A stretch of 64,000 bases of DNA, from the NCBI GenBank assembly GCA_023665475.1, contig JAMPEB010000002.1, forward strand, positions 124,001 to 188,000, read 5' to 3'. Source of the DNA: Lachnoclostridium sp. (GTDB taxonomy: Bacteria; Bacillota; Clostridia; Lachnospirales; Lachnospiraceae). Below the pieces are notes generated by a model, which saw only the letters and a list, made by a program, of their open reading frames with translations, was not told where the DNA came from and did no database searches. A program made the position numbers and the translations under genes. Numbering within the stretch: position 1 is the stretch's first letter; every line of letters starts with the position of its first letter. Positions 1 through 64,000 of this stretch are shown here, piece after piece.

Positions 1-117
1 CCGCGCCCCCGCCCATCCCAGCGCCGTCAGCGCGCAGATTCCCGCCACTGCAAAAAGCCCATAAAAAAAGCCCCTTATTGTTCTCTGCCCAAACATCCTG
101 ATTTGCATTCCACTCAT
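1..117 (-). CDS. N-terminal fragment of a membrane or exported protein, unidentified
   Basis: An open frame of 39 codons starts at an ATG at 117 and runs off the left edge. It begins with several basic residues (RMFGQRTIRG), followed by a hydrophobic stretch rich in F, A, G and L, as in a signal peptide or membrane anchor. Other ATGs lie at 107 and 96 in the same frame and no ribosome binding site is decisive. It follows scpB by about 48 bases on the same strand, so it may be the next gene of that operon. Too little is visible to name a family. Confidence 0.5.
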   Translation of the reverse strand, partial: MSGMQIRMFGQRTIRGFFYGLFAVAGICALTALGWAGAR

Positions 118-165
118 CCCGGCTTTTTAACAATATATGAGGCTTTTGCCATAATTATCATAAAA

Positions 166-735
166 CTACACATCCAACTGTAATTGAATCTCTTCCTCCG
201 CCTGCTGTTTAAATTCTTCCACCTGAACCGGATTCACCTTTGGCAGCTCTTCCAGACTCTTTACCCCGAAGCAGCGTAAGAATTGTTCCGTAGTGCCGAA
301 TAAAAGGGGTCTTCCCGGAGCGTCCAGCCGTCCAAGCTCCGTAATCAGATCATATTCCAGAAGCTTGTTGATGGCATGGTCGCAACTCACTCCCCGCACA
401 CTCTCTACTTCGATTCGGGTCACGGGCTGCTTGTATGCAATAATGGAAAGAGTCTCCAACACCGTGTCCGTAAGGGTCATCTTTCTGGGCGCCTTGGCAA
501 TCTTAATCAGATACTCATACATATCCGCCTTGGTGCAAAGCTGTACCGCGTTGTCAAACCATGTCAGGGTAATGCCCCTGTCCTCTTTTTCATAACGCTC
601 CGACATCTCAGCAAGGAGCTGCTTTGTGGTCTTTACATCTTCCTCTATCACAGTGGCAAGCCTGCCCACCTCCACGGATTCCCCCATGGTAAACAGCACA
701 GCCTCCAACACCGCCTCTGCTTTTGTCCTGTCCAT
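166..735 (-). CDS. scpB: Segregation and condensation protein B
   Basis: ScpB is the dimeric winged-helix (kite) subunit of the bacterial SMC-ScpAB condensin, which compacts and segregates the chromosome. The 189-residue product has the usual family length. It opens with an EAVLEAVLFTMGE segment and contains LSIIAYKQPVTRIEVESVRG and a GRPLLFGTT-type segment, which are hallmark ScpB stretches of the two winged helices. The acidic, glutamine-rich tail is typical. It lies 17 bases downstream of scpA on the same strand, the standard Firmicute order, so the two subunits are almost certainly co-transcribed. The ATG at 735 is preceded by a GGGAATGAGGA sequence. Confidence 0.96.
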   Translation of the reverse strand: MDRTKAEAVLEAVLFTMGESVEVGRLATVIEEDVKTTKQLLAEMSERYEKEDRGITLTWFDNAVQLCTKADMYEYLIKIAKAPRKMTLTDTVLETLSIIAYKQPVTRIEVESVRGVSCDHAINKLLEYDLITELGRLDAPGRPLLFGTTEQFLRCFGVKSLEELPKVNPVQVEEFKQQAEEEIQLQLDV

Positions 736-752
736 TTCCTCATTCCCTTCTA

Positions 753-1499
753 CTACGCCACATTTGATGTAATCATAATGTCATCAAAAATTTCTTCTTG
801 GCTGATAACTATTTCTCCCGTTTTCATCAGCTCCAAAATTATCAGAAAGGTTACAATCACTTCCATCTTGCTTCTCTGCTTTTCCAGAAGCTTGCGGAAG
901 CTGAAAACTTTGTGCTCTCTGGCGTATGCCGCCACATAGAGCGTTTTGACCTCCATGTCAATCTCTTCTTTCTCGATATTGCCGTATTTGCTTCGGATGG
1001 GGTCAATCTTGTCCTCCTGCTTTCTCACAATGGACTTAAAGATATCCTGAAGCTTACTTAAATTCATATCCCCGATTAATTCTTTATAATCGATGGGCTG
1101 GCGGTATGCCTCCACTTCCTTGGGCAGATGCTGTTCCCTGTAAAGATTCCTTGCCGCATCCACCTGCCTGTCCCGAAGTTCAAAAGACATGTATTTGTAT
1201 AGCTTGTACTCCAAGAGTTTCTGAACCAGCTCTGCTCGGGGGTCCTCTTCCTCCCCTTCCTCGTTCACTTCTCTGGGCAGGAGCATCTTGCACTTGATAT
1301 CCACCAGAGTGGCCGCCATCACCAGAAACTCGCTCATGATATTCATATCACGCTCCTGCATCTGTTTGATATAATCAAGATACTGCGCCGTGATTTCCAC
1401 AATGGGGATATCATAAATATCTATTTTATTTTTTTCAATCAGATGAAGCAGAAGATCCAAGGGACCTTCAAACGCTTCCAGCTTTACCGGTATCGCCAT
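753..1499 (-). CDS. scpA: Segregation and condensation protein A (kleisin)
   Basis: ScpA is the kleisin that bridges the SMC heads and binds ScpB. The 248-residue product begins MAIPVKLEAFEGPLDLLLHLIE, the diagnostic kleisin N-terminus, continues with MSEFLVMAATLVDIKCKMLLP, and ends in a winged-helix-like C-terminus with VIVTFLIILELMKTGEI. The frame stays open upstream for 34 more codons, but the ATG at 1499 matches the family start and has an AAAGGG site 10 bases upstream. A good promoter lies at 1573-1601, so scpA probably heads the scpA-scpB operon. Confidence 0.96.
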   Translation of the reverse strand: MAIPVKLEAFEGPLDLLLHLIEKNKIDIYDIPIVEITAQYLDYIKQMQERDMNIMSEFLVMAATLVDIKCKMLLPREVNEEGEEEDPRAELVQKLLEYKLYKYMSFELRDRQVDAARNLYREQHLPKEVEAYRQPIDYKELIGDMNLSKLQDIFKSIVRKQEDKIDPIRSKYGNIEKEEIDMEVKTLYVAAYAREHKVFSFRKLLEKQRSKMEVIVTFLIILELMKTGEIVISQEEIFDDIMITSNVA

Positions 1500-1572
1500 G
1501 TGAAATCTACCCTTTCTACAGCCTGCGGCTTTGGGGCGCTTATGCAGCCGCCTTTTTAACCGCACGAAAGGT

Positions 1573-1601
1573 ATTATAGCAGTTTTTTTTAAGAAATGCA
1601 A
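1573..1601 (-). promoter_or_regulatory. Sigma-A-type promoter for scpAB
   Basis: On the minus strand TTGCAT (1601-1596) and TATAAT (1578-1573) are separated by exactly 17 bases. The predicted transcript starts near 1566 and gives a leader of about 65 bases before scpA. The leader contains short GC-rich complementary segments (GCGGCT and AGCCGC) that could fold. Confidence 0.75.
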
Positions 1602-1616
1602 ATTGAATGTGGGAAA

Positions 1617-1670
1617 CTTCGGTCAAGACTTCGACCGAAACTTCGACCGAAACTTCGACCGAAACTTCGG
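1617..1670. repeat. 12-bp tandem repeat, about 4.5 units
   Basis: Three perfect copies of CTTCGACCGAAA lie at 1629-1640, 1641-1652 and 1653-1664. A diverged copy (CTTCGGTCAAGA) precedes them at 1617-1628, and a half unit (CTTCGG) follows at 1665-1670. TTCGGTC in the diverged copy can pair with GACCGAA in the next copy, so the array can fold into hairpins. It sits between the stop of the phosphoesterase gene and the scpAB promoter. Confidence 0.9.
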
Positions 1671-1676
1671 TTCTAT

Positions 1677-2534
1677 CTATTCCCCCTTTAACTCCACCAC
1701 CGATACCTCCCCCGGATTAAACAGACGGATGGGAATGGTGTGCATGCCAAGCCCCCTGCTGAGTATCATGGTGGACTTGTCCTTTTTATACATGCCGCCG
1801 GAATACTCAGGAAACAGACAAAGTGTGGGAGATGCCACGCCCTTTTTCAAAAACGGGATTCTTACGATGCCCCCATGGACATGTCCGGAAAACACCAAAT
1901 CCGCCCCCCATGCCGCATACTGCTCAAAATAGTCCGGATTATGGGCAATCAATATGCCATACTGCCCACCCGGACATTTGCCGAGAATGCTTTCCATATA
2001 GTCCTCATCCATGAACCGGCGATGAAAACGCTTATAATAACACCTGTCAATTTCCGAGCCGTAAATCGCTATGCCGTACTCCGCAAGCAGGGTATGCTCA
2101 TTTACCAATCGGTGAATGCCGCATTTTTTCAATGCTTCCTCGTATTTCTCTGCCATATCCCCATAGGTCTGCGGATAGAGCTTCATACGGTGTTCATGAT
2201 TTCCGTTGCCGTAATATACGGGATATTCTTTTGCCAGCTCTTCCATAAAGCTGACCGCCACATCCAGACTTTTTTTCGGCTTTGCCGTGGGAATATCCCC
2301 TGCCACCACGATAAAATCCGGTTTGCACTCTCTGATTGCCGATAACAACCTCTCGTTATTTTTCCCATAACGCTTGTTATGAAGGTCTGCCAGCATTACT
2401 ATCCGGCAGTCCTTCTTTATCCTTTTATCCGTAATTTCATAGCGATTGATAACAAAACGGTTGCTATCATATAAAATAATCCATATAAGCACTATAAAAA
2501 TAGCGCCTGCTATCGCAAATAGTATATCCCACAT
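1677..2534 (-). CDS. Membrane-anchored calcineurin-like metallophosphoesterase
   Basis: The 285-residue product has one N-terminal transmembrane segment (about residues 2-20). A calcineurin-like catalytic domain follows, with the ordered metal-binding motifs MLADLHN (D-x-H), VVAGDI (GD), YGNGNHE (GNH[DE]), an AHNPDYFEQYA histidine and FSGHVHGG (GHxHGG). This is the YkuE/YaeI-type membrane phosphoesterase architecture; in this group substrates can be UDP-diacylglucosamine-like lipids or other phosphoesters, and here the substrate is unknown. The frame extends 10 codons upstream, but AGGAG lies five bases before the ATG at 2534, which decides the start. It follows dacF, with a hairpin between the two genes. 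Confidence 0.88.
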   Translation of the reverse strand: MWDILFAIAGAIFIVLIWIILYDSNRFVINRYEITDKRIKKDCRIVMLADLHNKRYGKNNERLLSAIRECKPDFIVVAGDIPTAKPKKSLDVAVSFMEELAKEYPVYYGNGNHEHRMKLYPQTYGDMAEKYEEALKKCGIHRLVNEHTLLAEYGIAIYGSEIDRCYYKRFHRRFMDEDYMESILGKCPGGQYGILIAHNPDYFEQYAAWGADLVFSGHVHGGIVRIPFLKKGVASPTLCLFPEYSGGMYKKDKSTMILSRGLGMHTIPIRLFNPGEVSVVELKGE

Positions 2535-2551
2535 AGTTTCTCCTTGATTCA

Positions 2552-2590
2552 CACTAATTCCCATGATTCCGCTCCGCGGAATCTCAAATT
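2552..2590 (-). repeat. Hairpin/Shine-Dalgarno-like dispersed element, copy 1 of family 3
   Basis: On the minus strand GATTCCGC and GCGGAATC form an 8-bp stem with a 3-base loop, followed at once by ATGGGAATTAG. It starts at the dacF stop codon and ends about 18 bases before the phosphoesterase start. About 34 of 40 positions match a second copy at 44602-44643 upstream of an unrelated gene. It may act as a partial terminator, a processing site or a leader structure. Confidence 0.7.
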
Positions 2591-3764
2591 AATCCACCAA
2601 AAAATATCCCCAGACCTTTTTCAGATAATCCCGATAAACCGCTTTTTCCACACTTCCGGCATACAAAATAGGGGTATTTCCGATTTCCACTCCGTTTAAC
2701 AGATAATGTGCCTTTCCGGCTTCCATGCCTTCACTGATGGGAGCTTCCACCGCTTCCGGCAGCTCCACAACTTTCTCCACCTGTTCCAGACTGCTTCCCT
2801 GAATATCCAGATATCTGAATTCTCCCGCATACCTGACAGGAACCTGTTCCTCCACACCGCCTTCCACCTTCAGCGGACTCAAAGCTTCCGTATTATCGTC
2901 TATGTAAAGCCTGCATACACTGAAACCATAATTTAGCAGCGCCTGTGCATCGCCAAAACGCGTTTTCGTATCCGGCGCCCCCATCACCACCGCAATCAAA
3001 TCAATACCATCCTTGCTGGCGGTAGCGGAAAGACAGAACTTTGCCTTACTGGTGGAACCCGTCTTCAACCCTGTGGCCCACTGATATTGTTTCAAAAGCT
3101 TGTTGGTGCTGTTCAAGGTAAATATGCTGCTTCCCTGTCTGGTCTCATGGGTAATGTCCTCCATCCATATCTGAGAGTATCCGAAAACCTCAGGATATTT
3201 CGTGGTCAGCTCCCTTGACATAATTGCCACATCTTTTGCGGATGAGTAGTGATTATCCGAGTCGGTAAGTCCGCAGCAGTCCTCAAAATGAGTATCTTCC
3301 ATACCAAGCTCCGCCGCCTTCTTGTTCATCAGCTCCACAAAAGCGTCCTCACTGCCTGCAATATGTTCCGCCACAGCCACGCTGGCATCATTGCCCGAGG
3401 CTACCGCAATACACTTTATCATGGTATCCAGCGTCTGAATCTCTCCTTCCGCCAGAAAAACCTGTGAGCCTCCCATGGAACTGGCGTGTTCACTGACCAA
3501 CACCTTATCATCCAATTTGATATTTCCTGCTTTTAGCTTTTCAAAGGTCAAAAGCAGGGTCATAATTTTAGTAATGCTTGCAGGGCTGCGCCTCTGTGAA
3601 GCATTCTGCTCATAAATAACCTGTCCTGTGGATGCCTCAATCAAAATGACCGACGGTGAAGTAATTCCCATTTCAGCTCTTACGGGCAGCACATTCCCGG
3701 ACAGCATTGTAACACACAGCAGTACACTGCACAGAAAAGCTCCTGTTCTCTTAACCAATTTCAT
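2589..3764 (-). CDS. dacF: D-alanyl-D-alanine carboxypeptidase, DacF-type penicillin-binding protein
   Basis: A low-molecular-mass PBP that trims the terminal D-alanine of peptidoglycan stem peptides outside the membrane. The 391-residue product starts with a classic signal peptide (MKLVKRTGAFLCSVLLCVTM, then a VRA cleavage region). The three active-site motifs of the family are present: SITK (SxxK), SGN in VASGNDAS, and KTG in GLKTGSTSKA. A PBP5-type C-terminal beta domain follows (VPVRYAGEFRYLDI). The longer frame to 3851 would bury the signal peptide, so the ATG at 3764 is chosen. No clear amphipathic membrane anchor is visible at the C-terminus, although HYLLNGVEIGN and the terminal region may associate with the membrane. 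Confidence 0.93.
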   Translation of the reverse strand: MKLVKRTGAFLCSVLLCVTMLSGNVLPVRAEMGITSPSVILIEASTGQVIYEQNASQRRSPASITKIMTLLLTFEKLKAGNIKLDDKVLVSEHASSMGGSQVFLAEGEIQTLDTMIKCIAVASGNDASVAVAEHIAGSEDAFVELMNKKAAELGMEDTHFEDCCGLTDSDNHYSSAKDVAIMSRELTTKYPEVFGYSQIWMEDITHETRQGSSIFTLNSTNKLLKQYQWATGLKTGSTSKAKFCLSATASKDGIDLIAVVMGAPDTKTRFGDAQALLNYGFSVCRLYIDDNTEALSPLKVEGGVEEQVPVRYAGEFRYLDIQGSSLEQVEKVVELPEAVEAPISEGMEAGKAHYLLNGVEIGNTPILYAGSVEKAVYRDYLKKVWGYFLVD

Positions 3765-3878
3765 ATAGAAAATGCCACACTCCCATGCTCTTTCTCTATT
3801 ACAGAATATGGAAGTATGACATTTAATATGCATATTATTTCTATGTAACAAACTGTCAGAACTTACAGCATAATTGGC

Positions 3879-4487
3879 TTAATACCACCTTGCAATAAAA
3901 GACTGGCATCTCTCCACAAACCGATCTCTCTTTTCCCGCACATCAATATCAAACACCTGTACCAATTGGACCGCGTAATCCACCGCTACAGCAAACAAAA
4001 TTACCTCTAACAGCCGTATGCCCAGACTGATACTGAATCTGTCAATAAAATGATATACTCTGTCCTGTAAAAACTGCACTACTCCAATAGCATAAAATCC
4101 CCATGCCACTGTGCTTTCCAGACAAATAATCCCCTGATAATTAAACGGTTTTTCATTATAATCCCACCAGAGTTCGCCCAGAAATCGTATCATGCCTCTG
4201 CCCACCAGATATTCAAACATAGTGGCAAGCACAGCGCCCACCAGATAGATTTTCACATAATGACCCTTTAAAGGGCTCAATAACAGATATCCTATCACTG
4301 CGCCGAATCCATAAATAGGACAGAAAGGACCTTTCCCAAACCCTCTGTTTGTAACCTTGTGGTTGCAGAAAGACATATAGATGGACTCCACAAGCCATCC
4401 AATAATACTATATATTACAAAGGCTGCGACCAGATGATAAACATCCGTTCCAAACATCTCTTTTGTCCACATTTTCTCCATCCTCAT
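3879..4487 (-). CDS. CmpB-like (putative ABC-transporter type IV) integral membrane protein
   Basis: The product of about 202 residues has four to five hydrophobic segments. It carries the family signature of the PF06541-type membrane proteins: GWLVESIYMSF near the N-terminus, GFGKGPFCPIYGFGA, a central FEYLVG with the RFLGELWWDY segment, and NYQGIICLESTVAWG. No ATPase or transport function has been shown here, and in Clostridia this family is widespread but poorly understood. Several in-frame starts exist (4487, 4481, 4472); the one at 4472 has GGAG just upstream. It follows rpsU on the same strand with only a hairpin between them. Confidence 0.75.
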   Translation of the reverse strand: MRMEKMWTKEMFGTDVYHLVAAFVIYSIIGWLVESIYMSFCNHKVTNRGFGKGPFCPIYGFGAVIGYLLLSPLKGHYVKIYLVGAVLATMFEYLVGRGMIRFLGELWWDYNEKPFNYQGIICLESTVAWGFYAIGVVQFLQDRVYHFIDRFSISLGIRLLEVILFAVAVDYAVQLVQVFDIDVREKRDRFVERCQSFIARWY

Positions 4488-4501
4488 ATGATGAACTAAG
4501 T

Positions 4502-4533
4502 AAAGTCCTTAAACCCGAACGGTCAAGGACTTT
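4502..4533 (-). terminator. Hairpin downstream of rpsU
   Basis: AAAGTCCTT (4502-4510) and AAGGACTTT (4525-4533) form a perfect 9-bp stem around a 14-base loop, just after the rpsU stop at 4542. On the minus strand the stem ends in TTT but no longer U-tract follows, so it may be a weak terminator or an RNA-stabilising hairpin that lets some readthrough into the downstream membrane gene. Confidence 0.6.
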
Positions 4534-4541
4534 GCCTCATT

Positions 4542-4718
4542 TTAGTTATATTTCCGCTTTCTTGCTGCTTCAGACTTCTTTTTGCGCTTTACGCTAGGCT
4601 TCTCGTAATGCTCTCTCTTACGAATTTCCTGTTGAATACCAGCTTTTGCACAGCTTCTTTTGAAGCGGCGCAATGCGCTGTCCAAAGTTTCGTTCTCTTT
4701 TACGATTACATTCGACAT
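4542..4718 (-). CDS. rpsU: Small ribosomal subunit protein bS21
   Basis: A 58-residue, very basic protein read directly from the sequence. It begins [20 protein letters not shown], contains [22 protein letters not shown] and ends in a Lys/Arg-rich tail ([15 protein letters not shown]). This is the bS21 family, which binds the 30S platform near the anti-Shine-Dalgarno region and aids initiation. GGAGG lies 12 bases upstream of the ATG. A strong promoter at 4803-4830 shows that it starts its own transcript. Confidence 0.97.
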
Positions 4719-4802
4719 CTCTGCACCCGACCTCCCTTCAGTCCCTCTAGTACATGACTGATTGGGTTATTCTTTTATGCATCTTTCCTATGCACATATC
4801 AC

Positions 4803-4830
4803 ATTATACCATATATTTGAAATTCGTCAA
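4803..4830 (-). promoter_or_regulatory. Sigma-A promoter of rpsU
   Basis: On the minus strand TTGACG (4830-4825) and TATAAT (4808-4803) are 16 bases apart. The leader to the rpsU ATG is about 80 bases. Confidence 0.8.
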
Positions 4831-4858
4831 CTGCTTTTTTGCAAAAATGTGAAAGCGG

Positions 4859-6364
4859 TTAATTCCAAAATTCCACCGCCCTGTTGTAATATTCCATTAA
4901 AACCGGCTTTGTAAGGCGGTTGATTTCCACATCATCATCTATCTCGTCTTTTCCGAATTTGAAGAGAGCGGACACATTTTCACCGGTAAGATACCTTGTT
5001 TCCACATCAAAATCCAATTCTTCCGCAAGTTCTCTCCTACCCGCCATATTAAATCCCCAATCCCCGAATGCGGGAACCTGCAGATGATAGGCTTTTACAT
5101 ACAAGCCTTCACTTGCGATGGTTTTATTAATGCACCAGAATGCCTTTGCCGCATAATAAGGGCTGGTGGACTGCACCACCATCACTCCTTCCTGTGTCAA
5201 ATGATTTTTACACATCCTGTAAAATATATTGGAATACAATTTATTCAGGGACTCACTGTTAGGATCCGGCAAATCCACAATAATCAAATCATATTGCTCC
5301 TCCGATTCCTCCAGATACTCATAGGCATCCATATTGTAAACATCCAGCTTGTCCGATTCCAGACTGTTTTGATTAATGGAAGTAATATTTTGATTCGTAG
5401 AGCAAATCCGAATCATCTCGGCATCCAAATCTACTAAATCAATCCTTTCCACTTCTTCATATTTCAGGACTTCCCGAACTGCCAGACCGTCCCCTCCCCC
5501 CAGAATCAGCACGCGTTCACGATTATCCAGCTCGCTCATGGGAATATGCACCAGCGCCTCGTGATAGCGGTATTCATCCGCCGTGGAAAACTGACAGTTC
5601 CCGTCAATATAAAGCCGCACATCATCCCGGTGCTTTGTAATCACAATCTTCTGATATTCGGTCTGCTCCATAAAAATAATCTGATCCCTGTAGAGACCGC
5701 CCTCTATGCTCTCCGAAATATTATCCGCAAACACAATCCCTATAACCATCCCTGCCGCAATTAAAGCGGCAAGCCCGCGGTAAAACCGGATATGCGCCAC
5801 CCGTTCTCCAAACCGCTGCAAAATCAAAATAGCCGCGGTAATATTTAACAGCCCGCAGAGAAAAGAAGTGGAAAAAAATCCCAGCTTGGGCAGCAAAAGC
5901 AGAGGAAACGCAATGGCTCCCAAAAGCCCCCCAATGTAATCAAAACTAAATATGGAGGACAGTGTCACAGACAAATTCTGCTCATCCGCCTCAATGATTC
6001 TTGTCATAATGGGGATTTCCGCTCCTGCCAGCACACCGATCAGTATGGTTTCCAGATACATCACTACCGCATAATTAGAAATATAAATATTAGATAAGAA
6101 AAGCAGCAGGGAGCTCATGCCCCCCGCTATGCCAATGCCAAGTTCAATCGTCACAAAAACATTAAAAAGATTATTTTTGAAATATTTGGAGATATAGGAA
6201 CCAAGTCCCAATGCCGCCATATAAAGCCCGATAGTTATGGAATACTGCAGGGTGCTGTTCCCCAGAAGATAGGAACTCACAGCGCTGATAATCAGCTCAT
6301 AACACATGGAGCATCCTGATATCATCAGAGTGGTCAGCATCAGAAGTCTGTATTTCTTGCTCAT
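4859..6364 (-). CDS. Membrane-fused spermidine synthase-like aminopropyltransferase
   Basis: The 501-residue protein has two parts. Residues 1 to about 215 form seven or eight hydrophobic segments (for example SYLLGNSTLQYSITIGLYMA and IGVLAGAEIPIMTRI). Residues about 220-501 are a SpeE-like domain with the nucleotide-binding VLILGGGDGLAVREVL, acidic VDLDAEM, NMDAYEYL, and catalytic-type DLPDPN. Soluble SpeE transfers aminopropyl from decarboxylated AdoMet to putrescine. The membrane-fused form is a separate branch whose acceptor is not well established. It lies downstream of an AdoMet decarboxylase, which would supply its co-substrate, and of DUF350 and DUF4178 proteins. AAAGGA precedes the ATG. 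Confidence 0.87.
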   Translation of the reverse strand: MSKKYRLLMLTTLMISGCSMCYELIISAVSSYLLGNSTLQYSITIGLYMAALGLGSYISKYFKNNLFNVFVTIELGIGIAGGMSSLLLFLSNIYISNYAVVMYLETILIGVLAGAEIPIMTRIIEADEQNLSVTLSSIFSFDYIGGLLGAIAFPLLLLPKLGFFSTSFLCGLLNITAAILILQRFGERVAHIRFYRGLAALIAAGMVIGIVFADNISESIEGGLYRDQIIFMEQTEYQKIVITKHRDDVRLYIDGNCQFSTADEYRYHEALVHIPMSELDNRERVLILGGGDGLAVREVLKYEEVERIDLVDLDAEMIRICSTNQNITSINQNSLESDKLDVYNMDAYEYLEESEEQYDLIIVDLPDPNSESLNKLYSNIFYRMCKNHLTQEGVMVVQSTSPYYAAKAFWCINKTIASEGLYVKAYHLQVPAFGDWGFNMAGRRELAEELDFDVETRYLTGENVSALFKFGKDEIDDDVEINRLTKPVLMEYYNRAVEFWN

Positions 6365-6445
6365 GTTTTCTATTTTTCCTTTTCAAAGCAATACAGGACG
6401 CTTTCCCGCCCGGCACTGCCTTCAGACAGACACCGGCTGAGGCGT

Positions 6446-6868
6446 TCATTGGATTACGCCGCTGACAATAAAAGCAATTCCCACAAAAATACCGAATATC
6501 ATAATTCCTGCCGCCTCATTTTTTTCCTTAAGCGCAACGCCGAAGTTAAACTTCCTGTTGACAAGATCCACCAAGAAATATGCCAATATAAACACCACCA
6601 CGCCAATGACCGCATACACTACGGTGTCAATCACCCCTGCCAGAAGCTCCATCGCTTCAGCGGCTCCGTCCGAGATGATTGCAGAGCGGATTACAAAGCC
6701 GAGACCCGCATAAATTCCCGCGGACACCCAGCCCACCGCCTTGTTCCCCTCGTTGATTTCTTTAGGGAAATCAACCGGAATCGCCAGATCTATCACCCAG
6801 TAACCCAGCATCATCATAATCAGTCCGATACAGAAATAAACCGCTGTTTCCATAATAATCGTCAACAT
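6446..6868 (-). CDS. DUF350 membrane protein (YjfL-like)
   Basis: The 140-residue protein has four hydrophobic helices arranged as two similar halves: LGYWVIDLAIPVDFPKEINEGNKAVGW in the first half and LAYFLVDLVNRKFNFGVALKEKNEAAG in the second. The internal repeat with a conserved D-L segment and N-x-A/N motif at the end of the second helix of each half is the DUF350 pattern. Function is unknown; the family recurs in polyamine and membrane-stress neighbourhoods. GGAG lies just before the start. The gene sits between DUF4178 and the membrane spermidine synthase, presumably in one operon. Confidence 0.85.
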   Translation of the reverse strand: MLTIIMETAVYFCIGLIMMMLGYWVIDLAIPVDFPKEINEGNKAVGWVSAGIYAGLGFVIRSAIISDGAAEAMELLAGVIDTVVYAVIGVVVFILAYFLVDLVNRKFNFGVALKEKNEAAGIMIFGIFVGIAFIVSGVIQ

Positions 6869-6909
6869 TCTTTTTCTCCTTTTTCATCCTTTATCCTTTT
6901 TCTTCCATA

Positions 6910-7986
6910 CTATTTTCCGCTACTCAATCCGCCGCTTGAAGACTTCCGGCTGTTTATGCTCGACTGTCTTATGGAGCTGGAATAACTGTCAAAATAACCG
7001 TTGCCGATATTGTGAATCGTGGTCCCGTTATACATCGAATATGCCGACGGCGTACCCTTATAAGAAACGGAGTCCGAAGCATACCCCACGCTGTAATAAT
7101 GGCTCCGATACCAAAGGGTGCCGGCTGCCGAGCTTCGGTAAGGGGCATTGTCCGATGTGTAATTATACTTTCTGCCCGATACCTGAACATATACCTTCTG
7201 CCCTTCATTTTCCGGATGATACACAAGACAGTATTCTTTATCGGTCAAAATGGCAATCTCTTCGTCCGCCGTATCATCCTTCTGGATCACCGACTGGGTA
7301 TTTCCCTCAATGCCCTGAATAATATCCTTTGCCACATCGTCCGTCGTCGCCGATGTCTGATAAGCATATACCGATGCCTTCTGCTTTTCGCTGCCGGATA
7401 TGGAGGTTTCATACACATACTTGTCGGAATTTTTCACATATTTGGCAATGCTCTTGCCTGTGTTCAGATTGGGCAGAACAACAGCTACAAGTACCCATAC
7501 GAAAACAAAACCAAAAACCAGACATAAGGCTGCCAAATTTGAATTTTTTTTCACAACGGGCGCTTCAAATCCGGTTTCCACAATATCGCTTTTCTCAATG
7601 TACTCACCCTTGGAAAATTCGGTGCCGTCACTCCAAATCTCAACGGAAAGCGTATGATCCTCCGATGCATCCTCATATTCTATAAAAGAAGCGCTCTCCC
7701 CGGGATCCACATCCACATCTCCGCTGCTGAAACGGACTATCTGGGTTCCTTCATCCACCTTATGCCATTCCGGACCAATCCGCCCTCCCACATCATTGGC
7801 AGGATAAGAAACGGAATATTCGTCATAAAACTCGTCACAGGAAAGCCACGCTTCTCCTCTTTGTGTTTTTAATCTGTATTCCGTCCAGAATTTACCGGGG
7901 TCCTGTATGTTTTCGTATTGGATATACCCAATCACCTTTCCCGACAAGCCGTTTATACTGAGCAGTGTGCCCACATCATAAAACAT
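6910..7986 (-). CDS. DUF4178 protein with one transmembrane segment
   Basis: The 358-residue protein starts with a DUF4178-like beta-rich domain (residues about 1-145) showing GTLLSINGLSGKVIGYIQYE, WTEYRLKTQRGEAWLSCDE and EGTQIVRFSSGDVDVDPGE. One membrane helix follows at about 151-173 (LCLVFGFVFVWVLVAVVLPNL), then a Ser/Tyr-rich extracytoplasmic or cytoplasmic tail. Function is unknown. GAAGGAGG precedes the ATG. Its position between speD and DUF350 supports a shared role with the polyamine genes. Confidence 0.82.
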   Translation of the reverse strand: MFYDVGTLLSINGLSGKVIGYIQYENIQDPGKFWTEYRLKTQRGEAWLSCDEFYDEYSVSYPANDVGGRIGPEWHKVDEGTQIVRFSSGDVDVDPGESASFIEYEDASEDHTLSVEIWSDGTEFSKGEYIEKSDIVETGFEAPVVKKNSNLAALCLVFGFVFVWVLVAVVLPNLNTGKSIAKYVKNSDKYVYETSISGSEKQKASVYAYQTSATTDDVAKDIIQGIEGNTQSVIQKDDTADEEIAILTDKEYCLVYHPENEGQKVYVQVSGRKYNYTSDNAPYRSSAAGTLWYRSHYYSVGYASDSVSYKGTPSAYSMYNGTTIHNIGNGYFDSYSSSIRQSSINSRKSSSGGLSSGK

Positions 7987-8001
7987 ATCCTGCCTCCTTC
8001 T

Positions 8002-8352
8002 TCACTCACCTTCCGACGGTTCTTCAATATTGCGCTGTATGGTTCTGAACCGGATACGCCCCGCGCCGAATAAATCCTTCAGCATCTGCGCAATCCCATC
8101 CGTCACTTCCTCTTTACAGGAAAAAATATCGACCGCCGCATATCGGTGTTCCGGCCATGTATGTATGGAAAAATGAGAATTGGAAATAATGGCAAAATAG
8201 GTGATTCCTACAGGTTCAAATTTATGGACGCACTCTTCCACGATATGCGCGCCCACATATTCGACCGCTTTATGGGCGGCAGCCTTTATGGCTTCCACAT
8301 CATCAATCATTTCCGAACAATCATATAAATCTGCGATAAGCTGTACTGCCAT
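8002..8352 (-). CDS. speD: S-adenosylmethionine decarboxylase proenzyme, bacterial SpeH/SpeD type
   Basis: The 116-residue size, the segment SNSHFSIHTWPEHRYAAVDI and the FSCKE cysteine identify the small prokaryotic AdoMet decarboxylase, a pyruvoyl enzyme made by self-cleavage before a serine. It makes decarboxylated AdoMet, the aminopropyl donor for spermidine. The cleavage serine normally follows Glu (ES-H); here the pair reads N-S-H, which is an odd feature worth noting. The next gene upstream ends only six bases before this start, and the membrane-fused SpeE homolog is encoded three genes downstream. Confidence 0.92.
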   Translation of the reverse strand: MAVQLIADLYDCSEMIDDVEAIKAAAHKAVEYVGAHIVEECVHKFEPVGITYFAIISNSHFSIHTWPEHRYAAVDIFSCKEEVTDGIAQMLKDLFGAGRIRFRTIQRNIEEPSEGE

Positions 8353-8358
8353 TTGGGA

Positions 8359-8691
8359 TCACTTCTTTCTGCCAAATAATTTCCCGGTCAGCTTGTGAAG
8401 CATTCCGTAGTCGGATTTCGATTCGCTTCTGTCTCCGCCGCATTTCGGACAGCGGGAAACATCCGCGCGGTTATAGGAACCGCAATAATCACACAGCCAA
8501 TCCGGCGCATCTGTGGTTTTTGCTTTCTCCTCCTGAGTCAGGACCGCCGCATCCAAATCATCGGGCAGATAAAAAAGTGTGTCAATCCCCCGCGGTCTTC
8601 CGCAGGACATACAGGCGTCAAACCTTGCTTTGATTCCCTTACGCCCGCAATATGCGCAGTCCCACAAGCCTTCTATCCTTTTTTCTTCCAT
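8359..8691 (-). CDS. Double zinc-ribbon protein of the polyamine cluster
   Basis: The 110-residue protein has two RanBP2-like zinc ribbons: W-D-C-A-Y-C with C-M-S-C-G-R-P (residues about 10-33), and W-L-C-D-Y-C-G-S-Y-N with C-P-K-C-G-G (about 66-86). The tail is basic (KLTGKLFGRKK). Such ribbons bind protein or RNA. It could be a soluble adaptor for the membrane proteins encoded next to it. It starts the run of closely spaced cluster genes, 14 bases after the alaS stop, so it may be read through from alaS. Confidence 0.8.
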   Translation of the reverse strand: MEEKRIEGLWDCAYCGRKGIKARFDACMSCGRPRGIDTLFYLPDDLDAAVLTQEEKAKTTDAPDWLCDYCGSYNRADVSRCPKCGGDRSESKSDYGMLHKLTGKLFGRKK

Positions 8692-8705
8692 TCTGTCCTA
8701 CCTGT

Positions 8706-11360
8706 TTACGCTAACTGCCCTTCCAGTACCTTTGCAGCCTCCGCGATTGCCGCAGGAATCCCCGCAGGATTCTTGCCGCCCGCCTGCGCCATATTGGGTC
8801 TTCCGCCACCGCCGCCGCCTACGAGAGCCGCAATGCCCTTGATTAAATTGCCCGCATGAGCACCGTTCTTCATGGCCCCATCCGTAGCCATGGCAATCAT
8901 ATTCACCTTGCCATCCTGATTGGACAGAAGCACCACTACGCCTTCGCCCAATTTTTCCTTGAGCTGGTCGCCCAAGTTGCGCAGTCCGTTCATGTCCACG
9001 CCATCCACGCTTGCCACAAGGAGCTTCACTCCTTTTACCTCAACGGTTCTATCCATTACATCGCCTAAAGCTTCTTTTGCAGCCTTGCTCTTTAAAGATT
9101 CATTCTCGGAAGCAAGTTCTTTCATCTCTGTCATAACATGCTCGCATTTTTCCACCAAGGAACCGGGATTCGTCTTAAGAACCCGACTTGCCTCCTCCAA
9201 AACCTTCTCCAGATTCCGGTAATAAGCCATGACTCCGTTTCCGGTCAGGGCTTCAATTCTGCGGACTCCCGCAGCCACGCCGTTCTCGGAAAGAATCTTA
9301 AAGGTAGAAATAACGCCTGTATTTTTAACATGGGTACCGCCGCAGAGCTCCACGGAAAAATCGCCCATTTTTACGACCCTTACCTTCTCGCCGTACTTTT
9401 CGCCGAACAATGCCATAGCACCTGTTTTTTTAGCCTCTTCAATGCCCATAACATCTGTTACCACAGGAAGATTCTCGGAAATCTTCTCATTGACAAGCGC
9501 TTCCACCTTAGACAGCTCGTCCTGTGTCATGGGCGCAAAATGGCTGAAGTCAAAACGCAGCCTCTCACCGTCCACATAGGAACCGCTCTGCTCCACATGG
9601 GTTCCAAGCACCTCTCTCAAAGCTTTCTGGAGCAGATGGGTCGCGCTGTGGTTCTTACAGGTGTCCGCCCTGTTTGCGGCATCCACCGTCAGGGTAACCA
9701 CATCTCCCACCTTCAACATGCCCTGCGTGACCGTCCCCACATGACCGATTTTGCCACCCAGAAGCTTAATGGTATCTTTTACCGCAAAACTGCCGTCCTT
9801 TGTGGTAATCACGCCGGTATCCGCATTCTGTCCGCCCATGGTTGCATAGAACGGCGTCTCTTCGACAATAATGGTGCCTGTCTGTCCGTCCGTCAGCGCA
9901 TCCACCAACTCCGTCTCCGTGGTCAGCACGCTTATCTTGGACTCATGCTGCAAGCGGTCATAACCTACAAATTCCGAAGTGATATTCACATCAATGGACT
10001 CGTATATGGTGGCATCCGCGCCCATATAATTGGTAACTTTGCGGGCTTTTCTCGCCTTTTCCTTCTGCTCCTTCATGCAGGCGTCAAACCCTGCCTGATC
10101 TATGCCGAAACCTTTCTCCGCAAGAATTTCCTCCGTCAAATCCACAGGAAATCCATAAGTGTCATAAAGTTTAAATACATTCTCACCGGAAAGCTCCTTA
10201 ACCCCGGAAGCCTTCATCTCCTCTTCCATCTCTCCTAAAATGCCCAATCCCTGATCGATGGTCTTGTCAAATTTATCTTCTTCCTGCGTCAATACATTCA
10301 GAATAAAGTCTTTCTTTTCCTCAAGCTCCGGATATCCGTCCTTACACTCGTGAATGACCGTCTTACTTAAATCGGCCAAAAACTTTCCGTCAACGCCGAG
10401 AAGCCTGCCATGCCTTGCCGCACGGCGGATTAATCTGCGCAGCACATAGCCCCTGCCTTCATTGGACGGCAGAATACCGTCGCTTATCATAAAGGTAGAG
10501 GAACGGATATGGTCGGTAATCAGACGGATGGACACATCCTTTGCCTCGTCCGTCTGATATTTCACATCTGCAATCTCACAAATCCTGTCACGGATTGCTT
10601 TCATGGTATCCACATCAAACACGGAATCCACATCCTGCACCACAACGGCAAGACGTTCCAGCCCCATGCCCGTGTCGATATTTTTCTGGGAAAGCTCTGT
10701 ATAATTTCCGTGTCCGTCATTGTCAAACTGTGTGAACACATTGTTCCACACTTCCATGAAACGGTCGCAGTCGCAGCCCACCTTGCAGTCGGGTTTGCCG
10801 CAGCCGTACTTTTCGCCCCTGTCATAATAAATCTCGGAACAGGGACCGCAGGGACCTGCGCCATGCTCCCAGAAATTATCACACTTTCCGTTCTCGTCCC
10901 GGTAAAAACGCGTAATCTTCTCACCGGGCACGCCTATCTCCTTTGTCCAGATATCATATGCCTCATCATCCTCGCAATAAATAGACGGATATAATCTCTC
11001 CGGCTCCATCCCCACTACCTGAGTGAGGAATTCCCAACTCCATGCAATTGCTTCATGCTTAAAATAATCTCCGAAGGAGAAATTTCCCAACATCTCAAAA
11101 AAGGTAAGATGCCTTGCCGTCTTACCAACATTCTCGATATCTCCCGTGCGTACGCATTTCTGACAGGTGGCAACCCTGCGCCTCGGAGGGATTTCCTGTC
11201 CCGTAAAATAAGGCTTTAAGGGCGCCATGCCGGAATTAATGATTAACAGACTGTTGTCATTATGCGGCACCAGAGAAAAGCTCTTCATCTTTAAATGCCC
11301 CTTGCCCTCAAAAAATTCCAAAAACATTCTCCTTAATTCATTTACGCCGTATGGTTTCAT
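8706..11360 (-). CDS. alaS: Alanyl-tRNA synthetase
   Basis: AlaRS charges tRNA-Ala and edits mischarged Ser and Gly. The 884-residue product has the class II catalytic domain (ELRRMFLEFFEGKGH, then motif-2-like FEMLGNFSFGDYF), an editing domain with HSATHLLQKALREVLG and CGGTHVKNTG zinc ligands, and the C-Ala domain ending GGGGGRPNMAQAGG. The upstream frame to 11552 lacks family similarity. GGAGG eight bases before the ATG at 11360 fixes the start. I looked for a T-box leader upstream and found none; the leader instead holds two strong hairpins. Confidence 0.97.
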   Translation of the reverse strand: MKPYGVNELRRMFLEFFEGKGHLKMKSFSLVPHNDNSLLIINSGMAPLKPYFTGQEIPPRRRVATCQKCVRTGDIENVGKTARHLTFFEMLGNFSFGDYFKHEAIAWSWEFLTQVVGMEPERLYPSIYCEDDEAYDIWTKEIGVPGEKITRFYRDENGKCDNFWEHGAGPCGPCSEIYYDRGEKYGCGKPDCKVGCDCDRFMEVWNNVFTQFDNDGHGNYTELSQKNIDTGMGLERLAVVVQDVDSVFDVDTMKAIRDRICEIADVKYQTDEAKDVSIRLITDHIRSSTFMISDGILPSNEGRGYVLRRLIRRAARHGRLLGVDGKFLADLSKTVIHECKDGYPELEEKKDFILNVLTQEEDKFDKTIDQGLGILGEMEEEMKASGVKELSGENVFKLYDTYGFPVDLTEEILAEKGFGIDQAGFDACMKEQKEKARKARKVTNYMGADATIYESIDVNITSEFVGYDRLQHESKISVLTTETELVDALTDGQTGTIIVEETPFYATMGGQNADTGVITTKDGSFAVKDTIKLLGGKIGHVGTVTQGMLKVGDVVTLTVDAANRADTCKNHSATHLLQKALREVLGTHVEQSGSYVDGERLRFDFSHFAPMTQDELSKVEALVNEKISENLPVVTDVMGIEEAKKTGAMALFGEKYGEKVRVVKMGDFSVELCGGTHVKNTGVISTFKILSENGVAAGVRRIEALTGNGVMAYYRNLEKVLEEASRVLKTNPGSLVEKCEHVMTEMKELASENESLKSKAAKEALGDVMDRTVEVKGVKLLVASVDGVDMNGLRNLGDQLKEKLGEGVVVLLSNQDGKVNMIAMATDGAMKNGAHAGNLIKGIAALVGGGGGGRPNMAQAGGKNPAGIPAAIAEAAKVLEGQLA

Positions 11361-11494
11361 GGTTATATCCTCCCTGTCAACATCATTTAAATAGGCGTTT
11401 ACGAAAATCTGAGCTTCGCAAATGCCTAAATATCCTTCAAATTTCCCGGCATGCCTCTTCGGGGCACGAAGAATCCATAAACTAGCACAAGTCA

Positions 11495-11580
11495 GGAAGA
11501 ATCCGCTTGCGGATTCTTCCCGGAATGACTTAGATTTTCTTAGGTTGAGCACTTTCCAACCTTAGAAAATCTTCATTCCG
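11495..11580. repeat. Double-hairpin intergenic element, copy 1
   Basis: A perfect 11-bp stem (GGAAGAATCCG, loop CTTG, CGGATTCTTCC) lies at 11495-11520. It adjoins a 60-bp imperfect palindrome at 11521-11580, whose arms CGGAATGA...GATTTTCTTAGGTTG and CAACCTTAGAAAATC...TCATTCCG pair almost throughout. The element lies directly after the hscC stop codon at 11589 (minus strand). A similar pair of hairpins, in the same order, lies at 44649-44762. No U-tract follows, so it is not a standard terminator. Confidence 0.8.
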
Positions 11581-11588
11581 TTCATACT

Positions 11589-13274
11589 TTAGTCGTCTTC
11601 TTCCTCAAGAATCTCATTCAGTTCGTCTCTTGCATCCATGATTCCCTCATGATCTCCTTTTTTCAGCGCCGCCTCAAATACTGTAATATAATGATCCAGT
11701 TTTTTCCGGCGGTCTCCCAAAGACTCCTCATACATGCGCTCAGCCCGCAGCAGCACCAGACGGTTTTCTTCATAATCTCTGGGCTGGATTTTTAAATATG
11801 CCAGCTCCTCCATACGCTTTTGAATCTCTTCCTCGGTCATCTGGTTATCCTGACCCTTGATGATCATTTTCTGGCTTTTTCCCGTGGACACTACCTTTAC
11901 TTCCACCTCCAAAAGGGAATTGATATCATAGGTGTAAGTTACATCCACGGACTCCTGCCCTTTGGGTGCTTTCGGCACATCAATTTCCAATTCTCCCAGA
12001 TACAGATTGTTTCGCGCGAAACGACTCTCGCCCTGCAATACCCGGACTCTTACCTTATCCTGATTGTCCCTTGCCGTATAAAGCCGCTCCGTATGACTTG
12101 CGGGAATCACAGTATTCCTCTCAATAATCGGACAGAATCTCCCGTCTTCAAATCTGCCTTCTTCATATTCCACCACAACCTCGGTACCCAGAGTAAACGA
12201 ACACACATCCGTAAGAATGACTTCCTTTACCTCTTCCCTGCGCTCCTTCATTGCCGCCTGAATGGCAGCGCCCAAAGCTACCGCCTCATCCGGATTCATC
12301 TTGGTATCGGGAAATTTTCGGAAAAGCCGGATCAAAAACTCCCTCACAATGGACAGCCTTGTAGCGCCTCCAATTAACAGCACTTCGTCAATATCGGACA
12401 GCTTAAGCCCTGCGTCCGCAAGACTTTTTTTCACAGGCTCCCTGATTTTCATGAGAAGCTCCTCGCAGGCTTCCTCATATTCCTTAACGGTAATTTTTTC
12501 TTCCTTCGTCTCTTCTTTGTACAGAAAGCTCATTGTCACTTCCGTCTGCTCGCTGATGGCGCGTTTTGCCTTCTCCGCCTGACGGTACAGCCGCACCTGT
12601 TCCTTTTCCGACAAATTCGCAAGGGTCAGACCGCTCTTCTGCAAAAATATCTTTGCCATCACCGCCGTGAAATCCTCGCCCCCCAGATAATTATCCCCGG
12701 CTACGGCACGGACCTCCAGAATATTGTGATAAAGCTCCAGAATGGACACATCAAATGTGCCGCCTCCCAGATCAAACACCAAAAACCGGGTATCCTGTGT
12801 TTTATCATACAACCCGTAGGCAACCGCAGCAGCAGTAGGTTCGGAGATCATTCTCTCCACCTTAAGCCCCGCCAACTCCCCGGCTCTTTTGGTCGCCTTT
12901 CTCCTCTTGTCATCAAAATATGCGGGCACACTGATAACAGCCTCCGTAACCTCTTCGCCCAGAAAGCTTTCCGCATCCTCTTTTAAAGCGCGCAGTACCA
13001 TGCTGGAGAGCTCCTCCGGCTTAAATTTCTGCCCGCTCAGCACATATTCCCGCTCCGTTCCCATGCTGCGCTTAAAGGTCTGCGCCACGGAATCGGGATA
13101 CAGGCTCATGCGCTCCCTTGCCGTCTCCCCCACATATACATTTCCTTCTTCGTCCACGCTCACAACGGAAGGAGTCAGATTCTTTCCCAACCGGTTGGGA
13201 ATAATCTTCGCCCCCTCTTCCGTAAAATAAGCCACCAGACTGTTTGTTGTTCCTAAATCAATTCCTACTATCAT
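11589..13274 (-). CDS. hscC: HscC-type Hsp70 chaperone
   Basis: A 561-residue Hsp70. The ATPase domain shows [37 protein letters not shown], the [15 protein letters not shown] phosphate loop and [15 protein letters not shown]. The substrate-binding domain is shorter than in DnaK, and the C-terminus is acidic without the DnaK-type lid tail. Length and the [26 protein letters not shown] region fit HscC, a specialised Hsp70 that works with its own J proteins rather than with DnaJ and GrpE. It follows a J-like TPR protein by 62 bases, the likely cochaperone. Clients are unknown. Confidence 0.88.
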
Positions 13275-13336
13275 ACCATGTTCCTTTGTTTCTTTTTTGA
13301 GGTAAATCTTCCTCCACTATTATAACAGCATTTTCT

Positions 13337-16300
13337 TTATTTTTTACGCCCAAATATTCCCTTAAGCTGTGCCATGAAACCGCTTGCACTACCGGACTGC
13401 ACCGTATCGGGCGACTGCTTTTCCCGCTGCAGCTCGGCATCGGGCGTCACCTTTGCCCCGTTTTCACAGATATGGCGGATGGCAAGCATAAACTCATCTT
13501 TCTGCTTGTCCAAATTGTCGTCCAGCCTTGCAAAAGCCTCTTTTTCTTTGCCGCATCTAAGCATAACCAGAATGCGCACCGCCTCTAATTCCTTACAGAT
13601 GCAATAGGTGCAGATATGACAGGTTTCCTCGCAGTCCCCCTTATCCAGCATCTGTTCCAATTCCTCTGCGGACTTCGTGTAATAACAGGACATGGTTTTC
13701 TCATAAACGGAGCTCTTTGCCATATTGGAATATTCTCTTGAACCGCCGCCTTTTTGCTCCGCCTTTGTCAGATGCAGCCTGAGTTTTGCCGCAAGCTCCC
13801 TACCCTTTTTATCATTTCCGCACAGAATACAGGTAAAAATGGCATCGCTTAAACTGTCGCCATATGTGCCCTGATCTCCCAAATCCAGCTTCTTGCACAT
13901 ATAATCAACAGCCTTTTCCCCGCTGCCGAACAAAAGCTCCTGCCATACCATTTTATCGTAATAATCGCTTTTTTCGCTGTTATCCAAGCTCTTCTTCCGG
14001 CTTTCCCATTGAGCCAGCAGCTCTTTTGCTTTTTCCGGCATTCCCGATACCTGATAAACATCGCATGCCTCGTTAAGGTAATCCAGCGAATCTTCACCGT
14101 AGGCGGATTTCAGTATCTGCACCGCCTTGTTCACTTCCCCGCAGCGCATTAAACAGGTGGCGTATTTGCTCATATGATAGGGAAAGCGGGAGCCTGTCTT
14201 CTTGGTAAATTTTTCATAGCATTTTGCCGCCTCTTTATAATTGCCCATAAGAGAATACAAATTTGCCATATCCGCGTAAATGACATCGCTCATTTCCGGG
14301 TCCCTGTAACGGTTTGCCCTCTTTAAACAGATGAGCGCCTGCTCATAATTTCCTTCAAATTTGTAGACAAAGCTGAGACCGTTTAAAGCATAGGGCTGTC
14401 TCGGATTTTCCGCAAGGGCTTTCTCAAAGTCTGCCTTAGCCTCCTCATAGCGATGCGCCGCCCTGTGGAATAATCCTCTTTCCACCAGCATATAAGTGCC
14501 GGGATACCAATACAAATATTCCGTCAATATGGGAAGCCCTTCGCGATACGCTTCCATATCCCCGTTTTCTACTTTTGTGAAATATTCTTTTCGGAATTTC
14601 GCCAGCTTCTCGTCCAGCACATCCGTTTCCGGCACATTTTTGCCCATCTGATACTGATACGCATCCAGTATCACACTCTCAATCCCCTGCGCCTTGGCGT
14701 CTTTAATCACATTCGCAAGATCCTCCGGTCTTTCCAGATCCAGAAAAACCTTTGCCACATGCTCATAAGCTCTCTCATAATTCGGGAAAAAGTGAATACA
14801 CTGCTGCCCCGACTGCACTACACCGGAAGCGTTCCACTGTCTGCGGTACACCTCAATCTCCGTGGCATAAGCAGCATAAACCTGATACTCATCCACAATT
14901 CTTGCACACAGATCAAGGCTCTTTTCATACTCTTCCATCTCCATGTAAATCTGAGCCTGTTCCAGCATAATCCCGATATCATTGGGACTGCCGTCCAAAA
15001 TACTGCCGCCCTCCTCAATGGCTTTCTCATAATTCTCCCTGCTGTGCTCGCTTTCCGGCTCATTCCTCATATCGCCCAGAGCATGAAAACACTGCATCCG
15101 AATCAAATGATACTGACGGATACGGTTCCTGTCCTTTTCCTTTTCTTCCTCCGGTTCATCGGTTTCCAGTTTCTTCCGCAAAGCCTTTTCCCATTTTTCC
15201 GCCCTTGCCAGAGCCTTTTCATATTCCGTCTCTTCCACATAAAGCTTTGTGAGAAGACCTTGGTATTCCGCATCATCCGCTTCGGGAATCCGACCTTCCA
15301 GCTCCTCTACCAGACTGATTCCCCTGCTGACCTTTCCATCCTGCAGATAGCACCAGCCCAATTCCAATGCGGAGCGGACATCCCCCTCCTGCTTATAATG
15401 CCTCTCATAATCCTTTTCGATTTCCGCATTTACCTTGGCAAGCAGCTCCATAAATTCATCGTCAGCGCCGGCTGCAAGCACGGTTTCCGCGCATTTTTTG
15501 GCTTCCTCATACTTACCCTGATGATAATTCCACTCGGTCAGGCGTACATTCGCCATATAATGGACATCGTTTACTTCCTTTAATTCCCGGTAAATTTCCG
15601 CCGCCTGTTCTTTCCTGTCATGATGCCACATGATTTCCGCCGCATTATAGCAGATCATCAAATCCTTGGGAAAACGCTCCTTAAGCTTTAACAGGCATGC
15701 AATGGCTTCCTCCGTCCTGCCCCGCTCCACCGCCGCATGGGCACGGCAGACCTCCATGACGGGATGATAAATATTCAGCTCGTCCGCATTTTTTATGTAC
15801 TCCTCCGCCTGCTCTATCTGCTTGTCCTGCAAAGCGTTCCAGCAGCGGTCATAATACTGCAGGAACATATCATAAGCAGCCTCCGGCTCACCTTCAAACT
15901 GCCCGAATTCCACATCCTCGCCGCGCTCACACTTTGCGACTACATAGTGAATAAAATCCACGGGGAAATGTTCTCTCAGCGCAGCGGCGTCGGACACAAG
16001 GTTCAGTTTTTCATCCAAAAGCTTCCATACATCCGTAGGAAGCTTAAAATGATCCATCAAAAAAGTGAGCAGCTTCATCCGGCAGTTTTCTTCTTCTTCC
16101 AGAGATAAAAAGATATCCTCCTCAAACAGCGCTTTCCATCTCTCTATGTCCTGTCTGGAATGAATATTTTTATAGATATCCTCCACCTGCGCCACCCAAA
16201 GACCCGAAGGCGTGGTATCCGCTTCCTTTTCGGCATTTTCATCCGTCTGCTTGGCATACAGACAGGCTTCTTCATAAGCCGTGCGCAGTCTTTTGAACCC

Positions 16301-16417
16301 TTCCGGATTATCCTCCGGATTGGTCACGGAAAGCTTATCCCGATAAGCATTCCTAATAGCCTGCTCATCCTTGGTCGCCTCTATTCCCAATACCTGAAAT
16401 ATCTCTAATACTTCCAT
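13337..16417 (-). CDS. Large TPR protein with a degenerate N-terminal J domain
   Basis: The 1,026-residue protein begins with a J-like domain (residues about 5-55): IFQVLGIEATKDEQAIRNAY, then RDKLSVTNPEDNPEGFKRLR, then AYEEA. The HPD tripeptide that activates Hsp70 ATPase is replaced by NPED. The rest is a long superhelix of tetratricopeptide-like repeats, for example AHRYEEAKADFEKALAENPRQPYALNGLS and GNYKEAAKCYEKFTK. It lies immediately upstream of hscC, which resembles the E. coli hscC neighbourhood where J proteins are also divergent. The likely role is client selection or scaffolding for HscC. AGAGG lies seven bases before the ATG, 12 bases after the glyS stop. Confidence 0.82.
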   Translation of the reverse strand: MEVLEIFQVLGIEATKDEQAIRNAYRDKLSVTNPEDNPEGFKRLRTAYEEACLYAKQTDENAEKEADTTPSGLWVAQVEDIYKNIHSRQDIERWKALFEEDIFLSLEEEENCRMKLLTFLMDHFKLPTDVWKLLDEKLNLVSDAAALREHFPVDFIHYVVAKCERGEDVEFGQFEGEPEAAYDMFLQYYDRCWNALQDKQIEQAEEYIKNADELNIYHPVMEVCRAHAAVERGRTEEAIACLLKLKERFPKDLMICYNAAEIMWHHDRKEQAAEIYRELKEVNDVHYMANVRLTEWNYHQGKYEEAKKCAETVLAAGADDEFMELLAKVNAEIEKDYERHYKQEGDVRSALELGWCYLQDGKVSRGISLVEELEGRIPEADDAEYQGLLTKLYVEETEYEKALARAEKWEKALRKKLETDEPEEEKEKDRNRIRQYHLIRMQCFHALGDMRNEPESEHSRENYEKAIEEGGSILDGSPNDIGIMLEQAQIYMEMEEYEKSLDLCARIVDEYQVYAAYATEIEVYRRQWNASGVVQSGQQCIHFFPNYERAYEHVAKVFLDLERPEDLANVIKDAKAQGIESVILDAYQYQMGKNVPETDVLDEKLAKFRKEYFTKVENGDMEAYREGLPILTEYLYWYPGTYMLVERGLFHRAAHRYEEAKADFEKALAENPRQPYALNGLSFVYKFEGNYEQALICLKRANRYRDPEMSDVIYADMANLYSLMGNYKEAAKCYEKFTKKTGSRFPYHMSKYATCLMRCGEVNKAVQILKSAYGEDSLDYLNEACDVYQVSGMPEKAKELLAQWESRKKSLDNSEKSDYYDKMVWQELLFGSGEKAVDYMCKKLDLGDQGTYGDSLSDAIFTCILCGNDKKGRELAAKLRLHLTKAEQKGGGSREYSNMAKSSVYEKTMSCYYTKSAEELEQMLDKGDCEETCHICTYCICKELEAVRILVMLRCGKEKEAFARLDDNLDKQKDEFMLAIRHICENGAKVTPDAELQREKQSPDTVQSGSASGFMAQLKGIFGRKK

Positions 16418-16429
16418 CCCAATACCTCT

Positions 16430-17818
16430 TTAAAATACAAATTTGTCCGCAAAATAAGCTTCCAAATCCGCAATTTTTATGCGCTCCTGCTCCATGGAAT
16501 CACGGAAACGCACCGTCACACAGCCGTCCGTCTCAGACTCAAAATCATAGGTTACACAGAAAGGCGTCCCGATTTCATCCTGTCTGCGGTATCTCTTACC
16601 GATATTTCCCCTGTCATCAAACTCGCAGTTATACTTCCTTGACAGTTTCGCAAAAATCTCCTCCGCTCCCTGATTCAGCTTCTTTGAGAGGGGAAGCACG
16701 CCTATTTTTACGGGCGCAAGCGCCGGATGAAATCTAAGTACCGTTCTCATCTCTCCGTCGGGAAGCTGCTCCTCATCATACGCTGCACAAAGAAATGCCA
16801 GCACCACGCGGTCAGCCCCTAAGGAAGGCTCTACTACATATGGTATGTATTTTTCTTTCTTTTCATCGTCAAAATAGGACATATCTTCACCGGAAGTATT
16901 CTGATGCTGGGTCAGATCATAATCCGTTCTGTCCGCAATACCCCACAGTTCGCCCCAGCCGAAGGGGAATTTAAACTCAATATCCGTGGTGCCCTTGCTG
17001 TAAAAGCAAAGTTCCTCCGGCGAATGGTCCCTCAGCCTCATTTCATCTTCCTTCATTCCCAGAGACAGAAGCCAATCACGGCAGAAAGCCCTCCAATACT
17101 GAAACCACTCCATATCCGTGCCGGGTTCGCAGAAAAATTCCAATTCCATCTGCTCAAACTCTCTGGTGCGGAAGGTAAAGTTGCCGGGAGTAATCTCGTT
17201 TCGGAAGGATTTGCCGATTTGCGCAATGCCGAAGGGAAGTTTCTTCCGGGAAGTCCTCTGTACATTCTTAAAATTCACAAAAATACCCTGAGCCGTCTCC
17301 GGCCGCAAATATACCGTGTTTTTGGCGTCCTCCGTCACCCCCTGAAAAGTCTTGAACATCAGATTGAATTGACGGATATCCGTAAAATTATGCTTGCCGC
17401 AGGAGGGACAGGGAATATTCTTTTCCTCTACAAATTCCTTCATCTGCTCCTGCGTCCATGCATCCACGCTCTCCGTCAGCGCAATCCCATTTTCCTCACA
17501 GAAATCCTCTATCAGCTTATCCGCGCGGAAACGCTCATGACATTCCCTGCAGTCCATCAAAGGGTCCGCAAAACTGCCAAGATGACCGCTTGCCACCCAT
17601 GTCTGGGGGTTCATTAAGATGGCGCAGTCCACACCCACATTGTAGGGATTTTCCTGCACAAATTTCTGCCACCATGCCTTTTTTACATTATTCTTCAGCT
17701 CCACACCCAGATTGCCGTAATCCCATGTATTGGCCAGTCCGCCGTAAATCTCCGAGCCGGGATATACGAAGCCCCTTGCCTTTGCCAGAGCCTGAATTTT
17801 GTCCATTGTCTTTTCCAT
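16430..17818 (-). CDS. glyS: Glycyl-tRNA synthetase, single-chain class II
   Basis: The 462-residue protein is the alpha-2 type GlyRS. It shows [15 protein letters not shown] near the start, zinc-like cysteines in [10 protein letters not shown] and CPSCGKHNF, the class II motifs [15 protein letters not shown] and [25 protein letters not shown], and a C-terminal anticodon-binding domain ([14 protein letters not shown]). GGAGG lies eight bases before the ATG at 17818; the ORF could also start at a GTG three bases earlier. It is in the era-recO-lipoprotein-glyS run, without a T-box. Confidence 0.96.
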
Positions 17819-17865
17819 CACATATGCCTCCCTGATTATCCTCTATTTTATCAGCTTATCTGTCT

Positions 17866-18501
17866 TTATTGCTTCATCAGAATAAATACATTCCCCTGTG
17901 CCTCTGTAGTATCCACCGTGCCGTCTTCCCTGCACACGGCGCCTTCTCCCACATGGGTCACCTGATAGGGACAATAAATCAAAAGCCTCTGATCCGTAAT
18001 CAAAACATGTTTATCCGCCGCAGAGGATTCCACCGCAGCTCCCGTGGTCATACTGCCGTCCTTTGCATTTACCAGTGCCACACTGCCAAGACTGTAACCC
18101 GCAGCCGCAGCCTCCTTCACCGTTCCGTAAAACAGGTTCCCCTCAAGGAACTGAAATCCGCTAAAGGCTTTTCCGTCTTTGAAAGTATAATTCACACGGA
18201 TTCGTCCGTCCGTTTTGCTTCTTTCCACTTTCTCCACTACAACGCTCTTTTGGTCGGAATCCGCATTCGCCTTGTTATATTTTTCTGCCTCTTCCATCGC
18301 CATACGGGTCAGCTCCGACACATCAAAATAGGCTTTCTCGTCAAACATATCCACCAAATACAAGCGCACCGTTCCCTCTTTATCCACCCACAGGGTGTTT
18401 TCTTCTACCGTTTCAGGCACTTTTACCTGTTGTGCGCAGCCCGTAAGCATCCATGTGCAGATCAACAAACAGACGCTTAATGTCTTAATTTTACTCATCA
18501 T
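17866..18501 (-). CDS. Lipoprotein of unknown function (GerMN-like possible)
   Basis: The 211-residue product starts MMSKIKTLSVCLLICTWML and reaches the lipobox LTGC, so it should be lipid-anchored on the outer face of the membrane. The mature part repeats short segments such as VRLYLVDMFDEKAYFDVSELTRM and GRIRVNYTFKDGKAF. Its sequence and place between recO and glyS recall Lachnospiraceae proteins with spore-germination GerMN-like folds, but the match is not firm. GGAAGG lies seven bases before the chosen start; the frame extends 10 codons upstream. Confidence 0.7.
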   Translation of the reverse strand: MMSKIKTLSVCLLICTWMLTGCAQQVKVPETVEENTLWVDKEGTVRLYLVDMFDEKAYFDVSELTRMAMEEAEKYNKANADSDQKSVVVEKVERSKTDGRIRVNYTFKDGKAFSGFQFLEGNLFYGTVKEAAAAGYSLGSVALVNAKDGSMTTGAAVESSAADKHVLITDQRLLIYCPYQVTHVGEGAVCREDGTVDTTEAQGNVFILMKQ

Positions 18502-18537
18502 GCCATACCCTTCCTCTGGATTTCCAGCCATAATATT

Positions 18538-19188
18538 TTAACACAGTGTCGTTAGTATTTCAAGACTTTTGAAAGAACCATCCATAAAACGCCGGCAATA
18601 CTCCGTTGAAACGCTCTGCAGTTCCTTAAAAATTTCATCCGTCACCGTAAAAGTATACAGCTTCTCCACAGGAGTTTTTTCTATGTAATTTAAGGCGTAC
18701 AGGGTGGACTCCGCAAGGTTTTTGCCGACAGGCGCCCCCGGATATTCTCCGTTTACCGCAATCGCCTTTAATTCAAAAATAACCCGCACCAGGGGATTCT
18801 TAAGCGCCGGAGAACAAAGCGCCCGCAGGGATTGGTAGAGGAGCTTCAGCATTTCCCGCTCATCATTATTTTCCCTTGTATAATAATCCGCCACCTCGGC
18901 AAAATACATGCCGTAATAGGCGCCCTCATAATCCGTCATCAGCTCTTCAAAATAATTCTGAATCTCCGCATCCGCCACGGTATAGGAATTTCTGCCCTCA
19001 TACAGCTTAAAGGTTCCGAAACAGAAGGGATTGCTTGCCGCCGCCAGACGGCTGTTCGGTCTTCTCGCCCCCTTGGCAAAGGCGGATATCTTGCCCCTCT
19101 CCTTTGTCAACAGGCAGATACGCCTGTCATATTCCCCCACGGGCATCTGCTTCAATATCATTCCCGTCACACATACGAACTCCTGCAT
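18538..19188 (-). CDS. recO: DNA repair protein RecO
   Basis: RecO helps load RecA onto SSB-coated gaps with RecR. The 216-residue product has an N-terminal OB-fold (VCVTGMILKQMPVGEYDRRICLLTKERGKISAFAKGARRPNSRLAAASNPF) and a helical C-terminal part. The zinc-finger cysteines found in many RecO proteins are absent; the region reads AIAVNGEYPGAP instead, as in several Clostridia. AAAGGA lies six bases before the ATG at 19188; a longer frame to 19221 lacks support. It overlaps the end of the YqzL-like frame by 62 bases. Confidence 0.92.
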   Translation of the reverse strand: MQEFVCVTGMILKQMPVGEYDRRICLLTKERGKISAFAKGARRPNSRLAAASNPFCFGTFKLYEGRNSYTVADAEIQNYFEELMTDYEGAYYGMYFAEVADYYTRENNDEREMLKLLYQSLRALCSPALKNPLVRVIFELKAIAVNGEYPGAPVGKNLAESTLYALNYIEKTPVEKLYTFTVTDEIFKELQSVSTEYCRRFMDGSFKSLEILTTLC

Positions 19189-19315
19189 AAGGATTCCTTT
19201 CCGACATTTTTTCTTCCACAAAGTAACCGGGTTCTCTGCGGCAGTTTTTGTAATTTAAATAATCTTCAATCTTTCCGGTATGTTCAAACTGTTGCCAGTA
19301 ATTTATATTCTGCAT
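19127..19315 (-). CDS. YqzL-like small protein
   Basis: A 62-residue frame begins with YWQQFEHTGKIEDYLNYKNC, matching the W..F..TG.I..YL.YK core of the YqzL-like family, which typically lies between era and recO in Firmicutes. GGGGAG lies six bases before the ATG at 19315. The frame continues 62 bases into recO; the C-terminal half (residues about 30-62) looks nonconserved and may just reflect the lack of an earlier stop. Function is unknown. Confidence 0.72.
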   Translation of the reverse strand: MQNINYWQQFEHTGKIEDYLNYKNCRREPGYFVEEKMSERNPYAGVRMCDGNDIEADARGGI

Positions 19316-19404
19316 CTTTGGCTCCCCTATTCTTTATTCTCTTAAGATTGTTCCTTAAATGCCATCTAATGAACTACTAATAGGGTCTGCCGTTTTTCAT
19401 TTTT

Positions 19405-20322
19405 CTATGCGTGTATATCCATATCTTTGGGATTGTAACCGAAATTTTTGATAAGAAAATCGCTGTCCCTCCAGTCTTCCTTCACCTTCACCCAGAGCTG
19501 CAGATTGACCTTTTTTTCCAGCATATCCTCAATTTCCGGACGCGCTTTGGAACCGATTTTCTTCAACATCTGACCGCCCTTCCCGATGATAATGCCTTTG
19601 TGGGATTCCTTTTCGCAGACAATGGTGGCTTCTATGTCGCAGATAGGTCCCCTGTCCTTCATCAGCTCAATGCTGACGGCAATCCCGTGGGGAATTTCGT
19701 CCGACAAAAGCCTCAGCGCTTTCTCCCGGATAAGCTCTGCCGCAATCTGCCGCACGGGCTGGTCCGTAATGGTATCCTCATCATAAAACGCCTGTCCGTA
19801 AGGCAGATATTTCATGATACAGTTCACCAATTCCTTTGTATTTTTCCCCTTCAGGGCGGACACCGGCACCACTTCCTTGAAATCCAGCTCCTTTCTGTAA
19901 ACATCAATGGTTTTTAAAACCTCTTCCCTCTTTACCGTGTCCGTCTTGTTGATCACCAGAATCACAGGGGTTTTTGTCTTTTTCAACTGTTCTATGATAT
20001 GGCGCTCTCCCGCTCCGATAAAGGTGACGGGTTCCACCAGCCACAGCACCACATCCACATCATTTAAGGTGCGCTCCGCCACATTCACCATATAATTTCC
20101 CAGCTTGTTTTTGGCCTTATGGATACCGGGGGTGTCCAGAAACACAATCTGTCCCTCGGGCAGCGTAAGCACCGTCTGAATGCGGTTTCTGGTGGTCTGG
20201 GGCTTGTGGGAGGTAATCGCTATCTTCTGCCCGATTAGGTGGTTCATCAGGGTTGACTTGCCCACATTGGGTCTGCCGATTAAAGTAACAAAGCCGGATT
20301 TGTATTCTTTTTCGTTATTCAT
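19405..20322 (-). CDS. era: GTPase Era
   Basis: Era is an essential GTPase that binds the 3' end of 16S rRNA during 30S maturation. The 305-residue product has the G1 motif GRPNVGKS (residues about 16-23), switch I with KPQTTRNRIQ, G3 DTPGIH, G4 NKTD and G5-like SALKG. A C-terminal KH domain (ETIVCEKESHKGIIIGKGG-type stretch, GKGGQMLKKIG) follows. The ATG at 20322 fits the family start; the longer frame does not. Downstream lie the YqzL-like gene and recO. Confidence 0.97.
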   Translation of the reverse strand: MNNEKEYKSGFVTLIGRPNVGKSTLMNHLIGQKIAITSHKPQTTRNRIQTVLTLPEGQIVFLDTPGIHKAKNKLGNYMVNVAERTLNDVDVVLWLVEPVTFIGAGERHIIEQLKKTKTPVILVINKTDTVKREEVLKTIDVYRKELDFKEVVPVSALKGKNTKELVNCIMKYLPYGQAFYDEDTITDQPVRQIAAELIREKALRLLSDEIPHGIAVSIELMKDRGPICDIEATIVCEKESHKGIIIGKGGQMLKKIGSKARPEIEDMLEKKVNLQLWVKVKEDWRDSDFLIKNFGYNPKDMDIHA

Positions 20323-20412
20323 AAGTATCTGCCTGCCTTTCTTTTTTCGCTGCGCGGGCAGCAATCCGTTCAAACACTGTCACGCATTGCGGGTCGGCTT
20401 ATGGAATTCAAA

Positions 20413-20441
20413 AAGACGGCCGGAATTTATCCAGCCGTCTT
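20413..20441 (-). terminator. Intrinsic terminator after the DUF4349 gene
   Basis: AAGACGGC and GCCGTCTT form an 8-bp stem with partial inner pairing, followed on the minus strand by TTTTTG. It lies between the DUF4349 gene and era and should end the former's transcript. Confidence 0.85.
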
Positions 20442-20492
20442 CTGCTGCTATCCTATATCAGTATACCAAAAACCATGACTTTTGCAAAGAGA

Positions 20493-21551
20493 TTATTCAC
20501 TCTCTGCCGTCTTCTTCTCCTTTTTCTTCTTTGCGCGCTTTATCAGCCATTTCATGAACATGACAATGGCAAAAATCACTGCTGCCGCTATCACCAGATA
20601 GGGGATGTGCACCACAATCCAGATACAAAACTCCTTAAAACCGTCCCCCACGCTCTCCAAGCTGTCCACAAAGCCTTCTCCCATCCGCTGCCATGCATTT
20701 TTCTCTTCCACGGGAGTCAGCTCTTTTACCTCGCTGATATCCAGATATACGGTACTGTAATCCACCTGATTGTCAATAGTGCGGAGTCTGGATTCCATGC
20801 TCTCTAACTGATACCGCACATCGGACAAACGATTCTCGATAGTCAAAATATCCTCTACCGTCTCCGCCTTTTCAAGCAATACTATCAGTCTTTCCTGTTC
20901 CACCTTCAAAGCATTCTTATGGCTTTCCAGATCCACATAGGCAAGGGTCACATCATTCACATTCTCGGAGCGTCTCACCACATTGCTGATGCCCGACACG
21001 GTTTCCAGAAAGCCATCCAGCTTATCTTTCGGAATCCGGATAGTCAGGCTGGAATTTTTGCTGTTCCGGTGCCCGGAATAACTGCTGCCGTTATAGGTGT
21101 TGCTGTTTTCTATGTAGCCCCCCAGCGCTTTTACCTGCTCCGTAACCGCTGTCATCAGGGCATCAAATTCCTTGGTTTCCACGGACAGATTCACATTTCT
21201 GATCAACTTTCTGTCCGTGTCCGCAATCATGCTGTCCATGTTTTCTGATTCGGCACCGCCGTCTGCCTTGAAATCTGCGTCCGCACCCTCATATGCCTCC
21301 GCCGCGGGCGCCGCATCGTAACTCATGCCGCCTGCCGTCTGGGATGTCGTTTCAGCGCTATAATAAGCTCCGTTTTCACCAGACAGGGACAGGGCAGAAT
21401 CATTTTTTGACGCCCCGCAGCCGCAAAGGGAAAATCCCACGGAAAATACAAGCCCCAAAACCACTCCCCTTGCTTTCCATGGCTGCCGCCATTTCCCACT
21501 TTTTAATTCCCGCTTTTTTAATGCTCTCTCTTTTAATCCGTTCATAAACAC
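20493..21551 (-). CDS. DUF4349 lipoprotein with coiled coil
   Basis: The 352-residue protein has a basic N-terminus, a hydrophobic segment and a lipobox (LCGC at about residue 45). A Ser/Ala-rich linker, the DUF4349 domain (DRKLIRNVNLSVETKEF, LGGYIENS, LTIRIPKDKLDGFLE, LAYVDLESHKNAL), a predicted coiled coil (LIVLLEKAETVEDILTIENRL), a transmembrane helix near residue 320 (LVIAAAVIFAIVMFMKWL) and a Lys-rich tail follow. Function is unknown; members are envelope-anchored. The start is GTG at 21551, with GGAGG six bases upstream; the next ATG is too far from the site. An upstream partial copy of the GCGAAACTC element lies 41 bases before the start. Confidence 0.82.
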   Translation of the reverse strand: MFMNGLKERALKKRELKSGKWRQPWKARGVVLGLVFSVGFSLCGCGASKNDSALSLSGENGAYYSAETTSQTAGGMSYDAAPAAEAYEGADADFKADGGAESENMDSMIADTDRKLIRNVNLSVETKEFDALMTAVTEQVKALGGYIENSNTYNGSSYSGHRNSKNSSLTIRIPKDKLDGFLETVSGISNVVRRSENVNDVTLAYVDLESHKNALKVEQERLIVLLEKAETVEDILTIENRLSDVRYQLESMESRLRTIDNQVDYSTVYLDISEVKELTPVEEKNAWQRMGEGFVDSLESVGDGFKEFCIWIVVHIPYLVIAAAVIFAIVMFMKWLIKRAKKKKEKKTAESE

Positions 21552-21591
21552 TCATCGCCTCCGTTTAAAATTTCAAGGAACTGCGAAACTC

Positions 21592-21618
21592 GAACCTATG
21601 CAAGCCGAATTTTTCAAC
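21592..21618 (-). repeat. Partial copy of the GCGAAACTC element (3' end only)
   Basis: The last 27 positions of the element at 37864-38016 align here with 20 identities and no gaps, including the whole GAGTTTCGCA end and the TCGG before it. The matching 5' end is absent. As in the full copies, it lies about 40-50 bases before a start codon on the same strand (21551). The copy is inferred to be truncated. Confidence 0.55.
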
Positions 21619-21732
21619 TGCCTGATTCCATTTGGGCAGCTTGCGCCCTTCACAACAATAGACGATTTATCTTAAAAAAGGTTCTTGATTTTTGCAAATA
21701 TTTTTCTTTTACCTCAATTTTGCCTGCATTTC

Positions 21733-21831
21733 TCAGAACATTCCTATGTCAATCAAAAACTGCTGTTCTTTTCCTTCTTCCATAAATGAAAGAGTTTTAT
21801 CATACTGCAATTGTGTTTTATCGCCACTTTT
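21733..21831 (-). pseudogene. Decayed tandem duplicate of the AlbA_2 protein's C-terminal module
   Basis: Directly after the stop of the AlbA_2 gene, the same frame continues KSGDKTQLQYDKTLSFMEE and on to a stop at 21733. This parallels the last module of the gene (KKTQMQYDKILAFMEEGKE). DNA similarity is clear between 21767-21840 and 21966-22040 (shared cttcttccataaa and ttttatcatactgca stretches). The second copy then shifts and ends. It reads as a duplicated tail that has been cut off from the gene by a stop. Confidence 0.7.
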
Positions 21832-23493
21832 TTATCGCCGTTTTTTCTTATATCGCCTATCCCGATTACTTCCAACTATCTCGATATAGCCCGAAAGCCC
21901 CTGCAAAATTTTTTTCGTGCGGCTCTCCTTCAAGTCCAACAACTCACAAAAATCCCAAATTCCATACTCTTTTCCTTCTTCCATAAAGGCAAGAATTTTA
22001 TCATACTGCATTTGTGTTTTTTTCGTCGTTTTTTTATCGCCGCTTTTTATCGCCGTTTTTTTATCGCCGCTTTTTTCGTCAACATCTTCTTTACTCCGCC
22101 AGATACCATCTGCACCCACTTGGCCATACTGCCCATACCTTAGTATTGACATATATTTCTCACAACCTGATGCACTAATCGAAACGCCCCCGTTTTCAGC
22201 ATCTATAAGCGGAAGTGGTGCGTTTACTTTCTTGCATTCTGCCTTGATTTTCAAAAATCCTCTTCCCCATGACTCCACATCACCTGAACGGAAAGCAACA
22301 TCAGCGATTTTAGGGTTATGCGGTACAGATTCATGTTTCTCATATATATGTTCATCCGTAGGCACACGTTTTGACCAAGAACCCATGTTAAATATAACGA
22401 TCCGATCCTCATAGACAGACACTTGAATCGGGACTCCTGTTGCATAATCTTTATGATTGACTGCATTCAGAAGCAATTCGCGAATCACGGCTCTGGTAAG
22501 CATATAGGTCTCTGTACGCTGAATCCCTTCATAGTCTACCAATGCTTTAAAATATTTTGTAAAAATCAACTCAATCGCTTTATCCGCCTGTAAAAGAAGC
22601 GGTCCATCCACAACATCCTGATACTGCAAATCTTCTATCGGTTCCGCATTGTCGCCAAATGCCCCTACCAATGAGAAATAGCCAATTTTAATATAAGATC
22701 CGGTTACATAACGCTCCGGTGTCGAATGAAACAATAAGATTGCCGCCCTTGTTAAATATTCTCCATCAAACAGCTTTAGATTGCGCAGCAATAATTCATC
22801 GGAAACATTCACTTCGCTTTCCGTCATCCTGTTACTTTTGACTGCTTTCTTTCTAAACGCCTCCAATGCATCTTTACTCAAATCCGATACCCCAACTTCC
22901 GGAATGGGAACCGCATCCCAAGTTCTTCCGGCACGCTCTAATAGAAAATTCTGTAATTCAAAGCCATTTAACTCATGCAATGTCGAACCTGAACGCTTAT
23001 AATATTTCCCATCACAAGAAATAGCAAAGGGATACTTGATAATTTCTATGGACATATACTCTCTTGTGCCATCTTCCGCTTCCCATATGCTATTTTCTTT
23101 TTCAATTGCCATAAGTGAATTATAACATTTGTCAGTTGTTTCTATCGTTTCAGAATTAATCTTTCCACATGCGTATTGGTTGATTAATTTCCCCGAAATA
23201 CTTTTAGGAATATGATTCCCATAGCGCACATTTTCAGCTCCATTTGCCTTATAAATATTGATACTCGCTATAATTCCCAATTTATCATTGATTTTATTGG
23301 GCAGACTTTCCAGCAGCCTTTTGGAATCGTCAATTCCGACCACATAGCCATCATCATTTACCCCAATATATAAAATGCCGCCTTCCGTATTGGCATATCC
23401 GCACAGCCATTTTAGGAATTCATCCTGCCATGACCATTTCCATTCAATTTGTTGGGACTCTTGATTTTGCTGCTTTACTTTATAATCGTCCAT
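21832..23493 (-). CDS. AlbA_2 (Schlafen-like) DNA-binding ATP-type regulator with winged-helix tail
   Basis: A 553-residue protein. Residues about 10-160 form an AlbA_2/Schlafen-type nucleic-acid binding domain (IEWKWSWQDEFLKWLCGYANTEGGILYIGVNDDGYVVGID). A middle part has the RecG-C-like HATPase fold typical of this family (RELLLNAVNHKDYATGVPIQVSVYEDRIVIFNMG). A Lys-rich linker repeats KSGDKKT, and a C-terminal helix-turn-helix ends the protein (WDFCELLDLKESRTKKILQGL). Such proteins are usually called transcriptional regulators or ATP-dependent helicases by transfer; the real target is unknown. The frame also extends to a TTG at 23529. Runs of six or seven A in the linker invite slippage. Confidence 0.85.
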   Translation of the reverse strand: MDDYKVKQQNQESQQIEWKWSWQDEFLKWLCGYANTEGGILYIGVNDDGYVVGIDDSKRLLESLPNKINDKLGIIASINIYKANGAENVRYGNHIPKSISGKLINQYACGKINSETIETTDKCYNSLMAIEKENSIWEAEDGTREYMSIEIIKYPFAISCDGKYYKRSGSTLHELNGFELQNFLLERAGRTWDAVPIPEVGVSDLSKDALEAFRKKAVKSNRMTESEVNVSDELLLRNLKLFDGEYLTRAAILLFHSTPERYVTGSYIKIGYFSLVGAFGDNAEPIEDLQYQDVVDGPLLLQADKAIELIFTKYFKALVDYEGIQRTETYMLTRAVIRELLLNAVNHKDYATGVPIQVSVYEDRIVIFNMGSWSKRVPTDEHIYEKHESVPHNPKIADVAFRSGDVESWGRGFLKIKAECKKVNAPLPLIDAENGGVSISASGCEKYMSILRYGQYGQVGADGIWRSKEDVDEKSGDKKTAIKSGDKKTTKKTQMQYDKILAFMEEGKEYGIWDFCELLDLKESRTKKILQGLSGYIEIVGSNRDRRYKKKRR

Positions 23494-23587
23494 TTTATAT
23501 ATAGGATTCCTTTCGATTTCTATGAGCAAGTCATTTGTACCTACAATCCGTCTGCCTACTCCTCAATATAGGCGGGTTATTACCGCT

Positions 23588-23698
23588 TTATTCTATATCG
23601 AATTCAACTTGTTTTTCGTAAAAGTCGCTGCTTGTAGCAACTTTTGAGGCAACATATTCAGCTTTCTCCTTAGTTTTTACAATTACTTCCCTCTTACT
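23588..23698 (-). pseudogene. Open remnant downstream of the M16C peptidase
   Basis: After the TGA stop of the M16C gene the same frame stays open for about 36 codons: SKREVIVKTKEKAEYVASKV, then ATSSDFYEKQVEFDIE, then a stop. It has no ATG, GTG or TTG start in frame. Composition looks coding. It could be the tail of a lost gene or of a longer ancestral protein; an ATT start after AGAGG is possible but unsupported. Confidence 0.35.
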
Positions 23699-26629
23699 TC
23701 AGAAAAGGTTCTCCACCGTTTCAAATATTTTTTCTTCTTCCTTAATCTTTCCTGCGCTGCCCACCACGCACAGGCAGTCGGCGTCCATAAATGCGCTAAT
23801 CTGTGCCGCTAACTCCCTGATATCTTCCGGTCCGGCATTCAAAATCTCATCCCGCTCCTGCTGCACCATCTCCTGTGTCAGCCCCGTCATATAAGCTGCC
23901 AGGGAATACGCTCCCTTTGCCGCCGGATTCATGGGCATATCAAGGTCGCTGACGGCTCCGATAATATATTTGGTCATGGTGCTCTCATCCGCCTGAAACC
24001 GTTCCACCGCTTCTGCTGCCTGCTCATAAACGCTAATGGTTTTTTTCAGGTTCGGGTCCCTGTAAGACACGAAGTAACTGTCCCCGGTCCTGCCGAAATT
24101 ACACATACAGCCATAAGCGCCGCCCTTAACACGGACATTGACCCACAGATATTCATAGCCCAGCATGACCCTGAGCACCTTCAGCGTACCCTTATATGGC
24201 AGACCTTTCTTTTTAAAATTGCCGGCGCGACACACATACTGCACCTGTCCCGATGTCATAAATCCCTCGTTTTTCTTCTCCGGCACCGGCACATAACCGG
24301 ATTTCTCCACGGGACAGTCGTAGAGTTTTTGCTTTAGTTCTTCCACGGGTTCCGTCAGGGCGGCTTCCGTACTTTCCTCCCCCACATAGTCCACCATTAA
24401 ATTCTCCCTGCGGAAAATCATCCTTGCCAATGTTGCAAGCTTCTGCGTAAGCTCCTCCTTTTTCTCATCAAAATGCTCTTCCAAATCCGCAATCAGTCGA
24501 TAAAAGGGAAGCCCGGAAAGCAGCTCGCCGTAAGCCCCCGGCACGCTTTCATAGGACAAGGCATGGCTTGCCGCCACACTGTGCCCGGCGGAAATCATCT
24601 GCGCCTGAAGCCTTGATTTGCCCTCCGCCAAAATTTCATACAGGCGTCCCGTGTCCGCAAAATCGCTGGTGAGCATAATCTCTTCCATCAGCTTCAGCGC
24701 CTGAGCCATATTGGCATAAAATACCTTGGTCTTAAGTTCAAGAGTCACTCTGCAGCGCTGCCCGTCCTTCGCATCGGCATAGGTATTGTGCACCACTGCC
24801 ATGCCTCCGGTCACCAGATTCATCTCATTAAACAAATCGCCATACTGATAATGCTCCGTATTTAAAAGTCCCAGACATCCCTTTAACACTCCCACATAAG
24901 GGAAATATTCTTCCGGTATATCATCCAGCTTAAAAATCAGTCTCAGATACCCGATGCCGTTGGTAAACAGCTTATGGTACAAAAGCAGGGTATCCCCTAT
25001 GGCTTTCTCCTCATTGACAAAGCCTGCCGCCTCCTTCTTTAAATCCTCCCTCTTAAGAAGCGGGATTTTTGCCAGATTTTCTTTGGTATCTTCGCTCTCC
25101 TGAAATGCTTTCAGCCTGTTATATTTTTCTATGATTCCCCGGATATCTTCCTCCGTCATCTGCGCTTTCTTCTCCGCAAGATACTGCTTTCTGCTTTCCT
25201 CCTGCTGCCCGGCAAGTCCGGGGCTTGGCTTCAATATCACAATGCTTCTGTGAGGGTTATCCAGCAGATATTTCTGCACCAGCTCCTCAAAATATCCCTC
25301 TTCCGCCTTCTTCCGCAAATCCGCAAAAACTTCCAATAATTCAATGTGGATAAACGGTTGTTTATCATCATACAGCCAACTGTCCAAAGCCTGCAGGCCG
25401 TACATCAGTCCCTTGGGATAAGAGCCGAAATCAGCCTCCCTGTACTTAAATTCATAATAATTGATGCCTGCCAGTAGTGCTTTTTTCGTAAAACCGTTTT
25501 TCACAATCCCCTTAAGCACTTCCTCAATAACTGACAGAAATTCCCCTTCCTTCGCAAGGGAGGTATCCTTTGCCACAATGCTGAAATACGGCTGTCTGAT
25601 TCCGTTTTCATAAATGCTGTACACATCCTTGCCGATTCCCCTCTCTACCAAGGTCTGCTTTAAGGGCGCTCCCGGTGCGGAACAAAGGGCATAATCCAGA
25701 ATCTGAAACGCTACATAAAGCTCTCTGTCAAGGCTGTCTCCCACCGTCATATTTAAGGATAGGAATGTGTTTTCCTCCTCATCCTCCCCTTCATTTATGG
25801 GATATTCCTTTACCGTGCGGACAGGACTCTCAAAGGTTTTTTGAAGTCCGATTCCGGAATCCACCTTTTTTTCCTCAAATGCGGACAGATAATGTTCGTC
25901 GATAAAGGCAAGCTTCTGTGCCATATCCATATTGCCATAGAGATAAATATAACTATTGGAGGGATGATAATAATCGCCGTGAAACTTAAGAAACTTCTCA
26001 TAGTCAAGTTCCGGAATCACTTGCGGGTCTCCCCCCGACTCACAGCCGTAAACCGTATCGGGATACAGGGAATTCATCATTTCCCGCTCCAGCACATCGT
26101 CCGGGGAAGAAAAGGCTCCCTTCATCTCGTTATATACTACACCGTTGATAACAAGCTCATCCTCCGGCTTTTCCAGCTCATAATGCCAGCCTTCCTGACG
26201 GAAAATCTCTTCTTTCTCATAAATATTGGGATAAAATACCGCATCCAGATACACATGCATCAGATTCTGAAAATCCTTGTCATTGCAGCTTGCCACCGGA
26301 TATACCGTCTTGTCGGGATAAGTCATGGCATTCAAAAAAGTGTTTAGCGAACCCTTGACCAGCTCCACAAAAGGATCTTTTATGGGAAACTCTCTGGAAC
26401 CGCAGAGCACGGAATGCTCTAAAATATGCGCCACTCCGGTGGAATCCTTGGGAGGCGTGCGAAATCCGATATAAAACACCTTGTTCTCATCGTCATTGGA
26501 TATCAGTGCCACCCTTGCGCCGGTTTTTTTGTGACGGCACAGATAAGTCATGCTTTTGATATCTGCAATCTCCCTCTTCTCCAAAATTTCATATGCGGAT
26601 AATTCCTCTACTTTCATTTTGATAACCAT
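23699..26629 (-). CDS. M16C metallopeptidase (presequence protease/insulinase family)
   Basis: A 976-residue zinc peptidase of the PreP/Cym1 branch. The inverted zinc motif HxxEH appears as HILEH (residues 68-72), followed by SVLCGSREFPIKDPFVEL and KGSLNTFLNAMTYPDKT, the hallmark of M16C. The distal glutamate is likely in GVVYNEMKGAF. C-terminal halves show a related pseudo-domain (GGAYGCMCNFGRTGDSYFVSYRDPNL). Family members degrade short unfolded peptides inside the cell. No signal peptide is seen. It is the last gene of a minus-strand run beginning with the rhomboid-like gene. Confidence 0.92.
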   Translation of the reverse strand: MVIKMKVEELSAYEILEKREIADIKSMTYLCRHKKTGARVALISNDDENKVFYIGFRTPPKDSTGVAHILEHSVLCGSREFPIKDPFVELVKGSLNTFLNAMTYPDKTVYPVASCNDKDFQNLMHVYLDAVFYPNIYEKEEIFRQEGWHYELEKPEDELVINGVVYNEMKGAFSSPDDVLEREMMNSLYPDTVYGCESGGDPQVIPELDYEKFLKFHGDYYHPSNSYIYLYGNMDMAQKLAFIDEHYLSAFEEKKVDSGIGLQKTFESPVRTVKEYPINEGEDEEENTFLSLNMTVGDSLDRELYVAFQILDYALCSAPGAPLKQTLVERGIGKDVYSIYENGIRQPYFSIVAKDTSLAKEGEFLSVIEEVLKGIVKNGFTKKALLAGINYYEFKYREADFGSYPKGLMYGLQALDSWLYDDKQPFIHIELLEVFADLRKKAEEGYFEELVQKYLLDNPHRSIVILKPSPGLAGQQEESRKQYLAEKKAQMTEEDIRGIIEKYNRLKAFQESEDTKENLAKIPLLKREDLKKEAAGFVNEEKAIGDTLLLYHKLFTNGIGYLRLIFKLDDIPEEYFPYVGVLKGCLGLLNTEHYQYGDLFNEMNLVTGGMAVVHNTYADAKDGQRCRVTLELKTKVFYANMAQALKLMEEIMLTSDFADTGRLYEILAEGKSRLQAQMISAGHSVAASHALSYESVPGAYGELLSGLPFYRLIADLEEHFDEKKEELTQKLATLARMIFRRENLMVDYVGEESTEAALTEPVEELKQKLYDCPVEKSGYVPVPEKKNEGFMTSGQVQYVCRAGNFKKKGLPYKGTLKVLRVMLGYEYLWVNVRVKGGAYGCMCNFGRTGDSYFVSYRDPNLKKTISVYEQAAEAVERFQADESTMTKYIIGAVSDLDMPMNPAAKGAYSLAAYMTGLTQEMVQQERDEILNAGPEDIRELAAQISAFMDADCLCVVGSAGKIKEEEKIFETVENLF

Positions 26630-26656
26630 ACCTTTCCGAATTTATTATTTATCATA

Positions 26657-27076
26657 TTAAAAGGACAGCATTGCCAGTTTACTTACCTTTAATTCCTGAA
26701 TCACCATGCCGCATTTCTGCTTTTCTTCTATGCTCATTCCGGTCAGTTCTTCCGCCGTCAGCATTTTCGTGGTATATTCCTTCTTTTTTCCGCCCGATAA
26801 AGTTTTCTTTTCCTCAATCAGATTGACTTTGATGCGGGCTTTCAACTGTTTGTATATCTGTACCAGAAAACTGTTTTTATCCAGATAGTACAGATGACTT
26901 TCCAAGGTATCCTCCCTGTCAGCCTCCGGCATAATATAGCGTTCCACAATCAGGCGGAACTTAAACAAAATATCTTCCTGTGCGAGCAGCTCGCCAAAAG
27001 TATATTTTGCACCGATATAGAGATTAGAAACATCCTGCATACTGTATTTATAATCTTCATAAGTGGTCTTGTTCAT
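26657..27076 (-). CDS. Conserved protein of unknown function
   Basis: A 139-residue, mostly helical, charged protein without membrane segments or a recognised domain. It includes VERYIMPEADREDTLESHLYYLDKNSF and a late Lys-rich patch. It is 27 bases upstream of the M16C gene and 20 bases downstream of the PC4-like gene, so one transcript is likely. GGGG lies before the ATG. I cannot assign a function. Confidence 0.7.
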   Translation of the reverse strand: MNKTTYEDYKYSMQDVSNLYIGAKYTFGELLAQEDILFKFRLIVERYIMPEADREDTLESHLYYLDKNSFLVQIYKQLKARIKVNLIEEKKTLSGGKKKEYTTKMLTAEELTGMSIEEKQKCGMVIQELKVSKLAMLSF

Positions 27077-27096
27077 TGTATACCCCGTTTGTTTGA

Positions 27097-27315
27097 TTAA
27101 GATACGGTTATTTCATTAATCAGATGCTTCAAAACTGCCATCTGGCCTGCCGTGATGGTCACACCTTCTCCATACTCTGTATGCTCTTCATTCCATATCC
27201 GTATATCATAAACCGGTTCCCTGTCATTCCACGAAATAAAATTAAGTTCCTTTATCCATCCATTGTTTAATGCGGAAAGCCTGCCGATATGCTTGTAAAT
27301 TTTATATTTCTTCAT
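27097..27315 (-). CDS. PC4-like (YdbC-type) single-stranded DNA-binding protein
   Basis: A 72-residue protein matching the bacterial PC4/YdbC fold: HIGRLSALNNGWIKELNFISWN, then DREPVYDIRIWNEEH, then GEGVTITAGQMAVLKHL. Known relatives such as Lactococcus YdbC bind single-stranded DNA as dimers and resemble the eukaryotic transcription coactivator PC4. The ATG overlaps the stop of the sigma-like gene in an ATGA junction, so translation is coupled to that gene. This pairing suggests a joint role in transcription or DNA metabolism. Confidence 0.82.
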   Translation of the reverse strand: MKKYKIYKHIGRLSALNNGWIKELNFISWNDREPVYDIRIWNEEHTEYGEGVTITAGQMAVLKHLINEITVS

Positions 27316-28070
27316 GTGAAATCATCCCCCGGTCCATAGTCAAGATACTTAATCTTATATCCGCTGATGCGCAGGGCATCCAAGATGCTCTTTTCTGACA
27401 TTCCCGTTTCTGCCGCAAGCTCCTCCACCGTAACCTTCCGGTTAAGCTCATCAGAGAGTTTTTTTGCCCTCTCAAGCACCTGATTCACCTTTTTAAGCAC
27501 ATGCTGATTCATTTTTGCCTTGTCCGCATTTTCGGCAATATGCCCTTCCATGGCATCCATTATTAACTTCATCAACATGCCTTCCGCCTCACTTGGCGAC
27601 TCTAAACTGCCTAAAACACTGACTCCATACGCTAAAGCCACATTGCCCTCGCCGATCAAATCCTCCAGAAAGACACCCTGCCCTGTGTAAAGCTTTGCGA
27701 TTTCCGTCACGGCTTTCAAATAGATTTCCACCAGCTTTTTTTGGGCATCCGCTTCCCCCGCCATGGCAGAAATCGTGAATGCCTCCTTCTCCCCCTCGCT
27801 GTAAACCGGTAAAAGCTCAAGCCCGTCCAGATAGTTTTGCAGGTAATTTTTTTCCTTGTCCGTCAGATAATCGTCCAAATCCACCGGCTCGCCAATGCCG
27901 ATTTTACGCTGTATGAGATAGTCATATACCATCTGCATCTGTTCTTTTCCAAGAGAAAGAGACTCAAATGCTTTCTGCACCTGTGCCTCGCTGATACAAT
28001 TCCCCTGTTCTTTTGCGGTTTGCTGCACCTCTTTTAATATCTTCGCAAACAAAAGCTCCTGCTCTTCCAT
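27312..28070 (-). CDS. Sigma-70-like protein lacking region 4 and the -10 recognition residues
   Basis: A 252-residue protein. An N-terminal region resembles sigma region 1.1 (ISEAQVQKAFESLSLG). The middle matches sigma regions 2.1-2.2, which bind the core polymerase clamp (KAVTEIAKLYTGQGVFLEDLIGEGNVALAYGV). The aromatic region 2.3 and region 2.4 (typically WWIRQAI) are replaced by PSEAEGMLMKLIMDAM. A region 3-like segment follows (LSDELNRKVTVEELAAETGMSEKSILDALRI). Region 4 is missing. It probably binds RNA polymerase without acting as a normal sigma. The ATG at 28070 has GAGAGG upstream; a TTG at 28094 is in frame. Confidence 0.78.
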   Translation of the reverse strand: MEEQELLFAKILKEVQQTAKEQGNCISEAQVQKAFESLSLGKEQMQMVYDYLIQRKIGIGEPVDLDDYLTDKEKNYLQNYLDGLELLPVYSEGEKEAFTISAMAGEADAQKKLVEIYLKAVTEIAKLYTGQGVFLEDLIGEGNVALAYGVSVLGSLESPSEAEGMLMKLIMDAMEGHIAENADKAKMNQHVLKKVNQVLERAKKLSDELNRKVTVEELAAETGMSEKSILDALRISGYKIKYLDYGPGDDFT

Positions 28071-28098
28071 TCTGACGGCATACCTCTCTTCCAAGCAA

Positions 28099-28983
28099 TT
28101 ACTTTACATGTTCATGGGTAAACAAATGATTCTGGCAGTATTCATAATTGCCGTTACATTTGGAGCAGAAACGAAACTCCATATTGTCCCCATCCTCGTC
28201 CGTTCTTCCACAGATGGCGCATTTATGCTTGGTAACACCGCTGTTCCTTTTGATATCCTGCTTAAACTGCGTCCTTCGTTTTATCTGTTTTGGCGAATAT
28301 TGCAGCCCCTTTATGTTAATCAGGTAAAAAAGTCCCACATTAATAAGCGCCGCGCCCACGGCAAATTTGGTAAAAATATTTCCCGCAAACAGGGAATATA
28401 CCATGAGAATCACATCCAGAATCCCCATCCATTTCATCTTCACCGGAACCACAAACATCAAAAGCACCTGCATATTCGGATAAGTGGCGGCAAAGGCAAG
28501 ATAAATGGAAAGACTGATATAAGAAGTGCTGAAAGCAAAAGCTCCTATTTGAAAAAGCTGTTCCACCGTAACGGGAAATCCGTTGTACAACAGAACGGCG
28601 CCCTCGCCGTTTGTCATCAGGTACAAAAATCCCATGCACAGAAAGCTTGCCGCAACGGTAAGAAACATGCCGGAAAAGAGATAAACATTATATTTATAAG
28701 TCCCCCATGTGCGTTCCAATACGGTTCCGATGTTATAATAAAATAACAGCATGATAAGCGTAAAAATACCAAAGCCGGAGGGAGGTATGAGCAGCCATGT
28801 CACCAACCGCCAGATCTGCCCCTTCAAAATCAGACAGGGATTCAGCGTCAGATAGGGCAGCAAATCATTTGCAAACAATTCTATGCAGTACCCCACCCCA
28901 TAACATAATAGCAAAATAACGGTAAGATTGGGAATCGCATATTTTCCAAATTTTTTTTCAAAGTTACTCTTCTGATGATACAT
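28099..28983 (-). CDS. Rhomboid/derlin-like membrane protein with C-terminal zinc ribbon
   Basis: The 294-residue protein has about six hydrophobic segments, with LTLNPCLILKGQIWRLVTWLLIPP and FAATYPNMQVLLMFVVPVKMKWMG, which are typical of derlin and rhomboid-fold proteins. The catalytic GxSG serine and partner histidine are not seen, so it is likely a pseudoprotease. A cytosolic C-terminal zinc ribbon follows (CAICGR ... CSKC ... CQNH). It heads the operon with the sigma-like and PC4-like genes and faces away from the large activase gene. The promoter is at 29051-29079. Confidence 0.78.
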   Translation of the reverse strand: MYHQKSNFEKKFGKYAIPNLTVILLLCYGVGYCIELFANDLLPYLTLNPCLILKGQIWRLVTWLLIPPSGFGIFTLIMLLFYYNIGTVLERTWGTYKYNVYLFSGMFLTVAASFLCMGFLYLMTNGEGAVLLYNGFPVTVEQLFQIGAFAFSTSYISLSIYLAFAATYPNMQVLLMFVVPVKMKWMGILDVILMVYSLFAGNIFTKFAVGAALINVGLFYLINIKGLQYSPKQIKRRTQFKQDIKRNSGVTKHKCAICGRTDEDGDNMEFRFCSKCNGNYEYCQNHLFTHEHVK

Positions 28984-29050
28984 ATCCGGCTCACTTTCCT
29001 TTCTCGTTTCCCGTCACAATTCTCTCATTTCCACAAAAGCGCATGAATAT

Positions 29051-29079
29051 ATTTTATCATTCCCTCCCCCATAAGTAAA
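29051..29079 (-). promoter_or_regulatory. Promoter of the rhomboid-like operon
   Basis: On the minus strand TTTACT (29079-29074) and TAAAAT (29056-29051) are 17 bases apart, about 70 bases before the rhomboid-like start. Confidence 0.65.
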
Positions 29080-29162
29080 CAAACCATTTGTATTTTTATA
29101 ATTTTTATGGTTTTTTCCTAATTGTTTAAAAAATTTTTAAGCATTTTCCCATTTTTTATTCA

Positions 29163-29191
29163 TTGCATTCTGTAAATTTGTGGCGTATAAT
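29163..29191 (+). promoter_or_regulatory. Sigma-A promoter of the large activase gene
   Basis: TTGCAT (29163-29168) and TATAAT (29186-29191) are 17 bases apart, the same combination as the scpAB promoter. The leader to the ATG at 29277 is about 78 bases. Confidence 0.8.
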
Positions 29192-29240
29192 GACTTAGTG
29201 TGTCATAAATTGGCGATATCACAATCTGTAACTATATTTT

Positions 29241-29258
29241 AAGGCTGCTTGGCCTTTT
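29241..29258 (+). promoter_or_regulatory. Leader hairpin followed by U-run, just before the activase RBS
   Basis: AAGGC, a 6-base loop and GCCTT are followed by further T residues, then AGGAAGG and the start codon. The stem is only 5 bp. It resembles a weak leader terminator or an RBS-adjacent hairpin; regulation is inferred only from position. Confidence 0.4.
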
Positions 29259-29276
29259 TTAGGAAGGATGTTTTTT

Positions 29277-32200
29277 ATGGATTTCACAACAAGATACGCA
29301 ACCTTAGGTATTGACATCGGTTCCACTACGGTAAAGATTGCTATTTTAGACGAAGAACATAATATTTTATTTTCGGACTATAAGCGCCATTATGCCAACA
29401 TTCGGGAAACGCTTTCCGACTTGCTGAAGCAGGCATATGAAAAACTGGGTAATCTGATGCTGCACCCCATGATTACCGGTTCCGGCGGACTTACCCTGGC
29501 AAATCATCTGGAAGTGCCTTTTACACAGGAAGTTATCGCAGTGGCAACTTCACTGAAAGAACTTGCCCCAAAAACGGATGTGGCAATCGAGCTTGGAGGA
29601 GAGGATGCCAAAATCATTTATTTTGAAGGCGGTAATGTGGAGCAGAGAATGAACGGTATCTGCGCCGGCGGCACCGGCTCCTTTATAGACCAGATGGCTT
29701 CCCTGATCCAGACCGATGCCACAGGATTAAACGAATATGCCAAAAACTATCAGTCCCTTTATACCATTGCCGCCCGCTGCGGCGTGTTTGCCAAGACGGA
29801 TATCCAGCCTCTTATCAATGAAGGCGCCACCAAAGAAGATTTGGCCGCCTCCATTTTTCAAGCGGTGGTAAATCAGACCATCTCCGGTCTTGCCTGCGGC
29901 AAGCCTATCAGGGGACATGTTGCCTTTTTAGGCGGTCCTCTCCACTTTTTATCCGAATTAAAAGCGGCTTTCATCCGTACTTTGAAATTGGACGAAGAGC
30001 ATATCATAGATATGGACAATTCCCATCTCTTTGCAGCAATCGGCTCCGCTTTAAACGCCAAGGAAGATGTTTCTTTCTCCATGGAAGAAATGGTGAAAAA
30101 GCTTTCTTCCGACATTAAAATGGAATTTGAAGTGGAACGCATGGAACCTCTCTTTGAAAACAAGGCTGCATATGAACAGTTTAAAAAGCGCCACAGCTTA
30201 CACCATGTAGGGACAAAAGAATTAAGCTCCTACCGGGGCAATGCTTTCTTGGGCATTGACGCCGGTTCCACCACCACGAAAATTGCCCTTGTAGGTGAGG
30301 ACGGCTCCCTGCTTTATTCTTTCTACAGCAGCAACGACGGCAGTCCTTTAAAAACGGCAATCCGTTCCATGAAGGAAATTTATTCCCTTCTGCCGGACAA
30401 TGTAAAAATTGTTCGCTCCTGCTCCACCGGATATGGAGAGGCTCTGTTAAAGTCAGCCTTTCTTTTGGATGACGGGGAAGTGGAAACCGTTGCCCATTAC
30501 TATGCCGCTGCTTTCTTTAATCCCCAGGTGGACTGCATTTTGGATATCGGCGGACAGGATATGAAATGCATCAAAATCAAGAACCAGACGGTGGACAGCG
30601 TACAGTTGAACGAAGCCTGTTCCTCCGGCTGCGGCTCTTTTATTGAAACCTTTGCCAAATCCTTAAATTACAGTGTGGAGGATTTCGCCGATGCCGCCCT
30701 GTTTGCGGAGCATCCCATCGACCTTGGCACCCGCTGTACGGTATTCATGAATTCCAAAGTAAAACAGGCGCAGAAAGAAGGCGCTTCCGTTGCCGATATC
30801 TCCGCCGGCCTTGCTTATTCCGTTATCAAAAATGCCCTATTTAAGGTAATCAAGGTATCCGATGCCTCCGAGCTTGGCAGAAATATTGTGGTACAGGGGG
30901 GCACTTTCTATAATGATGCCGTTTTGCGCAGCTTTGAAAAAATCGCGGGCTGCGAAGCTATCCGTCCCGATATTGCAGGGATTATGGGAGCTTTCGGCGC
31001 CGCGCTGATTGCAAGGGAACGCTTTGAGGAAGGTTACGAGAGCACCATGCTCTCCTTTGACCGGATTTGCAATCTGCAATTTGAAACCAGCATGGCAAAG
31101 TGTAAAGGCTGTACCAACAGTTGCCGCCTCACCATTAATAAATTTTCGGGCGGTCGTCAGTTTATCTCCGGCAACCGCTGCGAGCGCGGCATCGGCGGAC
31201 AGAAAAACGCCAATCAAGTACCGAATCTTTTTACCTATAAATTAAAGAGAATTTTTGACTATACTCCCTTGGATGCGGATCAGGCTCCCAGAGGCGTGGT
31301 GGGTATTCCCAGAGTTCTTAATATGTATGAGGACTATCCTTTCTGGTTTACCTTTTTTACCAAATTGGGATACCGGGTGGTGCTCTCCCCCATATCCAAC
31401 CGGAAAATTTATGAGCTTGGCATCGAATCCATTCCCAGCGAATCCGAATGTTATCCTGCCAAGCTGGCTCACGGACATGTGACATGGCTTATCAAACAGG
31501 GTGTGAAATTTATTTTCTATCCTGCACTGTTTTATGAGCGCAATGAGTTTGAGGATGCCAATAATCACTATAACTGCCCCATTGTCACTTCCTATTCCGA
31601 AAATATCAAAAATAATGTGGAAGAAATCGGAAGCGGCGAAATCACTTTCCGCAATCCCTTTATGTCCTTCCGTGATGTGGGCACCATCGTAGATGCGTTA
31701 AGCAAAGAATTTACGGAAATTCCCCATTCCGAGATTGTTTCCGCCTGCAATGCCGCATGGGAGGAGCTTACACAGGCGCGGGTCGATATCCAAAGCAAGG
31801 GCGAGGAAGTCCTTGCCTATTTAAAGGAAACCGGAAAACGGGGAATTGTTCTTGCGGGGCGTCCTTATCATATTGACCCGGAAATCAACCACGGCATTCC
31901 CGAATTGATTACTTCTTATGATATCGCCGTGCTGACAGAGGATTCCATCTCCCATCTGGCAAACCCGGAAAGACCCCTTATCGTGTCCGACCAATGGATG
32001 TACCATTCCCGCCTCTATGCGGCGGCAAGCTATGTGAAAACAGTGGAAAATCTGGATTTGATTCAGTTAAATTCTTTCGGCTGCGGTCTGGACGCCGTAA
32101 CCACGGACCAAGTGAATGACATTCTCTCCGGCTCCGACAAGATTTATACTTGTCTGAAGATAGATGAAGTCAACAATTTAGGCGCGGCAAGAATCCGTAT

Positions 32201-33539
32201 CCGCTCCCTTCTTTCTGCGCTGCGTGTCCGCGAGAGGTTGGGAAAGAAACGCACCCTGCACTCTGCGGCAATTACTAAGGTTCCTTTTACGGAAGATATG
32301 CGGAAGAATTATACCATCCTCTGCCCCCAGATGTCCCCGATTCACTTTGAAATTCTCCAGCCTGCTTTCAACAGCTGCGGTTATAATTTTGAAGTGCTTA
32401 ACAATGACAACAAACATTCCGTGGACATGGGATTAAAATATGTAAACAACGATGCGTGCTACCCCTCCCTTCTGGTGGTGGGACAGATTATGGAAGCGCT
32501 TTTGTCCGGCAGATACGATGTAAATAAGGTTGCCATCATAATGACCCAGACCGGGGGCGGATGTCGTGCCACTAACTATGTGGGATTTATCAGAAGAGCT
32601 TTGGAAAAAGCCGGCATGGCACAGATTCCCGTTATCTCCTTAAACCTTGGCGGAATCGAGACAAATCCCGGCTTCCACCTGAATGCGAACTTGCTGCTTC
32701 GGGCTGCCGTGGGGGCCGAGTTCGGTGATATTTTCATGCGCTGTGTCTATCGGATGCGCCCTTATGAGGCTACTCCCGGAAGCGTGGATGCGCTTCATAA
32801 GAAATGGCTGGAAAAAGTTCAAAAATTTGTCACTGCCAAGCACATTAATCTGTTCAAATACAATAAAATGTGCCGCCAGATTATCCGCGACTTTGACGCT
32901 ATTCCCCTTTTGGATATCCAAAAGCCCAGAGTCGGCATTGTGGGTGAGATTTTGGTGAAATTCTCTCCTGCGGGAAATAATCATCTGGTAGAATTATTGG
33001 AATCCGAAGGCGCGGAAGCCGTTGTTCCGGATTTGATAGATTTCATCCTCTACTGCTTCTATAACCAGATTTATAAAGCCGAACACTTAGGCACGGGGAA
33101 AAAGGCCGCAAGGATTTGTTCTCTGGGAATATGGGCTATCGAACATCTGCTCCGCGGTGCGGCAGCTAAAGAATTTAAGGAAAGCAAACACTTTACGCCG
33201 CCCACTCATATTCGGGAGACCGTATCTTATGCGAAACCCATTGTTTCCATAGGAAACCAGACCGGCGAAGGATGGTTCCTCACCGGCGAAATGGTGGAGC
33301 TGATTCATGACGATGTCCCCAATATTGTCTGCACCCAGCCTTTCGGCTGCCTGCCCAACCATGTAGTGGGTAAAGGAGTTATTAAGGCTCTGCGCAAGGC
33401 TTACCCCGAGTCCAATATCGTAGCAATCGACTATGACCCCGGCGCCAGCGAAGTTAACCAGCTAAACCGCATTAAGCTGATGCTGTCCACTGCGCAGAAA
33501 AATTTGAAAAAAGAAGAAACTCAGACAAAGGCAAGCTAA
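29277..33539 (+). CDS. Large acyl-CoA dehydratase activase (BadF/HgdC-like, two ASKHA domains plus DUF2229/HgdB-like part)
   Basis: A 1,421-residue, probably cytosolic protein. It has two ATPase domains of the acetate-kinase/Hsp70 fold: residues about 6-260 starting [20 protein letters not shown], and about 325-590 starting [18 protein letters not shown]. The Fe-S-type cysteines lie in [15 protein letters not shown], and a DUF2229 region follows ([18 protein letters not shown]). The C-terminal third resembles the dehydratase-like HgdB family. Such fusions are related to activators that inject an electron into 2-hydroxyacyl-CoA dehydratases, but their reaction in Clostridia is unknown. AGGAAGG is nine bases before the ATG at 29277; an earlier ATG at 29268 overlaps the site. 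Confidence 0.9.
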
Positions 33540-33545
33540 TACCTT

Positions 33546-33974
33546 TTATGCTTCCAGAATGTCCAAACGGTTTTTGGATTCTACAATCTGACCCCAGTTG
33601 TCCAGCGCCAGCTCGTAGGTTGCATCGACTTTTCTGGAAATATTTTTGATTTCCTGGTGCATCTGCAGCTGGCCTGCTTTCAGGGATGATACTTCGCTTT
33701 CCACCTTGTCAAGGCGTTGCTCTACCTTGTCAAGACGCTGGTCTACTTTGCCCAGATGCTGCTCAATGGTTTCCAGATGCTGGTCCACCTTGTCAAGGCG
33801 TTGCTCCACACTGCCAAGACGCTGGTCCACACCGTCAAGGTGCTGCTCCACACCGCCAAGGCGTTGCTCCACACTGTTAAGGCGTTGCTCGATTGACGCA
33901 AAACGCCGGTCAATTGCTGCAAACTCCTCTGTGAAAAGTCCCTTGATGGCCATTAAATCTTCCTGTGTTAACAT
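33546..33974 (-). CDS. Heptad-repeat coiled-coil protein
   Basis: A 142-residue protein. Residues about 20-95 are a near-perfect array of 7-residue units of the type VEQRLDK, with V and L at the a and d positions, encoded by a 21-bp minisatellite. Non-repetitive helical ends flank it (MLTQEDLMAIKGLFTEEFAAID and ISRKVDATYELALDNWGQIV). It should form a long parallel coiled coil. The strong GGAGGAGG site and perfect promoter at 34068-34096 suggest good expression. Its stop lies six bases from the stop of the convergent activase gene. Unit number may vary between strains. Confidence 0.78.
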   Translation of the reverse strand: MLTQEDLMAIKGLFTEEFAAIDRRFASIEQRLNSVEQRLGGVEQHLDGVDQRLGSVEQRLDKVDQHLETIEQHLGKVDQRLDKVEQRLDKVESEVSSLKAGQLQMHQEIKNISRKVDATYELALDNWGQIVESKNRLDILEA

Positions 33975-34067
33975 ATGCCTCCTCCTTTCCTTGCATTTTA
34001 TGGTTTTCCTTCTCCGTTTCGGAATATTCTTAACCTTGCTGCCCGATTCAATATTAAGAATAACTCT

Positions 34068-34096
34068 ATTATAAATCCCAATTCTTAGCTTGTCAA
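34068..34096 (-). promoter_or_regulatory. Perfect consensus promoter of the coiled-coil gene
   Basis: On the minus strand TTGACA (34096-34091), 17 bases and TATAAT (34073-34068). The leader to the ATG at 33974 is about 87 bases. It matches the sigma-A consensus at all 12 positions. Confidence 0.92.
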
Positions 34097-34158
34097 TATA
34101 TTATCGTTATTTCGTTTATTCTGGTTTTTTCCTGATTTTTAGGCAATTTTTCAACCAT

Positions 34159-35139
34159 TTATTTTTCATAGGACCAGATTTTTTTAATTTGGGGCTTTAT
34201 TTGCTCAAAGCTCCACTCTTTTCTGCTCCTTGCCACACAGTTCGGATCATTAACCAGAAAGCCGCCGTCCCCGTATCCGTATATGACAATATAATGTCCT
34301 GCCACCGTAAAATCTCCCTGCCCCATGCTGCATATCAATACCTTTCCCTTGTCCAATTCTTCTTTGATAGCATGTTCCGTCACTTTGGGTTCCGTGACCT
34401 TGATATGATAGATTGCCGGAAAATCCTCCATCAACGCCCATGCTGTGCCCGCTCCGCTTACATAATAGGCATTTTCCATAGAATAATCGGCAATCCTGTC
34501 CGGTGTAAAAGTTTCATCACCTGTCAGATAATATAAAACCATCGCAAGACAGGTGGGACCGCATCCTGTCAGCCCAATATAACTGTTTTCTCCATAAGGT
34601 TCATATCCCCACCGTGGGTCCCATTGGAGAAACAGCGGATATTCCTGCTCTCTTTCAAAACTCGTCAAACCACTTACGGTATATCCGCTCTTATCCAAAT
34701 AACCCGCCACAAAATCCGCCATCTCCGGATTATTTGCCAGAGCCGCCAGCATATCTTCCGGATACTGTGAACTGTTCCTGCCTATTGCCGCAATATCCGG
34801 ATTTTCTTTTCCCAATTCCTCCAGCCTTTTTATGATTTCTGCCCTCGAACGCTGTATGGGTTTTCCCACATCCACCGTACCGATGCTGCTGACATAATCT
34901 GTTTCGCTCTGCAATATACTTCCCGTTGATGCTTCAATTCGTCCATATTCCAACACTTCTATCCGCTTCAGCGCAGTGCGCATTTCTTCCAGCTCCGCCT
35001 TTATCGTCCTGATATAAAACACCAATATGATAATGGCCGTTATTGTTATGAAACAAATCAGTCTGTTTCCTAATTGCTCTTTTCTCCTATAACCCGCCCG
35101 CCGTTCCGCCACTCTGCCGTTTCTTCCCTGATTTCTCAT
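34159..35139 (-). CDS. Membrane-anchored C39-like cysteine peptidase
   Basis: The 326-residue protein has an N-terminal membrane anchor (residues about 25-45, LICFITITAIIILVFYI), a short coiled coil, a linker, and a C39-like peptidase domain (residues about 165-326). The catalytic triad is visible: Cys193 in TGCGPTCLAM, His282 in AGHYIVIYGYG and Asp298 in LVNDPN. The domain probably faces outside. Peptidase_C39_2 proteins process peptides or cell-wall material; the substrate is unknown. GGGAG lies before the ATG. Confidence 0.88.
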   Translation of the reverse strand: MRNQGRNGRVAERRAGYRRKEQLGNRLICFITITAIIILVFYIRTIKAELEEMRTALKRIEVLEYGRIEASTGSILQSETDYVSSIGTVDVGKPIQRSRAEIIKRLEELGKENPDIAAIGRNSSQYPEDMLAALANNPEMADFVAGYLDKSGYTVSGLTSFEREQEYPLFLQWDPRWGYEPYGENSYIGLTGCGPTCLAMVLYYLTGDETFTPDRIADYSMENAYYVSGAGTAWALMEDFPAIYHIKVTEPKVTEHAIKEELDKGKVLICSMGQGDFTVAGHYIVIYGYGDGGFLVNDPNCVARSRKEWSFEQIKPQIKKIWSYEK

Positions 35140-35336
35140 TTGTTTCTCCCATCTGTCTTTGATTTCCGCAAAGAATAGATGCCTAAGTCATGCTTTTTGA
35201 ATACTCCTACACCTATTAGATGCAGCAAAACAAAGAAATGTCCCAGCTTTTCCTATCTTACAAAAGAAATTTCTCTAACATTAAAACGCCCCGGCGTATC
35301 CTAAAGTATCATCTATTTCCCGTAAAATTTCCAAGA

Positions 35337-36236
35337 CTAAGACCCCACAATTGTCCCGCCGTTGGGATGAAGCACCTGTCCCGTCATATAACTGGAGTCA
35401 TCCGATGCAAGAAAGACATAACAGGGAGAAACTTCGCAGGGTTGACCGGCTCTGTCCATGGGTACATGGGATGTTCCTTTTCCGAATGTCGCAACTTCCT
35501 TTGCCGAATAAGATGCCGGAATCAAGGGCGTCCATATGGGACCGGGCGCAACCCCGTTTACCCGGATTCCCTTTTCCGCCAAAGACAGGGAAAGCGATCT
35601 GGTCAAAGCCACAATAGCCCCCTTGGTTGCACTGTAATCTATCAAATCTTTATTGCCTTCATAGGCGGTCACGGAGGTTGTATTGATAATACTGCCGCCC
35701 TTTTCCATGTAAGGCAGGGCATACTGTATCAAATAGAAAAAAGAAAATACATTATTCCGGAAAGTAAATTCCAGTTGCTCATGGGATATATCCAAAATAC
35801 TGCGCTGTATAAATTGAACAGCATGGTTATTGACCAATATATCCAGTTTTCCGAAACACTCCACCGTCTCTTCTATGCAATATCTTGCAAAATGGGGGTC
35901 TTTTAAATCTCCGCATAAAAGCAGGGACTTGCCGCCTAGTTCTTTTATTCTTTGTGCGGTTTCCTTTGCATCTACCTCTTCGTTGTAATAGACAATGGAA
36001 ACCAAAGCCCCTTCTTTTACGAAATCATAGGCAACAGCTCTTCCGATTCCGCTGTCGCCGCCCGTAATCAGAGCGACCTTATTTTCTAGTTTTCGATGGG
36101 TTTTTCCACATTCTGACACAGGGAGCGGCTTCATTACATATTCAAAGCCCGGCTGCCTGTTTTGATGCTGCGGTGGAAATGCAAAGTCTTCTTGATTAAA
36201 ATCTGTAATACAATCGCATTTACTGTTTAAGTTCAT
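35337..36236 (-). CDS. Short-chain dehydrogenase/reductase, YhdF/YghA-like
   Basis: The 299-residue enzyme has an extended N-terminal segment (FAFPPQHQNRQPGFEYVMKP), typical of YhdF/YghA-type SDRs. It has the NAD(P) motif TGGDSGIG (residues about 58-65), an N-N-H structural motif in ILVNNHAVQ, catalytic Ser in NTTSVTAYEG, and the YSATK tyrosine-lysine pair. The C-terminus (PIWTPLIPAS, MTGQVLHPNGGTIVG) is typical. The substrate is unknown; relatives act on aldehydes and sugars under stress. No clear ribosome binding site precedes the ATG at 36236. Confidence 0.9.
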   Translation of the reverse strand: MNLNSKCDCITDFNQEDFAFPPQHQNRQPGFEYVMKPLPVSECGKTHRKLENKVALITGGDSGIGRAVAYDFVKEGALVSIVYYNEEVDAKETAQRIKELGGKSLLLCGDLKDPHFARYCIEETVECFGKLDILVNNHAVQFIQRSILDISHEQLEFTFRNNVFSFFYLIQYALPYMEKGGSIINTTSVTAYEGNKDLIDYSATKGAIVALTRSLSLSLAEKGIRVNGVAPGPIWTPLIPASYSAKEVATFGKGTSHVPMDRAGQPCEVSPCYVFLASDDSSYMTGQVLHPNGGTIVGS

Positions 36237-36346
36237 ATCGGCACAATCTTCTATCTATATTTATTTTAGTATATGCGGCTGGGGGAAGGGTGTTAAAGAC
36301 AATAGTTTATATTTTACCAGAACTCAATCAAAAAACAAAGCTATGG

Positions 36347-36375
36347 TTGTACTCATGATTAAATTATGGTAATAT
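36347..36375 (+). promoter_or_regulatory. Likely promoter of the small orphan gene
   Basis: TTGTAC (36347-36352) and TAATAT (36370-36375) are 17 bases apart. The match to consensus is partial, but the A/T-rich setting and position about 42 bases before the ATG fit. Confidence 0.5.
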
Positions 36376-36417
36376 AAATTGAATCGTATTACATAATTGT
36401 TTAAGGAGGAATTTTAT

Positions 36418-36768
36418 ATGTCAGAATATCACAGAGAAGAAAGAATCTGTAGTCATCCCAAGCCTTTTAATGGTCAACGGCACAGAGCCAGCGGAAATTT
36501 TTCAACAAGATACATACAAGATCCAAATGGTAAAAAACCCAAATCATTGTTGTGGGAAATTATCACAGAAACACCTGAAGAAAAGAATAAAATATCATTT
36601 AAGGTTTACGGAGATGTAGCGAATGGTATCGATGATAAAAAACTCAAAGGTATACGAATTGTAAATGGTCAAAGAACAATGTATATTGATGAAAGAAGCC
36701 TATATATCCATTCACCGGAAGGTGCTACTGCTCCATTTACCGTGGTAATTACAGGAATGGATACATAA
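36418..36768 (+). CDS. Orphan small protein of unknown function
   Basis: A 116-residue protein not assigned to a family. It has a polar N-terminus (SEYHREERICSHPKPF), a Gly/Lys-rich middle and beta-rich segments (ISFKVYGDVANGIDDKKLKGI, RTMYIDERSLYIHSPEG). GGAGG lies eight bases before the ATG at 36418; the frame extends seven codons upstream. It stands alone on the plus strand among minus-strand genes, is A/T-richer than they are, and is bounded by its own promoter and terminator. It may have been acquired separately. Confidence 0.7.
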   Translation: MSEYHREERICSHPKPFNGQRHRASGNFSTRYIQDPNGKKPKSLLWEIITETPEEKNKISFKVYGDVANGIDDKKLKGIRIVNGQRTMYIDERSLYIHSPEGATAPFTVVITGMDT

Positions 36769-36838
36769 ATCAAGGGAAATATCCGATAAGAAGATGTTGT
36801 CCATTAGCATTTTAGAACATATAATAAGTTAAAGATGA

Positions 36839-36872
36839 TGTGAGCGACCGTCAAAAATGGCTGTCGCTCACA
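36839..36872 (+). terminator. Hairpin between the orphan gene and metA
   Basis: TGTGAGCGAC and GTCGCTCACA form a perfect 10-bp stem around a 14-base loop, between two convergent genes. No T-run follows on either strand, so its strength is uncertain; it may protect or end both transcripts. Confidence 0.65.
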
Positions 36873-36922
36873 TATAACCCATTTTCACATGAAAAAAATA
36901 TCTATTGTTCAAATCCTTTTCC

Positions 36923-37828
36923 CTACAAATCATAGGGCGTCACCTGATAAACATAGTAATTAAGCCAATTACTGTAAAGGTTATTACTATGGGAGCGCCA
37001 TTGCAGCAGAGGGCGTTTCGCGGGGTCGTCATCGGGATAATAATTATATGGTATCTGTATTGGCAGATTCTTATCCAAATCCCTGTGGTACTCTTTATCC
37101 AGAGTGAATCTATCGTACTCGGGATGACCATTTACGAAAATTTTCTTCCCATTTTCTGCAATCGCAAGAAATACGCCCGCCACAGGCGACTCTGCCAGCA
37201 CGGTCAGTTCCTTGCAGGCATGAATGGCATCCGCCGGAGTTTCCGTATGCCTGCTGTGGGGAGCCAAAAATACATCGTCAAAGCCTCTCACCAAGGGGAT
37301 TTTTCGATTGGACACGGTATGCTCATACACCCCAAAAAGCTTCTGGGGAAGCTTCCTTTTATTAATGCCGTAATAATGGTACAGCCCCGCCTGTGCCGCC
37401 CAGCAGATATGCAGGGTGGAAGTTACATGGGTCTGCGCCCAATCCAATATTTCACAGGTTTCCTCCCAATAATCCACCTCTTCAAAGGCAATGTCCTCCA
37501 CGGGCGCCCCCGTGACAATCATTCCGTCAAAATTTCTGTCGCGGATGGCATCTATCGTGGTGTAAAACCGGTTCAGGTGGCTTGCCGGCGTATTGCGCGA
37601 CACATGGCTCTTCATATTGAGAAAAGTGACATCCACCTGCAAGGGCGTATTGGACAGGGCGCGCAATAGCTGCAGCTCCGTATCCTGCTTCACAGGCATG
37701 ATATTTAAAATAATAACCTGCAATGGGCGGATATCCTGATGGATAGCGTGAAATTCATCCATCACGAATATATTTTCATTTTCCAATATCTCCTTTGCGG
37801 GTAAATCGTTCTGTGTTTTAATCGGCAT
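36923..37828 (-). CDS. metA: Homoserine O-acetyltransferase of the MetA family
   Basis: MetA acylates homoserine in methionine synthesis. The 301-residue product is a full-length family member with NIMPVKQDTELQLLRALSNTP, the nucleophile Cys142 in LHICWAAQAGL, and the later His-Glu pair (FVNGHPEYD). Residue 111 is Glu (GAPVE). In this family Glu111 favours acetyl-CoA while Gly111 favours succinyl-CoA, so acetylation is predicted despite the usual succinyltransferase name. GAGGAG precedes the ATG. No SAM or T-box riboswitch is visible; instead, a 153-base structured repeat ends 35 bases before the start. Confidence 0.94.
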   Translation of the reverse strand: MPIKTQNDLPAKEILENENIFVMDEFHAIHQDIRPLQVIILNIMPVKQDTELQLLRALSNTPLQVDVTFLNMKSHVSRNTPASHLNRFYTTIDAIRDRNFDGMIVTGAPVEDIAFEEVDYWEETCEILDWAQTHVTSTLHICWAAQAGLYHYYGINKRKLPQKLFGVYEHTVSNRKIPLVRGFDDVFLAPHSRHTETPADAIHACKELTVLAESPVAGVFLAIAENGKKIFVNGHPEYDRFTLDKEYHRDLDKNLPIQIPYNYYPDDDPAKRPLLQWRSHSNNLYSNWLNYYVYQVTPYDL

Positions 37829-37863
37829 AATTACTCCTCATTTCTGTGCTGTTATTTTAGACA

Positions 37864-38016
37864 TTTGCGAAACTCAAACTTTCATAAACCGAGTTGTGCA
37901 GATTGCATGTCCCACAAGCAGACCAAAGCGAGAGCGTGTTTGTGGTGGGATATGCAACATACACATTGTGTATGTTTTGCACGAATGACACTCTGCAAAG
38001 CCCAGAGTTTCGCAAA
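37864..38016 (-). repeat. GCGAAACTC dispersed structured element, copy A, upstream of metA
   Basis: The 153-base element has perfect 12-base inverted ends (TTTGCGAAACTC and GAGTTTCGCAAA). On the minus strand it holds a 5' hairpin (ACTCTG, loop GGCTTTG, CAGAGT), the conserved block CATTCGTGC, a hairpin around CATACAC, a 13-bp stem (TTGCATATCCCAC with GTGGGACATGCAA, allowing one wobble) and GTCTGCTTGTGG. It fills the gap between the ligA stop and metA leader. It shares ends, order and internal blocks with copy B at 42955-43084. Confidence 0.85.
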
Positions 38017-38020
38017 CACA

Positions 38021-39982
38021 CTACTTCATATACTGCTCTATAAATTCATCCTCCGTCAAGATGGGCACCTGCAGCTCCTTCGCCTTTTTATTCTTGGTGG
38101 AAGTTGAGGTATTGTCATTATTGATCAGACAGGTGGTTTTCCCGGTAACGCTTCCCGTCACCTTTCCGCCCTTCTGTTCAATCAAATCCTTCAGCTCACT
38201 CCGGCTGCCAAAATGGTTCAGGCTTCCGGTAATCACAAATACCATGCCCTCCAAGGTCTGGCTTCCTGCCTCCACCTGCGGAATCTGTATGGTAAGCTCT
38301 CTCATCAGGCGTTCCAATTTTGCCAGATTATCCTCATTTCTCATATAATCCGTAAATGCGGCGGCAATCACCTCTCCCACGCCCTCTATCGCACTTAGCA
38401 TCTCCTCGTCCGCCTGCTTCATTTTTTCTAAATCATAGTCAAAATAGCGGCATAACATCTTAGCATTCGCTGCCCCGATATTGGCGATTCCCAAAGCATA
38501 AATCACTCTGGGAAGGGTGGTTTCCCGTGCGGTATTTATGCTGTCTATCAGCTTTTGATAGGATCTTTCCCCAAAGCCTTCCATCCGGGTAATCTCTTCC
38601 TTATACTGCTCCAGATGAAATAAATCTGCATATTCTTTGATAAATCCCATATCAATCAGTTTCTCCAAGGTAGCCTCCGACAAACCATCAATATTCATGG
38701 CATCCCTGCTGGCAAAAAGGGTAAAGGACTTAATCTTTTTGGCTGCACAGTCCTCATTGGTGCAATACAGCGACTGCACCTCATTTATCTGCTTAATCTG
38801 GGTCGGTTTTCCGCACACAGGACAGAACCTTGGGATTTCCAGAGTGCCGCTTTTAGTTAGGTTTTCTGCAATCTGTGGAATAATCATATTTGCCTTATAT
38901 ACGGTAATATGGTCGCCCAGCCCTAACATAAGCTCCTTCACAATGCTTACATTATGCACGGAAGCCCGGCTTACCGTGGTTCCCTCCAGCTCCACAGGCT
39001 CAAAAATCGCCACGGGATTAATAAGCCCCGTCCTGCTGGCGCTCCACTCCACTTCCGTAAGCACCGTTTCCTTAAGCTCATCAGCCCATTTGAAAGCAAT
39101 GGAATCTCTTGGAAATTTCGCCGTCCTGCCCAGAGACTGCCCATAAGCGATATCATCATAAGTAAGTACCAGACCGTCTGAAGGAATGTCATAAGTTTCT
39201 ATTTTTTTCTCAAACTGCTCTATTGTGTCAAGAATTGCATCTTCCGTCACCAGATAATGCTCAACCACATCAAAGCCCTGCTGCTTCAAGAATTCAAACT
39301 GCGCCTGCCTGGAATTATGGAAATCCACCCCTTCTGCCTTCACCAGAGAAAACGCATAGAACTGCACATTCCGCTTGGAAGTAATCTCATTGTTTAACTG
39401 CCTTACGGAACCGCTGCACAGATTTCTAGGATTTTTATACTTCGCATCTTCGTCGGGAATCTCCTGATTGATTTTCTCAAAATCGGAATAGCTGATAACA
39501 GCCTCTCCTCTTAAAACCAGCTCCCCCTGATAGGAAATATTTAAGGGCAGGTTTTTGAAAGTTTTGGCATTATTTGTAATGACCTCTCCGATTTCTCCAT
39601 TCCCTCTTGTGACAGCTTTTGCAAGTTTTCCTGCAAAATATGTCAAAACAATGGTCAATCCATCCAATTTCCAACTCAAAATTGCAGGATTTTCCTTCAT
39701 CCACTCCCTAAGTTCTTCCCTGCTCTTGGTTTTTCCCAGAGAAAGCATGGGACTCTCATGGGGCTCCTTGGGTAGTTCATCCACCGCCTCAAATCCCACA
39801 TTGACCGTAGGGCTGTTGGACAGCACCATCCCAAGCTCCTGCTCCAGAGAAACCAATTCATCATAAAGCTTATCATACTCGAAATTACTCATAATTTCCC
39901 TGTCCTGCGCATAATAAGCCTTGGAAGCCTTATTCAAGATATCTACCAGATATTTCAGTCTTTCTACTTTAGAGCCCTGCAT
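38021..39982 (-). CDS. ligA: NAD-dependent DNA ligase
   Basis: LigA seals nicks during replication and repair. The 653-residue product has an N-terminal Ia domain, the adenylation site SWKLDG with catalytic Lys105, the OB domain, and the four zinc cysteines (CPVCGKPT ... LYCTNEDC). HhH motifs follow (LGIANIGAANAKMLC, IEGVGEVIAAAF), then a C-terminal BRCT domain (GMVFVITGSLNHFGSRSEL). It is slightly shorter than the common 670-residue form. The frame extends 24 codons upstream, but the family start and GGGG site favour 39982. Confidence 0.95.
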   Translation of the reverse strand: MQGSKVERLKYLVDILNKASKAYYAQDREIMSNFEYDKLYDELVSLEQELGMVLSNSPTVNVGFEAVDELPKEPHESPMLSLGKTKSREELREWMKENPAILSWKLDGLTIVLTYFAGKLAKAVTRGNGEIGEVITNNAKTFKNLPLNISYQGELVLRGEAVISYSDFEKINQEIPDEDAKYKNPRNLCSGSVRQLNNEITSKRNVQFYAFSLVKAEGVDFHNSRQAQFEFLKQQGFDVVEHYLVTEDAILDTIEQFEKKIETYDIPSDGLVLTYDDIAYGQSLGRTAKFPRDSIAFKWADELKETVLTEVEWSASRTGLINPVAIFEPVELEGTTVSRASVHNVSIVKELMLGLGDHITVYKANMIIPQIAENLTKSGTLEIPRFCPVCGKPTQIKQINEVQSLYCTNEDCAAKKIKSFTLFASRDAMNIDGLSEATLEKLIDMGFIKEYADLFHLEQYKEEITRMEGFGERSYQKLIDSINTARETTLPRVIYALGIANIGAANAKMLCRYFDYDLEKMKQADEEMLSAIEGVGEVIAAAFTDYMRNEDNLAKLERLMRELTIQIPQVEAGSQTLEGMVFVITGSLNHFGSRSELKDLIEQKGGKVTGSVTGKTTCLINNDNTSTSTKNKKAKELQVPILTEDEFIEQYMK

Positions 39983-40071
39983 ACAATACCCCGCTTTCCG
40001 GATTTTTATATTTTCTCTTGGACCTGATGCCCTGTGTTTCGCAGTTTCTGTCACTATTGTTTATGACATCT

Positions 40072-40806
40072 TCAAACTTGTAATGAATCAGGCAGTTCCA
40101 CCCCTGTCTCCTTATATAACGCCTGTAATTCTTCTCCTGTAATCTCCCGGTATTCTCCCGGGCGCAGCTCTCCCAGCCGGATATTCACTACCCTCACACG
40201 CTTTAAATACCGCACATGATATCCACATGCCCTGCACATTCTTTTGATCTGTCTGTTCAGCCCCTGTGTCAATACAATGCGAAACATATACCTTCCTGTT
40301 TTTTCCGCCCTGCACTTTCTTGTAGTTATTTCCAGGTCTTCCAGATAAATACCACTTGCTATTTTGGTTATGAAATCATCTGTTATTTCTCTGTTGACTT
40401 TTACCAGATATTCCTTTTCATGCTTATTTGCGCCTTGCATCATGGCATGAATCAATTCTCCGTCATTGCTCAGAATCAGAAGTCCTTCCGAGTCCTTGTC
40501 CAATCTTCCTGCATAAGTCACCCTCACCGGATAATGAATCAAATCGTTAATGATTTTCTCCGCGTGGGCATCTTTTTCCGTACACACAATCCCCGTCGGT
40601 TTATAAAAAGCAAGTGTTTTTTTTGGTTCCCTGCCCTTCAGCGTCTTCCTGCCCACCTTTATTTCATCTCTGTCACTGACAAGCCTGCCCGCTTCCGCGA
40701 TTTCTCCGTTTACCGACACGCTCCCCTGTTCAATCAGTCTGTCAGCTTCTCTCCGGGAACATACGCCGCATTGTGCCAGATATTTATTCAGCCGAATCTG
40801 CTCCAT
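40072..40806 (-). CDS. RluF/RsuA-type pseudouridine synthase
   Basis: The 244-residue enzyme has an S4 RNA-binding domain (RLNKYLAQCGVCSRREADRLI, VSVNGEIAEAG) and the catalytic domain with AGRLDKDSEGLLIL, where Asp103 is the nucleophile. The motif LTQGLNRQIKRMCRACGYHVRYLKRVRV closes it. This arrangement fits RluF-like enzymes that modify 23S rRNA or tRNA; the exact site cannot be told here. The gene overlaps the end of the RNase H gene by 23 bases, so the two are probably coupled. Confidence 0.92.
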   Translation of the reverse strand: MEQIRLNKYLAQCGVCSRREADRLIEQGSVSVNGEIAEAGRLVSDRDEIKVGRKTLKGREPKKTLAFYKPTGIVCTEKDAHAEKIINDLIHYPVRVTYAGRLDKDSEGLLILSNDGELIHAMMQGANKHEKEYLVKVNREITDDFITKIASGIYLEDLEITTRKCRAEKTGRYMFRIVLTQGLNRQIKRMCRACGYHVRYLKRVRVVNIRLGELRPGEYREITGEELQALYKETGVELPDSLQV

Positions 40807-41539
40807 AGCTCTCCATTTCCTCCAACATCCTGATCTTAGGAACACCCTGCCCCTCTGAAAGTCCCCTTTTTGCTGTTTTATCGGCAAGCTCATTAAATTT
40901 TACATTGGCATGAGCCTCCACCTTTGTAAAGACTATGTCAATATCCTTAGACCATTTCCGCATTGCCCCGGCATACTTCTGCGTAAGTTCCGCCTTACTC
41001 TTCCACTCGCCCGTGACCCAGCTTTCAATCCCTTGATAATCATAGTAAATTTTCACTGTATCATATCCGTTTTTCATGGCGGTTTTTACCGCATACATAG
41101 CCCCCAGCATCTCCCCCGTCACATTGCGGTGCTGCAGGGATTTCAGGTCGTCCCCGTTTCCGAAGTCAAGGTAAATCCTCCCATCCGGCAGGATAAACAC
41201 GCAGCCAAAGGCATATTTTTTCAGGCTGTCGTTATAACTGCCATCCACATATGCCGTGAGGACTCCTCTGGCTTGGCTCGGCTTTTCCTGCAGCGCCTTA
41301 GCCCCGGTCATTACCGCGCCATGTAGGGTCTGTCCCAAGGCTTCCTGCAATGTATCAGATGTTTCTTCCTCTGCCACCGTCTCTCCAAGCCCCAGATATT
41401 CCAGCGCTTCGCCCTTGGTGGCAAATCCCTTATACTCTGCGCCGGGAAAGCCATCTACGGATGCCTTGCACTCTTCCCAGTTTAAAAAAACACCTGTTAC
41501 TTTTCCTTTTTTCACCGCATAAAACTTCTTTGCTGCCAT
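40784..41539 (-). CDS. rnhA: Ribonuclease H with N-terminal viroplasmin (RHBD) domain
   Basis: The 251-residue protein starts with an RNA/DNA hybrid-binding viroplasmin domain (residues about 3-50: KFYAVKKGKVTGVFLNWEECKASVDGFPG). The RNase H catalytic domain follows from about 95, with acidic residues Asp99 in AYVDGSYND, Glu143 in NVTGEMLGAM, Asp167 in YYDYQGIE and a final Asp in NELADKTAKRG. It removes RNA from RNA-DNA hybrids. The frame extends 25 codons upstream; the family start favours the ATG at 41539. Confidence 0.93.
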   Translation of the reverse strand: MAAKKFYAVKKGKVTGVFLNWEECKASVDGFPGAEYKGFATKGEALEYLGLGETVAEEETSDTLQEALGQTLHGAVMTGAKALQEKPSQARGVLTAYVDGSYNDSLKKYAFGCVFILPDGRIYLDFGNGDDLKSLQHRNVTGEMLGAMYAVKTAMKNGYDTVKIYYDYQGIESWVTGEWKSKAELTQKYAGAMRKWSKDIDIVFTKVEAHANVKFNELADKTAKRGLSEGQGVPKIRMLEEMESYGADSAE

Positions 41540-41719
41540 AATCGCCCCATTTTCCGCACCAAGGGTACAGTTTTCTTCTATACTGAAACATCCTAAAATA
41601 ATACAACCATACAAAAAATAGCATACAGAAAAATCCTATATACTATCTTACCACAAACCTTAAACTTTTCAACTATAACCTGAATCAAGTAAGCGCCTCG
41701 GTTATCTGACAGCGCTCCA

Positions 41720-42085
41720 TCACATGAATTCCGATTCCCAATATCTCCTTGCTTTTTTCTTGTTTCCAACAGAAAGAAAATAATAGTGCTTTTTCTTGCC
41801 ATAATGCCACATAATATCTGTTATTACAGCCGTCTCCCCACTTTCCCTGATTTTCACCATTTCTCCAAAATGATATTTGGGCGCCGGCACCGGTTTAAAC
41901 AGCTTACTTTTTACTCTGTAGCTTCTATTACTGTAGCTTATCGTCATATATGTTTGTTCTTCCGTCATACACTCAAACACTTTACTATTGTCTGCCTCTT
42001 GCTTAAAAGCCTCTCTATCATCCGGATGGATTAAATCTATGCCGCATTCCGTAAACCAAGAATAGGTTCCCCACACAGAAACCAT
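41720..42085 (-). CDS. Small protein of unknown function
   Basis: A 121-residue soluble protein beginning VSVWGTYSWFTECGIDLIHPDD and ending in a Tyr/Lys-rich tail with VGNKKKARRYWESEFM. It may belong to one of the small DUF6960-like families, but I am not sure. AGAGG lies eight bases before the ATG, and a conserved hairpin at 42091-42123 adjoins this site. No function can be assigned. Confidence 0.65.
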   Translation of the reverse strand: MVSVWGTYSWFTECGIDLIHPDDREAFKQEADNSKVFECMTEEQTYMTISYSNRSYRVKSKLFKPVPAPKYHFGEMVKIRESGETAVITDIMWHYGKKKHYYFLSVGNKKKARRYWESEFM

Positions 42086-42090
42086 CTTTA

Positions 42091-42123
42091 CCTCTCATTC
42101 CGCCGCGCCAGCGGCATTTTAAT
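42091..42123 (-). repeat. Hairpin/RBS dispersed element, family 1 copy 1
   Basis: On the minus strand the sequence reads TTAAAATGCCGCTGGCGCGG, then CGGAATGAGAGG. The hairpin GCCGC/GCGGC runs straight into the ribosome binding site of the 121-residue protein. Twenty-eight of 32 bases match the copy at 51661-51693. Confidence 0.8.
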
Positions 42124-42162
42124 CAATTGGAACTTTGGGACGCGCAGCGTCACAAATTCCGA

Positions 42163-42187
42163 GATTGAAAATTTCTAATTTTCAATC
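42163..42187 (-). terminator. Hairpin after the 234-residue membrane protein gene
   Basis: GATTGAAAAT and ATTTTCAATC form a perfect 10-bp stem with loop TTCTA, 13 bases after the stop at 42200. It is A/T-rich and lacks a following U-tract on the minus strand, so it may mainly stabilise the transcript end. Confidence 0.6.
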
Positions 42188-42199
42188 TTCACCTCCTAA

Positions 42200-42904
42200 T
42201 CATCCAAATAGCCGCCACAAAAGCAGAAGCAATGCCATTATCCCGAACAGAAATATAAACACCGTCTGGCGGGCTTTTCGTGTCATGGAACTGCCAAACT
42301 CACTGGCAGGATGGATGGTTTCATAATAAATAAACCCTTCCATTTCCTTTTTTAAAGAATCTAAGGAAATGGAACCGGCATCCACTTTTTTGCGAAGCTC
42401 CTCCATGTTATCCCGATACAGATAATAGCGGCTCAGCACATGAACCAATTTCTGCTGCTCTATGCGGTAAGTGGGTTCCTTGTCCAATTCCTTATGTATC
42501 TTTCCCTTTTCCGGCGGAAGCAGCCCTCCCGTCTGCTGGGGATTTTCTTTGTTAAGCCAAAGCAAAGCTATTGTTTTTAACAGACTGTAAGCCAGAACGG
42601 GAAAACTTAGAATATAGACACATATAAGAACCGTCCCTGCGCCTTGAAGCAAAACATATACAAAAGTATTTGACACTATATAAGTCCTTGTGCGCAGCAG
42701 CCACATTCCTACATACTGCAGCAGCTTCCAGAAAATCACCGGCACAACAAGGATTCCCGCATATAGAGCCAAATCCTGCCATAACCCATGCAAACGCCTG
42801 TTTACGCTTACAAGCTGGCTCTCCGCCTCTGTAATAGCATAATCCAGATGCCATTTTTCCTGATTCCACACATATAGCAGGCTCGCATTTGTCCCTTCCT
42901 CCAT
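42200..42904 (-). CDS. Membrane protein of unknown function next to the ABC/HlyD operon
   Basis: The 234-residue protein has an N-terminal helical segment, two membrane helices (about 46-62 and 85-120, VLLQGAGTVLICVYILSFPVLAY), a cytosolic part with helical stretches (RIEQQKLVHVLSRYYLYRDNMEEL) and a C-terminal anchor (VFIFLFGIMALLLLLW). No known domain. GGGAGGAG precedes the ATG. It is downstream of the HlyD-like gene but with copy B of the dispersed element and a possible promoter between, so it may form its own unit. Confidence 0.65.
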   Translation of the reverse strand: MEEGTNASLLYVWNQEKWHLDYAITEAESQLVSVNRRLHGLWQDLALYAGILVVPVIFWKLLQYVGMWLLRTRTYIVSNTFVYVLLQGAGTVLICVYILSFPVLAYSLLKTIALLWLNKENPQQTGGLLPPEKGKIHKELDKEPTYRIEQQKLVHVLSRYYLYRDNMEELRKKVDAGSISLDSLKKEMEGFIYYETIHPASEFGSSMTRKARQTVFIFLFGIMALLLLLWRLFG

Positions 42905-42954
42905 GCGGCTCTCCTCCCCACTTTATTTCCATGCCTATCTTTCCATCATTTTAT

Positions 42955-43084
42955 TGCGAAACTCCCTCTTCTTAAACCAAATTCCGGCACAAATGCTTAT
43001 TGCATAAGCATTGCATATTCCACAAGCAGACTCTTGAAAAACACAACAGCACGAATGGCACTCTTCAAAAACAAGAGTTTCGCA
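42955..43084 (-). repeat. GCGAAACTC dispersed structured element, copy B
   Basis: The 130-base element has perfect 10-base inverted ends (TGCGAAACTC and GAGTTTCGCA). On the minus strand it shows the 5' hairpin ACTCTT, loop GTTTTTG, AAGAGT; then CATTCGTGC; then GTCTGCTTGTGG and ATATGCAAT; then a hairpin ATGCTTAT/ATAAGCAT and GGTTTAAG. The hairpin closing pair differs from copy A (G-C to T-A) with pairing kept. It ends 50 bases before the membrane-protein start. Confidence 0.85.
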
Positions 43085-43094
43085 GTTATCTATT

Positions 43095-43122
43095 ATTATA
43101 GCAGATTAAAGTTGGAAATAAA
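43095..43122 (-). promoter_or_regulatory. Possible promoter upstream of copy B
   Basis: TTTATT (43122-43117) and TATAAT (43100-43095) are 16 bases apart on the minus strand, between the HlyD stop and copy B. If used, it would place copy B inside the leader of the 234-residue membrane protein gene. Confidence 0.45.
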
Positions 43123-43140
43123 AGGGAATGTTATGCCTCC

Positions 43141-44556
43141 TTACTCCATCATTCTCACGCCTTCCCCCTGCTCTAATTCCTCCGAACTGTAAGTAATGAT
43201 CTCCGTATCTGCTGCCACCGTCCCTGCTTCCAGCGCTGCATACCGCTCATTTAAATCCGCTATCTGTACCTTCAATTTTTCCGCATAGAGTTCCTTTCCC
43301 AGAATACCGCTTTTTTCTTTTAAAACATAGATATAATAAGCCTCATTTTCTTTATGAAGCGCCTCGATGGGAATTACCGTATTATGTTGTTCACCCTGCA
43401 CCGTCTTGCGAACGCTCCCGTTTGCTCCGGGCGTTCCCGTATCTTTGGGCAGCCTGCAGATCATATCATAACCGCCCGATGCGCTTTGCGACAAATAATC
43501 CACTTGCGCGTCTATATCGGAACCGCTGCCGATTTTAAGCTTCACCTTGTCGCCCAAATGCAGATATTTTCCCTGTTCTTTTGTAATGCTAAACTTAAAT
43601 TGGCAGGGAACTTCCCCATCTGTCAAAAGAATCGCTGCCGTATCCGAAATGCGGCTTCCTATGCCAATCTGTATTTTTGAGACAAATCCCGCCTTTTGCG
43701 CCCTGACTTCCCCCTCTGCCCTACGCAGCTCATACACTTTTTCCAATTCCGCCTGTAAAGCATCCATATCCAGCCTGTAAACAGCCGCCGTAGAATCAGT
43801 AACACCCGTTATTTCCGCATCCGCCAAGGCTCTGCGCTTCTGCTGTAAAGCATTCTCTCTGGTACGCTCCGCATCTTCCAGATTTTGCCTTGCATGGTTG
43901 ACCGCAGCTTCCAGACTTTCTTTTGTCTGCTGCCAACTGCTTTGCGAACTGTCCTCCGATGCGGCGGCATCGGAACCGGAAACGGTCTGTTCCGAATCCT
44001 TTTCCCCGGAATCTTTCTTGTCTAAATGTTCCTCCAGAGCTTCCTCCGCATCCTCCAGAACCCTTCGGGCTTCCTCCACACTTTTTCCTGTTTCCTCATC
44101 AACGCTGTCATAATCCTCTTTTGCCCGAAGAATCTCTTTTTCCTTTTGTTTGGATGTGACTGTCTGATTTTCCTGAAAATCACTCAAATGATATTTCAGC
44201 TTTTTTAGCTCTCTCTCTTTTTCGGAAATGATTTCCTCCAAATCTTCTAAATCCACACAAAAAAGTAAATCCCCTTCCGCTACCAAATCCCCTGCCTGCA
44301 CATATATTGTCGAAACCCGGATTCCCGGTGTGGCATTTACGGCAAATTCTCCCCCTGCCACCACAATGCCCTCCGTTTCCACAATGTGCTCCACATACTT
44401 TTTACTTGGCGCCTGTGTCGTCACTCTGGGAAGTCCCGCTACATAAATACTCTTGGATATGATAGTACATATCCACATGAACGCCAAAAAGATTCCGAAT
44501 GCCATACACCACTTTTTCCATTTTTCAGTGCTTATCTCTTTTTCCTCTGTTCCCAT
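43141..44556 (-). CDS. HlyD-family membrane-fusion (periplasmic adaptor-like) protein
   Basis: The 471-residue protein has one N-terminal membrane helix (about 17-37). A biotinyl-lipoyl-like half follows (ATPGIRVSTIYVQAGDLVAEGDLL), then a long coiled-coil hairpin (about 120-265, including a Ser/Asp-rich insert SGSDAAASEDSSQSS), the second lipoyl half (RAQKAGFVSKIQIGIGSRI) and a beta-barrel domain. In Firmicutes such adaptors help ABC exporters or anchor substrate-handling complexes. It is encoded behind two importer-like permeases, an unusual combination. The leader contains two dispersed repeat families. Confidence 0.87.
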   Translation of the reverse strand: MGTEEKEISTEKWKKWCMAFGIFLAFMWICTIISKSIYVAGLPRVTTQAPSKKYVEHIVETEGIVVAGGEFAVNATPGIRVSTIYVQAGDLVAEGDLLFCVDLEDLEEIISEKERELKKLKYHLSDFQENQTVTSKQKEKEILRAKEDYDSVDEETGKSVEEARRVLEDAEEALEEHLDKKDSGEKDSEQTVSGSDAAASEDSSQSSWQQTKESLEAAVNHARQNLEDAERTRENALQQKRRALADAEITGVTDSTAAVYRLDMDALQAELEKVYELRRAEGEVRAQKAGFVSKIQIGIGSRISDTAAILLTDGEVPCQFKFSITKEQGKYLHLGDKVKLKIGSGSDIDAQVDYLSQSASGGYDMICRLPKDTGTPGANGSVRKTVQGEQHNTVIPIEALHKENEAYYIYVLKEKSGILGKELYAEKLKVQIADLNERYAALEAGTVAADTEIITYSSEELEQGEGVRMME

Positions 44557-44601
44557 TTTTCGCCTGCTCTTCCGCCATTTCCGATATTTTTAATGCGCTT
44601 T

Positions 44602-44643
44602 CACGCTAACTCCCATGATTCCGCTTTAGCGGAATCACAAATT
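44602..44643 (-). repeat. Hairpin/Shine-Dalgarno-like element, family 3 copy 2
   Basis: On the minus strand GATTCCGC, loop TAAA, GCGGAATC, then ATGGGAGTTAG. It matches the copy at 2552-2590 at about 34 of 40 positions, and lies 45 bases before the HlyD-like start. Confidence 0.7.
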
Positions 44644-44648
44644 CAAAT

Positions 44649-44762
44649 GAAGAATGCCCGAATTTTGGGCATTCTTCGGCGTGAGATTTAGTACTTCTTA
44701 GGCGGCTACACCGCCTTTGCGAAACTGCCCATTGGCATGAGCTTTAGAAGTACTTCTCACGC
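44649..44762. repeat. Double-hairpin intergenic element, copy 2
   Basis: A perfect 11-bp stem (GAAGAATGCCC, loop GAATTTT, GGGCATTCTTC) lies at 44649-44677. It adjoins a long inverted repeat with arms GCGTGAGATTTAGTACTTCT (44679-44698) and AGAAGTACTTCTCACGC (44746-44762), which enclose the hairpin GGCGG/CCGCC. It begins five bases after the permease stop on the minus strand, matching the layout of the element at 11495-11580. Confidence 0.75.
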
Positions 44763-44767
44763 TAACT

Positions 44768-45628
44768 TCATTTCAGTCCCGAATAAATAATGCCCTGTTC
44801 CAGATAATCCTGTCCCATAACAAACATAAACACCGCCGGAACCAGCATGACGACAGACGCGCTGAACGCAAATCCCGCCTGTGTCCACTCTATTTCCGGA
44901 AGATACAATGACAAAGGCCACAAAAATTTATCCTTCAAAAAAGTAAGGGGCTGCTCAATCATATTCCAATATTCCAAAAAACCAAGCACGATGGATGAGA
45001 GAATCCCTCCCTTTCCCAGCTTAATTCCCACTTCCCTGAAAATAAAAAACTCATCGGCGCCATCTATTCTTGCCGCCTCTATCAAGGCTCCGGGAATAGC
45101 GCAAAAACCGCCATACATAACAAAAATCGGGAAAGTGTTGAAGACCGCCGGAAGAATCACCGCCCAATGTGTATTCAGCAAGGTCATTTTGTTCAATACC
45201 AAATAGCTGGAAAGCATCGTCACCTGAAAAGGCAGGAGCATCAAAACCACATATAAGGTAAAGAGCAGATTCTTCCCTTTCACCCGGTAAACCGCAAATG
45301 CCCACGCCGCAGGCACTCCCACAAGCATCTGCCCTGCAAGGATAAATACCGTCATTTTTATGGAATTCCAAAAAAGCACAAAAAACTGTGGGGATTTCAC
45401 CAGCAGCCGACTGTAATTTTCCAATGTGGGATAATCCGGAATAAGCTTCCATGTGACGAAGCCTTTCCCTTCCAAAAATACCGGCGCCAGACATTCCCTT
45501 AAATCACTGTTTCCCATTACGGAGCCCGTCACTACAAAAAAGACCGGCATACAGATAACAATTCCCATTGCCAGAAAAACTGCCTTTTCCATTATTTCGA
45601 CTGCCTGACGCCTCCACCTTTTTGCCAT
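44768..45628 (-). CDS. ABC importer permease, CUT1-type (MalG-like)
   Basis: The 286-residue permease has six hydrophobic segments and the cytoplasmic EAA loop that contacts the ATPase (EAARIDGADEFFIFREVGIKLGKGG). The ATG at 45628 is five bases after GGAGG; a longer frame to 45640 is possible but weak. Similarity is to carbohydrate-uptake permeases. No ATPase gene is present, so it may use a shared MsmX-like ATPase encoded elsewhere. The leader carries a hairpin/RBS element at 45635-45660. Confidence 0.9.
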   Translation of the reverse strand: MAKRWRRQAVEIMEKAVFLAMGIVICMPVFFVVTGSVMGNSDLRECLAPVFLEGKGFVTWKLIPDYPTLENYSRLLVKSPQFFVLFWNSIKMTVFILAGQMLVGVPAAWAFAVYRVKGKNLLFTLYVVLMLLPFQVTMLSSYLVLNKMTLLNTHWAVILPAVFNTFPIFVMYGGFCAIPGALIEAARIDGADEFFIFREVGIKLGKGGILSSIVLGFLEYWNMIEQPLTFLKDKFLWPLSLYLPEIEWTQAGFAFSASVVMLVPAVFMFVMGQDYLEQGIIYSGLK

Positions 45629-45634
45629 TCTACC

Positions 45635-45660
45635 CTCCATGCCGCCTTCGGCGGCTCAAA
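45635..45660 (-). repeat. Hairpin/RBS dispersed element, family 2 copy 1
   Basis: On the minus strand GCCGCC, loop GAA, GGCGGC runs into ATGGAGGG, the ribosome binding site of the MalG-like permease. Twenty-three of 26 bases match the copy at 59265-59290. Confidence 0.75.
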
Positions 45661-45723
45661 GAAAAATGAAAAACGCTTCACACTACTCCATATCTTCCGC
45701 CAATCATCAGTGAAAGCCGGCTC

Positions 45724-46518
45724 TCAGGAAAAAGAATCCCGGTTCCAAAGATGATTTAAAAGCATGATGAACAAAAACAGAAAACCTCCTACCAGAACCG
45801 TTGCCGCAGACATTTTATCCAGCTCCAGATTCACATACCAATTATTAAAAAGATGCTGTAGCAGATAAAGAGCCTTCCCCGGATAGGAGCCTGCCACCAG
45901 ATACGCCTCCCTGTATATCTTAAAGGAATTTAGGAAAGACAATATCACAATGGTATACAGACTCCCTTTCAGACAGGGCAGTTTAATATAAAAAAAGCAC
46001 TGCCATTTGTTCGCGCCGTCCATCTTCGCAGCCTCCACCTGTTCCCTTGGAATCCCCGCAATGCCCGCAAGCCACAGCACTATAGTATAGCCGAGATTTT
46101 TCCACAGATAGCTTGCCACAAGGCTGCCAAAATCCTGTTTATAAAAAAACATTCTCCAGATAATTACCACCGTTGCCGTAGGCATGGCCATGGGAAACAG
46201 ATACAGACTTTTAATCAGCGTGATATCCCGCATCCTGCTTAACACAAGAGCAGCGGCAAGCCCTGTCACAAGCAGCAGGGAAATACCTGTCAAAGCAAAA
46301 TGTACTGTATTCTTTACCGCAAGCAAAAACGCGTCGTTATTCAGCACTTTTCTATAATTTTCAATCCCTGCAAAATCCCCCGACATCACCGTGAAAAAAG
46401 AACGCCTTACCACATCCAGAAAAGGCAGCAGCACAAATATTAAAACTCCCAGAAAGCTAAATCCCAGAAAACAGGCAAAAGCCTTTCTCTCCTTATGCGC
46501 ATTCGTTCTTCTTCCCAT
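45724..46518 (-). CDS. ABC importer permease, CUT1-type (MalF-like)
   Basis: The 264-residue permease has six hydrophobic segments and the EAA loop EAAKMDGANKWQCFFYIKLPCLKG. It pairs with the downstream MalG-like permease to form the transmembrane pore of an importer. GGAGG lies five bases before the ATG at 46518; the ATG at 46530 lacks a site. It starts 24 bases after the solute-binding gene stop, clearly in the same transcript. Confidence 0.9.
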   Translation of the reverse strand: MGRRTNAHKERKAFACFLGFSFLGVLIFVLLPFLDVVRRSFFTVMSGDFAGIENYRKVLNNDAFLLAVKNTVHFALTGISLLLVTGLAAALVLSRMRDITLIKSLYLFPMAMPTATVVIIWRMFFYKQDFGSLVASYLWKNLGYTIVLWLAGIAGIPREQVEAAKMDGANKWQCFFYIKLPCLKGSLYTIVILSFLNSFKIYREAYLVAGSYPGKALYLLQHLFNNWYVNLELDKMSAATVLVGGFLFLFIMLLNHLWNRDSFS

Positions 46519-46542
46519 CCAAACCTCCATAACACCCGTTTT

Positions 46543-48891
46543 TTATTCGGCAAGATAAATCTCCACCTTTGTCATGATATCCTTCACTGCCGTATCCAAG
46601 TCCTTCTCCCCCTTAAGATACGCCGCTCCCTCCGAAAAAACGGCATTCTCAAGAACGCTGTCAGGAAGATAAGGCGTATCGGCTTTCGTGATGAGATCCC
46701 GAAGCATCTGCATTTCCTCCTCATCCGGCAGATAGGATGAATATTCAATGGTATTTCCGTCCGCATCGCCTATCGTATAATATTGAAATTCCCCGCTTTC
46801 AGAAACCCAGTCCGGATTGACCACAAACTTATTTTCAAAGGACTGCCTGTTAATCGGATAGCCATAATGAGTCAAATCCTGCACATCTTCACTTAAAAGC
46901 GTCTGAATAAAGGATGCCGCCAAATCCGTGTTTTTGGAAGAGGCATTCATGCCTGCCAGAGTCATCGGCATATAGACATTTTGAGCCTGACCGGTCACTG
47001 CCTTATACGCCACATTTTCATGCCCTTCCGTTCTGGGCAGCGAAATGATATTGGCATAATCGTAAAGTCCGGTAGCCGCGCCGCACACTAGTTTTTCCTG
47101 CCCCATCAGATAGGCTGCTTCATTTATCGTATAGAAATAAATGCTGTCTTCATAAATCACGCCTTTTTCTATTTCGGAGGAGCCCCGCTCAACATAGGCG
47201 TTCACCATTGCCTCCGGCATCCCGTCCCTCACGGCATCATAGATTCTCTTGCTCTGATACAAGAATTCCCGCATCTGATTCTCATCCACTTTACCGCCGT
47301 CCGTCTTCCAAGAAGGTTCGCAAACCGGCAGAAATCTCTTCATCACGCTTTTTTCGGAATAATCCAGCATTATCCCTTTGCCCGGATATTCTTTCCGCAG
47401 AGCCTCCACGGCATCCGCAATCCCTTCATAGTCATCCATCCCTTCCAGATACTTCTCATCCGTGCTTATCATAGGCATCATAAATTCCGCCGGAACCTGA
47501 TACAGCTTTTGGTCCTTGTATAACGGTTTGAGCAAATTGTCAAACAGCTTCCGGCTGCCTCCCCAATCTGCCGTAAATCCTGAGAGGTCTGCCAGAATTC
47601 CCTTATCAATATAGGAGTCCACGGGCATATCATCCAGAATCAACACATCCGGACCGCTGCCCTCCAAAATTTTTGTATTTAACGCCTTTATCGCATCTTC
47701 TCTGGTGATTCCCTCCTCCATGCCTACTTCATAATCCACATACACATCGGAATTTTGCGTCTGATAAACGGAAACTGCCTGCCTGACGGTATTGTTTTCC
47801 TTTAAGCTGTATACTGTGAGACGATTCCCCGGCACTGTGGATATCGTGGCGTCATAAGTAAATTTCACCATCTTTAAATCCGAAAACTGTACCAGAAACT
47901 CTTCCTTATCCGTTAAAACCGCATCCAGCACGCCATGGGAAGGGTCTCCCAAAGAAGAGAGATTTCCGTCGATGATCTGTTCCATTGCACTGCCGCCGAT
48001 TACATGACGGTGCAGTCCCATTTTTCCCGCAACATATAATACGCCTTCTTCTCCCGAAAAAATTTTCGCACTATAATACCCATTGTTAAACTCTATCATC
48101 CCATAATTATCTTCTATAAAATCCTGCAGTACCTGATCCTCTATAAACTGCTCCTGTTCCATATCATAAAGGTATACCTCGTCACCTGTGGCACAAACCA
48201 AAATCCGGCCGCAGCATTCCAAATCAGTCTTAGAGCCCGGTATTTTCACAAACTCTTTGGTGTCTCCCGTTTTGGTATCAATCTCATAAACGGTATCGCC
48301 AAAAACGGAAGCGAAAAGCCTCCCTGATTCACTAAAAGCAAATTTCCTAACATAGAGTTCCTCTTTCGATAATCCCATATCAAAGGTTTTTGATGTGCCG
48401 TCGGAATAAATCAGCGCAAAATGCGGAGTCAATTCCTCTTCGGAATCGGGCGAATAGCACAATACCACAGTTCCATCTTTAGATATTCCCGAAGCAATGA
48501 TATAGTTTTTTGTACTGTCAAAATATTCCGCAAGAGAGCCGCTTGTCTCTTCCTGCCAGCTTTCACCGCCATCTTTGGACACAAATATCCCCAATGCTTC
48601 ATTCAAAAGCATGATTTTTCCGTCCGCCGACATTTGAAAGCATGAGCGGTCATATCTTCCTCCTTCCGCCAGTTCAAACACGCCTTTCTCCACATAACGC
48701 CCCATACCGGTCCCGCTATTCTCTCCCCGGGTATCTGCCTGTACTCCTGTCTGACCCGATGAAGCAGACTGTCCGTCTGCCGTCCCCTCATCTGCTATCT
48801 TACATCCGCTCAGGGACAGCACAAGGGAAAACGCCGCCACCAGCGCAGCTCCTCTGGCAAATACACCTCTTCCATACTTTCGTTTCTCCAT
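46543..48891 (-). CDS. Solute-binding lipoprotein fused to an N-terminal beta-propeller-like domain
   Basis: The 782-residue protein starts with a signal peptide and lipobox LSGC (residues about 25-30). Residues about 75-380 are repetitive beta segments, including an Asp-box SKDGGESW and blades such as GRLFASVFGDTVYEIDTKTGDTKEF, as in a beta-propeller. Residues about 385-782 form an ABC extracellular binding protein (GPDVLILDDMPVDSYIDKGILADLSGF, TLAGMNASSKNTDLAASFIQTLLS). The extra domain may sense or pre-bind the ligand. It is the first gene of the transporter operon. Starts at 48927 and 48930 are in frame; 48891 gives the best signal peptide. Confidence 0.85.
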   Translation of the reverse strand: MEKRKYGRGVFARGAALVAAFSLVLSLSGCKIADEGTADGQSASSGQTGVQADTRGENSGTGMGRYVEKGVFELAEGGRYDRSCFQMSADGKIMLLNEALGIFVSKDGGESWQEETSGSLAEYFDSTKNYIIASGISKDGTVVLCYSPDSEEELTPHFALIYSDGTSKTFDMGLSKEELYVRKFAFSESGRLFASVFGDTVYEIDTKTGDTKEFVKIPGSKTDLECCGRILVCATGDEVYLYDMEQEQFIEDQVLQDFIEDNYGMIEFNNGYYSAKIFSGEEGVLYVAGKMGLHRHVIGGSAMEQIIDGNLSSLGDPSHGVLDAVLTDKEEFLVQFSDLKMVKFTYDATISTVPGNRLTVYSLKENNTVRQAVSVYQTQNSDVYVDYEVGMEEGITREDAIKALNTKILEGSGPDVLILDDMPVDSYIDKGILADLSGFTADWGGSRKLFDNLLKPLYKDQKLYQVPAEFMMPMISTDEKYLEGMDDYEGIADAVEALRKEYPGKGIMLDYSEKSVMKRFLPVCEPSWKTDGGKVDENQMREFLYQSKRIYDAVRDGMPEAMVNAYVERGSSEIEKGVIYEDSIYFYTINEAAYLMGQEKLVCGAATGLYDYANIISLPRTEGHENVAYKAVTGQAQNVYMPMTLAGMNASSKNTDLAASFIQTLLSEDVQDLTHYGYPINRQSFENKFVVNPDWVSESGEFQYYTIGDADGNTIEYSSYLPDEEEMQMLRDLITKADTPYLPDSVLENAVFSEGAAYLKGEKDLDTAVKDIMTKVEIYLAE

Positions 48892-48958
48892 ACCTCTCCG
48901 TAAAAATTTTCTTATCATCCTTATCATCAATCCTTTCTAAAAACTGTTGCTTTCTTGC

Positions 48959-48994
48959 ATCATACCATTCCTTTCTCTAATCAATCTCTAAAAC
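48959..48994 (-). promoter_or_regulatory. Response-regulator operator and promoter of the transporter operon
   Basis: Reading the minus strand: TTTAGAGATTGATTAGAG (48992-48975), 10 bases, TATGAT (48964-48959) as -10. The two TTAGAG half-sites are 11 bp apart, one helical turn, and the second overlaps the -35 region, as for OmpR-type activators. It matches the site at 49061-49094 in sequence and spacing. Confidence 0.78.
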
Positions 48995-49059
48995 ACATTA
49001 ATTATCTATTAAGACTGCCGGGAATGCTTGCCTGTGCAAAAATCATTTAGTAAAATATA

Positions 49060-49094
49060 ATTTAGAGATTATTTAGAGGAATCCGTGGTATCAT
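49060..49094 (+). promoter_or_regulatory. Response-regulator operator and promoter of the two-component operon
   Basis: Reading the plus strand: TTTAGAGATTATTTAGAG (49061-49078), 10 bases, TATCAT (49089-49094) as -10. A third ATTTAG lies at 49045-49050. Sixteen of 18 operator bases match the divergent site at 48975-48992, and TGG precedes the -10 in both. The predicted start near 49101 supports translation from 49125, not 49107. Confidence 0.78.
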
Positions 49095-49124
49095 AAAATA
49101 TTATGAATGGCGGAGATTAAGGAA

Positions 49125-49808
49125 ATGCGCATTTTATTGGCTGAAGATGATAAAAATTTAAACCATATGCTTACGGCGCAGCTAAATACAAGAGGGTTTC
49201 TTGTGGATGCCTGCTTTGACGGTGAGGATGCCCTGTACTATGCCGGTTTAAATATTTATGATGTCATTTTATTGGACAGAATGCTCCCTTTCATGGAGGG
49301 CACACAGATTCTTGCCAAAATAAGGGAAAAGAATATTACCGCACCGGTAATTATGATCACCGCCCTCGGCACATTGGAGGACAAAATAAGCGGTTTTCAT
49401 GCGGGAGCTGATGATTATCTGGTAAAGCCTTTCGCTTTTGAAGAACTGCTTGCCAGAATCCAAAGCGTAACCCGGCGCTCACCTCTATTGTTCGCCCAGA
49501 ACAGCCTGCGGCTTGCGGATATTCATTATCTGCCGGATACCGATACCCTGACCGGTCCTATGGGCAGTTGTTCTTTGTCAAAAAGGGAAGGTGCTTTATT
49601 GGAAGTTTTTCTGCGAAATCCTGAATCCACCCTCTCCCGCTCCATGCTTTTATTAAAAGTGTGGGGGCCGGAAAGTGAAGTGGAGGACGGCAATCTTGAC
49701 AATTACATCCATTTTATCAGAAGAAGATTAAAGACCGTGGGAAGCAGCCTGAGCTTAAAGACAATCCGCGGCGTCGGCTATTGCCTGACTTCAACGCCCG
49801 GAAAATAA
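49125..49808 (+). CDS. OmpR-family response regulator
   Basis: The 227-residue protein has a receiver domain (MRILLAEDDKN, phosphoacceptor Asp51 in VILLDRMLP, Thr in ITALG, Lys in DYLVKPF) and a winged-helix output domain (ENGNLDNYIHFIRRRL-like stretch, TIRGVGYCL). It regulates transcription when phosphorylated by the downstream kinase. The ATG at 49125 has GGAG nine bases upstream. The likely targets are its own operon and the divergent transporter operon, through the shared TTTAGAG direct repeats. Confidence 0.93.
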   Translation: MRILLAEDDKNLNHMLTAQLNTRGFLVDACFDGEDALYYAGLNIYDVILLDRMLPFMEGTQILAKIREKNITAPVIMITALGTLEDKISGFHAGADDYLVKPFAFEELLARIQSVTRRSPLLFAQNSLRLADIHYLPDTDTLTGPMGSCSLSKREGALLEVFLRNPESTLSRSMLLLKVWGPESEVEDGNLDNYIHFIRRRLKTVGSSLSLKTIRGVGYCLTSTPGK

Positions 49809-49839
49809 GAATCCGAACAAAAAATGAGGGAGTTTTCCT

Positions 49840-51123
49840 ATGTTTCAAAAAATACGCCTGCGCCTTACCTTTTTATGCGGCGCCATCACAACCCTGATCA
49901 CCGTTGCCATGACTATCGGTTATCTGTATATATCGGAAAAGACCCTGATTGAAAATCGCCTGATGTCCTGCAGGAACGACATTTTTACCATTACCTCCAA
50001 TTTAGAACAGCAAACTGTCATTTCCCATGCATGGCTGGCAAAATTGGAAACGGGCAACAATTACTATATCTCTCTTTTGGACAACGGCATGCCGTTTTGG
50101 TTCAACAACGGAGTACATAGTGAAGACCAGCGGCAGCTTCTCAATAGTGCATGGGATTTTTACCGTCAAAACGGTTCATGCATGACGGAATACAGAATAT
50201 CTTACCGCAGCAGCTATAAGAGTTTTCAAACCGCCGATTATTGTTTTGTCATCACTTTGGAGACAAAAGGGGCTGTCCTCGAAATGCTGCTGATCTTACC
50301 ATCTTCCGAGATTTCGGGACAGATTCTCAGGCAGCGTCTGGGATTTCTTGCTACCATATCCCTCGCTCTCTTTGCCATATGGCTGTTTGCATGGTTTTTT
50401 ACGGGAAAGCTTCTATCTCCCATTGAGAAAAACCGTGAAAAGCAAAACCGCTTTATAGCCGCCGCTTCCCATGAACTGCGCACACCCCTTGCCGTAATTC
50501 TCTCCTGTGCGGAATCCGGTACGAATCACTCTGACGATGCGCCGGAAACTTCATTTAGCCGCCCCATGTCCGTCATCCGGAATGAAGCCCTGCAGATGCG
50601 CAGACTTTTAGAGGATTTGCTCACGCTTTCCAGCCGCGACTTAGGCACACTGAGCATTCATAAATCCTCCGTCTGGCTGGACACTCTGCTCTTAAATGCC
50701 TATGAATCCTTTGAACCCATGGCAAAGACGAAGCATATCCTGATGTCCGTAACCCTCCCGGATGACACGCTGCCGCCCTGCATTTGTGATAAAGAGCGGA
50801 TTTATCAGGTTCTTTCCATATTACTCCACAATGCCTTAAGTTATTCTTCTGAGGGCGGTAAAATAAACCTTTCTTTAAAATGTTCCGCAAAATATTTTAT
50901 ATTGTCTGTCTCGGATAACGGTCCGGGAATCCCGGATGACGAAAAGCCAAGAATTTTTGACCGTTTTTACAGAAGTGAAAAATCCAGAAGCTCCAAAGAT
51001 CATTTCGGGCTGGGACTCTCCATCGCTTATGAAATCATATCCGCCCATCAAGGCAGCATTACCGTCTGTGACACAGCGGGCGGCGGCGCCACATTTGTGG
51101 TAAGGCTGCCTTACTCCCCATAA
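49840..51123 (+). CDS. Sensor histidine kinase
   Basis: The 427-residue kinase has two membrane helices (about 9-31 and 168-188) flanking an extracytoplasmic sensor loop of about 135 residues. The dimerisation/phosphoacceptor site is ASHELRTPLAVI with His211. The ATPase N box (QVLSILLHNALSYS), G1 (DNGPGIP), F box and G2 (FGLGLSIA) follow. GGGAG lies seven bases before the ATG, 31 bases after the regulator. Its stop overlaps the stop of the convergent ProX-like gene by 13 bases. Confidence 0.94.
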   Translation: MFQKIRLRLTFLCGAITTLITVAMTIGYLYISEKTLIENRLMSCRNDIFTITSNLEQQTVISHAWLAKLETGNNYYISLLDNGMPFWFNNGVHSEDQRQLLNSAWDFYRQNGSCMTEYRISYRSSYKSFQTADYCFVITLETKGAVLEMLLILPSSEISGQILRQRLGFLATISLALFAIWLFAWFFTGKLLSPIEKNREKQNRFIAAASHELRTPLAVILSCAESGTNHSDDAPETSFSRPMSVIRNEALQMRRLLEDLLTLSSRDLGTLSIHKSSVWLDTLLLNAYESFEPMAKTKHILMSVTLPDDTLPPCICDKERIYQVLSILLHNALSYSSEGGKINLSLKCSAKYFILSVSDNGPGIPDDEKPRIFDRFYRSEKSRSSKDHFGLGLSIAYEIISAHQGSITVCDTAGGGATFVVRLPYSP

Positions 51124-51656
51124 GGCAGATTGACGATGATGGCTTCATGATGCACCGCCGGAAGGAATTTTTCAAGCACATCCCGGGTTTTTAATTTCAG
51201 GCTGGAAGTGTTCACGCAGGGGTGGCACCCCAGATATTCGCCCTCCGTTACCTCTTTGTCAATCAATAGCTGCACATGGTTGTCTGCATCATTCATAAGT
51301 CCCATAACGGATACCGCGCCGGGTGTAATATGCAGATATTCTTCCATAAATTCAGGGTCTGCAAAAGACAGTCTCGCACTGTTTATCTGCGCCGACAATT
51401 CTTTTGTTCTAAAAGGCTTGTCCCCCGGCATCATAAGCAGATAAAACTTTGTCTTCTGCCTGTTGCACAAAAACAGATTCTTGCAGATAATCACATTCAA
51501 AATAGCATCAATTTCATTACAGGCTTCCATGTTCTGCGCCGGCTCATGGTCTGTCCTCTCATATGCAATTCCCAGCCTGTCCAACAAATCATATACGGCA
51601 ATCTCCTTTTCCTCCCTGCCTGTAAGATTTTCCGGCCTGCCTTTGTGTAATTCCAT
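51111..51656 (-). CDS. YbaK/ProX-type aminoacyl-tRNA deacylase
   Basis: The 181-residue protein matches the prolyl-tRNA editing family that clears mischarged Ala- or Cys-tRNA-Pro: DLLDRLGIAYERTDHEPAQNME, ICKNLFLCNRQKTKFYLLMMPGDKPF, HITPGAVSVMGLMND. The position of the conserved Lys (CKNLFL) fits the ProX/PrdX branch. The ATG at 51656 is decided by AGAGG four to five bases upstream; longer frames lack a site. A hairpin element at 51661-51693 runs into this site. Confidence 0.88.
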   Translation of the reverse strand: MELHKGRPENLTGREEKEIAVYDLLDRLGIAYERTDHEPAQNMEACNEIDAILNVIICKNLFLCNRQKTKFYLLMMPGDKPFRTKELSAQINSARLSFADPEFMEEYLHITPGAVSVMGLMNDADNHVQLLIDKEVTEGEYLGCHPCVNTSSLKLKTRDVLEKFLPAVHHEAIIVNLPYGE

Positions 51657-51660
51657 TTTT

Positions 51661-51693
51661 CCTCTCATTCCGCCGCATAAGCGGCACTTTAAG
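51661..51693 (-). repeat. Hairpin/RBS dispersed element, family 1 copy 2
   Basis: On the minus strand GCCGC, loop TTAT, GCGGC, then GGAATGAGAGG, the ribosome binding site of the ProX-like gene. It differs from the copy at 42091-42123 at four of 32 positions, three of them in the loop. Confidence 0.8.
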
Positions 51694-51821
51694 ATTCTCA
51701 CATCATCATTCCCAATCATCTTAACACCCCATATTTTGATTCGTCAAGTTCTCTTGTAACCTTTTGAACACAATTCAAGTGTGCAGCAAAGTCCACATCT
51801 TGTACACGAAACCAAACACCA

Positions 51822-52430
51822 CTAGAGCCTTTCGATATCTTGCACATTTATCAAGGTATGTCTTTTCATCAAATATAAAATAGTGGAAAATACCAGCAGC
51901 AATAAGCCTATATACATCCATTGTTCCTTTTGCTCATATTGGATTTCTTTGATAACATATTCAGATATTATATTTTCCGGGCTAAAATTTTCACAATTAT
52001 TTATGTGCTCATACCACTGGTAATTTACAGCTATGGGGGACCGAACTATTTCCCCTTCAATATATATATTCTTCCTATTATTTTTTAAGGCATTAATTTT
52101 ATCTTTATCCGAAAACATGATTTGAATATATTTATTTCCTTCTATTGGCATTGTGCAGACGGCATACTCGGTTATCCCTAAAACTAATTCTTGGGAAACG
52201 CCGGATATTCCGCCATTCCCTAAATTCACAATATCTTTTACCAGATAGGAATCAACATTTCCTCTGACATACTGCCCCTTCATACAATCCCTTTCGCTCA
52301 ATGCATGCAATTCTATCGACTTTTTTTCTCTTAGCAGTGAATTAGCGCCATGCACAAAACAAACAATTCCGGCAAAGAAAAATAACCAAATAAATATTGC
52401 TTCTTTCGCTATATATATTGTTCTTTTCAC
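51822..52430 (-). CDS. Two-helix membrane protein of unknown function
   Basis: The 202-residue protein has an N-terminal helix (about 8-28) and a C-terminal one (about 170-188), with a polar, beta-rich extracytoplasmic part between (YLVKDIVNLGNGGISG, KYIQIMFSDKDKINALKNNRKNIYIEGE). Function is unknown; DUF6709-like families have similar architecture but I am not certain. It is 27 bases downstream of the DUF4291 gene and likely co-transcribed. Confidence 0.65.
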   Translation of the reverse strand: MKRTIYIAKEAIFIWLFFFAGIVCFVHGANSLLREKKSIELHALSERDCMKGQYVRGNVDSYLVKDIVNLGNGGISGVSQELVLGITEYAVCTMPIEGNKYIQIMFSDKDKINALKNNRKNIYIEGEIVRSPIAVNYQWYEHINNCENFSPENIISEYVIKEIQYEQKEQWMYIGLLLLVFSTILYLMKRHTLINVQDIERL

Positions 52431-52457
52431 AAAACCTCCAAAATTATCTAAGTTCTA

Positions 52458-53009
52458 TCATGTTATCGGATAAACCTTTTCATCCGGCAGTAATAACGAC
52501 ACATCCTTCTTATCAGAAATCATACCCTTTAACTTTAAGACATAATCCGTTATATCCGTAATATTTACTATCCAATCCTCAACATATTTATGTACCGCTT
52601 CTCCCCTTAAGCCAAGCTGTAGAGAACGATAATTCAACGGATTTCCATGGATATCCCGCTCAGGGTCCCACTGCACCCGGATATCCGAATTGTGTATTAA
52701 TGTTTTCCATTTCTCATAACTGCCATGAATTTCTTCCTGATAGGTTGACATAACCGCATTCTTTACCAGATAATCAAAAGCTTCCCTCTTCATATCAATA
52801 GCTAATACGCATTCCTGATTGTCTTTTGCCGCCCAGCCGCACCGATACATCATCCACAAAAAAGAAGGCTTTATCCATGTCATTCGATCCCGCTTGAAGT
52901 TACTTCCAAATGTGCCTTTCTCAACTGCTTCCTTTGCAATGATTTTATTATATGCCTGATATACCCTGATTGTATTATCTGTATATACTGCTCGTATTTC
53001 TTTTTCCAT
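52458..53009 (-). CDS. DUF4291 family protein
   Basis: The 183-residue protein carries the strong DUF4291 signature: IRAVYTDNTIRVYQAYNKIIA, FKRDRMTWIKPSFLWMMYRCGWA, QECVLAIDMKREAFDYLV. Function is unknown. AAAGG lies 10 bases before the ATG. A short open remnant of another gene lies just upstream at 53017-53103. Confidence 0.88.
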   Translation of the reverse strand: MEKEIRAVYTDNTIRVYQAYNKIIAKEAVEKGTFGSNFKRDRMTWIKPSFLWMMYRCGWAAKDNQECVLAIDMKREAFDYLVKNAVMSTYQEEIHGSYEKWKTLIHNSDIRVQWDPERDIHGNPLNYRSLQLGLRGEAVHKYVEDWIVNITDITDYVLKLKGMISDKKDVSLLLPDEKVYPIT

Positions 53010-53238
53010 GAATTACTTACCTTTTTCCTTCCTCTGCCGGCTCATCAACCGATACTTTCATCCAATCCCAAAAGTCCTTGTACTCCTTGCGCTGCCCATA
53101 CCTTTAAAATGCAAAGCGTGCCCTCTAAAAATAAAATAATGTTTCTTCTTTCTTCATCATTTTAACATCTCCATTTTTATGGGGCAAGTTTTCTTGACGC
53201 TTTCGCTTGAGAAAATTTTAAAAATATCCAAAAAATTG

Positions 53239-53267
53239 TTGACAGAGTTGTCTAATGATGTTAGACT
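53239..53267 (+). promoter_or_regulatory. Promoter of the BlaI/BlaR1-type operon
   Basis: TTGACA (53239-53244) is followed after 17 bases by TAGACT (53262-53267), a weak -10 inside the first operator. Repressor binding to the operators would block it. Confidence 0.65.
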
Positions 53268-53290
53268 ATATTTGTCTAAAGGCATTAGAC
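53250..53290 (+). promoter_or_regulatory. Two BlaI-type operators
   Basis: Two dyads of the form GTCTAA-N5-TTAGAC lie at 53250-53266 and 53274-53290, their centres 24 bp apart. The first spans the gap between -35 and -10, the second covers the transcript start. They are the likely sites of the BlaI-like repressor encoded next. Confidence 0.82.
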
Positions 53291-53311
53291 AATATAAAAG
53301 GAGATGATGAC

Positions 53312-53683
53312 ATGGAACAATATAAACTAGGCGAAATGGAACAGAAATTTGCAGACTTAATATGGGAAAACGCTCCCATAAGCTCAGGCGAGCTTACCAA
53401 GCTGTGTGAAAAAGCGTTTTCATGGAAACGCACCACCACTTATACCATGTTAAAGCGACTGTGCGACCGGGGGGTATTCGTAAATCAAAACGGCTCCGTA
53501 TCTTCCCTGATGACCAAGGATGAGTTTCAGGCGGCGCAGGGCGAGCATTTTATCAACGAAACATTTGACGGCTCCCTTCCCCGCTTTCTGGCGGCATTTT
53601 CCCGCAGGAAAAAGTTAAGTGAAAAGGAAATAGCAGAACTGAAAAAATTGATTGACGATTATGAGGAGGAAAACCATGGCTGA
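53312..53683 (+). CDS. BlaI/MecI-family repressor
   Basis: The 123-residue protein is a winged-helix repressor: LGEMEQKFADLIWENAPISSGELTKLCEKAF, WKRTTTYTMLKRLCDRGVF, and a C-terminal dimerisation helix. Family members are inactivated when cleaved by a BlaR1-like protease. The ATG at 53312 has AGGAG eight bases upstream; a longer frame to 53255 overlaps the operators. It overlaps the M56 peptidase gene by 8 bases, so the pair is coupled. Lack of a nearby beta-lactamase gene leaves the inducer open. Confidence 0.92.
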   Translation: MEQYKLGEMEQKFADLIWENAPISSGELTKLCEKAFSWKRTTTYTMLKRLCDRGVFVNQNGSVSSLMTKDEFQAAQGEHFINETFDGSLPRFLAAFSRRKKLSEKEIAELKKLIDDYEEENHG

Positions 53684-56234
53684 ACAATTATTTATCCGCA
53701 TATTAAATATGAGCCTGACCGGCAGCTTTGTGATTCTGGCTGTTCTGGCTATACGAATTTTACTCAAAAAAGCTCCCCGGATTTTTTCTTACTGTCTGTG
53801 GGCAGTAGTGCTTTTCCGTCTGCTGTGCCCCATATCTTTTTCGGCGGCGTTTTCTCCTTTCAATGCACTCTCCTCACCCACTGTGGAGCACGGAATGATA
53901 GAATATATCCCTCAGGATGCGATACAGCCCGCGCAGCTTCTTCCTCCGCAGGATGAGCCGGCAGCGCCTGTTGTAAAACAGGGTGGAACAGACAATGCTG
54001 ACGCAGGCAGAGCTGCCACAGACCCCATAGAATACCCGACAGTCTCCCTTCTGCAGATTACTGTCACGATATGGCTTTGCGGCATTTTGCTTATGGCATT
54101 TTACAGCATTTTTATGCTGGTAAGACTGAAGCGCCACTTAAGGAGAGCTGTTTGGGAAAAGGACAATATTTACAGCACAAACGCCATATCCACTCCTTTT
54201 GTAATCGGTATGGTACACCCCCGGATTTACCTTCCCGCTTCCCTTGAAGAACACGAGAGAGAATATGTGCTGCTGCATGAGCAGATTCATATAAAACGCT
54301 TTGACCATATTGTAAAAATCATTGCTTTTATCACTCTCTGCATTCATTGGTTTAATCCTTTTGTGTGGGCGGCATTTTTCTTAAGCGGAAAAGATATGGA
54401 AATGTCCTGTGATGAAGCTGTCATCCGCAGAATCGGCAGCCGCAGAAAGAAAGAATACTCAGCTTCCCTTCTCAGCATGGCAACCGGAAGGCGCATTGTA
54501 AGCGGCGTTCCACTTGCTTTTGGCGAGGGCGATACCGGAAGCCGCATCAAAAATGTCCTGCGCTATAAAAAGCCTGCCATATTCGGAGTAGCGGCTGCCG
54601 CTATTATCTGCATGGCTACTGCGATTATCCTGCTTGCCAATCCCCAAGAGTCAGGCAGCGCAGACAACAGCCTTGCATCGAAAATCCAGGCGCTCTTCCA
54701 CTCCCCTTCGGGCGAGCCGGATGGTACGGAAAATAACGGCTCCCCGCGAGTCTACTATGGTGTGGTAACGGAATATACCGCCAATAATACTACATGGAAT
54801 ATCCTTATGATTCCCGGCTTGGATGACATGGATATCCCTGCTGCAGAAAGCATTTCCACCTATTTTGAAAGGGAGGAGCAGGAACTTTTGCCGGGAGATC
54901 TGGTGGAAATTACATTCCCGGCAGGGGAAGAGCTTTCCATATTGGAAGTCTATCCCGCACGCTTCTCTGCATCAGCGGAAAGCATTGTGGTCAAATGGAG
55001 CGGATTTACCTTGCAGCGCACAAATGCAGATACTTACCGGCTCACTTTCCCGTCGGGGGCTTTCCCGGAATTATCCGGAGCAAAAGCCGGGGATATGCTG
55101 TCCTTTTACTATGAAGAGCCGGAAGAACCTGCCTTTGCCACAAGCCCTTCCGAAAGCGAAAATTCCGGACTGATTGCCACTGCCCCCATCCTTGCGGCAG
55201 GCGAAAACGAATACGGCGGGCCCATACTTACGCTGGATCTTTCCACCGCCCAGATAAAAGATATCTTTTCAGGCTTCGGGCTTTACATCCGCTTCTTATT
55301 GGAGCCTGCGGATGAGACCTATGCCGTCGGCGTAAGGAGCATCGCAAGAAGCGCCAGAGTAATTGATTCCTTTGTGTCCGATTACGATATTCCTTATGAC
55401 CAAGGGGGCGAACTTGCCTTTTCGCAGGACTGCGTTTTCAAGGTAAATTACAGTATGTCGGGAATCGATTACAGGGATGTGTCCTTTGATGTGTTTGCCG
55501 ATTTCATAAATGAAGACTCCGTTCAAAGAAGCAAGCCCTGCCTTTTGACCTTTAAAGACGGTCTCATAACAGAGGCCAAGCTGCAAAACGCGTATGAGCA
55601 GTACGGCATTAATTATTCCGAATTTTCACTCTCGGATTATACATATACCTATAACTATCTGTCAGAGCGTGAAGGTGAAGAAGCCTTTGCTAAATATTAT
55701 ACTTTAGTGAGCTCCGAGACTTTGGATATTGCGGACTGCGCAGGCAGTGAGCTTATAGAAGTCTACACAGGAGATATCGGAGACGGCGATGGCGAGAGCG
55801 GCATTGTAATGTTTAAGGATGCAGTGGGAAACCTTCTTGGCATACAGGATGCCGTTATGGCAAGAGTGGGCTGGAATAATGTTTACCTCGGAGAAAAAGA
55901 AGGAACCCCTTTCATCATGAATGTTCACATAGAAGACAGATGGGACAATGGCGTATATTGTTACTGGGTGTACCGGCTGGATGAAAACGGCGGCATAAAA
56001 CAAATCGCCGGTTCCGCTTTTAACTTTGCATTTCCACAGGGCGAATACCCTATCACATATGATGATGCAATATTTAAGGAATGGGTGAATGACATGACTG
56101 CATGGCTGGAAGACTGCCATTTGATACTCAGCACGCAGGACGGGGAACTCCGTACAGAAAAAATATCCGAAGCCGATAAATACAATTATGAAACCTTGAA
56201 CTTAAAAAACAGGGAAAAGGAATTAGGATTATAG
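53676..56234 (+). CDS. BlaR1-like M56 metallopeptidase with a large C-terminal sensor-like region
   Basis: The 852-residue protein has N-terminal membrane helices (about 13-30 and 37-60), and the M56 site HEQIH at 201-205 with Glu in MSCDEAVI (about 247). A further helix lies near 303-323. The remaining 530 residues are outside the known BlaR1 penicillin-binding domain: there is no SxxK/KTG set; beta-rich stretches (LDDMDIPAAESISTYFEREEQELLPGD) suggest another ligand. It likely senses a signal and cleaves the BlaI-type repressor. GAGGAGG precedes the ATG. Confidence 0.85.
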   Translation: MAEQLFIRILNMSLTGSFVILAVLAIRILLKKAPRIFSYCLWAVVLFRLLCPISFSAAFSPFNALSSPTVEHGMIEYIPQDAIQPAQLLPPQDEPAAPVVKQGGTDNADAGRAATDPIEYPTVSLLQITVTIWLCGILLMAFYSIFMLVRLKRHLRRAVWEKDNIYSTNAISTPFVIGMVHPRIYLPASLEEHEREYVLLHEQIHIKRFDHIVKIIAFITLCIHWFNPFVWAAFFLSGKDMEMSCDEAVIRRIGSRRKKEYSASLLSMATGRRIVSGVPLAFGEGDTGSRIKNVLRYKKPAIFGVAAAAIICMATAIILLANPQESGSADNSLASKIQALFHSPSGEPDGTENNGSPRVYYGVVTEYTANNTTWNILMIPGLDDMDIPAAESISTYFEREEQELLPGDLVEITFPAGEELSILEVYPARFSASAESIVVKWSGFTLQRTNADTYRLTFPSGAFPELSGAKAGDMLSFYYEEPEEPAFATSPSESENSGLIATAPILAAGENEYGGPILTLDLSTAQIKDIFSGFGLYIRFLLEPADETYAVGVRSIARSARVIDSFVSDYDIPYDQGGELAFSQDCVFKVNYSMSGIDYRDVSFDVFADFINEDSVQRSKPCLLTFKDGLITEAKLQNAYEQYGINYSEFSLSDYTYTYNYLSEREGEEAFAKYYTLVSSETLDIADCAGSELIEVYTGDIGDGDGESGIVMFKDAVGNLLGIQDAVMARVGWNNVYLGEKEGTPFIMNVHIEDRWDNGVYCYWVYRLDENGGIKQIAGSAFNFAFPQGEYPITYDDAIFKEWVNDMTAWLEDCHLILSTQDGELRTEKISEADKYNYETLNLKNREKELGL

Positions 56235-56258
56235 GCAAAAATTATAACCAACAAAAAG

Positions 56259-56302
56259 TGTCCCATGAAAGGCTCTCACAAACCTTATCATGGGACATTT
56301 TT
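56259..56302 (+). terminator. Intrinsic terminator after the M56 peptidase gene
   Basis: TGTCCCATGA and TCATGGGACA form a 10-bp stem, extended by AAGG/CCTT inside, and are followed by TTTTTAT on the plus strand. It ends the BlaI/M56 operon. Confidence 0.88.
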
Positions 56303-56405
56303 ATCAAGTAAAATTCCAGATTGTTAAATCAATCTCCTCAAGTTCCGTCTTCTTGACCTGTCAGTCAAAAAGCATCACTCGCAAAACAACTCGCTCAATT
56401 CCAGA

Positions 56406-57461
56406 TTAATAAATCTTCTTCTCCATTGCCTCGGGAGCCTGAGCAAATTGAATTGCCATCTCCCTGTCAATAATCCCGTCCACATAAAGCTGCATAATGG
56501 AATCGTCCATGGTCACCATGCCAAGGCTCTTACCTGTCTGCATGACATTGGGCAACTGATACGACTTATTCTCACGAATCAGATTTCGTGCGGGATATGT
56601 AGCATGCAGCACCTCAAATGCTGCCACACGGCCTGCTCCGTCCGCAGTGGGAATCAACTGCTGGGAAATAATCGCCTCCAACACATTGGAAAGCTGGATT
56701 CTGATCTGCTGCTGCTGATGGGGCGGGAACACATCAATAATACGGTCAACGGTACTTGCCGCACCGATAGTATGCAGGGTTGACAGCACCAAGTGACCGG
56801 TCTCTGCAGCTCTTACCGCAACGCTGATGGTGTCAAGGTCACGCATCTCGCCGACCAGAATAACATCCGGGTCTTCACGGAGGGCAGCACGAAGGGCATT
56901 GGCATAATTATCGGTATCCATACCGACCTCACGCTGGTTTACGATACTCTTTTTGTGCTCGTGCAGATACTCGATAGGGTCTTCCAGCGTAATAATATGC
57001 GCATCCCTGTATTGGTTTACTTTATCAATCAAAGAGGCAAGCGTGGTAGACTTACCGCTTCCGGTAGGTCCTGTCACCAGAATCAATCCTCTCTTTCTCT
57101 GATACAGGTTTACTACGGATTCCGGAATCCCCAATTTTTCGGGAGAAGGAATACTGGAATTTACCACACGCAGTACCAATGCAACATTGCCCTTCTGTCT
57201 GAATACATTGACACGGTAACGGGCAACTTCCGGCACCGTAAAGGACATATCCATCTCGCTTGTCTTGTCAAAGGTCTCTCTCTGCGCCTGATTCATAATA
57301 TGCACGGACATCCCGAGGGTGTCCTCCCCTGTCAAAATAGGATAAGGCATATCAATCAACCCGCCGTGCAGCCTCATCTTAGGCGGAACCCCCACGGTCA
57401 AGTGAATATCACTGGCTCCGGCATTTGTCGCGTATATCAGCACATCTTCAATTGTAGCCAT
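56406..57461 (-). CDS. pilT: Type IV pilus retraction ATPase PilT
   Basis: A 351-residue hexameric ATPase of the PilT family: N-terminal domain (SDIHLTVGVPPKMRLHGGL), Walker A GPTGSGKST (131-139), Asp box ITLEDPIEYLHEHKKS, Walker B DPDVILVGEMRDLDT, His box GHLVLSTLHT, and the AIRAGE-like tail QLYVDGIIDREMAIQFA. It powers pilus retraction or disassembly. No other pilus gene is in this window. The gene follows the SHOCT-repeat gene by 45 bases, so the two may act together. Confidence 0.95.
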   Translation of the reverse strand: MATIEDVLIYATNAGASDIHLTVGVPPKMRLHGGLIDMPYPILTGEDTLGMSVHIMNQAQRETFDKTSEMDMSFTVPEVARYRVNVFRQKGNVALVLRVVNSSIPSPEKLGIPESVVNLYQRKRGLILVTGPTGSGKSTTLASLIDKVNQYRDAHIITLEDPIEYLHEHKKSIVNQREVGMDTDNYANALRAALREDPDVILVGEMRDLDTISVAVRAAETGHLVLSTLHTIGAASTVDRIIDVFPPHQQQQIRIQLSNVLEAIISQQLIPTADGAGRVAAFEVLHATYPARNLIRENKSYQLPNVMQTGKSLGMVTMDDSIMQLYVDGIIDREMAIQFAQAPEAMEKKIY

Positions 57462-57475
57462 ATTACCTTCTTTCC

Positions 57476-57509
57476 TATAAGTTTTTCACTTATATAAGTT
57501 TTTCACTTA
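57476..57509. repeat. 17-bp perfect tandem repeat at the SHOCT gene stop
   Basis: TATAAGTTTTTCACTTA occurs twice without a gap (57476-57492 and 57493-57509). The second copy includes the stop codon of the SHOCT-repeat gene. The unit contains TAAG/CTTA complementary ends (TAAGTTTTTCACTTA), so each copy can fold into a small hairpin. Confidence 0.85.
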
Positions 57510-59126
57510 TAATTCACTCATCAGCTTTGTCTTAAAGGAAGCAAATTCCTCTTCCGTAATAATGCCTGCTTTTTGCAATTCCAAAAGATTATTCACTCTG
57601 ACCTTAAACTCATCCATGGAACCATAAGGCTTAAAGATATCATCAATGCACTTCTGTCTCTGATTCCTATAATCCTGATCACTTACAAAACCTATTTCCG
57701 CAAGCATCTGATACATCTTTAAAGTCTCGCTGTAATCGCTTCCTGTGTTAATCTTTCTTAACAACTCTTCCTTCTTGACTTCATAATCTCTGTCAGACAG
57801 CCACTCTCCGTCCCGCAACGCTACTAATCGCTTTACGGTTGCTTTCAACTCCTCCGGAGAACTTACGGAACCGTTCAGTCCCTCCGCAATCAATGTCTTC
57901 TGCTTTTCCTTCAAATCATTTGCCGAGATAATATGTTCCTGTGCCAGCATGGACCACTTGCTCATTTTGACAGCCAGAACATCGGTTTCATCATCTGCAT
58001 TAATCTCAATCATCCCATACATATCATTCAGTCTCTGGTCATATTCCGCGCCGGTAATCAACTGAGCCTGTTTTAAGACGGGCAGCCTTCTTAACTTTCT
58101 CAAGAAAGTATCCCTGTCATCCGAAGGCTTAAAGGTTACATCATCAATCAGGGTCTGCTTATTCTTTTCATATTCCTCTGTGGTAATTACGCCTCCCATC
58201 TCCAAAAAGCTCAACTTCTGTACACTCTTCATGTACTCTGCCGGGTCGCTTGTTCCGGTATCACAGCATTCTCTAATGATATCGCTCCGGTTTGCCTCAA
58301 ATTCTTTCTCGGAAAGCAAACCACAGTCCTTCAATACAATCAGCTTCTGAATCTTTTCGTTAAAATCGGTCAAGTCACAGTATTGACCGACCAATTCCGC
58401 TTTTTTTGCCTTGAATTCCTTCTCACCGAGAAGTCCGCAGTCCCGTAACACTACCAGCTTATCCATCTTTTGCTGGAATTCTTCACTCTCTAAGCCATCC
58501 TTTGCAGCCGGTGCCGGAGCAGGCGCTGCTACAGGTTCGGGCGCCGGTCTGGAATAGGACGAAGAAGCCGATGCTGCAGACGGAGCAGGCGCTGAAGAAA
58601 ATGACTTGCTGCCTCCCTCAGGCACAGCATGCTGATAACCTGTTGCCTGTTCTCTGGGTTCCGATGCAGGCGCGGGTGCGGGTGCAGGTGTAGGTGCGGG
58701 TGCAGGTGTAGGTGCCGGAGGCGGTGTGGTGTTTCTCCTCGCGGCAACATTTCTTGCCTCTTCCTCTGCATTACTCTCGGCGCTTGCCTTCAAACGGTTT
58801 AACAGACCCACTACCAAATCCATGTTCTTTAACTGCGGGAGCATAATCTGTGCTTTCTTTGCACCGTACAGACCGTTTACCTTGGCATTAAATCCAAGCG
58901 CCTGCATTCCCATATACTCTCCGAGGAAAACACTTTTTACTTCTTTGATGGCAAACTCAAAGTCATCCACATAGCCGTTTCTTCCGTCTTCGTTACACAC
59001 ATATCCCTTTCCCGAAACCTTATCATTTTCCACTTTCAGGAACAAAGCGTCACTATTGTTATTCTTGGAAAACAGGCTTCTCACATTTCCACCTGTATTG
59101 CATGTAAAAACTTGAGCTCCTTCCAT
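57507..59126 (-). CDS. Eight-repeat SHOCT protein with Pro/Ala linker
   Basis: The 539-residue protein has an N-terminal globular domain (about 1-110, YVDDFEFAIKEVKSVFLGEYMG), a Pro/Ala-rich linker (about 133-215), and eight SHOCT-like units of about 40-45 residues from 217 to the end. Each has the pattern LxxLxxxGxLSExEF...K...L, for example KLVVLRDCGLLGEKEFKAKK and LLELQKAGIITEEEFASFK. SHOCT modules usually occur once at protein ends and mediate oligomerisation. The array suggests a multivalent scaffold, possibly for the PilT machine encoded next. GGAGG precedes the ATG. Confidence 0.82.
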   Translation of the reverse strand: MEGAQVFTCNTGGNVRSLFSKNNNSDALFLKVENDKVSGKGYVCNEDGRNGYVDDFEFAIKEVKSVFLGEYMGMQALGFNAKVNGLYGAKKAQIMLPQLKNMDLVVGLLNRLKASAESNAEEEARNVAARRNTTPPPAPTPAPAPTPAPAPAPASEPREQATGYQHAVPEGGSKSFSSAPAPSAASASSSYSRPAPEPVAAPAPAPAAKDGLESEEFQQKMDKLVVLRDCGLLGEKEFKAKKAELVGQYCDLTDFNEKIQKLIVLKDCGLLSEKEFEANRSDIIRECCDTGTSDPAEYMKSVQKLSFLEMGGVITTEEYEKNKQTLIDDVTFKPSDDRDTFLRKLRRLPVLKQAQLITGAEYDQRLNDMYGMIEINADDETDVLAVKMSKWSMLAQEHIISANDLKEKQKTLIAEGLNGSVSSPEELKATVKRLVALRDGEWLSDRDYEVKKEELLRKINTGSDYSETLKMYQMLAEIGFVSDQDYRNQRQKCIDDIFKPYGSMDEFKVRVNNLLELQKAGIITEEEFASFKTKLMSEL

Positions 59127-59264
59127 AGGAAAAGACCTCCTTTCATCTAATAAAACAATTTACTATGACACATTCATTATGTACAAAAACCGCACAATAA
59201 ATGATTGGCACAGCAGATTACTTACATAACATAATGTCTGATGGCATCCTGCCATATAATAATT

Positions 59265-59290
59265 CTCCATGCCGCCAACGGCGGCACAAA
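59265..59290 (-). repeat. Hairpin/RBS-like dispersed element, family 2 copy 2
   Basis: On the minus strand GCCGCC, loop GTT, GGCGGC, then ATGGAG. It matches 45635-45660 at 23 of 26 positions, but here the following SD-like sequence does not precede an obvious gene; the next gene starts 139 bases on. It lies in the 236-base gap between polC and the SHOCT gene, which holds nothing else I recognise. Confidence 0.7.
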
Positions 59291-59362
59291 CAATCCTATA
59301 TAAGTCTATACTTAATAATAACAAGAACTCAAAAAGATTTCAAGTCTTTTTCCCATTTTTCG

Positions 59363-62300
59363 CTAGGATATTCTTACCAAGTCAAACAGACTGATTTGAT
59401 TGGACTCCGGTAAATCTCCTAACAGTCCTAAAAAACCCATTAAATCCGCAATTGTTTTGGATACTTTGGTCCGCTGGATAAAATCTTCCTTAGATAAAAA
59501 CGGTCCTGCTTTGGCAGCCTCCACAATGGCATCAGCCGCCTTTTCACCCAATCCTTCAATACTGTTTAACGAGGGCATCAGCTTTCCGTCCACAATCTGG
59601 AAAGAGCGTGACTGCGCCCTGAAAATATCAATGGGTTCAAATTCAAAGCCCCTTGCGTACATTTCCTGCACCACTCTCATATCACTGTAGGCATCTTTTT
59701 CACGATTGGAAAGCGTGTCCATTCTTTTTTTGTAATCCGCCATCAGATTTTCCAAATGCCTCTGTCCCTGACACATCATTTCATAAGAAAAGGACTTGGC
59801 CCTAATGCTGAAATATGCCCCATAGTATGCTAATGGATAATGAATTTTACAGTAAGCAATGCGCCATGCCATCATCACATATGCCGCCGCATGAGCCTTG
59901 GGGAACATATATTTTATTTTTTCACAGGACCAAATATACCAGTCAGGCACATTATGGGCTTCCATGTCCGCCTTCCACTGCGGCCACTTCTCACATTTCC
60001 CCTTAGCAACGGTTCCTTTTCTTACTGCCTCCATAATTTTAAAGGCTTCCTCTGACTCCACTCCCATCTGAATCAGATAAGTCATGATATCGTCTCTGGT
60101 GCAGATGGCTGTGGAAATGGTTGCTTTTCCTTCCATAATTAAGGTCTGGGCATTACCCAGCCACACATCCGTGCCATGGGCAAGTCCGGCAATACGCACC
60201 AAATCCGAGAATGCCTGAGGTTTCGTATCCAACAGCATCTGCATGGCAAAATCCGTGCCAAACTCAGGGATTCCCAATGCCCCCAGCTTACATCCCCCGA
60301 TCTGCTCCGGCGTAATGCCCAGAGCATCCGTATTCTGAAACAGACTCATGACATCCTTTCCGTCCAGCGGAATGCTTGTGGGCTCCACTCCCGTCATATC
60401 CTGAAGCATACGAATCATAGTAGGGTCATCATGCCCCAGAATATCCAATTTTAGCAAATTGTGGTCGATAGAGTGATAATCAAAATGCGTGGTAACGGTA
60501 TCCACTGTCATATCATTTGCAGGATGCTGCACCGGAGTAAAAGAATTGATATCCTGCCCAACCGGAAGCACAATGATACCGCCGGGATGCTGCCCCGTGG
60601 TCCTGCGCACACCGATGCAGCCGGACACAATGCGGTTAATTTCCCCAACTCTCTTATGCTGCCCTTTTTCTTCAAAATAATTCTTTACATAACCGTATGC
60701 GGTCTTGTCCGCCAGCGTACCTATGGTTCCTGCCCGATAGGTCTGTCCCGCCCCGAAAATAACCTCCGTATATTTATGTGCTTTTGACTGATATTCCCCC
60801 GAAAAATTGAGGTCAATATCCGGCTCTTTATCCCCTTTAAAGCCCAAAAAGGTCTCAAAGGGAATGTCAAATCCCTCCTTATGCAGCATTTTTCCGCAGA
60901 CGGGACATGCCTTGTCCGGCATATCGATTCCTGCTTTTCCGGCATAAGATTTCACTTCTTCCGAATCAAAATCCACATAGTGACACTCACTGCAATAGTA
61001 ATGGGGGCTCAAAGGATTTACCTCCGTAATTCCCGCCATGGTCGCCACGAAAGAACTGCCCACGGAGCCTCTTGAGCCTACCAGATATCCGTCTTCCACG
61101 GATTTCCAGACTAATTTTTGTGCAATAATATACATCACCGCAAAGCCGTTGGAAATAATGGAATGTAATTCTCTTTCCAATCTCTTTTCCACAATTTCCG
61201 GAAGATTGGGACCATAAATTTCATGCGCCTTGTTATAACAAATTTCCGTCAGGGTCTTATCGCTGTCCTCTATGACGGGCGGACACTTATCCGGCCGCAC
61301 CGGCGCAATGGTTTCTATCATATCCGCAATCATGTTGGTGTTGGTAATAACCACTTCTTTCGCTTTATCGCTGCCCAGATAATCAAATTCCTCCAACATC
61401 TCCTCCGTGGTGTGCAGATACAAAGGCGCCTGATGGTCCGCATCATTGTATCCCCAGCCCGCCATAATAATCCGGCGGTAAATCTCATCCTCCGGATCCA
61501 AAAAATGCACATCACAGGTAGCCGCCACAGGCTTATGGAACTGCTCTCCCAAAGCCACGATTTTACGATTGATATTTTGAATATCTTCAACGGAATGAAT
61601 ATTCCGAAAGCGTTCCGAATCTATCATAAATTCATTATTTCCGCAGGGCTGTATCTCCAGATAATCATAAAAATTTACAATTCTTGCAATCTGGCTGTCA
61701 CTCTGTCCGTCCAGAAGCGCCTTATACAGTTCCCCCGCCTCACAGGCGCTGCCAAGTATCAGACCGTCCCTGTATTTTTGAACCAGACTCTTGGGAATTC
61801 TGGGTTTCCTGTTATAGTAATAAGTTAAATGGGACTCCGATATCAAACGGTAAAGGTTGATGCGTCCCAAATCATTTTTCGCAAGAATAATGGCATGGTT
61901 GGAGGGAAGCTTCGCTGTTGCCAACGCACTGGACTCGCCCAGTCTGTTCACCTCTTCCAGAGTCCGCACACCGTCCGCCGTCATCCTTTGCAGAAATTTT
62001 ACAAAAATTTCCGCCGTACATTGCGCATCATCTACCGCACGGTGGTGATTTTGCAAGGAAACTCCCATGGTTTTTGCCACTGCGTCCAAGGTATATTTTG
62101 CCTGTCCCGGCAGCAGCACTCTTGCCAGGGCAACGGTGTCCATATAAGTAAATTCTCCTCTTGCATTCCTTGCCGTAAGCCCAAGTCTCCTGCAGTTTTC
62201 CATGATAAAACTCATGTCAAAGCCTGCGTTGTGCGCCACCATAACACAATCTGCCGCAAACTCCAGAAACCGGGGCAGCACCTCCTCAATTTCAGGAGCA

Positions 62301-64000
62301 TCGAGCACCATATTATCGCTGATACCCGTGAGTTTTTCTATCTCAAAAGGAATGGGTTCCTTCGGATTTACAAAAGCGGAAAATCTTTCTGTGATGACTC
62401 CTCCTGAAACCTTGACAGCGCCTATTTCAATGATGCGGTTAGATATGGGGGAAAATCCCGTAGTCTCAATATCAAACACCACAAAATCATCGGAAATTTC
62501 CTGCTGATGCCCATCAGCATGGCGATGGGCATTTGTTACAATGCCTTTCAAATCGTCTACCAGATAGGCTTCCACGCCATAGATAACCTTGAAAAAATCC
62601 TGTTTATCCGGATTTTCCTCCCCTGCCTCTTTTCTTTTATTTTTTTCCTCTTTCCACAAATCTTCCCAAGCGTGATTGGCATCCGTAAACCCCTGCACCA
62701 CGCCATGATCCGTAATGGCAATGGCACGATGCCCCCACTTGTAAGCTCTCTTTACAATATCCTTTGCCTCAGATACCCCGTCCATATCACTCATCTTTGT
62801 ATGGCAGTGCAGCTCTACCCGTTTGTACAGAGCCGTATCCTTCCGGGGCACCGTAAAATCAGGTATCTTTTTGATACCCGTAACGGAACCGATGGTTAAT
62901 TCATGGTCAAATTTGTCCACCATGCTGATGCCCTTCACCTTGACAAAAGCCCCGCTTTTCAGATCTTTTGTCAACTCCTGCACCTGTTCTGTCTTTAAAA
63001 ATAATTTTATGGTCATGGTATCGGTGAAATCCGTCAGATCAAAAATCAGAATCGTCCTCTCATTTTTAATATTCCGGGGCTCCGCGTTCAGAATCTTGCC
63101 CCGGATAACCACCTCCCCCATCTCTCCGATGATTTCTTCAATTTTTATAGCTTCCTCTTCAAAATCCCTGCCAAAGATCACATCGGGATTATCGGAGCGC
63201 TTTATACTTCCATAACCGTTCTTTTTAAACTCTCCTTTTTTGAATTTTCCTTCTTTCATTTCTTCCCTGCCGGACACCGCTTTCCCTACAACAATCGAAT
63301 TCCGACTATTGTTCTTTGTCTGCAGATTTCCCATATTTCGGGATTCAGCAATGTTGGGGGTATTTCCGTCATCCTGCCCGTTTTCCACCTCTTTTGGCGT
63401 GCTTTCACCGGTAAAAAGATTCTGAGGGTTCCTGCGGCGGCTGTTGATTTCTTCTATCCGCTGTCTGATTCTTAATTCATCCTCTGCGTCATGATCTTCC
63501 GGGACGGTTTCCCGGTAAACCACCTGTAATTCTGCCGTCAGCCCGCATCTCTCCACCAGAATTTTCTCCAAAATCCTGACAAGCTCCGCTTCCTTGCTCC
63601 GATTCATCACCGTATCCTGCAGGGACAATACCGCTTTTCCTTCTTCGGGACAGGTAATCTCGGCCCGGTGAAACGCATTATATACAACATGGCTGTACTC
63701 TTTTAACTCGGCTTCAATACTGTCGCTGTACAGCTCTAACAGTTTCTGTAGGTCATACTGAGCAGACAGTGAAAATTTTTCATAAATTTTTACTGTCAGA
63801 TTTACTTTAGGAAATAATTGCTTTTTGATTTCCTTTTCCGTCTTCCAGATATCTTCCTTGGCAATCAGTCTTGTACTGAATAAATACACCCTGAGAAAAT
63901 CCTTCTGCCTGTTGGAGGAAATTTTCTCCACTGTAGTCTGTTCCATCAAATCATGAAGACCGCTGTTTAATTGTAATGTCGGAAACACTTCCAAAAACGG
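59363..64000 (-). CDS. polC: DNA polymerase III PolC, 5' end beyond the window
   Basis: The replicative Gram-positive polymerase with built-in proofreading. Visible in order: N-terminal domain (EVFPTLQLNSGLHDLMEQ), OB fold (VVIRGKILNAEPRNIK), PHP domain (VELHCHTKMSDMDGVSEA, AITDHGVVQGF), DEDD exonuclease (FVVFDIETTGFSPISNRIIEIGAVK), palm with catalytic PDIDLNF and zinc-type CPVCGKM, and the C-terminal duplex-binding helix-hairpin-helix (LNSIEGLGEKAADAIVEAA). The C-terminus is ISLFDLVRIS. The frame stays open to the edge, and family comparison suggests only a few residues are missing. It is a single large gene, upstream of the SHOCT gene. Confidence 0.96.
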   Translation of the reverse strand, partial: PFLEVFPTLQLNSGLHDLMEQTTVEKISSNRQKDFLRVYLFSTRLIAKEDIWKTEKEIKKQLFPKVNLTVKIYEKFSLSAQYDLQKLLELYSDSIEAELKEYSHVVYNAFHRAEITCPEEGKAVLSLQDTVMNRSKEAELVRILEKILVERCGLTAELQVVYRETVPEDHDAEDELRIRQRIEEINSRRRNPQNLFTGESTPKEVENGQDDGNTPNIAESRNMGNLQTKNNSRNSIVVGKAVSGREEMKEGKFKKGEFKKNGYGSIKRSDNPDVIFGRDFEEEAIKIEEIIGEMGEVVIRGKILNAEPRNIKNERTILIFDLTDFTDTMTIKLFLKTEQVQELTKDLKSGAFVKVKGISMVDKFDHELTIGSVTGIKKIPDFTVPRKDTALYKRVELHCHTKMSDMDGVSEAKDIVKRAYKWGHRAIAITDHGVVQGFTDANHAWEDLWKEEKNKRKEAGEENPDKQDFFKVIYGVEAYLVDDLKGIVTNAHRHADGHQQEISDDFVVFDIETTGFSPISNRIIEIGAVKVSGGVITERFSAFVNPKEPIPFEIEKLTGISDNMVLDAPEIEEVLPRFLEFAADCVMVAHNAGFDMSFIMENCRRLGLTARNARGEFTYMDTVALARVLLPGQAKYTLDAVAKTMGVSLQNHHRAVDDAQCTAEIFVKFLQRMTADGVRTLEEVNRLGESSALATAKLPSNHAIILAKNDLGRINLYRLISESHLTYYYNRKPRIPKSLVQKYRDGLILGSACEAGELYKALLDGQSDSQIARIVNFYDYLEIQPCGNNEFMIDSERFRNIHSVEDIQNINRKIVALGEQFHKPVAATCDVHFLDPEDEIYRRIIMAGWGYNDADHQAPLYLHTTEEMLEEFDYLGSDKAKEVVITNTNMIADMIETIAPVRPDKCPPVIEDSDKTLTEICYNKAHEIYGPNLPEIVEKRLERELHSIISNGFAVMYIIAQKLVWKSVEDGYLVGSRGSVGSSFVATMAGITEVNPLSPHYYCSECHYVDFDSEEVKSYAGKAGIDMPDKACPVCGKMLHKEGFDIPFETFLGFKGDKEPDIDLNFSGEYQSKAHKYTEVIFGAGQTYRAGTIGTLADKTAYGYVKNYFEEKGQHKRVGEINRIVSGCIGVRRTTGQHPGGIIVLPVGQDINSFTPVQHPANDMTVDTVTTHFDYHSIDHNLLKLDILGHDDPTMIRMLQDMTGVEPTSIPLDGKDVMSLFQNTDALGITPEQIGGCKLGALGIPEFGTDFAMQMLLDTKPQAFSDLVRIAGLAHGTDVWLGNAQTLIMEGKATISTAICTRDDIMTYLIQMGVESEEAFKIMEAVRKGTVAKGKCEKWPQWKADMEAHNVPDWYIWSCEKIKYMFPKAHAAAYVMMAWRIAYCKIHYPLAYYGAYFSIRAKSFSYEMMCQGQRHLENLMADYKKRMDTLSNREKDAYSDMRVVQEMYARGFEFEPIDIFRAQSRSFQIVDGKLMPSLNSIEGLGEKAADAIVEAAKAGPFLSKEDFIQRTKVSKTIADLMGFLGLLGDLPESNQISLFDLVRIS

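Follow-up and report, generated by a model that had tools for sequence, protein, structure and literature searches.

A conserved direct-repeat box predicted to place a two-component system, its divergent transporter operon and further genes of Lachnospiraceae under one OmpR-family regulator

The window, i.e., the whole 64,000-nucleotide stretch of Lachnoclostridium sp. DNA that was analysed, contains a two-component system and a transporter operon that diverge from a common intergenic region. On the plus strand, an OmpR/PhoB-family response regulator (49125..49808) with the Pfam domains Response_reg and Trans_reg_C, both above cut-off, is followed by a sensor histidine kinase (49840..51123) with HisKA and HATPase_c domains. 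The frame of the regulator is open from position 49107, and the ATG at 49125 is the start preferred by eye. On the minus strand, the first gene (46543..48930; start candidates TTG 48930, ATG 48927 or a later ATG) encodes a probable lipoprotein of 795 residues, referred to as SBP, in which a propeller-like N-terminal half precedes a sugar-type solute-binding C-terminal half. Then come a MalF-like (45724..46530) and a MalG-like ABC permease (44768..45640), both matching Pfam BPD_transp_1, a HlyD/RND-adaptor-like membrane protein (43141..44556), and a membrane protein without family assignment or Pfam match (42200..42904). The latter is possibly encoded by the last gene of the operon and, within the set of loci compared, is recognised besides the window only in L061, the nearest named relative. 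The HlyD-like assignment comes from the NCBIfam model RND_mfp (E 6e-18; 64.9 bits, below the cut-off of 94.9), and a Pfam search at 0.001 returns no match for this protein. In the gap that separates the MalG-like permease gene from the HlyD-like gene, positions 44649-44677 of the minus strand contain a stem-loop of 11 pairs, the tail of which is partly T-rich; it may act as an attenuator or a partial terminator within the operon.

The two-part composition of the SBP is indicated by domain, profile and fold matches. Its SBP_bac_1 match scores 25.3 bits for a cut-off of 26, and its N-terminal part has profile matches to WD40- and Ycf48-like propellers. In the predicted structure (mean pLDDT 80.4), residues 76-364 are mostly strand and are followed by a mixed SBP-like fold; the best solved match of the model is the sugar-binding CbpC (7x0o_A; TM 0.74 by target, 0.42 by query). 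Sugar ABC importers of the CUT1 type share a MalK/MsmX-type ATPase. The operon resembles them by its SBP with MalF- and MalG-like permeases, the modelled SBP fold appearing nearest to that of sugar binders such as CbpC, whereas the propeller-like N-terminal half of the SBP, the HlyD-like adaptor within the operon and the predicted OmpR-type regulation set it apart. No ATPase gene was recognised in the transporter operon; one OB_MalK-type match is found elsewhere in the same genome, and this unlinked protein is consistent with an ATPase shared with the transporter.

The intergenic region includes two direct repeats of identical promoter geometry, exactly as proposed in a preliminary description based on the sequence of the window. 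On the minus strand, TTTAGAGATTGATTAGAG (48992-48975), made of the half-sites TTTAGAG and ATTAGAG around ATTG, lies ten bases ahead of TATGAT (48964-48959), which together with a preceding TGG forms the extended -10 element of the transporter promoter (48959..48967). On the plus strand, TTTAGAGATTATTTAGAG (49061-49078), made of two TTTAGAG half-sites around ATTA, is likewise ten bases upstream of TATCAT (49089-49094), the extended -10 element of the regulator promoter, again with TGG, covering 49086..49094. Both repeats have their half-sites 11 bp apart and are predicted operators, for the transporter operon (48975..48992) and for the regulator gene, respectively. By eye, a good -35 hexamer is absent at 16-18 bp because the repeat occupies that place. 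The TGG ahead of the -10 box, another element of the preliminary description, is present in both promoters of the window, but its conserved part among relatives is reduced to TGn. A consensus promoter scan also proposed TTTAGA-16-TAAAAT at 49072; this reading is rejected because the columns conserved in relatives form TGnTAnnnT at the -10 position originally described.

Searched throughout the window with up to three mismatches, the degenerate 18-mer of the repeat gives two matches only, both perfect, whereas shuffled windows give a mean of 0.32 matches, with two or more in 2 of 100 shuffles. Genome-wide, the 18-mer gives 4 matches with at most two mismatches, versus 1 for the reversed control, and a composite pattern combining repeat, spacer and TGnTAnnnT gives 3 exact matches versus 0. 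This composite (TTARAG-N5-TTARAG-N7-TGnTAnnnT, 17 fixed positions) was made after the sites of relatives had been seen.

Of 397 genomes from the family of the window, 118 contain SBP homologues (E up to 0.001), and most of the first 30 SBP loci have an adjoining regulator. Twenty larger regions were taken, 17 with a neighbouring regulator and 3 around the closest SBPs. A search of the genome contigs gave no match when the SBP was used on its own; a query alignment of 16 SBPs, from which homologues with in-frame stops (L026, L032) were excluded, gave 467 matches, the best 80 of which were kept and represent 79 further distinct loci. Among the 99 loci and the window, 81 hold an SBP and a regulator homologue of at least 45% identity. 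These 81 loci, picked by protein homology and independently of the box, include the window itself and count at least one locus twice (L058 is the same as L130). The regulator and the SBP are divergent in all of them except L048, and the SBPs of the 80 divergent pairs are mostly 27-42% identical to that of the window. Many relatives (L070-L139) also have between two and four SBP paralogues in tandem.

Allowing up to 2 mismatches over the 17 positions, 74 of the 80 divergent pairs have the composite in the 400 bp ahead of the regulator (49 exact). When the SBP strand is searched along the whole gap from the regulator to the first SBP, all 80 pairs have it (69 exact). Both sides carry it in 74 pairs; most of the relatives that keep both operons thus keep the repeat upstream of both, as the preliminary description had anticipated. 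The reversed pattern reaches 2 mismatches in 4/80 pairs and never fewer. The distance separating the regulator from the SBP ranges from 134 bp to 8.1 kb (less than 500 bp in 43/80) and, as the whole gap was searched, some of the SBP-strand boxes belong to intervening lipoprotein genes. The six pairs without a regulator-side box are L041, L049, L050, L052, L054 and L104. The genome of L052 (G176) has an exact box about 390 bp from the regulator match and, by eye, another small gene precedes the regulator of L041 in the same direction. Upstream of the regulator at this latter locus (also numbered L011), a consensus-like TTGACA...TATAAT promoter, oriented like the regulator, stands, by eye, before a small lipoprotein-like gene.

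To analyse the spacing of the half-sites, the highest-scoring TTTAGAG pair was determined for every period from 7 to 26 in the 81 loci. On the strand of the gene, period 11 reaches at least 12/14 in 55/81 regulator promoters and 62/81 SBP promoters and alone stands out, the other periods reaching this score in 0-9 promoters, and dinucleotide shuffles in 0.5%. Period 11 is also prominent on the opposite strand (46 and 34 promoters), as expected because the box of the partner is within reach. For the second SBP copies of tandems, 12/14 or more at period 11 is attained in 4/28, which equals period 9; thus, these copies have as a rule no box of their own. Aligned sites scoring at least 11/14 (73 regulator-side, 62 SBP-side) consist of TTAGAG, an A with A/T-rich sequence after it, the second half-site TTARAG, and TG-n-TA-nnn-T. 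The TG and TA columns stand at one fixed distance, with a conservation of 95-98% on the SBP side (n=62) and 96-100% on the regulator side (n=73). If the best TATAAT-like hexamer of each site is taken instead, the spacer is 10 in 56/73 regulator-side and 36/62 SBP-side sites. Restricting the set to the 60 regulators below 90% identity leaves 52 with a regulator-side score of at least 11/14, 45 with an SBP-side score of at least 12/14, and 38 with both.

Genome-wide, the bare 18-mer with one mismatch is no more frequent than its reversed control in 61 relatives, and it is the addition of the spacer and TGnTAnnnT that made the search selective. Indeed, the exact composite occurs at 65 sites in 44 of the 397 family genomes, versus 4 sites for the reversed pattern. 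Of these 44 box genomes, 43 have an SBP match, compared with the base rate of 118/397 (hypergeometric P about 1e-24); the remaining one, G283, has a lipoprotein target. Each site was assigned to the first homologue recognised in the 1.4 kb downstream of it. This classification covers 61 of the 65 sites, and 57 of them lie upstream of a regulator (14), an SBP (25), a permease (4) or a lipoprotein of one family (14). The other 4 precede an amidase in the window's genome, a HlyD-like gene (G177), a MurT-like ligase (G013) and a contig end (G318). In 39 genomes selected for the cassette, 26 of which are also among the 397, an exact match is present in 36, with 81 sites versus 1 for the control. 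All loci taken together, 188 distinct sites are distributed between SBP (75), regulator (53), lipoprotein (46), permease (5) and other genes (9), a set that is biased because some regions were chosen around sites. As the composite was derived from regulator and SBP promoters, its recurrence provides independent evidence for the other target classes only.

The lipoproteins behind the additional sites, of about 180-240 residues, align as one family. Among 15 members, two have weak DUF5666 matches (best E 7e-6) and one a DUF4969 match, and NCBIfam models match at most one of the 15 each. A profile of the family run over loci L041-L139 retrieves 35 clear members (E below 1e-17), L058 and L130 being one locus and the two genes of L110 being identical to two rows of the profile; six weaker matches (E above 1e-6), including at least one SBP, were dropped. 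A box with at most 1 mismatch precedes 30 of the 35, a further one (L048) has 4 mismatches, and the other 4 lie within the SBP operon. These box-less lipoprotein genes (L063:12875-13381, L064:12362-12868, L068:9922-10500 and L138:12905-13411) are found in the gap between SBP and permease. The genome of the window has no clear member, the matches listed for it being discounted because they cover only about the N-terminal half of the profile, with the signal peptide and a low-complexity stretch.

Besides the two boxes of the window, its genome includes a third exact composite box (G000:C7:2973-3005, minus strand), which ends about 120 bp before a 349-residue open frame. The Amidase_2 domain of this frame identifies an N-acetylmuramoyl-L-alanine amidase gene, the product of which has one membrane-spanning stretch by eye, and the boxed gene is one of four with Amidase_2 matches in this genome. 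Amidases were searched in 33 genomes, 29 of which gave a match, and 30 of the 37 places listed were examined, the window's genome included. With the stricter form of the pattern, a box with at most 1 mismatch is present at 8 of these 30 loci (in G000, G457, G463, G464, G370, G060, G460 and G469, of which G000 and G457 share much DNA at this locus and should count as one), and the next best locus has 4 mismatches. The controls (opposite strand, reversed pattern and 597 shuffled windows) never fall below 4 mismatches. The amidase is thus a recurrent rather than a universal target, as 22/30 loci have no box.

The regulators of the aligned loci share the motif E.GNLDNY..F.RRRL, conserved at 95% or more and lying in what we take, from the OmpR family, to be the DNA-contact region. 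Of the 87 NCBIfam models that match the regulator of the window, the 25 listed all give scores below their cut-offs, so that none of them assigns it to a named equivalog such as PhoB, PmrA/BasR, VanR or YycF; the best score among these 25 is obtained with RppA (167 bits, cut-off 250), and PmrA gives 128 bits for a cut-off of 330. Response regulator D (1kgs) and BasR (8jo2_H, 4s04_A) are among its relatives of solved structure. BasR/PmrA operators are bound by an OmpR-family dimer on tandem T-rich half-sites of the TTAAG type, and these systems, although the protein is related, differ from the present one in core sequence and target genes. Tandem hexamer repeats 11 bp apart are usual for other OmpR-family regulators too. 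The reading of the promoter geometry as that of OmpR-family activators, already put forward in the preliminary description, is supported as far as sequence comparison goes by the specificity of period 11, the fixed -10 columns and the nearly invariant DNA-contact region.

The Salmonella PhoP box of promoter architecture I is a hexanucleotide direct repeat with a 5-nt gap at the place of the -35 element (PMC3335776). It shares with the boxes described here the direct orientation and the location, roughly one helical turn ahead of the -10 box. By contrast, the half-site is TTAGAG here versus (T/G)GTTTA in PhoP, the distance to the -10 box is 10 nt versus about 12, and a conserved TGn extends the -10 element here. 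In this arrangement, the same study showed that activation by PhoP depends on orientation and phasing, and a sigma contact is predicted there as for PhoB and VanR. It is because of this common arrangement that the present boxes are read as activator sites. PhoP is described there as using five architectures; one geometry was searched here, and others may exist.

Taken together, the boxes are interpreted, with a probability of about 0.83, as PhoB/PhoP-type activator sites through which the divergent OmpR-family regulator would control its own operon and the SBP/permease/HlyD operon; the regulator thus very probably uses the repeat to switch on its own gene and the transporter genes. The phosphorylated regulator encoded at 49125 would bind each box as a head-to-tail dimer occupying the -35 place, ten bases upstream of the extended -10 element. 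There, it would recruit RNA polymerase in the manner proposed for PhoB, PhoP and VanR at sites that overlap the -35 element, and activate both its own operon and the divergent one. It would probably also activate the N-acetylmuramoyl-L-alanine amidase gene in the same genome and, in relatives, members of the one lipoprotein family and separate permease operons. From sequence conservation, the regulon thus appears wider than the two operons of the preliminary description, as it would include lipoproteins, separate permease operons and, in some genomes, the amidase. Binding, its dependence on phosphorylation, and activation rather than repression are what we infer from these comparisons.

Repression, or a role that switches, by a regulator bound at the same boxes would be an improbable explanation, in which the extended -10 element alone, possibly functional without a -35 hexamer, would ensure basal transcription. 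Simple occlusion would presumably not need the conserved phasing observed, and a directly oriented repeat placed one helical turn before the -10 box is the activating architecture measured for PhoP (PMC3335776). Less probable still is a box recognised by an alternative sigma factor or by some other DNA-binding protein, whose association with the two-component genes would be a mere co-occurrence. Position and co-occurrence are what link the box to the regulator, but the regulator gene is itself a recurrent target (14/61 sites, 74/80 pairs), and nearly all box genomes (43/44) have an SBP match. Moreover, the -10 box resembles an ordinary extended element of the sigma-A type, and tandem hexamers 11 bp apart are the usual OmpR-family site, as for PhoP (PMC3335776). 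A fortuitous match, or a repeat pair duplicated locally in the recent past, could have been suggested by the presence of just two perfect copies in the window and by the 2/100 shuffles that also give two loose-pattern matches. This reading is refuted by the period-11 specificity, the 65 versus 4 genome sites and the 74/80 pairs; the box is kept across 80 divergent pairs despite the low identity of their SBPs and also occurs upstream of unlinked genes.

In many relatives, the second half-site is weaker at the regulator promoter than at the transporter promoter. Among the 38 non-redundant loci with two boxes, the second half-site is TTAGAG in 36 SBP promoters versus 17 regulator promoters (discordant loci 20 vs 1, P 2e-5), a difference that the two boxes of the window do not display. 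Conversely, the -10 box of the regulator is slightly nearer to consensus than that of the SBP (4.71 vs 4.24 of 6 positions, P 0.002). From these sequences, the regulator promoter may be set for some basal activity and the transporter promoter for tight dependence on the regulator. A third half-site was suspected by eye upstream of some boxes, including the amidase box.

As judged from its targets (the sugar-type SBP, the HlyD-like adaptor, the lipoproteins, the peptidoglycan amidase of some genomes and two SPFH genes of the nearest relative), the regulon would serve cell-envelope or glycan sensing. The mechanism is of a known kind; the regulon itself, its box and its cassette were not found in the open-licence literature, of which listings and the beginnings of abstracts gave a partial view. 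Tentatively, and with less than even odds, the locus could represent the core of an undescribed system of cell-envelope surveillance and remodelling across Lachnospiraceae. One operator geometry and one subfamily of two-component regulators would there couple a propeller-fused glycan-binding transporter with its HlyD-type adaptor, the uncurated lipoprotein family and, where boxed, a peptidoglycan amidase. A pair of promoters read by eye thereby becomes a defined and searchable regulon, with a composite operator specific enough for 57 of 61 classified sites to fall on four gene classes. It also offers a first context for the uncurated lipoprotein family, and the tie between the transporter and a cell-wall amidase in some genomes makes signal and substrate directly testable.

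Comparison of the window with L061 gives identities of 59% for the SBP, 68% for the kinase, 82-83% for the permeases, 88% for the HlyD-like protein and 90% for the last membrane protein, as if the ligand-facing parts (SBP and kinase) diverged fastest. In the surveillance system tentatively proposed above, the SBP and the sensor kinase, both evolving fast, may jointly sense extracellular glycan or muropeptide signals. Two Band_7/SPFH genes (7894-8760 and 8789-9814, minus strand) separate the regulator from the SBP in L061 and run in the direction of the regulator. Single boxes, each seen once, precede two more envelope-related genes, for the MurT-like ligase of G013 (L241:1424-2788, plus strand) and a Peptidase_C39-like protein of G467 (L213:6588-7676, minus strand).
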